Program-made: the position numbers and the translations under genes
Shown here: positions 1 through 38,061 of the stretch, in pieces
Position numbering within the stretch: position 1 is the stretch's first letter
Layout: each line of letters starts with the position of its first letter
Notes under the pieces: model-generated
Databases searched by the model: none
What the model was told of the DNA's origin: nothing
The model's input: the letters and a program-made list of their open reading frames with translations, nothing else
Origin: Chloroflexota bacterium
GTDB taxonomy: Bacteria > Chloroflexota > Dormibacteria > CF-121
Assembly (NCBI GenBank): GCA_005889535.1
Contig: VBHC01000139.1
Coordinates: forward strand, 1 to 38,061
Length of the DNA stretch: 38,061 nt
Direction: 5' to 3'

Positions 1-683
1 TGGCCAGGGCAGCCCCGTTGGTATCCACCAGCTGCATCTCCTCGCTGCTCCGCAGCCCGGGATTCCCGGCATTGGTGGTGCCGGCATCGAAAGTGACCTG
101 GGACAGCCTGGGGAGCGGTCCGATGGTGACCGCGCCGCTGCTGTCGAGCACGACCGGGGTTTCTTCGATCCACTCCGCCGTGGCGTACGTCGAGGAGTAC
201 GGCACCGTGGTCGACCAGCTCTGCCCGGTGCTGACGTTGTTGATGGTGATCGACCAGACTTGCGGCGTCGTCTCGGCGATGTTCACGGTGACGGTGTTGC
301 CGGCGGTGACGGCAAGATTGACGGACACGCTCGGCGCCGGGATGATCTCCCACCAGGCGGTGTAGGTGGCCTGGCCATTGCTGCCGACGTCCTGGCTCGT
401 TCCAGCCTCCGACCCAGGTGGCCGAGTACTCGTTTTCACCGGGTTTGTGAGCCGACGCAGTCGGCACCACCCAGGTCCCGGAGATCTGGTGAAAGCTCCG
501 GCCACCCTGCTCCAGGGTGCCCTGGTTGTAGCCTGACCAGTTGTTCGATTGGTTGGCGCCGACGACGACGACGGGGCGGTGATAGAGCGCGGCCGCGCTG
601 GCAGGGCTCGCGGCGGGACTTCCCAGAAACAACGCGGTTGTCACCGAGATTGCCGCGGTAACCAGTCTCGAGAGGGATTTCAT
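1..683 (-). pseudogene. Secreted G1-family (eqolisin/peptidase A4-like) glutamic peptidase, frameshifted, 3' end outside window
   Basis: The reading frame starts at ATG 683 behind a strong AAGGAGG ribosome site. It encodes a signal peptide of about 30 residues, then the G1 motifs NWSGY, ISGTWVVP and YSATWVG. After ATWVG (near 405-410) the frame shifts. The homologous frame resumes as AGTSQDVGSNGQATYTAWWE and runs through IAETTPQ and ATAEWIEE to the window edge. Family members carry about 15-20 residues between WVG and GTxQD, including the catalytic Gln (LxQxGT). That stretch is missing here, so a short deletion that is not a multiple of three removed a catalytic residue and broke the frame. 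The second catalytic residue, Glu in AEWI, is intact. In the family these are secreted acid peptidases. Whether the deletion is biological or an assembly error cannot be told from the sequence. Confidence 0.8.
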
Positions 684-814
684 GCAGGCCTCCTTCCCGT
701 TCTAGTTCGTAAGGTGATTCCACTATACGGATGTTTCGTTATGGCGAGCCAGTAACTAAATGGGGATCGACGGCTTCGTGACGGCGAGCGAGATTTTCGG
801 CTGTGCCGCGTCTC

Positions 815-1321
815 TCAGACCAGCGAGCTGGACCGGAGATGCGTCACGACGGGCGCCTGACTCGACCAGGGAAAGTTCACCCAATGGCCGGTTCGTTTCC
901 AGACGTATTCACATTTGACCAGCGAGCGGGGCTTCTCGTAGAGCACGGCGCAGCGCACGTCGGCGACGTGCTCGGCGCAAAAGTCTTTGACCAGCTTCAA
1001 GGTCCCGCCGGTATCGGCGACATCGTCGACGACCAGGACGCGGGCTCCGGCGATGTCGACGGCGCTAAGGAGGGGCGGCAACATCACCGGGAAATCCAGT
1101 CGCTCGTCGACGCCGGTATAGAACTCGATGCTCATCATGAAGAGGTTCTTGACGTCGAGCGCGTAGGCCATCGCGCCGGCGGGAAGCAGGCCGCCCCGCG
1201 CGATGCCGAGAATGATCCCCGGCCGGTAGCCACTGCCGGCGACCAGCATGGCGAGCTCGCGGCTCGCGTCCCCGAAGGCTGACCAGGTCAGGACTTCGAC
1301 CTCAGGCTCTGGCGGTGCCAC
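815..1321 (-). CDS. Phosphoribosyltransferase (xanthine/hypoxanthine PRT-like)
   Basis: A 168-residue type I phosphoribosyltransferase. The PRPP-binding motif VLVVDDVADTGGT lies near residues 95-107, with an IARGGLLPA loop near residue 40, as in XGPRT/Hpt-like proteins (COG2236 type). Members transfer a phosphoribosyl group from PRPP to a purine base in the cytoplasm; the base cannot be fixed from sequence. The start is GTG at 1321. It follows the OsmC-family gene by 28 bp on the same strand, so the two probably share a transcript. No signal peptide or membrane segment is seen. Confidence 0.82.
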   Translation of the reverse strand: MAPPEPEVEVLTWSAFGDASRELAMLVAGSGYRPGIILGIARGGLLPAGAMAYALDVKNLFMMSIEFYTGVDERLDFPVMLPPLLSAVDIAGARVLVVDDVADTGGTLKLVKDFCAEHVADVRCAVLYEKPRSLVKCEYVWKRTGHWVNFPWSSQAPVVTHLRSSSLV

Positions 1322-1349
1322 GACGTCTAGGGTACCGGGTACTCGTCGT

Positions 1350-1901
1350 CTAGAGCAGAGGCTGGCGGTTCAACGTGCTGCTCAGGCGAATCGTGACCGG
1401 GTGCCGAAGCGATTGCGCGGCGTGGCAGGCACGTTCCGCATGCGAGACCAGCTTTCTCACCGCATCGCTCGGCGCACTGCTGACGAGGGCGAGTTCGATG
1501 CTGACCTCTTCGAAGTGAGCCGGGGCATCATCGACGTCATACTTTTCGGTATTCCGGAAAGTCGCCCGTACGTCGGCGGTGGCATCCTCGACGGGAACCT
1601 CGTAGAGCGGCGCGAACCGCGCCACCTGGGTCAGCAGTCAAAAGGCGGTGCCCATCATGACGTACTGGAGGGGTGACGGCCCTTTCTCGGTGCCGCCACG
1701 AGCCAACGGTTCATCGGACTCGACGACGAACTTTCCCATGTGGCCCTCGAGATGAACATCGTCCAGAATCCTGGCTACCGCCCGCGTCGTGGTCCGCCGT
1801 TGGTCGGGTGGCGTGGCACTCATCTCCCGACGCATGCGAACGATCTCGTCCATCTGCTTGCGTAGGTTTACCCGACTCCGAGCCGGCTTTGAATCACTCA
1901 T
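1350..1901 (-). CDS. OsmC-family peroxiredoxin-like protein, candidate selenoprotein (in-frame TGA)
   Basis: Read through one in-frame TGA (1638-1640), this gives a complete OsmC-fold protein of about 183 residues. The N-terminal part (VHLEGHMGKFVVESDEP, then GPSPLQYVMMGTAF) and the C-terminal part (LLTQVARF to the conserved RACHAAQSLRHPV helix) stay in the same frame. The TGA, codon 88, falls where the family has its first catalytic Cys; the second Cys (about residue 159) is intact. A GC hairpin lies 14 nt past the TGA, matching bacterial SECIS geometry. OsmC-family members reduce organic hydroperoxides using two thiols, and OsmC-like selenoproteins have been reported from marine metagenomes. 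The start is taken as ATG 1901; GTG 1904 or TTG 1949 are alternatives. The other reading is a nonsense mutation from a TGC/TGT Cys codon. The selenocysteine insertion genes are not in this window. Confidence 0.7.
1609..1623 (-). promoter_or_regulatory. Candidate bacterial SECIS hairpin
   Basis: On the minus strand a 6-bp perfect stem, GGCGCG/CGCGCC, closes a GTT loop. The loop starts 21 nt after the TGA at 1638-1640. Bacterial SECIS elements lie within the coding region just after the UGA, with the apical loop roughly 16-37 nt downstream and a G in the first two loop positions; both conditions hold. GC-rich DNA forms such hairpins by chance, so this supports selenocysteine without proving it. 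Confidence 0.5.
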
Positions 1902-1980
1902 CACGGCGAAGACTACATCGCTGCGCCCCTCTAACCTTGGGGGGAGCAAACCAGGAGCCGAGAAAGCCCGGAGGACCGCA

Positions 1981-2547
1981 ATGAGGAAACTGATCTACTC
2001 GATGATGGTGTCGCTCGACGGCTTCATCGAGACACCTGACCGAAAGATCGATTGGGTCATCATCGATGAGGAGCTACACAGATTCGCCAACGAACAGGCG
2101 CGTGATGAGGGCGCCTTCCTGTACGGACGGCGACTATACGAACTCATGGCCGACTTCTGGCCGACGGCGGATGCGAATCCGTCGGCCCCCAGCTACGAGG
2201 TCGAGTTCGCCCGGATCTGGAAGGAGAAACCGAAGATCGTCGTCTCCACGACCCTTGACAAGGTCGAATGGAATAGTCGCCTGGTAAGGAGCAATATCGG
2301 CGATGAGGTCGCCCGGCTGAAAGCGCAACCCGGCAAGGATCTCTCCGTGGGTGGCGCCACCCTGGCCGCGGCCCTCATACGATTGGGCCTGGTGGACGAG
2401 TTCTGCCCGATCGTTCAGCCGGTCGTGCTGGGAGGGGGCACGCCATTCTTTCCGCCGCTGGACCATGCGATCAATCTGCGGCTGCTCGAAACGCGGAGGT
2501 TCGAGTCCGGCGTCGTCTACCTCCGCTACGAGCGCGTGGCGCGCTGA
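1981..2547 (+). CDS. Dihydrofolate reductase family (RibD C-terminal-like) protein
   Basis: A complete 188-residue protein. Its N-terminus MRKLIYSMMVSLDGFIE is typical of the RibD_C/DHFR-like fold, with a LYGRRLYELMADFW segment near residue 45, a VGGATLAAALIRLGLVDE helix near 120 and a VLGGGTPFF loop near 145. Members bind NADPH and include DHFR-like and pyrimidine-reductase-like enzymes; this subfamily has no firm substrate. The ATG at 1981 has GGAGGA 6 nt upstream. It is divergent from the OsmC gene over an 80-bp gap that must carry both promoters. A second, damaged member of the same fold lies at 2660-3147. Confidence 0.85.
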   Translation: MRKLIYSMMVSLDGFIETPDRKIDWVIIDEELHRFANEQARDEGAFLYGRRLYELMADFWPTADANPSAPSYEVEFARIWKEKPKIVVSTTLDKVEWNSRLVRSNIGDEVARLKAQPGKDLSVGGATLAAALIRLGLVDEFCPIVQPVVLGGGTPFFPPLDHAINLRLLETRRFESGVVYLRYERVAR

Positions 2548-2659
2548 AGCGACCGTTCGCAGCGACATCAGGTGCCGCTGAGAATGTGCACGACCGGCGC
2601 GAAGTCGCGATGGTCCTCGCCAAGGAAGATGGCGACATTAGTGACCCTGACGCTCGACG

Positions 2660-3147
2660 CTATCGCTCACCCGACAATCTCTCGGTCGGGATCTTCGCCG
2701 TTGTGGTGGGTCGGTACCGTACGTTTACAGCCGACGTGGGGTCGCCTTCGCAGTCCAGGTTGAGGCGGATCGGCTTACTGCCGGGGTTGTCGTACAGCCT
2801 GATGCCCTCGCCGAGCAGGATCGGTGCGATGTGTAGGTCGATCTCGTCGAGCAGGCCCAGTTCGAGAAGCTGACGGCCGATGGTGGGCGAGAACACTTCG
2901 AGGTTCTTGCCGCCGGCCGCCTCCAGCCCGATCCGCACCGCCTCGGCCGGGCCACAGTTCAGGAACGTGACTCCGTCGGCAGGCTTCGCGTCCTCCGGGT
3001 GGTGGGTAAGCACGAAGATCGGTCCGTCCCAGGCGCCGCCGTACGGGCGGCTGTCACCCGCGACGTCCCAACCGTCTCGGCCCCCCAACACCGCCCCCGT
3101 GGTCTCGACGTACTCGTCGACCAGGCCCGGACGGAATGAGAAGATGC
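2660..3147 (-). pseudogene. Dihydrofolate reductase family protein, N-terminus removed at the att site
   Basis: About 160 residues of a RibD_C/DHFR-like protein are readable: GAVLGGRDGWDVA, GPIFVLTHHPEDA, then AAGGKNLEVFSPTIGRQLLELGLLDEI and PILLGEGIRLYD, ending with a normal stop. The beta-strand that carries the usual MRK...SLDG start, some 40-50 residues, is absent. The coding sequence begins immediately after the CCA end of the partial tRNA-Ser copy at 3148. The frame stays open through the tRNA fragment, but that translation is not part of the protein. The break at the attachment site suggests recombination joined this gene's 3' part to the tRNA. It is not similar enough to the gene at 1981 to be a simple duplicate. 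Confidence 0.75.
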
Positions 3148-3203
3148 TGGCGGAGGGAGAGGGATTCGAACCCCCGAAGGCTTGCACCTTAGTGGTTTTC
3201 AAG
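3148..3203 (-). repeat. Partial tRNA-Ser copy, distal attachment site
   Basis: It is identical over 56 bp to the 3' part of the complete tRNA-Ser at 4788-4875: anticodon loop from CTTGAAAA, 3' anticodon strand, variable arm, T arm, acceptor strand, discriminator G and CCA. The acceptor 5' strand and D arm are absent, so it cannot fold as a tRNA. Identity starts exactly at the CCA end and stops in the anticodon stem-loop, a common crossover point for tRNA-targeting integrases. Confidence 0.85.
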
Positions 3204-3230
3204 GCCACTTTCAACCCGTCCGTCACCGTT

Positions 3231-3254
3231 CGCGGACGTTCGCCAACGTCCGCG
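3231..3254. repeat. Perfect 10-bp inverted repeat inside the left att end
   Basis: CGCGGACGTT and AACGTCCGCG flank a CGCC loop. A weaker copy, ACGTT-CGCC-AACGT, lies at 3287-3300. The shared unit ACGTTCGCCAACGT is repeated 50-60 bp apart, 30-100 bp inside the attachment site. It could be a recombination-factor binding site or a transcription stop; no T-tract follows it. Confidence 0.5.
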
Positions 3255-3318
3255 CCGTATTTCAGGCTGGCCCGTTTCGTCCGCCGACGTTCGCCAACGT
3301 TCGCCATAGTTCGCCGAG

Positions 3319-3340
3319 GTTGCCGTCACAGTTGCCGTCA
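3319..3340 (+). repeat. 22-bp end repeat, left copy
   Basis: A tandem pair of GTTGCCGTCA units separated by two bases, matching 4695-4716 in the same orientation with one mismatch (A/G). It lies about 115 bp inside the left 56-bp repeat. Arm-type integrase sites take this form, but the minus strand also reads LTATVTAT, so a shared coding remnant is possible. Confidence 0.6.
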
Positions 3341-3378
3341 AATCGTGCGGCTCGACCGCCGCTAAGCGAAACAAATGA

Positions 3379-3672
3379 TCGCGGCGCTCGTCGACGCTTA
3401 TCGTCGCGTCGTCAGTCATCGTCCATAGGCTGAAGGGGACTCTTCCTCCAAGACCAGGCCAGCCGGTCCCCTCGGACGATGCCGACCTCGTTGGTGATGC
3501 CACGCGCGAGTCACAGGAGAACTCCGGTGTCCGCCCCTTCGGTGGCGCCCCGGGCACGTTCAAGCCCAACGAGAACGCGACGCACGAGTCCGGTGAGAGC
3601 GCCGCGCGCGAGGCCCAGGAGGGCACCGGCACGGCGCCGATCCAGCCGTCCACATCGCCGAGCCTCCAGTAA
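3379..3672 (+). other. Hydrophilic reading frame with no start codon, possible gene remnant
   Basis: A frame open from 3379 to the TAA at 3672 has coding-like high GC at third positions from about 3475. It reads DDADLVGDATRESQENSG, then PFGGAPGTFKPNENATHESGESAAREAQEGTG, ending PSTSPSLQ. The E/S/G/A-rich segments repeat an ATxES pattern. No ATG, GTG or TTG occurs in frame after the upstream TGA at 3376, so it is either a 5'-truncated gene or a chance frame. A strong hairpin follows at 3701. No family is recognised. Confidence 0.3.
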
Positions 3673-3700
3673 GAGACGACCAGAACGAGATCGGACGACG

Positions 3701-3726
3701 AGGAGGCGGCCCTGAGGCCGCCTCCT
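3701..3726. terminator. Bidirectional terminator-like hairpin
   Basis: An 11-bp perfect stem, AGGAGGCGGCC/GGCCGCCTCCT, around a CTGA tetraloop. It sits between the plus-strand frame ending at 3672 and the minus-strand gene ending at 3740, so it can serve both. It lacks a full T-tract. Confidence 0.65.
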
Positions 3727-3739
3727 TAGAAACCTCCGA

Positions 3740-4270
3740 TCAGCAGTGGGTCATCATGAAAAAGTGGACGCCACCACTGGCGTCGGTGTTGAAATGGAAC
3801 TCGAGATGCAGAGAAATGCGTGAACCGTCGCCGCTCGATCCAACGAAGTTGATAGTCGCGTGGTGGACCTGGTTTTGATTATTGACTGAATCGCCGAACC
3901 ACTGCGCAAAGTGGCCCGTATACATCACTCCTGTGCCGTCGGCCACAAAGACGAAAGTCCCCTCGATAGTGCCCGTGGCCCATGCATCACCAGCCTTGTT
4001 GATGGTGAGGTGAAACACGCCGTTCGCGACGGTGGTGGTGAGCAGACCGCCCGGCACCACGCTGCCATCCGGGCAAACGTTGGGGGACACCGGGCCCGTC
4101 ATGGTCTGATTTTGCATATGCACGGTGCACGTCGCCGACCCATTCCCGTTTGACACCGGGTTGCAAGGCGGCGGCGGCGGCGGTGGCGGCGCAGCCCCTA
4201 CTGGTATGGCAAGGACGGCAAACAGGCCGAACAGCGATCCGAATGCTAGAAGCGCAACGAGCTTTCGCAT
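3740..4270 (-). CDS. Secreted protein of unknown function (islet cargo)
   Basis: A 176-residue protein with a clear signal peptide (MRKLVALLAFGSLFGLFAVLAIPVGA, cleavage after about residue 26). A run of eight prolines and then a mature domain rich in G, T, N and V follow. The mature part looks all-beta (GNGSATCTVHMQNQTMTGP, TGTIEGTFVFVADGTGVMY, HHATINFVGSSGDGS) and ends HFFMMTHC. Four Cys residues, including the last residue, could form two disulfides outside the cell. The ATG at 4270 follows GGAGGGG by 5 nt. It is the only convincing gene between the two tRNA-derived repeats. The family is not recognised and there are no catalytic motifs. Confidence 0.8.
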   Translation of the reverse strand: MRKLVALLAFGSLFGLFAVLAIPVGAAPPPPPPPPCNPVSNGNGSATCTVHMQNQTMTGPVSPNVCPDGSVVPGGLLTTTVANGVFHLTINKAGDAWATGTIEGTFVFVADGTGVMYTGHFAQWFGDSVNNQNQVHHATINFVGSSGDGSRISLHLEFHFNTDASGGVHFFMMTHC

Positions 4271-4694
4271 CTCACCCCTCCTGGAGATCCCTTCTGATAG
4301 CGACGCTGCTACCGTAGTCCACTGTCAGGCCAAAGGCAAGCTCGGCCTGTACGGAGCGTAAAACCTGGAAGGGTGGGGAGGAGGGCCGGGGTCGGGTATC
4401 TACCTCCCCCCTTGCGGGGAAATTTCCCTTTCGTTGGCGCCTCCGCCTGCCCCTGCCGGACGCTTGTTCGGCAAGACGCAGGTTAAGGGGCCCCCGCCGA
4501 GAGACGGAGTTTTGCCACCCTACAGGCCGTTCGTCGCGCATGCTCAGCGTTTCTTGATCGAGGCCAAAAAACCTCTCTGAGTGTGAAGGCCCTCCGCTGT
4601 CGCCGACTCATCGGCAGCACGCCGCGACCTGCCGAGCGGCGGGACGATATCAAGTCGCAGGCTTTGATCAGGCAGAGGACACCTGTATCGCGCG
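4271..4694. other. Gene-free stretch with a 12-bp palindrome
   Basis: No reading frame here looks coding. It carries the upstream region of the secreted-protein gene and a perfect 12-bp palindrome, GGGAAATTTCCC, at 4417-4428, about 150 bp upstream of that gene's start. The palindrome could be an operator. Nothing else is recognised. Confidence 0.5.
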
Positions 4695-4716
4695 GTTGCC
4701 GTCACGGTTGCCGTCA
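4695..4716 (+). repeat. 22-bp end repeat, right copy
   Basis: Same sequence and orientation as 3319-3340 apart from one base, about 70 bp inside the tRNA-Ser CCA end. The two copies therefore sit near opposite ends of the islet, as integrase arm sites would. Confidence 0.6.
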
Positions 4717-4787
4717 GCACATCGGTTTGGAGCGCATCCGGTGTGGCGAAATTAGGAGGGAAGGCTATCTGATTCGCATTCAGAACA

Positions 4788-4843
4788 TGGCGGAGGGAGA
4801 GGGATTCGAACCCCCGAAGGCTTGCACCTTAGTGGTTTTCAAG
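4788..4843 (-). repeat. Attachment-site repeat within tRNA-Ser
   Basis: The 56-bp segment shared exactly with 3148-3203. After it the two loci diverge within the anticodon stem (G at 3204, A at 4844), consistent with the crossover lying inside the repeat. Confidence 0.85.
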
Positions 4844-4875
4844 ACCACCGCCATCGACCACTCGGCCATCCCTCC
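4788..4875 (-). tRNA. tRNA-Ser(TGA)
   Basis: An 88-nt serine tRNA with the acceptor stem GGAGGGA/TCCCTCC, discriminator G and encoded CCA. It has a D arm GCCGAGTGGTCGATGGC, anticodon loop with TGA, the long variable arm typical of tRNA-Ser (TAAGGTGCAAGCCTTCGG) and T arm GGGTTCGAATCCC. It decodes UCN codons. Its 3' 56 nt are duplicated at 3148-3203, marking it as an integration target. serS lies about 750 bp upstream on the same strand. Confidence 0.95.
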
Positions 4876-4901
4876 GGCGATCATCAATGATACGGGCGCA
4901 G

Positions 4902-5513
4902 TTACGCGGCCAGACTACGCCTCGAAGCGGGAGCAGGCATCGGTCGTTGTAGCCAGACGACACCCGGCAAGCCGATGAGCTCTGCCACGGTCGGGGCCAG
5001 CCCCAGCTGAACGGAGAAGCCGGACTTGAGGATCTCGAGGATGCGGGCACCCAGCTCGGCTTGCGGCGATGCGAACGGCGTCCACATACCTTTGGCGTTG
5101 GGCTCCATGCTCGCTTTGAACTGCAGCTGGATGATGCCACGGCTAACCAGATGGACCGCGTGCTTGTGAAAGAACGGCGAGGGAACGAGAAACACCGGAT
5201 CCGTGTAGCCCATCGCCTTGATGTCGAAATGAGCCAGAAAATAGTACAGGTGCTCATCGCTAACCAGCGGGGCCTTCACCCTAAAATTGATTTGGAGCAC
5301 TCGCGATCGGCCGTGGAGGCGCAGCTGTTTTGTGGTCTTGACCTGCACCGCGAGGCTCTCTCGGAAGTGCCGCCGAATATGGATTTCGAAGTCGCGGCGA
5401 TCATCGTCCGCAAGGGCTCGAGTTGGGACGAGCCGCCCGTTCGAGGTGAGAATGGCGATCTTGGCGAACTCGGCCTCGGTGATGACACCCTGCTGCGTGT
5501 TGGTAATGGCCAC
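4902..5513 (-). CDS. PD-(D/E)XK nuclease-like protein of unknown role
   Basis: A 203-residue protein starting GTG 5513 (MAITNTQQGVITEAEFAK). The N-terminal 60 residues match the layout of small PD-(D/E)XK proteins: E15 in EAEFAKIAIL, D41 in DRRDFEI, and Q57-x-K59 in AVQVKT. In that superfamily these residues bind metal for DNA cleavage. The rest (HLYYFLAHFD, DPVFLVPSPFF) is compatible with the fold's later strands. It lies 26 bp upstream of tRNA-Ser and 105 bp downstream of serS. It could be a housekeeping-linked stand-alone gene or a trace of earlier accessory DNA at the tRNA. No methyltransferase or defence partner is adjacent. The superfamily call rests on a short motif set. Confidence 0.6.
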   Translation of the reverse strand: MAITNTQQGVITEAEFAKIAILTSNGRLVPTRALADDDRRDFEIHIRRHFRESLAVQVKTTKQLRLHGRSRVLQINFRVKAPLVSDEHLYYFLAHFDIKAMGYTDPVFLVPSPFFHKHAVHLVSRGIIQLQFKASMEPNAKGMWTPFASPQAELGARILEILKSGFSVQLGLAPTVAELIGLPGVVWLQRPMPAPASRRSLAA

Positions 5514-5618
5514 CTTCCATCAAAACCCGACGCCGGTCGAATCCTTGCCGCTAGCTCGCGCGGGCGGCATCGGCCGCTGCCCAGAGTCGAAGGACCGTCC
5601 AGGTCGGAGTAGGCCCGC

Positions 5619-6872
5619 TTAGCGAATCAGATCGAGCCCGCCCATGTAAGTGCGCAGCGCCGTGGGGACTCGGATGGTGCCGTCCTCCTGCTGATAATTT
5701 TCGAGGATCGCGACGACGGTCCGCGGCAAGGCGAGCCCCGAGCCGTTCAGGGTGTGGACGAAGTCGACCTTCCCGTCTTTGCGCCGGTAGCGGATATTGG
5801 CGCGGCGCGCCTGGAAATCGTTGTAGTTCGAGCACGACGAGACTTCGAGGAATCGATTCTCGCCTGGAGACCAGGCCTCGAGGTCATACGTCTTGGACTG
5901 GCCAAATCCCATGTCGCCGGTGCAGAGCAGGATCACGCGGTACGGAATCTCGAGGCGCTGGAGCACATCTTCGGCATCCTTCACCAGCAGCTCGAGCTCA
6001 TCACTCGATCGCTCAGGTTCCACGAACTTGACGAGCTCGACCTTGTTGAACTGATGCAATCGGATATAGCCGCGGGTGTCCTTCCCGGCGGCCCCAGCCT
6101 CGCTCCGAAAATTCGTCGACCAGGCCACGTGCTTGATCGGGAGCGCGGCAGCGGTGAGGATTTCCTCGCGGTACATGTTCGTCACCGGGACCTCCGCGGT
6201 CGGGACCAGGAAGAGATCCTTCTTCTCGATCCGGAACGCATCGTCCTCGAACTTGGGGAGCTGACCGGTTCCGGTCATCGCCGCGCGGTTCAGGAGGAAG
6301 GGTGGAAAGACCTCGATGTAGTCGTGCTCGCGAAGGTGCAGATCGATCATGAAATTCAGCAAGGCGCGCTCCAGCCTGGCGCCAGCACCCCTCAAGAAAT
6401 AGAAACGCGATGTGGCAACCTTGACGCCGCGCTCGAAATCGAAGAGGCCGAGCCGCTCACCCAGTTCGTAATGTGATCTTGGCGTGAAGCCGAGCTTCCG
6501 GCCGAGGCCCCACTGCCGGATGGTCGGGTTCGCCGACGCGTCTTTGCCCTCGGGCACCGAAGGGTCGGGTGGGTTTGGCACCTCGAGGAGCAACGCACTG
6601 AGTCGAGCATCGATCGGCGCCAGTTGCTGTTCGAGAGCCTTGACCTCATCCTTCAGCCCACGGAGCGCATCGATGGCTGCCTGGTCGCGCGCCTTCGCCA
6701 TCGCTGCCGACCGCCGGTTTTGCTCCGCCTTGAGGTGCTCGAGCTGGGTCAGGGTTTCCCGCCGTTGCGTGTCGAGGCGCAGGATCTCCTCGACCGGCGC
6801 CGCTTCTCCCTTCTTGCGAGCCCCATCACGCACCAGGTCCGGATGTTCCCGGATGAAGCTAAGGTTCAGCAT
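5619..6872 (-). CDS. serS: Seryl-tRNA synthetase
   Basis: Class II synthetase of 417 residues that charges tRNA-Ser with serine. The N-terminal antiparallel coiled coil (about residues 25-100, rich in K, E, Q and R) holds the tRNA long arm. The catalytic core carries the motif 2 region [23 protein letters not shown] and motif 3 [20 protein letters not shown] take ATG 6872 ([14 protein letters not shown]) as the start because it matches the family N-terminus; 11 extra upstream codons are also open. The start lies inside the end of lysS, a 14-bp overlap, so translation is probably coupled. No T-box leader is possible given the overlap. Confidence 0.95.
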
Positions 6873-8352
6873 GGCGGGCGCGTAGATGCGGGAAGAGGAT
6901 GACATCCCTGATGGAGGGCTGGTCGGTCAGGATGGCCGCGAGCCGGTCGACGCCCATGCCCATGCCTCCGGTCGGCGGGAAACCGTACTCGAGCGCGGTG
7001 AGAAAGTCTTCGTCCATCGGATGGGTCTCGTCGTCACCAGCAGCGCGGGCCCGCGCCTGGTCTTCGAAGCGAGCTCGTTGATCGTCCGGGTCGTTCAACT
7101 CCGAGAAGGCATTGGCGATCTCCTCGCCGGCGATGAACAGCTCGAAGCGATCGGTCAGCCGTGGATCGCTGGATCGTCGCCGGGCCAGCGGCGAGACTTC
7201 AACCGGGTGGCCCAGCACAAAGGTGGGCTGCACGAGCGTGTCCTGGACCAGCTCCTCGAACAGCTCGGCGATGAGCCCGCCCCAGCCGAGCCCGGGCTTG
7301 GGCTCGATGCCGTGTTTCTTGATGAGCCCCTCCAGGATTGGAACATCGGCCTTGAGCAGGTCCTGGCCGACGACCTCGCTGACCGCCTCGACCATCTCGA
7401 GTCGCACGAACGGTCGGGTGAACCGGATCTCCTGGCCCTGGTACTGAATGGTCGGGGTACCCTTGACGCGCTCGACGAGGTGAATGACCAGCGACTCGGT
7501 GAGCTCCATCATCCCCTCCACGTCGGTATAGGCCTGGTACAGCTCGAGCATCGTGTACTCCGGGCTGTGCCACTGGTCCATTCCTTCGTTGCGAAAGATC
7601 CGCCCGATCTCGTAGACACGGTCGAAACCACCGATGATCAATCGCTTGAGGTAAAGCTCCAGCGCGATCCGCAGGTACAGGTCCATGTCGAGCGCGTTGT
7701 GGTGCGTTCGAAACGGCCGCGCCGCCGCCCCGCCGGCCAGCGCTTGCAGCACCGGGGTCTCCACCTCGTTAAAGCCGCGTCCCCGAAGGAAGGTCCGGGT
7801 CTCCTCCACCAGCCGGCTGCGCGCGAGGAAGACATCCATTACCTCCGGATTCGCGATCAGGTCCAGGTATCGCTGCCGGTAACGGAGTTCCTTGTCCTTG
7901 AGCCCGTGATATTTCTCCGGCAGGGGGCGGAGCGCCTTCGCCAACAGGACGAAGTCGTCGATCTCGCAGGTGATCTCACCACGCTTGGTCCGAAACAGGG
8001 TGCCGTGGACGCCGATGACGTCGCCGAGATCCAGGTCCGTGAAACGCCGATATGGCTCGGCGCCCAGCTTGTCGACCTTGGCCAGCACCTGGATCCGTCC
8101 GCTGAAATCCTGCAGGTGAGCAAACGTCGCCTTGCCCATGACCCGAATCGCGACCAGGCGGCCGGCTACGGCAACCGGGTCGGTGCGAGCCTCGGCTCCG
8201 CCAGACGTTTCCGCCTGCTCGAAGAGCGCGACCGCCTCGGCGGCGCTATGCGTGCGATCGAAGCGGCTCTGATAGGGCTCGATCCCCTGTGAGCGGAGCG
8301 CCTGCAGCTTGTGACGTCGCTGCAGCTCCTGATCGGTCCGCTCGGCTTCCAT
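6859..8352 (-). CDS. lysS: Lysyl-tRNA synthetase, class II
   Basis: A 497-residue class IIb synthetase. It has an N-terminal OB-fold anticodon-binding domain (about residues 60-160, [19 protein letters not shown]), motif 2 [21 protein letters not shown] near 265 and motif 3 [13 protein letters not shown] near 470, ending [12 protein letters not shown]. The usual motif 2 wording is RHNPEFT; WHSPEYT here is a conservative variant. It joins lysine to its tRNA in the cytoplasm. It follows the FAD oxidoreductase by 33 bp and overlaps serS. greA upstream is a common neighbour of lysS. Confidence 0.95.
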
Positions 8353-8385
8353 GCCGCGAAAGTCTAAAGGGTGGGCGGCGGCCGG

Positions 8386-9537
8386 CTAGAGAATGTCGAA
8401 AACTCGCGCCTGCATGGGGCGATCCGGCCGGAGTGGATTGTCCTCGGCCCGCAGCCTGCCGGTGATCGCATCGATCGCGCGCCGACTGCCCCCGATGCTT
8501 CCCATGATGCCGTGCCCGCTGTAGCCGGTGTTCACGGCCAGCCCCGGCACGGGTGTCGGTCCCAGCAGTGGTCGCCGGTCCGGGGTATAGGTGTACTGCC
8601 CCGCCTGCAGCCACCATTGCAGCCGCGACGACCGCCAGACATCCTTCCAGAAGGGAACGATTCGCGCCAGGGCGTGGTCACTCCGCGGGTCGAGCAGGCC
8701 GAAGGCGAACGCCGAGGATGTCGGAACGTCCTCGAGTGGAGGCTCAGCCGGCGCCGGGGCGGTCCACAGGGCGTGCGCGCCCCCGCCGGCCGGGCGCCAG
8801 TGCGCCCCGGTCTCGAACTCGATGGTCATCGGCGCGCCGGCCGGCACCTGCGGGAGGTCGGGGATGATCAACTTGTGCCGCCGCACCGTGGCCAGCGGCA
8901 AGTCAAGGCCGGCGAGCTTCGCCACCGGACCCGACAGCGGGCCAGCGGCAATCAGGACCCACTCGGCCTGCACCGGAGCGGTGGTGGTGGTCACACCCCG
9001 CACTCGGTCGCCATCCATGATGAAGCCGGTCACCGACACGCCGGTGTCGAAGCGGGCGCCGCTCGCTCGCGCCAGTTCGAGGGCCAGGCGGCGTGGCTCC
9101 AGCCAGCCGTCAGCCTGGCGAAAGCGGGCGTTGACGATATCGGCCGCCAGGTAGGGAAAGCGCTCCCGCGCCTCATCTCCGCTCAATAGCTCGACATCGG
9201 TCAGCCCCCACTGGCGCTGGGCCGCCACCAGCTTGGCCTGCATCCGAGCGCCCTCGTCCGTTCGGGCGACGAAGAGGTAACCCTGGTGGTACAGGCCGAT
9301 GTCCGCGTGCTGCTGAAGCTCGTCGAAGAAGGCGATGCTTTCCCGGACCAGTTCGACTTCTTCGGCATTGTCGAACTGCAACCGAAAGGCGCCGGTTGCC
9401 ACCGGGGTTGTGAGTGTCGCCAGCGCCGGGCGCTTCTCGAGAACGATCGTCCGAAGCCCGGCGCGCTCCGCAAACAGCGCGGTCGCACAGCCGATGATCC
9501 CCCCACCGATGACGACGAGGTCGGCGGTGTCGGCCGC
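8386..9537 (-). CDS. FAD-dependent oxidoreductase, DAO/sarcosine-oxidase type, start codon unclear
   Basis: About 383 residues with an N-terminal Rossmann FAD motif (DLVVIGGGIIGCATALFAERAG), a substrate-domain middle and the C-terminal FAD-contact motif NTGYSGHGIMGSIGGSRRAID. Members oxidise amines or amino acids such as glycine, sarcosine or D-amino acids. The frame is open right up to the TAG that ends greA (9538-9540), in the same frame, with no ATG, GTG or TTG before the Rossmann motif. The first possible GTG (9402, VATGAF) would delete the FAD site. So the gene begins at a non-standard codon, or has a start lost by mutation or sequencing error, or is reached by stop readthrough. The substrate is not predictable. 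Confidence 0.75.
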   Translation of the reverse strand, partial: AADTADLVVIGGGIIGCATALFAERAGLRTIVLEKRPALATLTTPVATGAFRLQFDNAEEVELVRESIAFFDELQQHADIGLYHQGYLFVARTDEGARMQAKLVAAQRQWGLTDVELLSGDEARERFPYLAADIVNARFRQADGWLEPRRLALELARASGARFDTGVSVTGFIMDGDRVRGVTTTTAPVQAEWVLIAAGPLSGPVAKLAGLDLPLATVRRHKLIIPDLPQVPAGAPMTIEFETGAHWRPAGGGAHALWTAPAPAEPPLEDVPTSSAFAFGLLDPRSDHALARIVPFWKDVWRSSRLQWWLQAGQYTYTPDRRPLLGPTPVPGLAVNTGYSGHGIMGSIGGSRRAIDAITGRLRAEDNPLRPDRPMQARVFDIL

Positions 9538-10005
9538 CTAGCGGACCTCGACGATCAGCATCTTGGTGGACCCACCCGGAGTCAGCACCGAAACGTCGTC
9601 ACCGACGCGCTTCCCCAGCAGGGCCTTGCCAACCGGCGACTCGAGCGAGATTCGGCCCTTGCTGGGTTCCGCCTCCGCCGAGCCGACGATCGTGAACGCC
9701 TCGTCACCGTAATCGTCGTGGACCTTGACGGTCGAGCCAACCTCGACGATACCCTTGACGTGCTTCCCCTCGATGATGCTGGCGTTGCGGATCAGCTTTT
9801 CCAGCAAGAGGATGCGGCCCTCGACGAAGCCCTGCTCGTTCTTGGCATCGTCGTATTCGGCGTTCTCGTTGATATCGCCGAATTCCTTCGCCTGCCGAAT
9901 GCGCTCGGCAACCTCGGGCCGACGCTTGTTCCGGAGCACCTCGAGCTCCGCCTGCAGGCGGTTCAGGCCTTCCTGCGTGATGTAGACAACCTTGTCGTTT
10001 TCCAT
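9538..10005 (-). CDS. greA: Transcription elongation factor GreA
   Basis: A 155-residue protein with the GreA N-terminal coiled coil (about residues 8-75, ending GDINENAEYDDAKNEQGFVEGRI, including the acidic tip residues) and the C-terminal FKBP-like domain (GSTVKVHDDYGDE to LTPGGSTKMLIVEVR). GreA enters the RNA polymerase secondary channel and stimulates cleavage of backtracked RNA. I chose ATG 10005 (MENDKVVYITQEGLNRLQ) because it has GGGAG 5 nt upstream and matches the family N-terminus. Its amber stop is directly followed, in frame, by the FAD oxidoreductase. Confidence 0.95.
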   Translation of the reverse strand: MENDKVVYITQEGLNRLQAELEVLRNKRRPEVAERIRQAKEFGDINENAEYDDAKNEQGFVEGRILLLEKLIRNASIIEGKHVKGIVEVGSTVKVHDDYGDEAFTIVGSAEAEPSKGRISLESPVGKALLGKRVGDDVSVLTPGGSTKMLIVEVR

Positions 10006-10078
10006 GGATCTCCCTTGCTCGAGCCGCATCCGGCTCCGTAGAGCCGCCGTATTATACGAGATTCTTGGAACCGGTTTG

Positions 10079-10546
10079 CTAGCGCGAAATCTCGATCGCC
10101 AGAGGTGGCAGGTTCTCGCGCACCCGAGCGCCGGCGCCCATCGGCAGCACGACCAGGAAAAGACCGTGGACGGTATAGGTCCCCGGTGCGAGCTTGTCTG
10201 ACGTGGGCCAGTCGGCGGTGAAATGCGCGGTCTCTCCGGCTGCGAGGACCTTGTGGCCGAATGCCATGCACATGATCGGGGGAACCGGCTGCTCCCAGAC
10301 CTGTTGGTGGCGGCTGTCCTCAGCCCAGATATGGAGGGTCTGGACACATCCAATCTCGTAGTCGATCGGGCCCGTTACCGTCAGGGTGAGATGGACGGTC
10401 TCGCCGGCGGCCAGACGAGCCGGCGACGCCTGCGCCTGGAAGGGTCCGTTGGTGCCAGATACACTGCCGCCCCCGCCTGGGCCGGCGGCATGGGCGCCAC
10501 AGCCGGCCAGCGCGATGGCCAGCAGCAGCAGCCAGCTTCGCTTCAC
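10079..10546 (-). CDS. Lipoprotein of unknown function, possibly BsuPI-like
   Basis: A 155-residue lipoprotein. A short signal peptide ends in the lipobox LAGC (Cys16), then a Gly/Ser linker, then a beta-rich domain. The pattern PARLAAGETVHLTLTVTGP and then VLAAGETAHFTADWP resembles the immunoglobulin-like BsuPI (intracellular proteinase inhibitor) fold, which is common in secreted proteins. Two internal Cys (in IGCVQT and IMCMAF) may pair outside the membrane. GTG start. It sits 73 bp upstream of greA and 68 bp downstream of the VOC gene. The fold call is an impression from strand pattern only. Confidence 0.65.
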   Translation of the reverse strand: MKRSWLLLLAIALAGCGAHAAGPGGGGSVSGTNGPFQAQASPARLAAGETVHLTLTVTGPIDYEIGCVQTLHIWAEDSRHQQVWEQPVPPIMCMAFGHKVLAAGETAHFTADWPTSDKLAPGTYTVHGLFLVVLPMGAGARVRENLPPLAIEISR

Positions 10547-10614
10547 GTCGGTATGACGGCCCGGGCGGGGAAAAGTTCCTGCGCCGGCGGTCCCATATCA
10601 GGACCGGGACGGCC

Positions 10615-11019
10615 CTACTCGGCGAGCCTGCGGCCCCTGGCAGGATCCTTTACGTAGTCGGTCAGGCCGAGGACGTTGCCCCATGGATCGGCCAGCTCGA
10701 CGGCCCAGCCGGTAAGGATCTCCATCGGCTCGCCCAGGATGCGGGCCCCTTTGGCTCGAAGGTCCGCCGCGGCCGCCCGCGCATCCTTGACCTCGAGCCA
10801 GATCCGCGGCGTGTCTCGCGGAGGTGACGGTGTCAGCGCCTGAAGCCGGATCATCAACCCCGGCTCCTCCCCACCCAGGCGATAGCCAACGACCCCCGCC
10901 TGGGGCACCGCGAACTTGACCGCTAAGCCGAGGGTCGACTCATAAAAGGTCCGCGCCTGCTCCAGGTCGCCAACCGCCAGCATGATGTTGTCGACGCCGA
11001 GCACCTCGAGGTTGCCCAT
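10615..11019 (-). CDS. VOC (glyoxalase/bleomycin-resistance) family protein
   Basis: A 134-residue single-module VOC protein. The first beta-alpha-beta unit is VDNIMLAVGDLEQARTFYESTLGL, the second IWLEVKDARAAAADLRAKGAR, ending in WAVELADPWGNVLGLTDY. The DPWGN motif with a nearby Glu (VELADP) is where family members carry a metal ligand. The classic first ligand His is replaced by Asn (DNIM), so metal use is uncertain. Functions range from isomerases to antibiotic binding. Its ATG lies 2 nt after the dus stop, so the two are co-translated. Confidence 0.85.
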   Translation of the reverse strand: MGNLEVLGVDNIMLAVGDLEQARTFYESTLGLAVKFAVPQAGVVGYRLGGEEPGLMIRLQALTPSPPRDTPRIWLEVKDARAAAADLRAKGARILGEPMEILTGWAVELADPWGNVLGLTDYVKDPARGRRLAE

Positions 11020-11021
11020 CG

Positions 11022-12044
11022 TCAGGCGGCTTCGCAGGACGACGGTCCGTCGAACGCATCGTCGTCGTCCAGGCGCGCCCCCGGATCGATCGTAAGGGCG
11101 CGCTCCAGGACTTCTCTGACATCCTCAGGACGGCACACCGATTGCACAGTCGTCCGCAGTCGCGCCGCGCCTCGGAAGCCCCGCAGCCCCCAGGCGATGA
11201 ACTTGCGAAGCAGCCGGGGGCCGCGCTCGGCGCCGTAATAGTCGAGGACCAGGTCGGCATGCCGTCGGATCAGCGCGATCTGCTCAGGCCACGACAGATT
11301 GGGAATCACCTCGCCGGTGGTCAGGCGAACCACTGTCTGCCGAACCAGCCACAGGTTGCCCAGGATGCCGCGGCCGAGCATCACGGCGTCGACTCCGCTC
11401 TCCCTCATGCGGCGGACGCTGTCGTCTGCCGTCCGCAGGTCACCGCTGCCCGCCACCGGGATCCCTACCGCGGCCCGCACCTGTGCGATCGCCGTCCAAT
11501 CCGCGGACGGATCGTACCGCTGGGCACGCGTGCGACCGTGCACAGCGAGGCCCTGGATCCCGGTTGCCTCCAGCCGGGTCGCCATCTCCAGGTAGTTCCG
11601 CGTCGCGATGTCCCAGCCGAGCCGGATCTTGACGGTGACCGGGATGGAGACCGCTCTCACGACGGCTTCGCTGACCCGGCAGGCGCGGTCGGGATCGCGC
11701 AGCAAGGACGAGCCACCCGAGGTCTTGACCACCTTCGGCACCGGGCAGCCCATGTTGATGTCGACGATGTCGGCGCCGGCCGCCTCGGCCATCCGGGCTG
11801 CCTCGGCCATCACCCCGGGATCGCCGCCCATCAGCTGGACCGAGACGGGCCGTTGATCCCAGTCGAGGTCCATCAGCCGGAGCGATTCGCGGTGTCGCCG
11901 GACGAGCGCCTCGCTGCTGATCATCTCGGTGCAGGCCATCCCGGCACCGAAGTCTCGAGCGATCTTGCGAAAGGGCGCGTCCGTGACGCCCGCCATGGGG
12001 GCGACGTAGACGGGCGAGATCAACCTGTGCGAACCGATTTTCAC
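11022..12044 (-). CDS. dus: tRNA-dihydrouridine synthase (DusB-like)
   Basis: A 340-residue FMN-dependent TIM-barrel enzyme that reduces uridines in tRNA D-loops. Visible signatures are VAPMAGVTDAPFRKI near residue 14, the catalytic Cys100 in DINMGCPVPKVVKTSGGSSLL, VKIRLGW, the LAVHGRTRAQRY segment and AGSGDLRT near 210, followed by the C-terminal helical domain. GTG start at 12044. Dus next to greA and lysS, with coaX upstream, is a recurrent bacterial order, so these are probably one expression unit. Confidence 0.93.
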   Translation of the reverse strand: MKIGSHRLISPVYVAPMAGVTDAPFRKIARDFGAGMACTEMISSEALVRRHRESLRLMDLDWDQRPVSVQLMGGDPGVMAEAARMAEAAGADIVDINMGCPVPKVVKTSGGSSLLRDPDRACRVSEAVVRAVSIPVTVKIRLGWDIATRNYLEMATRLEATGIQGLAVHGRTRAQRYDPSADWTAIAQVRAAVGIPVAGSGDLRTADDSVRRMRESGVDAVMLGRGILGNLWLVRQTVVRLTTGEVIPNLSWPEQIALIRRHADLVLDYYGAERGPRLLRKFIAWGLRGFRGAARLRTTVQSVCRPEDVREVLERALTIDPGARLDDDDAFDGPSSCEAA

Positions 12045-12156
12045 GGGGCTACCAGCCTATCAGTCTCCTCGACTGAAAATCGCGGCCGGGTCGCGGATCG
12101 GTGGCGTCCGGTCGGGACGAATGTGCGGAAGAGGCCCGGGAGGGGGCGGGAGTTCC

Positions 12157-12879
12157 TCAGACATTCATCTCGTAGATGAGCCGTAGGCCTTCCAGCATCA
12201 AACGCTGGTCGACCAGCTCGATCACGGGTGTCTGGGCGGCGATCAGCCCGGCAAACCCACCGGTCGCGATCACCCGGGGTTGCGCCCCGAGCTCCTTGCG
12301 AATGCGGTCGACCATCCCCTCCACCTGGGCGGTGAATCCGAAGATGATGCCGGCTTGCATGCTCTCGGCGGTCGTGCGTCCAATCACGGTCACGGGCGCC
12401 TTGAGCTCGACGCGCTGCAGCCGGGCCGCCCGCTCATAGAGAGCTTCGACGGAGATGCCCATACCCGGCGCGATGGCGCCGCCGAGGTAATCGCCCTCCT
12501 TCGACACCACGTCGTAGGTGGTCCCGGTGCCGAAGTCGATGATGATCAGCGGCCCGCCATATTTCTTGAAGGCGGACATGGCCGCGACGATCCGATCGGC
12601 ACCGACTTCCTTCGGATCGCGATAGTGGATCTTCAGGCCGGTCTTGATCCCCGGCCCCACAACCATGGGCTCCCGGTCGAAGTAGCGCTCGATCGCCTGG
12701 ACCAGCGCGCTGTTCAGGGGCGGAACCACGCTGGCCACGACGACGGAGTCGACGGACTTCGGATCGAACCCTTCCTGCCGCGTCAGTTGGACCATGAGGA
12801 GGCCGAGCTCATCCGGCATGCTGTCTCGGCGGGTGGCGGGGCGCCAGTCGTGGTTCCCGAGGTCGATCGCCAGCAACAC
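12157..12879 (-). CDS. coaX: Type III pantothenate kinase with an internal N-terminal deletion
   Basis: A 240-residue CoaX, the first enzyme of coenzyme A synthesis. Family features are present: VVASVVPPLN, the GIKTGLKI segment, VGADRIVAA, the second phosphate-binding motif IDFGTGTTYDVV, and GGAIAPGMGIS. The N-terminus is abnormal. MLLAIDLGN jumps directly to HDWRPATRRDSMPDELG, where family members have about 15 more residues completing the DxGNTxxxxGxF ATP-binding motif. The deletion keeps the frame, and the protein is that much shorter than the usual 255-260. Asp6 is kept but the rest of the loop is gone, so activity is doubtful unless the deletion is an assembly artefact. GTG start. Confidence 0.88.
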   Translation of the reverse strand: MLLAIDLGNHDWRPATRRDSMPDELGLLMVQLTRQEGFDPKSVDSVVVASVVPPLNSALVQAIERYFDREPMVVGPGIKTGLKIHYRDPKEVGADRIVAAMSAFKKYGGPLIIIDFGTGTTYDVVSKEGDYLGGAIAPGMGISVEALYERAARLQRVELKAPVTVIGRTTAESMQAGIIFGFTAQVEGMVDRIRKELGAQPRVIATGGFAGLIAAQTPVIELVDQRLMLEGLRLIYEMNV

Positions 12880-12897
12880 GTCGTCAGTCTACCCGCG

Positions 12898-12925
12898 CTG
12901 AATCGCCGTTTTTGGTTTCTACAAT
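12898..12925 (+). promoter_or_regulatory. Candidate promoter of the DUF2087 gene
   Basis: A TACAAT -10 box (12920-12925) lies 8 nt before the ATG at 12934, with a weak CTGAAT at 12898. The predicted RNA would begin within a few bases of the ATG, and no ribosome site exists, so the transcript is probably leaderless. Confidence 0.4.
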
Positions 12926-12933
12926 GAGAGCGC

Positions 12934-13212
12934 ATGCTCTCAGCAAACCGGATGCTAGCCGCCGAGGAGGCGCGACAGCTCAGGCCGTTCTGGCGCGAGG
13001 GCCGGATCATCCGTTGGCCTGCACGCGAAGGCCGCCGCCGGCTGGTGCTCGCGGAGGTGGTGCGGAGTTTTCCCCTGGGGCGGCGGCTGGCCGAGGCGGA
13101 GGTCGACACGATGCTGCGGCCGATCTGGCCGGACTATTGCCAGTTGCGGCGGGCCCTCGTCGATTACGAGTTGCTCAACCGCAAAAACGGTGTCTACTGG
13201 CGGGTTGGCTGA
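12934..13212 (+). CDS. DUF2087 domain protein
   Basis: A 92-residue protein made almost entirely of a DUF2087 domain: the SFPLGRRLAEAEVDTML segment, then the LRRALVDYELLNRKNGVYWRV C-terminal pattern. DUF2087 occurs alone or fused to helix-turn-helix regulators and is thought to be nucleic-acid related; its biochemical role is unknown. It is divergent from coaX over 54 bp and convergent with the dioxygenase-like gene, with 20 bp between stops. Confidence 0.8.
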   Translation: MLSANRMLAAEEARQLRPFWREGRIIRWPAREGRRRLVLAEVVRSFPLGRRLAEAEVDTMLRPIWPDYCQLRRALVDYELLNRKNGVYWRVG

Positions 13213-13232
13213 GGCGCGGCCGGAACCCCGGC

Positions 13233-13886
13233 TCAAAGAACGATATCGAAGGTCGCCTGCAGGCCGGAGCCTGACGCGCGCAGCGGTACCACCGGGCCTG
13301 CATCCGCAGGGACCGACGGGTTATTGCCAAAGTTGAGCTCGATCGAAAGACTTTGCTCCCCGGGATGCGACACCCAGAAATGAATATGGCCGGGCACGGT
13401 CGGCGGTCCCATATAGCTGCCCGGCTTGATCGTGTCCACGACGTAACGGCCGCCGGCATCGGTCTCGACAGCCCCCTGCAGATAGCAGCAGCGGATCTCT
13501 CCAGTGCCCTGCGGAGGCCCATAGGTGCCGTTGGCATTTGCCTGCCATAGCTCGATTCGGGATCCAGCGAGCGGCCGGCAGCGTTGGTCGTACACCACCC
13601 CGCTAATCTCGAGCGGTTCGCCGCGGGTGCTGGCGACCAGGTTCGGTGAAGGCGTCAGCGCCATGCCGGGGCCGAGCGCGACACGGCCGGCAGCAATCGG
13701 GCCCATTCCCGGGGAATTATCGCCGCGATGCCCGGGGGTCGCCTGGCAGCGGGGCTGAGCCGTCGCGGCCGCCTTCGGAGTGAGGTGCTGGGCAGTCGGC
13801 TGCGCGCATGCCGCCAGAACGACGCCGGCCGACAGGAGCCCGGCCAGCCTTCCGGCCGGGGTGGCACGCCATCGCCAGGGTCCCAT
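13233..13886 (-). CDS. Intradiol ring-cleavage dioxygenase-like lipoprotein
   Basis: A 217-residue protein with a signal peptide and lipobox LAAC (Cys27), a linker, then an intradiol dioxygenase domain: ISGVVYDQRCRPLAGSRIELWQANANGTY, GGRYVVDTIKPGSYMG and VPGHIHFWVSHPG. The pattern keeps the candidate Fe(III) ligands, a Tyr in NGTYGP, a Tyr in PGSYMG and the His-x-His pair in GHIHF. Cytoplasmic relatives open catechol or protocatechuate rings. A lipid-anchored outward-facing form could act on environmental aromatics or lignin-type compounds. The ATG at 13886 has GAGGGG 10 nt upstream. The substrate is unknown. Confidence 0.85.
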   Translation of the reverse strand: MGPWRWRATPAGRLAGLLSAGVVLAACAQPTAQHLTPKAAATAQPRCQATPGHRGDNSPGMGPIAAGRVALGPGMALTPSPNLVASTRGEPLEISGVVYDQRCRPLAGSRIELWQANANGTYGPPQGTGEIRCCYLQGAVETDAGGRYVVDTIKPGSYMGPPTVPGHIHFWVSHPGEQSLSIELNFGNNPSVPADAGPVVPLRASGSGLQATFDIVL

Positions 13887-13955
13887 GCCGACAGTACCCC
13901 TCTACCAACGCCCGGGTTCCCGCGCCCAGACGACTCGGCGCGAGTCGGCCTCGTA

Positions 13956-14786
13956 CTAGTAGATGTCTTCTTTGCGGGTGTCTTCGTCGACGTCCGGCAC
14001 TTCGACGTCGTCCTCAGCCGACTCGACAGTGTGCATCCCGTCGAGTTCCTCGGCAGGCTCGTCGCCGTCCTCTTCGGCTTCCTCGACGTCGGCCGACCGG
14101 GTCAGCAACGACTCCTTGGCGTAGGGGCGGAACTCCTCGCGGGCCTTCTTGATCGTGAAGGAAGGCCGGCCGAAGAACTTCGGATCCTGGTAGGTCTCCC
14201 GGACGATGATCTTGATGGCGCCACCCTCGCAGGTCGCCACGGCACCGGAATAGCGGTTGCCGCCCTCCAGGAACTTGATCAGCCGCCGCCCGAGGGCGTG
14301 CTCCAGGTGGCCCAGGGACACACCGCGCGCGGTCTCGACGTTCATGGTGTCCCCGTCCACGATCAACCTCACCGGATCGCCGCCGGAAACCTTACTGCAG
14401 GGATCGCCTTCGGCGTGGACGTGCAGGGCGGTCAGGGCCGTCTTGCCGGTTTCCTCGATGAAGGCATCGACGTCGACTTTCGCCTTTGAGGCCGGGACCG
14501 GCTGGCCGCCGCGAAGGGCCTGCAGCTTGGCCAGGTTCTTGACGGCGATCGGGTTGACGGGATTCATCTTGAGGGTGCTCTTGTAGGCCTCGATCCCGTC
14601 GTCCAGCTGGCCGAGCTCCGTGTACGCCTTTCCCAGACGGTTGAGGGTGTCCTCGTCCGGGCCAAAGCGGTCGATGATGCCGCGGTTGACCTGGACCGCC
14701 TCCGTCCATCTGTTCGCCAGGGCCAGCTCGATCGCCTCATCGACGTACTGGGCCCGCGGTTTGATACGTTCAGCGAATTCCGCCAA
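13956..14786 (-). CDS. TPR-repeat protein with acidic C-terminal tail
   Basis: A 276-residue cytoplasmic protein. Residues 15-90 form two to three tetratricopeptide repeats (AIELALANRWTEAVQVNRGI, TLNRLGKAYTELGQLDDGIEAYKSTL, NPIAVKNLAKLQ). A middle domain of about 110 residues (PVRLIVDGDTMNVETARGVSLG, GAVATCEGGAIKIIVRETYQDPKFFGRPSF) is not recognised. The last 55 residues are strongly acidic (AEEDGDEPAEELDG to DEDTRKEDIY). Start is TTG 14786 with AGGAGGG 5 nt upstream. TPRs mediate protein contacts, and the tail suggests binding to a basic partner such as ribosome or RNA polymerase. It diverges from the liv operon. Confidence 0.75.
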   Translation of the reverse strand: MAEFAERIKPRAQYVDEAIELALANRWTEAVQVNRGIIDRFGPDEDTLNRLGKAYTELGQLDDGIEAYKSTLKMNPVNPIAVKNLAKLQALRGGQPVPASKAKVDVDAFIEETGKTALTALHVHAEGDPCSKVSGGDPVRLIVDGDTMNVETARGVSLGHLEHALGRRLIKFLEGGNRYSGAVATCEGGAIKIIVRETYQDPKFFGRPSFTIKKAREEFRPYAKESLLTRSADVEEAEEDGDEPAEELDGMHTVESAEDDVEVPDVDEDTRKEDIY

Positions 14787-14912
14787 GGGATGCCCTCCTG
14801 AGATGCGTCGTATACCCTACGCGCGCTCCAAAACCGTTGTCAAGCCTACATCGCGGGTTGCTCGGCATCACAACGATGACGGCCGTGGATGCTTGTGGCA
14901 GCCCCCAGACAT

Positions 14913-14928
14913 TATTAGTAGGTATTAG
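14913..14928 (+). repeat. TATTAG direct repeat upstream of the liv promoter
   Basis: Two TATTAG hexamers spaced 10 bp apart, one helical turn, end 17 bp upstream of the -35 box of livJ. That position suits an activator site. AT-rich hexamers of this kind stand out in this GC-rich DNA, and two more lie just upstream of the CGNR regulator gene. Confidence 0.4.
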
Positions 14929-14945
14929 AAGGCGGGCCCTCCTAG

Positions 14946-14974
14946 TTGCACCCAGTTGGGCAAGGTTGTATATA
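14946..14974 (+). promoter_or_regulatory. Sigma-70-type promoter of the liv operon
   Basis: TTGCAC (14946-14951) and TATATA (14969-14974) with 17-bp spacing. Transcription would begin near 14981, giving a 5' leader of about 70 nt that ends in the livJ ribosome site. Confidence 0.6.
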
Positions 14975-15050
14975 TAGCTACGCCTTCGGGCACGGGAGTT
15001 CACGACGGCTCGACACACCTAAAACCACCAGATTGGAAGGAGGACGTTGT

Positions 15051-16343
15051 ATGAGATTGTCGAAATTGCTCGCCGGGTTAGCCCTTGCGAGCGTGGTGCT
15101 TGCCGCGTGCGGCACCACGGGAGGCGGTGGCACCGCCAATAAGGGAACTATCAAGATCGGCGTCGACCTGCCGGAGTCTGGGGCCGAGACGTCGAACGGC
15201 ATCCCGACCCTCAACGGAGTCAAGTTCGCGGTCGATCAGGTGAAGTCGGTAGACGGCTTTACGTTGCAGTACTTCAACCTGGACGATGCCGTCAACGGTG
15301 TGCACGATCCGCAGAAAGGCACCCAGAACGTCCAGCAGTTCATCGACGACAAGGCCGTCCTCGGCATGATCGGGCCCTTCAATTCGAACGTGGCGCGCGC
15401 CGAGATCAAGGTCACCAATCAGGCGCACCTCGTTCAGATCAGCCCTGCCAACACGAACCAGTGCCTGACCAAGGACATCTACATCCCGCAATCACTGAGC
15501 GGCGTGCCCGACGTCGACTGCAAGGCTGCCGGCTACCCGTTCCCCAAGGATCTGCGCCCAACCGGCACCAACAATTACTTCCGAGTCGCCACCACCGACG
15601 ACTTCCAGGGTCCAGCCATGTCGGACTACGCCTATAACAAGCTGAACCTGAAGAAGGTCGGGGTGGCTTCCGACGCCGAGGCCTACGGAAAAGGGATCGC
15701 CGACACGTTCAGCATCCGCTTCAAGAAGGATGGCGGGACGATCGTCAAGCGCCAGGACTTCCCGAACGCCTCCCATGTGAGCGACTTCCGCTCCTTCCTC
15801 CGGTCAGCGTTGGCGGCCGGCGCCGAAGGCATCTACTTCGGCGGAACGGACAGCAACAACGCCTGCGTGGTGCGCAATCAGATGAAGGGGATCTTCCCCG
15901 ACAGCGCGCCCTTCATGGGTGGTGACGGCATCGTCACCGGCCAGTGCATCAAGGATGCCGCCGACAAGGTGGTCGGCATGAACGGCACCGTAGCGACGGT
16001 CGCGGCCGAAAAGGTTTCTGGCTCGCAGGCCACAATCGATGCCTTCAAGAAGGCCTATCCGAACTCGAATGATTACGGCGCCTACACCATGCCGGCATAT
16101 GACGCGACCAAAATCTTGATCGCCGCAATAGACCGGGCGATCAAGGCGAACAACAACAACATGCCGAGCCGACAGCAGGTCCTGGACGCGATGTCCAAGA
16201 CCGACTTTACCGGTGTCCTCGGTCATACCAGCTTCGATGACAAGGGTGACACGACGAACAAGGTCATCACGGTCTACGCCGTAAAGGACGCCAGCAAAGG
16301 CTGGGAGGTCGATACCACCGTCGACTTGTCGCACGGCCTATAA
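15051..16343 (+). CDS. livJ: Branched-chain amino acid-type ABC transporter substrate-binding lipoprotein
   Basis: A 430-residue solute receptor anchored by lipobox LAAC (Cys20), followed by a G/T linker. The mature part is a type I periplasmic-binding fold of the HAAT family: IKIGVDLPESGAETSNGIPTLNGVKFAVD, GMIGPFNSNVARA, VQISPANTNQCLT, a second lobe from VGVASDAEAYGKG and a TMPAYDATKILIAAIDRA helix. Ligands in this family include Leu/Ile/Val, other amino acids, amides and aromatic acids; the ligand here is not predictable. ATG 15051 has GGAAGGAGGA 6 nt upstream. It is first in the operon and separated from livH by a hairpin that would favour more receptor than permease. Confidence 0.9.
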   Translation: MRLSKLLAGLALASVVLAACGTTGGGGTANKGTIKIGVDLPESGAETSNGIPTLNGVKFAVDQVKSVDGFTLQYFNLDDAVNGVHDPQKGTQNVQQFIDDKAVLGMIGPFNSNVARAEIKVTNQAHLVQISPANTNQCLTKDIYIPQSLSGVPDVDCKAAGYPFPKDLRPTGTNNYFRVATTDDFQGPAMSDYAYNKLNLKKVGVASDAEAYGKGIADTFSIRFKKDGGTIVKRQDFPNASHVSDFRSFLRSALAAGAEGIYFGGTDSNNACVVRNQMKGIFPDSAPFMGGDGIVTGQCIKDAADKVVGMNGTVATVAAEKVSGSQATIDAFKKAYPNSNDYGAYTMPAYDATKILIAAIDRAIKANNNNMPSRQQVLDAMSKTDFTGVLGHTSFDDKGDTTNKVITVYAVKDASKGWEVDTTVDLSHGL

Positions 16344-16356
16344 AGCGCGTATAAAA

Positions 16357-16383
16357 GGGAGCGGGCGGGCGACCGCCCCTCCC
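16357..16383 (+). terminator. Intra-operon hairpin between livJ and livH
   Basis: A GC stem of 11 bp (GGGAG, bulged C, GGGCGG; loop GCGA; CCGCCC, CTCCC) lies 13 nt after the livJ stop and ends 11 nt before livH. No T-tract follows, so it probably acts as a partial terminator or 3' end stabiliser for livJ RNA, a usual way to overproduce the receptor. Confidence 0.55.
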
Positions 16384-16394
16384 GTCTCTGACAA

Positions 16395-17435
16395 GTGGCA
16401 TCAGTAGCTGCGGCGCTGAAGGGAACCAGGACCGCGCTGAGTGGCGCGCTTGGCACGTGGCTCTTCCTGGCCGGTACCATCCTGGTCCTGGCCGTCCTTC
16501 TGCTGCCAAAGGTAATTTCGAATCCAGCCTTTTTCATCCAGATCCTGATCTACGGCGTCGCAAACGGGGCCATCTTCGCTCTCATCGCCCTCGGATACAC
16601 GATGGTGTACGGCATCATCGAGCTGATCAACTTCGCGCACGGGGATATCTTCACGCTCGGGGCCTTCATTGCCATCCCCCTGATCGGCGTTTTCGGGTTC
16701 ACGGACAGCACCCCGTTCTCAGTCGGGGTCGTGCTCGTCCTGCTGCTGGTGACCGCTGCGGTGATGGTCATCGATGGAGGAATCAACATGGCCATTGAAC
16801 GCCTGGCGTACCGGCCGCTGCGAAGCGCGCCGCGGCTCGCCATCCTGATCACGGCCGTCGGCATGTCCTTCGTCCTGGAGGGCGCGATGTACGTCTGGCG
16901 CGGCGCGAACAACGTGCACTTCCCCGATCTCCTGCCAGGAACGCGGATTTCGTTTCTCGGCGCCTCGCTGGGGGTCAAAGACCTCATCGTGATCGGGAGT
17001 GCCGTGATCCTGGTGGTATCGCTCAACGTGTTCATCACGAATTCGAAGCTGGGGAAGGCGATGCGGGCCACCGCGCAGGATCGTGAGGCGGCGCAGCTGA
17101 TGGGCATCAATATCAATCGGACCATCGCCGCCACCTTCTTCATCGGCGCCGCGCTGGCCGCGGCAGGCGGCATCATTTTCGGGCTGTACTTCAACAACAT
17201 CCGCTTCGACGAGGGGTTCACGGCCGGCCTGTTCGCCTTCACCGCGGCCGTCTTCGGTGGCATCGGCAATATCCAGGGCGCTGCGCTCGGCGGACTGTTC
17301 ATCGGGCTGGTCCAGGCGTTCTCGAACGCCTATTACCAGGCAGCGCTGACCGATGTCTGGATCTTCGCCATTCTGATCCTGGTGCTCGTATTCCGGCCCG
17401 CCGGACTGCTCGGCATGCAGGTGCCTGAGAAATGA
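16395..17435 (+). CDS. livH: ABC transporter permease LivH
   Basis: A 346-residue inner-membrane permease with about eight hydrophobic helices. The LivH signature GVANGAIFALIALGYTMVYGIIELINFAHGDIFTLGAF lies near residues 55-92. The cytoplasmic EAA-like loop MRATAQDREAAQLMGININRT lies near 220, where the ATPases dock. It pairs with LivM to form the channel. GTG start at 16395. Its stop overlaps the livM start by 4 bp (ATGA). Confidence 0.93.
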   Translation: MASVAAALKGTRTALSGALGTWLFLAGTILVLAVLLLPKVISNPAFFIQILIYGVANGAIFALIALGYTMVYGIIELINFAHGDIFTLGAFIAIPLIGVFGFTDSTPFSVGVVLVLLLVTAAVMVIDGGINMAIERLAYRPLRSAPRLAILITAVGMSFVLEGAMYVWRGANNVHFPDLLPGTRISFLGASLGVKDLIVIGSAVILVVSLNVFITNSKLGKAMRATAQDREAAQLMGININRTIAATFFIGAALAAAGGIIFGLYFNNIRFDEGFTAGLFAFTAAVFGGIGNIQGAALGGLFIGLVQAFSNAYYQAALTDVWIFAILILVLVFRPAGLLGMQVPEK

Positions 17436-18685
17436 GCCGGCCCCTGCTGCGCGGTGACACGGCGATGCGCTGGGCCATGGGGACATTCAAGGATCGCAAC
17501 CGCACGATTTACACGCTGCTCATCATCGGGGCACTCCTCTTCCCAAGCTTCGCTGACGTGACGACAGGCGGCGCTGGAAATCACCTGGTCAGCACCGCGG
17601 CCGACGCGGGGATCTACGTCCTGCTCGCTATCGGGCTCAACGTGGTGGTCGGCTTCGCCGGGCTGCTCGACCTGGGTTATGCGGCGTTTTTTGCCATCGG
17701 GGCCTACAGCTACGGGCTGCTCGCCTCCGGCCAGCTCTCTGGGAGCCCGCTGCATGCCGAATTCCACTTCCCCTTCTGGGTGCTGCTCCTGGTCGCCATG
17801 TTCGTCGCCGCCAGCTTCGGCGCGATCCTGGGGGCGCCGACCCTCCGACTCCGTGGGGACTACCTAGCGATCGTCACGCTGGGATTCGGCGAAATCGTCC
17901 CTCGCATCTTCCGCTTCCTCGGTGCCGGGTCGCCGCTCGGCAACTGGACCGGCGGCGTGAATGGGATCGCCGCCATCGATTCGCCCAAGCTGCCGGCCTT
18001 CATCACTGGCCCGTGGTTCGGCACACCCATCAAGGTCGTGGCTCCGTTCGATTTTGGCGATTCCAACTGGGCGCCCATGGACTTCTACGTCCTGATACTG
18101 ATCCTGGTCGCCATCTGTGTCGTCCTTGTCACCAACCTGCACAACTCGCGCATCGGCCGCGCCTGGATGGCGGTACGAGAGGACGAAGTGGCCGCCGCGG
18201 CCAGCGGCATCAACACGGTGGCCATTAAGCTGCTGGCCTTTGCGATCGGCGCGTCCTTCGCCGGCTTTGCCGGCTGCTTCTACGGCGCGAAGCTGTCCTA
18301 TGTGAGTTCCGAGAACTTCGAGTTCGTCGTCTCAGTCAGCATCCTGATCATGGTGGTGCTCGGCGGCATGGGCAACATCCCGGGCGTCATCCTCGGTGCG
18401 CTGACGATCTTCTTCGTGCAATTCTTCGTGTTGACCAACCTGCCGGACTATGCCGTCGCCGCCAGCAACGCCGTGGGCCTGGGGTTCTTGAACCAGTCCA
18501 CAGGCGGCTGGGTCGGCCTTCACGACGAAGTCCAGCGTTTGAACTACATCGTCTTCGGCCTGATCCTTGTGGTTGTCATGCTGCTGCGCCCTCAAGGGCT
18601 TTTCCCGAGCCGCATCCGGGAGCAAGAGCTCGAGAAGGGCACGACCGAAGAAGCGGTCTTCGACGTGCGCGAGGCTACTGATTGA
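17432..18685 (+). CDS. livM: ABC transporter permease LivM
   Basis: A 417-residue inner-membrane permease. It has an N-terminal extension of about 30 residues, then the LivM signature IGLNVVVGFAGLLDLGYAAFFAIGAYSYGLL, LRLRGDYLAIVTLGFGEI near residue 145, and the ATPase-docking loop IGRAWMAVREDEVAAAASGINT near 245. It ends with a short charged cytoplasmic tail. A long segment between helices (residues 170-210, WTGGVNGIAAIDSPKLPAF) probably faces outward. ATG 17432 overlaps livH, and its TGA overlaps the TTG start of livG. Confidence 0.93.
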   Translation: MSRPLLRGDTAMRWAMGTFKDRNRTIYTLLIIGALLFPSFADVTTGGAGNHLVSTAADAGIYVLLAIGLNVVVGFAGLLDLGYAAFFAIGAYSYGLLASGQLSGSPLHAEFHFPFWVLLLVAMFVAASFGAILGAPTLRLRGDYLAIVTLGFGEIVPRIFRFLGAGSPLGNWTGGVNGIAAIDSPKLPAFITGPWFGTPIKVVAPFDFGDSNWAPMDFYVLILILVAICVVLVTNLHNSRIGRAWMAVREDEVAAAASGINTVAIKLLAFAIGASFAGFAGCFYGAKLSYVSSENFEFVVSVSILIMVVLGGMGNIPGVILGALTIFFVQFFVLTNLPDYAVAASNAVGLGFLNQSTGGWVGLHDEVQRLNYIVFGLILVVVMLLRPQGLFPSRIREQELEKGTTEEAVFDVREATD

Positions 18686-19467
18686 CGGACGGCGAGACAA
18701 CGGCGGCAGTCATCCTGAACGTCGACCACGTAACCAAACGCTTCGGTGGTCTGACAGCCGTCGACGATGTCAGCTTCGCGATCAACGCGGGCGAGATCTT
18801 TGCGCTGATTGGGCCTAATGGGGCAGGGAAGACAACGCTGTTCAACACCATCACCGGCCTGTATAAGCCAACGGCCGGCACGATCCGCTTTCAGGACCGC
18901 GACATCACGGCCCTCAAGCCCTACAAGATCGCCGAGTTGGGCATTGCTCGCACCTTTCAACAGATCCGGCTCTTCGCCTACATGTCAGCCCTGGACAATG
19001 TCCGAATCGGTGAACACCCGCATATGCACGCAAAACTCTGGGATGACATTTTCAAGACGCGCAAGGCGGGCCGGGAGGAAGCGCGGGTAACGGAACGGGC
19101 GAACGAGTTACTCGAGTTTGTCGGCATTCGGCAACAGGCGTACAACTACGCGCGCAACCTCCCCTACGGCCATCAGCGGCGGCTGGAGATCGCCCGGGCC
19201 CTGGCCAGCGATCCGAAGCTGCTGCTGCTGGACGAGCCCGCCGCCGGCGCCAACCCGCAGGAAAAACGCGAACTCATGACGCTCGTGGAACGGATCCGTG
19301 GTCAGGGCATCACCGTCTTACTGATTGAGCACGACATGAAGGTCGTCATGGGTATCTCCGAGCGCATCGTGGTGCTGGACTATGGCGAGAAAATTGCCGA
19401 AGGCAAACCCCAAGAGGTCCGGACCAACCCGCGCGTGATCGAAGCCTACCTGGGCAAAAGCGCGTGA
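18682..19467 (+). CDS. livG: ABC transporter ATP-binding protein LivG
   Basis: A 261-residue ATPase with Walker A GPNGAGKTT near residue 47, Q-loop ARTFQQIRLF, ABC signature LPYGHQRRLEIARAL, Walker B LLLLDEPAAG, H-switch IEHDMKVVMGI, and the LivG-type C-terminal tail VIEAYLGKSA. The degenerate signature in place of LSGGQ is normal for LivG. It forms a heterodimer with LivF to power uptake. TTG start at 18682, inside the 4-bp overlap with livM. Confidence 0.93.
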   Translation: MTDGETTAAVILNVDHVTKRFGGLTAVDDVSFAINAGEIFALIGPNGAGKTTLFNTITGLYKPTAGTIRFQDRDITALKPYKIAELGIARTFQQIRLFAYMSALDNVRIGEHPHMHAKLWDDIFKTRKAGREEARVTERANELLEFVGIRQQAYNYARNLPYGHQRRLEIARALASDPKLLLLDEPAAGANPQEKRELMTLVERIRGQGITVLLIEHDMKVVMGISERIVVLDYGEKIAEGKPQEVRTNPRVIEAYLGKSA

Positions 19468-19477
19468 AGGGCTGACC

Positions 19478-20188
19478 GTGGCGCTCCTCGAGGTTCAGGG
19501 GGTGGACACCTATTACGGCCGCGTGCAGGCGCTGCACCAGCTCAGCCTGACGATCGACCAGGGAGAGATCGTTACCTTGATCGGCAGCAACGGCGCCGGC
19601 AAGACCACCACGCTCCGAACCATCTCGGGCCTGACGCGACCGGCGCGTGGCCACGTCCGCCTCCGTGGGAAGGAGATTTCCGGACTGCCGCCGGATCGGA
19701 TCGTCATGTTGGGCATCGGGCACGCCCCAGAAGGGCGCCGCATCTTCCATCGGATGACCGTGCGCGACAACCTGTTTCTGGGCGCCTACTCGCGCAACGA
19801 CGGGCCAGCCATTCGGACTGATCAGGACCGCGTGTTCGAGCTGTTCCCCCGCCTCAAAGAGCGCCGCAACCAGATTGGTGGGACGTTGTCCGGGGGCGAG
19901 CAACAGATGCTGGCCATCGGCAGGGCCATGATGTCGCGACCCAAGCTGTTGCTGCTGGACGAACCCTCCCTGGGATTGGCCCCCATCCTGGTGGACACCA
20001 TCTTCGAAGTGATTCGCGATATCAACAAGCAGGGCACGACGATCCTGTTGATCGAGCAGAATGCCGCCAAGGCCCTCAAGGTCGCAAACCGGGGCTACGT
20101 TCTGGAGACGGGTCGGATCGTCAAGGAGGGGACGGCCAGGGCCTTGCTCGACAGTCCCGACGTTCAGCGCGCATACCTCGGGATCTGA
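19478..20188 (+). CDS. livF: ABC transporter ATP-binding protein LivF
   Basis: A 236-residue ATPase with Walker A GSNGAGKTT near residue 35, the PEGRRIFHRMTVRDNLFLGAY segment after the Q-loop, signature LSGGEQQMLAIGRAM, Walker B LLLLDEPSLGLAPI and H-switch IEQNAAKAL. It is the partner of LivG. GTG start 10 nt after the livG stop. A second receptor gene follows 31 bp downstream. Confidence 0.93.
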   Translation: MALLEVQGVDTYYGRVQALHQLSLTIDQGEIVTLIGSNGAGKTTTLRTISGLTRPARGHVRLRGKEISGLPPDRIVMLGIGHAPEGRRIFHRMTVRDNLFLGAYSRNDGPAIRTDQDRVFELFPRLKERRNQIGGTLSGGEQQMLAIGRAMMSRPKLLLLDEPSLGLAPILVDTIFEVIRDINKQGTTILLIEQNAAKALKVANRGYVLETGRIVKEGTARALLDSPDVQRAYLGI

Positions 20189-20201
20189 AGTATCGGTCGA
20201 G

Positions 20202-20207
20202 TACAAT
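20202..20207 (+). promoter_or_regulatory. Candidate -10 box for the second receptor gene
   Basis: TACAAT lies 12 nt before the GTG at 20220, with no clear ribosome site after it. It could give the second receptor its own near-leaderless transcript in addition to readthrough from livF. Confidence 0.35.
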
Positions 20208-20219
20208 TTCGCCTTCGGG

Positions 20220-21494
20220 GTGCGGGTGAAAGGCGAAGCCGCCGTCTGGCTGTTGGTCGTCTCGCTCACCATCTCGGGCTGTAGCGTCGGGCCTGTTGGC
20301 GGTCAGCACCTCGTCGGCGTCATCAAGCTCGGAGCCGACCTGCCATTGAGCGGTGACGACGCACCGGACGGCATTCCAGTGAGGGACGCCGTCGAACTCG
20401 CGGTCAAACAGGCCGGGTCCGTCTGCGGAGCCGCGTCACACGCCGATGCCTGCGTCACGCTGCAACTCGTCACCACCGACGACGTGATCAAGGGAATCCA
20501 CGACCGGGCGCAAGGCGTAAAGAATATCCAGCTGCTGGCGGCCGACGATCGCGTCGTTGGCCTTGTCGGCCCGCTCTACGACAGCCTCGCCCGGAGCGAG
20601 CTGCCGGCGGCCAACGGCGCTGGGCTGGCCATGATAAGCCCGGCCAATACGGACGAGTGCCTCACCCAGGAGCCGCCGGACGGGCACTGCCAGGGCCTGG
20701 CGGCCCGTCTGCGATCAGAGAGAACGAACTCCTATTTCCGAGTCGTGACCACGCAGCTGACGGAGGGGGTGGCTGGCGCCGATCTTGCCTACCAGACGCT
20801 CGCCAAGCGACGCGCCTTGGTTTTCACGGATCACACATGGTTCGGCCAGGCGAGCGCGACCCAATTCGCCGCCCGCTTCAGCAGGCATGGCGGGACCGTG
20901 GTCAACGCGACTGACCTGGGGGACAACGAACCATCCCCTTCGCTCGGCTTCGGTCCATCCATCCAGCGAGCCGCGACGCTGGGAGTCGACGTGGTCTATT
21001 TCGCCGGGTCGGATGTGCAGGCGGCGGCGATGGTCCGCACGGAAATGGGCGCCCAGAGGCTTGATGTTCCGCTCATTGGAACGGATCGGCTGGCTAACAA
21101 CCTGTTCGCCAAGTACGCCGGGGCGAGGGCTAGGGGCTGCTATTACACCGTCGTGGGGGTCTATCCGCCCCGCATCGGACGCGCGTCGGCCTTCTTGAGT
21201 CAGTACCGCAACGTCTACGGCCGAGACGCAAGCGGGCTCAGCCTTCAAGCCTTCGACGCAACCAACCTGCTCATCCGTGCGATCGCCAGGGCGATCGATG
21301 CCGCGGGCGGATCCCGACCAAGCCGCGGCCAGGTGCTGGCTGAAATCGGCCGGACGAAGGATTTTCGTGGCTTGATGGGTGCCATGAGCTTCGACCAGCG
21401 CGGTGATACGACGCTGAAATTGGTGGCCGTCTATCAATGGATCGCACCGATCGACCCCACCGGCCAGTTCGTCACGCAATTGACGGTTCGCTAG
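20220..21494 (+). CDS. Second branched-chain-type ABC substrate-binding lipoprotein
   Basis: About 424 residues, related to the livJ product at 15051: IKLGADLPLSGDDAPDGIPVRDAVELAV, VGLVGPLYDSLARSELP, MISPANTDECLTQ and the final FDQRGDTTLKLVAVYQW match its layout. The lipobox is ISGC (Cys21 from the GTG at 20220). Extra Cys residues (VCGAASHADACVTL) suggest a disulfide not in the first copy. Start is uncertain: GTG 20220 or GTG 20226, both without a strong ribosome site. Two receptors feeding one LivHMGF pair would broaden the substrate range. Its 3' end overlaps the convergent CGNR gene by 23 bp. Confidence 0.85.
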   Translation: MRVKGEAAVWLLVVSLTISGCSVGPVGGQHLVGVIKLGADLPLSGDDAPDGIPVRDAVELAVKQAGSVCGAASHADACVTLQLVTTDDVIKGIHDRAQGVKNIQLLAADDRVVGLVGPLYDSLARSELPAANGAGLAMISPANTDECLTQEPPDGHCQGLAARLRSERTNSYFRVVTTQLTEGVAGADLAYQTLAKRRALVFTDHTWFGQASATQFAARFSRHGGTVVNATDLGDNEPSPSLGFGPSIQRAATLGVDVVYFAGSDVQAAAMVRTEMGAQRLDVPLIGTDRLANNLFAKYAGARARGCYYTVVGVYPPRIGRASAFLSQYRNVYGRDASGLSLQAFDATNLLIRAIARAIDAAGGSRPSRGQVLAEIGRTKDFRGLMGAMSFDQRGDTTLKLVAVYQWIAPIDPTGQFVTQLTVR

Positions 21495-22113
21495 GGCCAG
21501 CCTCGATCGCCTGCCGGCGCCGGTAGTGGCGATGAGCCTTGGCTCGATTCCCACAGACCGCCATATCGCACCATCGCCGGCTGTGGTTGCGGGTTCGGTC
21601 GACCCACAGCCACCGGCAGTCCCGCCCGGAGCATTGTCCGATCCGGCGCACCGCGCCTGAGGACAAGAGCTCATCCGCTGAGAGCGCGACCCGCCAGAGC
21701 ATATCGTCCATTCGAGAGGCGCCAGCGACGGGCTCCCATCGGTAACGCCCAGAGCGAACGACCATTTTGCTGTGCTCCACCGCGGTGCGGATCCACGCTT
21801 CCAGTGCTCTCAGATCCCGATTGGGGGGCACGCCGCCTTCGCTGATCCGGGCGAAGACTGCGAAGATGGCCTCCCGAAGCGACCGTGCCGTGGCGAGCGT
21901 GCGCAGCAACCGGCGCTGATGGGCGGCTGCCTCACGGTTAAGACGCCGCTCCTCCGGTTGGGACATCAAACCAACCTGCCGCCCCCACGAGGCGAGATCG
22001 GCATACGTTTGCAGCCGCTCAATCGGAGAACCCGAGCGCCGCCAGCTCACCGTGTTGGCGAAGTCAAGACAGAGAGCCCCCGCCGTGATGTGGAACTGCC
22101 ATGGACTCACCAT
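21472..22113 (-). CDS. CGNR zinc-finger transcriptional regulator (ABATE domain)
   Basis: A 213-residue protein. The N-terminal region is an ABATE (stress-induced) domain (LCLDFANTVSWRRSGSPIERLQTYADLASWGRQVGL, with an LREAIFAVFARISEG helix). The C-terminal zinc finger has Cys161, Cys166, Cys182 and Cys187, the last within the CGNR signature (WCDMAVCGNRAKAHRHYRRR), likely DNA-binding. Regulators of this family control local genes in actinobacteria and relatives, with ligands mostly unknown. The natural targets here are the liv operon and the divergent beta-propeller lipoprotein. Start ATG 22113 has TATTAG-type repeats immediately upstream. Confidence 0.9.
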   Translation of the reverse strand: MVSPWQFHITAGALCLDFANTVSWRRSGSPIERLQTYADLASWGRQVGLMSQPEERRLNREAAAHQRRLLRTLATARSLREAIFAVFARISEGGVPPNRDLRALEAWIRTAVEHSKMVVRSGRYRWEPVAGASRMDDMLWRVALSADELLSSGAVRRIGQCSGRDCRWLWVDRTRNHSRRWCDMAVCGNRAKAHRHYRRRQAIEAGPSEPSIA

Positions 22114-22127
22114 CTATTACCTATTAG
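22114..22127 (+). repeat. TATTA repeat at the CGNR start
   Basis: CTATTACCTATTAG: two TATTA units 7 bp apart, directly upstream of the CGNR start codon. Related TATTAG units occur before the liv promoter at 14913-14928 with different spacing. Possible shared operator, or part of a leaderless promoter for the regulator (TAATAG on the minus strand). Confidence 0.35.
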
Positions 22128-22145
22128 CCGGTTAGAGCCAGAGTT

Positions 22146-22151
22146 TATACT
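22146..22151 (+). promoter_or_regulatory. Candidate -10 box of the beta-propeller gene
   Basis: TATACT ends 8 nt before the ATG at 22160. The predicted start of transcription falls at or next to the ATG, implying a leaderless message, although AGGGG sits 2-6 nt before the ATG. Confidence 0.4.
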
Positions 22152-22159
22152 GCAGGGGC

Positions 22160-23230
22160 ATGGGGCCTTCCGGGCGGAGCACATCGGCCTGGCTGCTGCT
22201 GGTCACGGTGACGGTGGTGAGCGCCGGTTGCGCCATCGACCGCAGCCGCGCCAACCTCTCGCCCAGCTCGAAGCCGTCGGGTCCGGTGCAAGCCATCATC
22301 GCCGTCGGTCAGCGCCCCGCAGTTCCCGTGACCGGCGAGGGCGCGGTCTGGGTTCCAAACACCGGCGACGGGACCGTATCACGCATCGATCCGCGGAGCA
22401 ATCGGGTGGTCGCCACGCTTCGAATCGGCAACCAGCTCGCGTTCTATCAGCGCGATTGCGAGGCAAAGGGGTCGGTCCACAGCTTTATGGGGACATCGGT
22501 CCATGTGCGCGACTGCGATCTGCCGAGCGCGTTGGCCGTGGCTGCGGGCGCACTCTGGGTTTTGAAGAACGACGAGCAGATGGTGCTCCGAGTGGATCCG
22601 AGGAGCCAGCATGCTGTGGCCCGGGTTCCACTCGACTTCGTCCCTTTTGACATGGCTGCCACCGACAATGCCGTCTGGATTACGGGCTACTGGGTCGACC
22701 GGCTCGTCCGCGTCGATCCCAAGACGAACCAGGTGGTCGCCAGCTTTACGCTGCCGGACGGCGCCTCGGGGATTGCGGCGTCCGATCAGGCGGTCTGGGT
22801 AGCGAGCACGATCGCCGGGCAAGTATCGCGTATCGATCCGGTGACGAATCGGGTGGTGGCGAACGTAACGCTCAGTTGCCCGGCTGCCTGCTATCAGGGA
22901 AGTCTTCCGCTGGCGGTGGCGGCGACTCCGGACGCAATCTGGGTGCGAACCGTCGGTAATGGCCTTCTGGTTCGGATCGATCCACAGACCAATCGCGTCG
23001 TGTCGAGCATCGACGTCAGCTATTCCCTCGGGCGAGCCGGGGTGGATCATCTCGCCCTGCTGGATGGTGCGGTCTGGGTCTGCGGGATCAGCCTTCAGCG
23101 AATTGATCCACAAACCAACCGGGTTAGCGGGACGCTCGATGTCTCCGCGACCAGCGCCGCCCCCGGTTTCGGTTCGCTCTGGATCACCGACACGTCGGGG
23201 CGCGTCGAGCGGATCAGTCCGCCGCGGTAA
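22160..23230 (+). CDS. Beta-propeller lipoprotein (YVTN/virginiamycin-lyase-like repeats)
   Basis: A 356-residue lipoprotein with lipobox SAGC (Cys24). The mature part is built of about six repeats following the pattern AVWVxxxxxGxVxRIDPxTNxVVA, e.g. GAVWVPNTGDGTVSRIDPRSNRVVA, AVWITGYWVDRLVRVDP and AIWVRTVGNGLLVRIDP, a YVTN/Vgb-type propeller. Several paired Cys (DCEAKG and VRDCDL; LSCPAACYQG) suggest disulfides outside the cell. Such propellers bind ligands or proteins and some are lyases; no catalytic residues are evident. It diverges from the CGNR regulator over 46 bp, which may control it. Confidence 0.82.
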   Translation: MGPSGRSTSAWLLLVTVTVVSAGCAIDRSRANLSPSSKPSGPVQAIIAVGQRPAVPVTGEGAVWVPNTGDGTVSRIDPRSNRVVATLRIGNQLAFYQRDCEAKGSVHSFMGTSVHVRDCDLPSALAVAAGALWVLKNDEQMVLRVDPRSQHAVARVPLDFVPFDMAATDNAVWITGYWVDRLVRVDPKTNQVVASFTLPDGASGIAASDQAVWVASTIAGQVSRIDPVTNRVVANVTLSCPAACYQGSLPLAVAATPDAIWVRTVGNGLLVRIDPQTNRVVSSIDVSYSLGRAGVDHLALLDGAVWVCGISLQRIDPQTNRVSGTLDVSATSAAPGFGSLWITDTSGRVERISPPR

Positions 23231-23248
23231 CCGGCTGGCCGGTCCGCC

Positions 23249-24106
23249 TTACCCGATCGGGCGACCGGTAACCAGCGCCAGCGCGATCAGGTAGACGCAG
23301 ATCACGGCGAAGAGCCCGTACTCGAACATGATCCGGCGCGTCAGCGAATCGTCGAGCGCGTGCACGGTCAAGCCCTGCCAGGCATACCAGGCAAACGCGA
23401 GGATCACCGCCACGTACTGGCTTCCCTGGTTGAGGTAGGTCACCATGCCGAAGGCGCCGAAGGTGACGGTACCGGCCGTCAGGAAGGCGGAGAGGAGCGC
23501 GAGTCCCTCTCGCTTGGTGGCGAAGCGAAAGCTGCGATAGCCGCTCAGCAGGGCCACGAAGAAGATCGCGCTGAACTTGATGACGTTGGGCAGGTCAGCC
23601 GACTGGAGGATGAGAAAGAACAGTGCGAGCAGAACGCAAAACGTCGTGGCATCGCGGAGGAACCGGTGGAGCGGGCGCTCGCGCCCCATGCCTCGTGAGA
23701 GATCCACGAAGCTGCTGGCAAAGATGAAAGCCCCCATCGTCAGCATCCCCAGTGAATGCACCCGGTAGTCCGGCGCCAGGATCGAGAAGGCGGCGGCTGC
23801 CACGATGACCAGCACCGGCGTGATGTAGTGGTCGAGGCTAAGCCACGCCGGTGTGCGATTGCGCGCATGCAGGAAGGTGAGACCGAGGGTGACGAGCAGG
23901 GCAAGCCCGGCAGTCGCCTCCCATACCTGGTCGGGCGTCAGCAGCTCGGACTTGAAAGTCAGGCCGATGGCGACGGCCCAGGCGGACAGCAGCCCCAGGT
24001 AGCGGGTACCGAGCTGGATCGGGCGCGGCGCCGGGCGAACCCGAGCACGCGTTCGCTGCTGCCCTGGCGGAAGGGTCGCCGAAGAACTCGCCAGGGCTTC
24101 CGACAT
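23249..24106 (-). CDS. Polytopic membrane protein of unknown function
   Basis: A 285-residue protein with a charged, Pro/Arg-rich N-terminal tail of about 35 residues and roughly eight hydrophobic segments, among them YLGLLSAWAVAIGLTF, TAGLALLVTLGLTFLHA, YITPVLVIVAAAAFSI, FCVLLALFFLIL, FSAIFFVALLSGYRSFRFA and YGLFAVICVYLIALALV. No transporter or enzyme motif is seen; a DUF5656-like assignment is possible but not certain. ATG 24106 was chosen because the upstream open frame is Arg-rich and does not look coding. It follows the cupin gene by 131 bp and converges on the propeller gene. Confidence 0.75.
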   Translation of the reverse strand: MSEALASSSATLPPGQQRTRARVRPAPRPIQLGTRYLGLLSAWAVAIGLTFKSELLTPDQVWEATAGLALLVTLGLTFLHARNRTPAWLSLDHYITPVLVIVAAAAFSILAPDYRVHSLGMLTMGAFIFASSFVDLSRGMGRERPLHRFLRDATTFCVLLALFFLILQSADLPNVIKFSAIFFVALLSGYRSFRFATKREGLALLSAFLTAGTVTFGAFGMVTYLNQGSQYVAVILAFAWYAWQGLTVHALDDSLTRRIMFEYGLFAVICVYLIALALVTGRPIG

Positions 24107-24171
24107 GGCGGCTAGTCTAGCAGGGAAACGTCCGTTTGGGGCCTGGGGAAAGAACCGGCGGCGACCCCCGA

Positions 24172-24231
24172 ATTTGTATTCAAAAACAAATGTTCGACGT
24201 GGGCTGCGGGTTTTGTGGAAACTGTGGAAAG
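24172..24231. other. AT-rich inverted repeat and two DnaA-box-like 9-mers
   Basis: ATTTGT (24172-24177) and ACAAAT (24186-24191) form an inverted repeat in an AT-rich patch. Two tandem 9-mers, TGTGGAAAC (24214-24222) and TGTGGAAAG (24223-24231), each match the DnaA box TGTGNAWAA in reverse at eight of nine positions. The spacing is exactly 9 bp. It lies in the 131-bp gap upstream of the membrane protein gene and may simply be its control region. Confidence 0.35.
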
Positions 24232-24237
24232 TGCGCG

Positions 24238-24597
24238 TCAGGCGATGGTGGTTCCCTGCCGTCCATATTTGTCTTCGAGCCGGACGACGTCGTCGATCTC
24301 CGGTGACGACACTTCGAAAAATTCGCACGCCTCGACCCCGATCATCCGATGCTTGCGACCCGGGGCGATCCGCTGCGACATACCGGGAGTCAGCCGGTAG
24401 GTTTGCAGGCGCCCGCCATCGTCCTCGAGCTGAAGGTCCATCGCCCCCTGCACCACCAGCACCGTCTCGTCTTTTTGCCGATGGTATTGCAGGCTGAGCA
24501 TCTCGCCGGCATTGATATGGATCACCTTGCCAACGTACTTATCGGTGACCGCGAAGCGGTTCTCCCAGCCCCAGGGCTTCTTGACGAACTCAGACAA
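24238..24597 (-). CDS. Cupin, phosphomannose isomerase type II-like
   Basis: A 119-residue single cupin. KPWGWENRFAVTDKYVGKVIHINAGEMLSLQYHRQKDETVLVVQG follows the RPWGxY...SLQxH...E pattern of type II mannose-6-phosphate isomerase domains, with a later His in APGRKHRMIG as a further metal ligand. In bifunctional ManC/AlgA proteins this domain is fused behind the guanylyltransferase; here it stands alone while manC lies at 27145. It may convert fructose-6-phosphate to mannose-6-phosphate. It could also be a regulatory cupin, since the usual HHH stretch is reduced to one His. It overlaps the phosphohexomutase gene by 8 bp. Confidence 0.78.
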   Translation of the reverse strand: MSEFVKKPWGWENRFAVTDKYVGKVIHINAGEMLSLQYHRQKDETVLVVQGAMDLQLEDDGGRLQTYRLTPGMSQRIAPGRKHRMIGVEACEFFEVSSPEIDDVVRLEDKYGRQGTTIA

Positions 24598-26032
24598 GCT
24601 GGCGCAGCCCGAGCTTTTCTTCGAGGGCGGCGAGCAACTGCTCGACCCGCTCCTTCGAGGAGGCCTCGCTATAGACGCGAATCAGCGGCTCGGTGCCGCT
24701 GAAACGGACCAGCACCCAGCTGCCGTCGTCCAGGTAGTACTTGAACCCGTCATCGGTGCGGGATCGCGCCACGCGACCGCCGGCAATCTCGGTGGGTGGC
24801 TCCTTTTCCAGCTTGCCGTACAGCTCCGTCCGACGGGCCGCGTACTCCTCCCGCTCGAGGTGGAGATCGTGCCGGGCGTAGAAATGCGGCCCGACCAGGT
24901 CCGTCAGGTGATCCATGATCCGCGAAAGCGGCTGCCCGTATTTCACGATCATGTCGGCAAACGAGATCCCCGACAGAATACCGTCGCGCTCCGGAATGTG
25001 ACCGCGGAATGCGAAACCGCCGCTCTCCTCCCCGCCGAGCATCGCATTGGTTTCGGCCATCTTCGGCCCGATGTACTTGAAGCCCACCTTGAGCTCGTGC
25101 ACCTTGACGCCAAAGCGCTCGCCCAGCTTGTCGACCATCGAGGTCGAGGTGAGCGACCGCACCACGTCTCCCTTCTGTCCCCGCTTTTCGACCAGGTACA
25201 TCATCAACAGGGCCATGACCTGGAGCTGGTTGATGAAGGTCCCTCGCTCGTCGATGATGCCGACCCGATCGGCGTCGCCGTCGTTCGCGATGCAGAGGTC
25301 GAAGCCGCCGGCCTGCATCCGCTCCATCGCCTCCGGCATGTAGTGGGCGATCGGCTCGGGGTGCATGCCACCGAAGCCAGGGTTGCGCTCCCCATGAATC
25401 TCCTCGACGGTGGTCTTGCCGCCGGAAAGGAGCGCCCTGACGTAGCCCTGGCTGGCGCCGTACATCGGCTCGTGCAGGATACGCAGGCCGGCGGCTTTGA
25501 TCGCGCTGAGGTCGACGAGCCGATTCAGCTGGGCTGCGTAAGAAGGTTGCGGATCGAAGAGCTCGATGGTTCCGTCCCGCTGGGCGTCGTCGAACCGCAC
25601 CTGACGAACCCGTCCGCCGCGCTGGACCCGCTGAATCTCTTCCTCCAACCGGTTGGTGACCTCGGGGGACGCCGACCCGGCGTACTCGGGTTTGTATTTC
25701 AGGCCGCTGAAGTAGTACGGGTTGTGGCTGGCGGTGATGACCAGTCCACCGCTCGCTTTCTTGTCGAGGATCGCGTAGGTGGAGACCTGGGTGGGTGCCG
25801 GGGCATTGATGACGAAGACCTTGACGCCGTTGGCGGCCAGCACCTGGGCGACCTCGCGGGCAAACAGCTCTGAGGCAAACCGGGTGTCGTAGCCGACGAT
25901 GGCCGACGGGTTGGACCGGGTGACGAGATACTGGGCGATCCCCTGGGTGGCGACCCGAACCGACGCGTAGGTGAAGTCATCGGCGATGATGCCACGCCAG
26001 CCGTCGGTGCCGAACTTGATCTCGACGCTCAA
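24590..26032 (-). CDS. Phosphoglucomutase/phosphomannomutase family enzyme
   Basis: A 480-residue alpha-D-phosphohexomutase. It has the catalytic Ser102 in ITASHNPYYF, Mg-binding DGDADR at 251-256, sugar-binding GGEESGGFAFRGH near 330, and a C-terminal phosphate loop RFSGTEPLIRVY. It swaps phosphate between C1 and C6. Between a PMI-like cupin and gmd/manC the likely substrate is mannose-6-phosphate, giving mannose-1-phosphate, but glucose phosphate use cannot be excluded. It lies 64 bp after gmd. Confidence 0.9.
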   Translation of the reverse strand: MSVEIKFGTDGWRGIIADDFTYASVRVATQGIAQYLVTRSNPSAIVGYDTRFASELFAREVAQVLAANGVKVFVINAPAPTQVSTYAILDKKASGGLVITASHNPYYFSGLKYKPEYAGSASPEVTNRLEEEIQRVQRGGRVRQVRFDDAQRDGTIELFDPQPSYAAQLNRLVDLSAIKAAGLRILHEPMYGASQGYVRALLSGGKTTVEEIHGERNPGFGGMHPEPIAHYMPEAMERMQAGGFDLCIANDGDADRVGIIDERGTFINQLQVMALLMMYLVEKRGQKGDVVRSLTSTSMVDKLGERFGVKVHELKVGFKYIGPKMAETNAMLGGEESGGFAFRGHIPERDGILSGISFADMIVKYGQPLSRIMDHLTDLVGPHFYARHDLHLEREEYAARRTELYGKLEKEPPTEIAGGRVARSRTDDGFKYYLDDGSWVLVRFSGTEPLIRVYSEASSKERVEQLLAALEEKLGLRQLV

Positions 26033-26096
26033 CCTACGTTGCCACCGTCCTGGCTAATCCTAGCGGGCAAGGCGAGGGCGACCCGGAGATTCGGCG

Positions 26097-27131
26097 TCAG
26101 CTGGCTTTGGCGGATGGAGCCCGCAGCACATCGCCCGGTCGCACACCAAGGGCGGTCAGATCGGATTCCAGCATCTCGCGGATCATGTCCTCGAACCCGA
26201 TCTTCGGACGCCATCCCAGCTGGGAGCGGGCCTTGCTGGGATCGCCCCGCAGGTCCGGCACTTCCGCCGGCCGGAAGTAGGCGCGATCGACCTCGACGTA
26301 TTTTTCCCAGTCCAGCCCACCCAATCCGAAGGCGAGCTCAGCGAGCTGGCGGATGCTCCGTTCGACGCCGGTCGCGATGACGTAGTCGTCGGGCGTCTGC
26401 TGCTGCAGCATCAGCCACATCGCCTCGACGTAGTCGCGGGCGTGCCCCCAATCCCGCTTGGCGTCGAGGTTCCCGAGCCGCAGTTTCGTCGCTCGCCCGG
26501 CGAGGATGGCCGCCACGCCCCGGGTCACCTTCCGAGTGACAAAGTTCTCGCCACGTCGCGGCGATTCGTGGTTGAACAGGATCCCGCTGCAGGCAAACAG
26601 GCCGTGCGCCTCGCGGTAGTTGATCGTGGTCCAGTGCGCATAGAGCTTGGCGACGGCGTACGGGCTGCGCGGATGGAATGGGCTCCGCTCGTTTTGGGGC
26701 GGCGGTGTCAGCCCGAACATCTCCGATGTCGAGGCCTGATAGAAGCGGGTGGGCAGCCGGGTGGAGCGAATCGCTTCCAGCAGGCGGGTCGTGCCCAGCC
26801 CGTCCGTGTTCCCGGTGTACTCGGGCTGATCGAATGAGATATGAACGTGGCTCTGGGCCGCCAGGTTGTAGATCTCGTCGGGCTCGGCGGTCATCACGAG
26901 CCGGTTGAGTCCGCCGGAGTCGGTCATGTCCCCGTAATGGAGCACCAGCCGGGCGGCGTCCTGGTCGCCGGGCGAGCCATGCTCGAGGTGATCGATGCGG
27001 CTGCGGTTCATGGTTGACGAGCGGCGGACGACTCCGTGGACCTCGTAGCCCTTGGCCAGCAATAGTTCGGCGAGGTACGAGCCATCCTGCCCGGTGATGC
27101 CGGTGATCAGCGCGCGCTTGGTCACGGCCAC
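26097..27131 (-). CDS. gmd: GDP-mannose 4,6-dehydratase
   Basis: A 344-residue extended short-chain dehydrogenase. The NADP Rossmann motif is [29 protein letters not shown] (from residue 11), followed by [25 protein letters not shown] with the catalytic acids, and Tyr158-x3-Lys162 ([12 protein letters not shown]). The [22 protein letters not shown] and [15 protein letters not shown] segments are diagnostic for Gmd. It makes GDP-4-keto-6-deoxy-D-mannose. It sits 13 bp after manC and two genes after rmd, the next enzyme. Confidence 0.95.
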
Positions 27132-27144
27132 AGTCTAATGACGG

Positions 27145-28215
27145 TCACAGGTATTCCGTCTTGCCCGTTTGCTTGAGGCGGTCGACGATCAACTTCACAT
27201 CCTGGGATCGGGCTTTCGGACAGATCAGGATGGCGTCGTCGGTCTCGATCACGACCATGTCCTCCAGCCCCACGGCGGCTACCAGCTTGGTTGGGGAGTG
27301 GATCATGCAGTTCTTCGAGTCGATCAGCACCGACTCACCCTCGACGAAGTTGCCGGCCTCATCCTGTTCCAGGATGTCGTGCAGGTCGGCCCAGGAGCCG
27401 AGATCATGCCACTCGAAGGTGGCCCCGACGACGAGCAGGTTAGTCGTCCGCTCCAGCACGGCGGTGTCGATCGCTTCGGTTGGCAGCGTCTCGTACGCGG
27501 CGTCCGCCTCGTCGATGCGGCCCGCCCGACGCGATTGCCTCACCCGCTCCAGGCCCTGGTAGAGGGCGGGCGCGTGGGCGGCCATCTCGGTGAAAAGCAC
27601 GTCGACCGGCCAGCTGAAGAGTCCCAGGTTCCAGAGATAGGAGCCCGATGCTAAAAAGCCTTCGGCGGTTTTGAGATCAGGCTTTTCCACAAAGCGGACC
27701 ACCCGATACACCGCCGGCGCCTCAACGCCGTCGAGAGGCGCCCCCACCTCGATGTAGCCGAACGCGGTCGAGGCATATGGTGGTCGCAGCCCCACGGTAA
27801 CGAGCGAGCGTTTCGACTCCGCCCAGCGCGCCTCGGCGTCCAGGGTCTTCAAGTACGCGTCCTCGTCGTGACCGAGATAGTGGTCCGCATGGACCGAGAG
27901 CATGGTCGCCTGTGGATCACGTTCCGCTATCGCGAGCGCGGCGAGGCCGAGCGCCGAGGCGGTGCCGCGCCGCGCCGGCTCGACGATGAACTGTTCGTCG
28001 GAGAGCGTGGGCAACTGGTCGCGAATGCTCTTCACCTGGGACTGTTCGGTCACGACGTAGACGTTGTCCGTCAGGCGCGACACCCGCGCGTGCGTCGACT
28101 GCAGCAAGGATTGCGCCCCGTGGAGGGTCAGCAGGTGCTTGGGCGACTTTTCGCGGGAGCGCGGCCAGAGCCGGGTCCCGCTCCCACCGGCCAGGATTAC
28201 GACGTGGCGGGCCAT
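27145..28215 (-). CDS. manC: Mannose-1-phosphate guanylyltransferase
   Basis: A 356-residue nucleotidyltransferase that makes GDP-mannose. The signature LAGGSGTRLWPRSREKSPKHLL lies at residues 8-29, with the FIVEPARRGTASALGLAAL segment near 77, FVEKPDLKTAEGFL near 175 and NLGLFSWPVDVLF near 197. There is no C-terminal isomerase domain; the separate cupin at 24238 could supply it. Its ATG overlaps the rmd stop by one base (TGATG), so the two are co-translated. Confidence 0.94.
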   Translation of the reverse strand: MARHVVILAGGSGTRLWPRSREKSPKHLLTLHGAQSLLQSTHARVSRLTDNVYVVTEQSQVKSIRDQLPTLSDEQFIVEPARRGTASALGLAALAIAERDPQATMLSVHADHYLGHDEDAYLKTLDAEARWAESKRSLVTVGLRPPYASTAFGYIEVGAPLDGVEAPAVYRVVRFVEKPDLKTAEGFLASGSYLWNLGLFSWPVDVLFTEMAAHAPALYQGLERVRQSRRAGRIDEADAAYETLPTEAIDTAVLERTTNLLVVGATFEWHDLGSWADLHDILEQDEAGNFVEGESVLIDSKNCMIHSPTKLVAAVGLEDMVVIETDDAILICPKARSQDVKLIVDRLKQTGKTEYL

Positions 28216-29192
28216 CAGGCCACGCTCCGCTCGGAGCGACGCCAGTAGTTGAGGGTGTCCCGGAGCGTGCGGTCCAGCGCGATCCGCGGGCGCCAGCCGG
28301 TGAGCCGCTGGAACCGGCGGGCGTCGCAGACGTAGACATCGGCCTCGGCAGTGCGCGTCCGGCTCGGATCCACCTCCACCGCAACCTTCGCCCGGGTCAT
28401 CGTCAACAGACGCGCGAGGACGTCGCGCAGCGCCGGCGCCGATCCCGATCCGATGTTGTACACCTCACCCGGCCTCCCCTTGGCCACCGCCAACAGGTAG
28501 GCCAGCGCGATGTCGCGGACATCCGTAAAGTCGCGACGCGCCCCCAGGTTGCCCACCTTGAGCGTCGCTTCCTGCTTGCCCAGCTCGATACGGGCGATCT
28601 GTTGGGCGAAGCTGGCGATGGCGAACTGCGGCGCCTGCCGCGGCCCCGCGTGGTTGAAGGGTCGCACCCGGATCGCAGGCAGGCCGTGGCTCAGGTGATA
28701 CTGCAGCGCGAGCAGGTCCTGGGCGACCTTGCTCACCCCGTAGGGCGTGAGCGGACGCAAGGGGGTGTCCTCGTCGAGCCGGCGCGCGCGGCCGGCTGGC
28801 CGTCCGTATTCATCACCCGAACCGACCACCAGCACCCGCGGCATCGGATCGAGCCGCACCAGGGCGCCCAGCACGTTCGCCTCGAGGCCGGCGTTGGTGG
28901 CGATCGTCCCACCCGGATCGTCCCAGGACGCTGCCGGGCTGCTCAGCGCCGCCAGGTGGAACACCCATTGCGGCCGCACCTCCTGCACCAGTGCCTCGAC
29001 GGCGCCCTGCTCGAGCAGGTCGACCCGGTAGGTGACGACCTGCGCCGAGAGCTCGGCCCGTGGATCCGCCTGGGGGCGCCGAATGGTCCCGTGGACCGAA
29101 TACCGCCGCCGGGTGAGAAGGTCGGAGAGATGGCTCCCGGCGAAGCCGTCGATGCCGGTAACGAGACAACGCCTCAAACGCTCGCGTGGCAC
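28215..29192 (-). CDS. rmd: GDP-4-keto-6-deoxy-D-mannose reductase-like SDR
   Basis: A 325-residue extended SDR. GIDGFAGSHLSDLL from residue 13 is the NAD(P) loop, with HLAALSSPAASW, VVGSGDEYG and the catalytic Tyr151-x3-Lys155 (TPYGVSKVAQDLLA). It has RPFNHAGPRQAPQFAIASFA and DFTDVRDIALAYL, typical of Rmd/RfbD-like reductases. In this setting it most likely reduces the Gmd product to GDP-D-rhamnose. A second dehydratase or a GDP-talose type enzyme is the alternative. GTG start, 39 bp after metK. Confidence 0.85.
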   Translation of the reverse strand: MPRERLRRCLVTGIDGFAGSHLSDLLTRRRYSVHGTIRRPQADPRAELSAQVVTYRVDLLEQGAVEALVQEVRPQWVFHLAALSSPAASWDDPGGTIATNAGLEANVLGALVRLDPMPRVLVVGSGDEYGRPAGRARRLDEDTPLRPLTPYGVSKVAQDLLALQYHLSHGLPAIRVRPFNHAGPRQAPQFAIASFAQQIARIELGKQEATLKVGNLGARRDFTDVRDIALAYLLAVAKGRPGEVYNIGSGSAPALRDVLARLLTMTRAKVAVEVDPSRTRTAEADVYVCDARRFQRLTGWRPRIALDRTLRDTLNYWRRSERSVA

Positions 29193-29231
29193 TAAAGCGC
29201 CGCTCGCGTGGGCCGGCGGGCCCGTTGGCTC

Positions 29232-32624
<3,393 letters not shown>

Positions 32625-33161
32625 CTAGAACTTCAAATGCGAGACGACGTTGTATTCCGACAGGTTGTCGGCGCCTTTGAGAAATTTTAGTTCGATCAGG
32701 AAGGAGATGCCCACCACCTTGCCGCCGAGCTGCTGAACCAGGCGGGCCGTCGTCCGGGCTGTACCCCCGGTTGCCAGCAGGTCGTCGACGATCACGACGG
32801 CCTGCCCTGGTTTGATCGCGTCTTTATGGATCTCGAGCACCGCGGAACCATATTCGAGCGCGTACGCCTCCGTGAGCTTCTGGCCGGGGAGCTTCCCTTC
32901 CTTGCGCACCGGGACGAAGCCGGCATCGAGCAGGTAGGCCAGCGCTCCACCGAAGATGAAACCGCGAGACTCGACGCCGACCACCAGCTCGACGGCCTTC
33001 CCCCGGTAGGTTTCCGCCATGATGTCGACCGCTTGCCGAAAGGCATGGGCGTCCTGGAGCAGGGTGGTGATGTCCTTGAAAAGGATGCCCTCTTTGGGGA
33101 AATTCGGCACATCGCGGATCTTCTCCGCGAGCGCGCGAACGATCGCGCCATCTTCTGGCAC
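32625..33161 (-). CDS. apt: Adenine phosphoribosyltransferase
   Basis: A 178-residue type I PRTase joining adenine to PRPP to make AMP. FPKEGILFKDITTLLQD at 21-37 is the adenine-specific N-terminal motif. VGVESRGFIFGGALAYLL and VPVRKEGKLPG follow, then the PRPP loop VVIVDDLLATGGTA at 122-135. GTG start. Its TAG abuts the ATG of the PfkB kinase. Together with PfkB and ahcY it returns adenine and adenosine from SAM use to AMP. Confidence 0.95.
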   Translation of the reverse strand: MPEDGAIVRALAEKIRDVPNFPKEGILFKDITTLLQDAHAFRQAVDIMAETYRGKAVELVVGVESRGFIFGGALAYLLDAGFVPVRKEGKLPGQKLTEAYALEYGSAVLEIHKDAIKPGQAVVIVDDLLATGGTARTTARLVQQLGGKVVGISFLIELKFLKGADNLSEYNVVSHLKF

Positions 33162-33189
33162 GCGAGTAGTTTAGGGTTACCGCCGGCGC

Positions 33190-34620
33190 CTAGCGTGCCC
33201 CGAGCCCGGAGCGCACGATCGACCATTCCTCCGCAGTGAGCGCCCGCAGTGCGAATAACGCCGCGACGTAGACCGTGGCGCCGAGGATGGCCACGAATGC
33301 AAGCGGCCACGAACGGATCGGGTACAGGACCGCGCCCATCACGGCGGCGCTCGCGATCACCCGGACGCTGGCCCCCACGATCCGCACCGGGGCACGATAC
33401 CGCCGCAGGAGCCACAAGCCACCGGCGAACAGCGCGGCTTCGGTCAGGGTCGAGGCGGCCGCGGCACCGAGATAGCCGTAGGGGGGGATGAGCGCCAGAT
33501 TGAGCGCGATGTTGACGACCAGGGTGACCAGCGAAAGCCTGGTGAAGTCGACCTGGCGATTGACGGCGGTGAGGGTGTAGATGAACGCGTTGTTGACGAA
33601 AAGAAGCGCGATGGACGGCGCGAGGATGCGCAGCGCCGGGATCGATGGGTCGAAGCTGTGACCGAACGCGAGTGGCACGAGGGAGTCGGCGGTGATGCCG
33701 ATCCCAACCGCCAGCGGCAGGGCGACGATGGCCAGCATCTTGAAAGACTTCTCATAGGCAAACTCAAGCCGCCGGCTTTCGGTGGCGGCCACCAGTGACA
33801 GAGCCGGGAAGACGGCGCCCATGGCCGACTGTGGAATCCAGGCGACGGCGTCGACAAATCGGTTCGCGGCGGCATACCAGCCGACCATCTGGAAACCTTT
33901 CAAGGTCTGCAGCAGGACGACGTCGAGCTGGGCGTAGATGGTGGTGATGGTGAATCCCAGCGCGAGCGGCACGCCGGCTGCCAGCAGGCGTCGGACAAAG
34001 GCGGGATCGAGCCGCGCCTCGATGCGCTCGTGCCAGTGCCAGCGGATGATCGCAACCGCGAACACGCAGGTGAACAGGTAGCTCGCTGAATAGACCCAGA
34101 GGAAGACATCCCAGGTGGCTCCCCGTTCGATCGCAAGCAGGGTAAGCCCCAGGACCAGGATCGCCTCGGCGACGATGGCGACCGCCTCGTAGATGAGCCG
34201 GCCACGGATGTAGAAGACGGCACGCAGCAGGCTCGAGTAGCTGGTGGTCAGCAGCAGGGTAAAGGCTGCGATCGTGTAGGGAAAGAGCACAGGGGCAAGG
34301 AGGCGGAGCGCACCGGCCAGGAGAACGAGCGCCGCCACCGACAGGACGAAGCGGGTACCGACGAGGTTTGAGAGGTAACGGCGGAACTCGCCGCGATCCC
34401 GCGAGACATCCCGGATGAAGACGGTTTGCAGGCCGAGGTCCGCGACCACGCCGACCAGCGTTACGTAGACCACCATGGTGGCGAACCGCCCAAAGCGCTC
34501 GGCACCGAGGTGATGTACGAGCAGCACGACGACCGCGAACACCGCGAGCTTGGCCACGGCTCGCGCTCCCACCACCAGCGCGCTATTGCGCAGGGTCCGG
34601 GATGCCAGGCGTTCGCTCAC
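33190..34620 (-). CDS. Polysaccharide flippase (Wzx/RfbX, MATE-like)
   Basis: A 476-residue membrane protein with about twelve to fourteen hydrophobic helices from LRNSALVVGARAVAKLAVFAVVVLLVHHLG to the C-terminus. YAAANRFVDAVAWIPQSAMGAVFPALS and the NNAFIYTLTAVNRQ segment are typical of the polysaccharide transport (PST/MATE-like) family. It would flip lipid-linked sugar units across the membrane. The GDP-deoxyhexose genes downstream and the glycosyltransferases at 35755 and 36878 support a role in surface glycan export. GTG start 34620, 28 bp before apt. Confidence 0.9.
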   Translation of the reverse strand: MSERLASRTLRNSALVVGARAVAKLAVFAVVVLLVHHLGAERFGRFATMVVYVTLVGVVADLGLQTVFIRDVSRDRGEFRRYLSNLVGTRFVLSVAALVLLAGALRLLAPVLFPYTIAAFTLLLTTSYSSLLRAVFYIRGRLIYEAVAIVAEAILVLGLTLLAIERGATWDVFLWVYSASYLFTCVFAVAIIRWHWHERIEARLDPAFVRRLLAAGVPLALGFTITTIYAQLDVVLLQTLKGFQMVGWYAAANRFVDAVAWIPQSAMGAVFPALSLVAATESRRLEFAYEKSFKMLAIVALPLAVGIGITADSLVPLAFGHSFDPSIPALRILAPSIALLFVNNAFIYTLTAVNRQVDFTRLSLVTLVVNIALNLALIPPYGYLGAAAASTLTEAALFAGGLWLLRRYRAPVRIVGASVRVIASAAVMGAVLYPIRSWPLAFVAILGATVYVAALFALRALTAEEWSIVRSGLGAR

Positions 34621-34678
34621 GGCGCGGATTCTAGTTCAGTTCCACGCGAACCTTACGATTGCCAACGAGGTCGTTGCT

Positions 34679-34684
34679 TAACAT
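34679..34684 (+). promoter_or_regulatory. Candidate -10 box of trpS
   Basis: TAACAT ends 6 nt before the trpS ATG, which has no ribosome site. The arrangement predicts a leaderless transcript; no clear -35 is seen. No T-box fits in the 70-bp gap. Confidence 0.35.
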
Positions 34685-34690
34685 TCGTGG

Positions 34691-35692
34691 ATGCAGCCGA
34701 CCCCGGGAAAGCCCCGCGTGTTTTCTGGCATCCAGCCCAGCGGCGGCCTTCACCTCGGTAACTACCTGGGCGCAATCCGGAACTGGGTCCGCGACCAGGA
34801 TAGATACGACAACATCTTCTGCATCGTCGACCTGCATGCGATCACGCTGCCGCAAGATCCCACCGCACTGAGAGAGAACACGCTCGACCTTGCCGCCATC
34901 TACCTGGCGAGTGGCATCAAGCAAGACCAGGCGATGTTCATCCAGTCGCAAGTGGCGGCGCACGCCGAACTTGCATGGATTTTTCAGTGCTTCACGCCGG
35001 TGGGGTGGCTGGAGCGCATGACCCAATTTCGGGACCGGACCGCACGGCAGGGTCGAGAGCGGATCGGCGCCGGGATTCTGACCTATCCATCCTTGATGGC
35101 GGCCGACATCATGCTGTACGACACCAGGTACGTCCCCGTCGGTGAGGACCAGCGTCAACACATCGAGTACACCCGCGATCTCGGGCAACGAATCAACCAG
35201 CGTTTTGGTGAGATCCTCGTGATTCCGGAGGCGCTGATTCAGAAGGCCGGTGCAGAGATCAAGGGCCTCGACGACCCAGAGAAGAAGATGAGCAAAAGCT
35301 TAGCCGCCGATGCGCCCGGCCATGCGATCTTCATGCTCGACGCGCCCGACGTGATCCGCAAGAAGCTGGCGCGCGCCCAGACGGACGCTGAGCCCGCCGT
35401 CCGGTTCCCAGCCGGCGCCGGCGTTCGAAACCTGCTGGAGATCTATCGGACCATCAAAGACAAAGACTGGCCCGCCGTCGAGCAGGAGTTCGCCGGTAAG
35501 CCGTACAGCGTGCTGAAGAGCACGGTCGCCGATGCCGTGATCGAGGCGCTCACCCCAATCCAGGAGCGATACCGGGAAATTCGATCAGACGACGCGGCGC
35601 TGATGCTGCAGCTGCACCGGACCGCCGACCGGCTGGCGCCGATCGCGAACTCCACCCTGCGACGCGTCCAGCACGCGGTCGGGCTACGGTAG
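34691..35692 (+). CDS. trpS: Tryptophanyl-tRNA synthetase
   Basis: A 333-residue class I synthetase. The HIGH-type motif is HLGN at residues 21-24 in FSGIQPSGGLHLGNYLGAI, and the KMSKS loop is at 199-203 in DDPEKKMSKS. LTYPSLMAADIMLYDTRYVPVGEDQRQHIEYTRDL in the middle binds tryptophan and ATP. It charges tRNA-Trp. It diverges from the flippase over 70 bp and is the only obvious housekeeping gene inside the glycan region. Confidence 0.95.
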   Translation: MQPTPGKPRVFSGIQPSGGLHLGNYLGAIRNWVRDQDRYDNIFCIVDLHAITLPQDPTALRENTLDLAAIYLASGIKQDQAMFIQSQVAAHAELAWIFQCFTPVGWLERMTQFRDRTARQGRERIGAGILTYPSLMAADIMLYDTRYVPVGEDQRQHIEYTRDLGQRINQRFGEILVIPEALIQKAGAEIKGLDDPEKKMSKSLAADAPGHAIFMLDAPDVIRKKLARAQTDAEPAVRFPAGAGVRNLLEIYRTIKDKDWPAVEQEFAGKPYSVLKSTVADAVIEALTPIQERYREIRSDDAALMLQLHRTADRLAPIANSTLRRVQHAVGLR

Positions 35693-35754
35693 GCCGGCGG
35701 CTCGCCGAGCTGGTCCCGCGGCCCGCCCAACTTGGCGGGGTTCTGGCGGCGGCG

Positions 35755-36921
35755 GTGACCCTGGCGCGCGTGGTTCATAGCGTGGCAACGCGCGGCTCGT
35801 CCGGACTCTTCAACGATTTCTACGACTACTGGGCCGCCGCGGTGCTGCTCAACCGTGGCCAGGATCCATACGACACCGCGGCGCTGCACGCCGTGCAGCG
35901 GGCTGCCGGCCTGCAGAGCGAGACCGGAGGCGGCTACTCGTATCCACTCGTCTTCGCGCAGGTGCTACGGCCGCTGGCGCTGATCGCGGCGCCGAAGGCC
36001 GCCTTCGTCTTCATGGGGTTGAGCCTGATTGCCCTGGTCGGCGCGGTCGCGCTGTTACTCGGGTCGATCCCACAGTTGAGCTGGCCCGTCGCCGTCGTCG
36101 GGGGCGTCGCCGCCGGGCTCTTTCCTCCGGTGATCGGCTCGCTCTACTTCGGCCAGGCCAACCTGCTGGTGTTACTTCTCCTGGCGGTGGCCTATGACTG
36201 TGTCGCACCCGGGCCGATGCTCGGGCTGGCGAGCGCTATCAAGCTATATCCCGTCACCGGCTTTCTGGCCGCCATCACCGAGCATCCGCCACGCTGGCGC
36301 CGGGTCGCGATCGGTCTCACCGTGCTCGCCATTCTGCTGCTGCTGCAGCTTGGGGCCGCCGGCGGCGCCATTGGGGGTGGAGCAGGGACTCTCCTCGGAC
36401 CGGATACCTACTGGACCAACGAGTCGATCAATGGCTGGCTCAGCCGGCTTGGTATCGCGTCGACCTGGACGAAGCCGCCCTTTGCGGGGCTGCCAGTTGA
36501 GCCGCTGATGCTGGTCGGCGTCGGGCTGCTCGCCGTCGTTACGATCCTGGTCCTGCTTCGAGCTCCGGCGCGACCGTGGAATGGCGCGCTTGCCCTCAGC
36601 ATCTGGCTGGGGGTGGTGGCGGCGCCGAAGAATTCTTTGTGGAATTTCACACCCCTGCTGCTGTGCATTGTCTTCCTGTGGACGAGCCTGCGGGGCCGCT
36701 GGTGGATTGGCGCCGTGGGGCTTGCCGGCTGGCTCCTGCTCGAGCTCCAGGCGCAACTGGATAGCGCACGACAGACGGTCTACCAGGCTAGCCCGGCGCT
36801 GACCTGGCTGTCCTCGGTCGGCCTCTACGGCGCCTTGTTACTGGGCGCCCTCACCGCCTACGTGCTGCTCCGGCCCGTCAGGCCGTCCCCTCCACCGTCC
36901 CTTCGGCGACCTTCTCGGTGA
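35755..36921 (+). CDS. GT87-type (DUF2029) membrane glycosyltransferase
   Basis: A 388-residue integral membrane protein with about ten helices. The N-terminal NDFYDYWAAAVLLNRGQDPYDTAALHAVQ motif holds the acidic residues that polyprenyl-linked glycosyltransferases of the GT-C/GT87 family use. The family includes mannosyl- and arabinosyl-type enzymes acting outside the membrane on lipid-linked donors. The loop GPDTYWTNESINGWLSRLG near residue 215 and the LSIWLGVVAAPKNSLWNFTPLLL helix also fit. GTG 35755 is the first usable start. Its end overlaps the convergent GT2 gene by 44 bp. Confidence 0.78.
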   Translation: MTLARVVHSVATRGSSGLFNDFYDYWAAAVLLNRGQDPYDTAALHAVQRAAGLQSETGGGYSYPLVFAQVLRPLALIAAPKAAFVFMGLSLIALVGAVALLLGSIPQLSWPVAVVGGVAAGLFPPVIGSLYFGQANLLVLLLLAVAYDCVAPGPMLGLASAIKLYPVTGFLAAITEHPPRWRRVAIGLTVLAILLLLQLGAAGGAIGGGAGTLLGPDTYWTNESINGWLSRLGIASTWTKPPFAGLPVEPLMLVGVGLLAVVTILVLLRAPARPWNGALALSIWLGVVAAPKNSLWNFTPLLLCIVFLWTSLRGRWWIGAVGLAGWLLLELQAQLDSARQTVYQASPALTWLSSVGLYGALLLGALTAYVLLRPVRPSPPPSLRRPSR

Positions 36922-38061
36922 CCTTGTACTCGAGATACATGCCCAGCATCAGTCGCGTCTGGGCCTCGAGCGCCGGCAGGACGCTGAACAGCAGACCAAC
37001 GATTGGATAGAGCCCGAGTTGCAGGTAGGCCCAGATCTGGTGAGTAAAGCCCCAGCTGCGCGGCATCGGCGGGTTGATCCGCCGCTCAACCAGGATCAAC
37101 GCGGCGATATTCAGGAAGGCGATGTTGATGATGATGAAGGCGTAGAGGCCGAGCCGGTCAGCGGCGTTCGTCAGGTTCCAATCCTCCTGCAACAGGCGCG
37201 GGAGGGCGGCGCCAAACAGCAACAGCACCGGGAGCGTCGTCCACGTCAGATGGTTGAAGATCATGTACCCGTATCGGCGGGCGCGCAGCCATAACGAGAT
37301 CTCGGCGTGGCGGAGCAGCCGAACCGTCACGTACGGGACATCGCTCACCCCCCAGGCCCAGCGCTTGATCTGGTTGTACTGATTGGCATGGGTCTTCACC
37401 CGCTCCCAGGGCATCCCCCGATCCGAAGCCTCCGGCGCGTCGCCGTAGATGGGCAGGAAGATGGGCACCACCTTGAGCCGCCCGTGGGTGGCGAAGAAGG
37501 ACTTCCAGTAGAAGCGAGAGTCTTCCGGGATGACGTCGTCGTCCCAGTAGCCCGCTTTGATGACCAGGTCCATCGACATCGAGTAGCTGCTAAAGGCCAC
37601 CAGCCGATCGGGGCGGGAGGAGAGGAACATTTGCCACTGGGTGCAGGCGCTCGCCATGATGCGCACCGCGAACGGCACCCGCCAGAGATTGTTATGGAAC
37701 ATCGGGACGGGCTGAAACAGGCACTCGAGCCGCTTCGGGTCGGTGACGTACTGGTAGGTGACATCGGCGAAGTACTGCGGATGGACCCGGAAGTCGGAAT
37801 CGAGGTCGGTCAGGATGACGGTGCCGGGATCGAGGCCAAGCCGCTCCAGCTCGCGCCGCAGGACGGGCCCGCCGTACGCCATGGCCGCCGATTTCCCGAC
37901 CACGATCCCGGGAAGCAGCGGATCCTTGATGTGAAAGAAGGCGCGAAGACGGGGGCCGAATTCGTCCTGGAGCCGGCGGACATTCTCCCAGCCGCGCCGG
38001 TCGCTCTCGCGGGTGATGATCGCCACCACCTTGTTCTCGCTCGGGTAGTCGGAATCGGCGA
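36878..38061 (-). CDS. Family 2 glycosyltransferase, membrane-bound, 5' end outside window
   Basis: About 394 residues are visible and the frame stays open to the window edge, so the N-terminus is missing. GIVVGKSAAMAYGG, the DxD-type ILTDLDSDFRVHPQYF, the EDSRFYWKSFF acid segment and a QxxRW-type motif in NQIKRWAWG define a processive or cellulose-synthase-like GT2. Three or four C-terminal helices follow (YMIFNHLTWTTLPVLLLFGAALP, LYAFIIINIAFLNIAALIL, LGLYPIVGLLFSVLPAL). It would polymerise or extend a glycan at the membrane from a nucleotide sugar. The donor is unknown. Confidence 0.85.
   Translation of the reverse strand, partial: ADSDYPSENKVVAIITRESDRRGWENVRRLQDEFGPRLRAFFHIKDPLLPGIVVGKSAAMAYGGPVLRRELERLGLDPGTVILTDLDSDFRVHPQYFADVTYQYVTDPKRLECLFQPVPMFHNNLWRVPFAVRIMASACTQWQMFLSSRPDRLVAFSSYSMSMDLVIKAGYWDDDVIPEDSRFYWKSFFATHGRLKVVPIFLPIYGDAPEASDRGMPWERVKTHANQYNQIKRWAWGVSDVPYVTVRLLRHAEISLWLRARRYGYMIFNHLTWTTLPVLLLFGAALPRLLQEDWNLTNAADRLGLYAFIIINIAFLNIAALILVERRINPPMPRSWGFTHQIWAYLQLGLYPIVGLLFSVLPALEAQTRLMLGMYLEYKVTEKVAEGTVEGTA

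Follow-up and report, generated by a model that had tools for sequence, protein, structure and literature searches.

An in-frame UGA in an OsmC-family gene of a Chloroflexota genome is best read as selenocysteine

Does an in-frame TGA at the catalytic site of a bacterial OsmC-family gene end the protein, or does it encode selenocysteine (Sec)? The question is raised by a gene on the minus strand (1350..1901) of the window, the 38,061-nt stretch of Chloroflexota DNA analysed here, which ORF calling with translation table 11 breaks into two ORFs (1638-1949 and 1350-1625), the fate that a sequence-only reading had described as usual for such genes. Between the predicted ATG start (1901-1899) and the TAG stop (1352-1350), the TGA at 1640-1638 is the sole in-frame stop, and reading through it yields a protein of 183 residues with Sec as residue 88. 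The read-through protein matches positions 1-99 of the 100 in the Pfam OsmC profile (E=1.5e-14), and alignment to the OsmC-like protein 3cje places the TGA opposite the first catalytic Cys and C159, encoded by TGC (1425..1427, minus strand) and an invariant column in alignment A1, opposite the second. What the sequence-only reading had proposed for this frame — a single TGA at the first catalytic Cys, homology in one frame on both sides of it, and a retained second Cys — was borne out in each part. An AF2 model of the protein has the OsmC fold (pLDDT 93.6) and matches OsmC-like structures (2opl, TM 0.74), so the fold is found together with the two catalytic Cys/Sec positions of the Ohr/OsmC proteins.

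Sec insertion generally competes with termination, and to that extent the UGA might be a regulated stop that yields a truncated N-terminal protein and is read through to a minor extent or depending on selenium. However, the truncated product would be without both catalytic positions, and the pre-TGA part alone gives no match to the Pfam OsmC profile. The post-TGA part matches the profile alone (E 2.5e-7) and is conserved in protein, with invariant residues, which makes a regulated stop very unlikely.

To which family does the full-length protein belong? It scores 149 bits against the NCBIfam model NF041052, 'OsmC-related (seleno)protein' (curated cut-off 95), and its relatives, including those from other phyla, also lie above the cut-off at 109-153 bits. 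Residues 88-91, ULLT, correspond to the UxxT motif of an OsmC-like selenoprotein that a 2005 study reported from the Sargasso Sea (PMC1088965) and that reviews of 2022 and 2026 list (PMC9312934, PMC13188914). The NF041052 score and the UxxT match therefore make the gene a member of a known selenoprotein family: judged by its sequence, it is an OsmC-related selenoprotein gene, of a family already known from marine bacteria. The earlier remark that marine metagenomes contain such proteins agrees with the 2005 description, and its addition that they are rarely annotated is partly wrong, since NCBI models the family. With the Sargasso Sea protein and NF041052, the window protein shares Sec at the first catalytic position, the UxxT motif and a bacterial SECIS-type hairpin after the UGA; it differs in coming from soil-type Chloroflexota and relatives, not from marine sequences, and in having about 37 residues ahead of its NF041052-matching part. 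It shares the fold and both catalytic Cys positions with the Ohr/OsmC/YhfA thiol peroxidases (PF02566), but has Sec for the first Cys, and its peroxidase role is putative.

We then asked how widely the TGA itself is conserved. The first collection, 84,980 species genomes, was scanned and gave 32 related loci, 29 of which cover the TGA site; TGA stands at exactly the window codon, in the same layout, in 27 of these 29, the exceptions being L039, which has TGC, and L055, a weak match that is poorly aligned at the site. The related loci come from Chloroflexi, Ktedonobacteria, Dormibacterota, Actinomycetes, Acidimicrobiaceae and Bacillota MAGs, and protein identity of the TGA-bearing loci to the window gene is as low as about 40%. 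In a second collection, which comprises 400 genomes from the window's phylum and overlaps the first in part, 49 genomes gave matches. Among the loci checked, TGA occupies the window codon in 25, counting the window's own, and Cys replaces it in L063, L084 and L085, the latter two being more distant. L039 and L063, both with TGC at this codon and both at 50% identity, probably derive from one genome, because their SelA scores are equal; since that Cys-bearing genome still has SelA, the exchange between Sec and Cys is not simply trait loss. Such Cys/Sec exchange, expected of a bacterial selenoprotein, is what the sequence-only reading had suggested looking for among OsmC homologues.

Downstream of the TGA, on the same minus strand (1609..1623), lies a bacterial SECIS-like hairpin, GGCGCG-GUU-CGCGCC, with a stem of 6 bp and a GUU loop. 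It begins 14 nt past the TGA, so that its first base is nucleotide 15 after the UGA, and its loop opens with a G, as noted from the sequence at the outset. This conserved loop G lies 21 nt after the UGA; a short distance to the UGA and a conserved loop G are features of a SECIS-type hairpin. Pairing is present in 98.8% of cells in alignment A2, and in one large homologue group, where the protein changes from ARFAP to AKFSP, the RNA becomes GGCGAA-GUU-UUCGCC, two pairs changing on both sides. With more distant relatives added (alignment A3), double-sided compensatory changes are seen at 6/6 stem pairs, and 93.3% of cells are paired versus 76.2% on shuffling. Double-change cells number 23 versus 4.7 expected on shuffling, and the stem covariation score reaches 0.415, whereas shuffling gives 0.131 and no slid register exceeds 0.168; relatedness is corrected by the slid-register control, not by the shuffle control, and both agree on covariation. 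The stem codons for Ala94, Arg95 and Ala97 show zero synonymous variation where present (mean codon homozygosity elsewhere, 0.53), and the stem is broken in the Cys homologue L039. Folding energy, compared with shuffles over four stretches around the hairpin, was no better than that of the shuffles (z 0.23 to -0.76); in this GC-rich DNA, with energy unexceptional, support for the hairpin therefore comes from covariation, not from energy. A gathering-level Rfam scan of the window gave tRNA-Ser as its sole match.

These observations bear directly on whether the gene is a pseudogene whose TGA arose by ordinary nonsense mutation or by sequencing error. Lesions in this gene in two congeners speak for decay, as does the character of the assembly, a MAG-like draft of 2.77 Mb, 81% complete and in 221 contigs. 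Decay is contradicted by dozens of independent assemblies, from several phyla, that have TGA at this codon and an open frame before and after it, and by the covarying hairpin downstream; these leave a pseudogene with next to no probability. That a chance nonsense mutation was unlikely had been argued from the sequence, with random stops elsewhere in close homologues named as the contrary sign; the TGA is instead conserved at one codon.

Can this organism insert Sec? Its genome encodes a tRNA-Sec (58.2 bits) with anticodon TCA (UCA), selA (448 bits) and selB (357 bits), the latter two adjacent on one contig, as well as selD genes (L017, L018, L019) at G000:C161:292-1221 and C213:10354-11222, in both of which TGA occupies the active site (HGAG-TGA-ACK); the C213 selD may be frameshifted, because its match falls in two pieces in different frames. 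All the genes that the sequence-only reading had listed for checking, selA, selB, selD and tRNA-Sec, are therefore present, as expected for a bacterial selenoprotein. SelA occurs in 27/28 genomes with TGA-bearing matches versus 321/400 overall in the window's phylum, and in 20/22 genomes behind the loci of the first collection; since Sec machinery is common in the phylum (80% of genomes), this co-occurrence is weak evidence.

The examination of this genome for selenoproteins covered the OsmC genes and selD. Six genes came up in a Pfam OsmC search, and three of these, including the window gene, carry a TGA. One of these (G000:C216:444-908; L090:444-911, L120; relatives L121-L149) has its TGA at the first catalytic position, in the motif GULTGT, and so do 28/30 checked loci of its subfamily, L144 having TGC (Cys) and L141 TGG (Trp). 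Another, an OsmC/Ohr-type gene (G000:C180:35069-35497; L091:1381-1812, L092; relatives L093-L119), has its TGA at the second catalytic Cys; this holds for 24/28 loci of its subfamily, with TGC/TGT in four, and the first Cys is TGC or TGT in every locus covering that position. Its hairpin, GGUCGC-N-GU-N-GCGACC, also starts 14 nt past the TGA, with 100% of cells paired and 17 double-change cells versus 6.0 expected on shuffling, the changes being mostly synonymous and lying inside a nearly invariant Val-Ala-Val-Ala-Thr. The modelled protein has the OsmC/Ohr fold (pLDDT 94.3, best TM 0.83), scores 37.5 bits against NF041052, below the cut-off of 95, and shares about 21% identity with the window protein.

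The sequence evidence for this second-position subfamily is strong. That it is new is judged from a literature search of limited reach, with many journals outside it: neither NCBIfam nor the literature searched yielded a description of second-position Sec in OsmC/Ohr proteins. We consider it moderately likely that, within one fold, this genome places Sec at different catalytic positions — at the first Cys in G000:C216 and the window gene, at the second in G000:C180 — with Sec on either partner of the redox pair, and that the second-position subfamily would constitute an undescribed selenoprotein group.

The TGG of L141, in the subfamily of L090, would suit a genetic-code reassignment in which TGA stands for another amino acid, for example Trp, but this is scarcely credible given that the exchange partner in the window-gene family is Cys (L039, L063), that the window's other genes are normal under table 11, that the three OsmC genes have one TGA each, always at a catalytic position, and that the genome has the full Sec machinery.

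Selenocysteine insertion at UGA 1638..1640 is thus the best reading, because the TGA is conserved, the hairpin covaries and the Sec machinery is present in the genome; on these sequence-level grounds we regard it as very nearly certain. SelB bound to the hairpin would bring Sec-tRNA-Sec(UCA) to the UGA, and the product would be a full-length, dimeric thiol/selenol enzyme. For Ohr/OsmC enzymes, PMC8945050 describes thiol peroxidase activity with lipoyl systems as the reductant, and it counts YhfA-type members as biochemically uncharacterised. From that account of the Ohr/OsmC enzymes we infer a catalytic cycle in which Sec88 would attack an electrophile such as an organic (hydro)peroxide to give a selenenic acid; resolution with C159 would form a selenenylsulfide, and a cellular dithiol, probably of the lipoyl type as in Ohr/OsmC, would reduce this again. 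Homology thus points to a putative peroxidase activity of the window protein.

Several further features of the gene's surroundings and of its damaged copies were recorded. In one congener the copy of the window gene (L083:1349-1671) has an internal deletion removing the Sec region, and in another (L072:623-1140) there is a frameshift after the Sec region, which is also found in L030; these lesions may be MAG assembly errors, or may reflect dispensability and gene decay. The neighbours of osmC in the window, a phosphoribosyltransferase and a RibD_C protein, are conserved beside it no further than in the closest relative, L030, and therefore provide no operon argument. Elsewhere in the window, a tRNA-Ser(UGA) gene lies on the minus strand (4875-4788), and a 61-nt copy of its 3' part is found 1640 nt away (3148-3208 versus 4788-4848, 98% identical). 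This duplication resembles the attachment-site duplications that flank an inserted segment, here of about 1.6 kb; no integrase for such a segment was found among the window's listed ORFs. Short GC-rich repeats, of the GTTCGCCAACGTTCGC type and CGCGGTTGCCGTCACGGTTGCCGTCA, occur at 3217-3340 and 4691-4716, near both ends of the segment.

Collectively, our results confirm as one a gene that standard ORF calling had broken in two, and extend OsmC-type selenoproteins to Chloroflexota, Dormibacterota, Actinomycetes and Bacillota MAGs, supported by clear evidence at the RNA level. Three OsmC genes with a catalytic TGA in one genome offer a natural comparison for asking why selenium is placed on the attacking versus the resolving residue.
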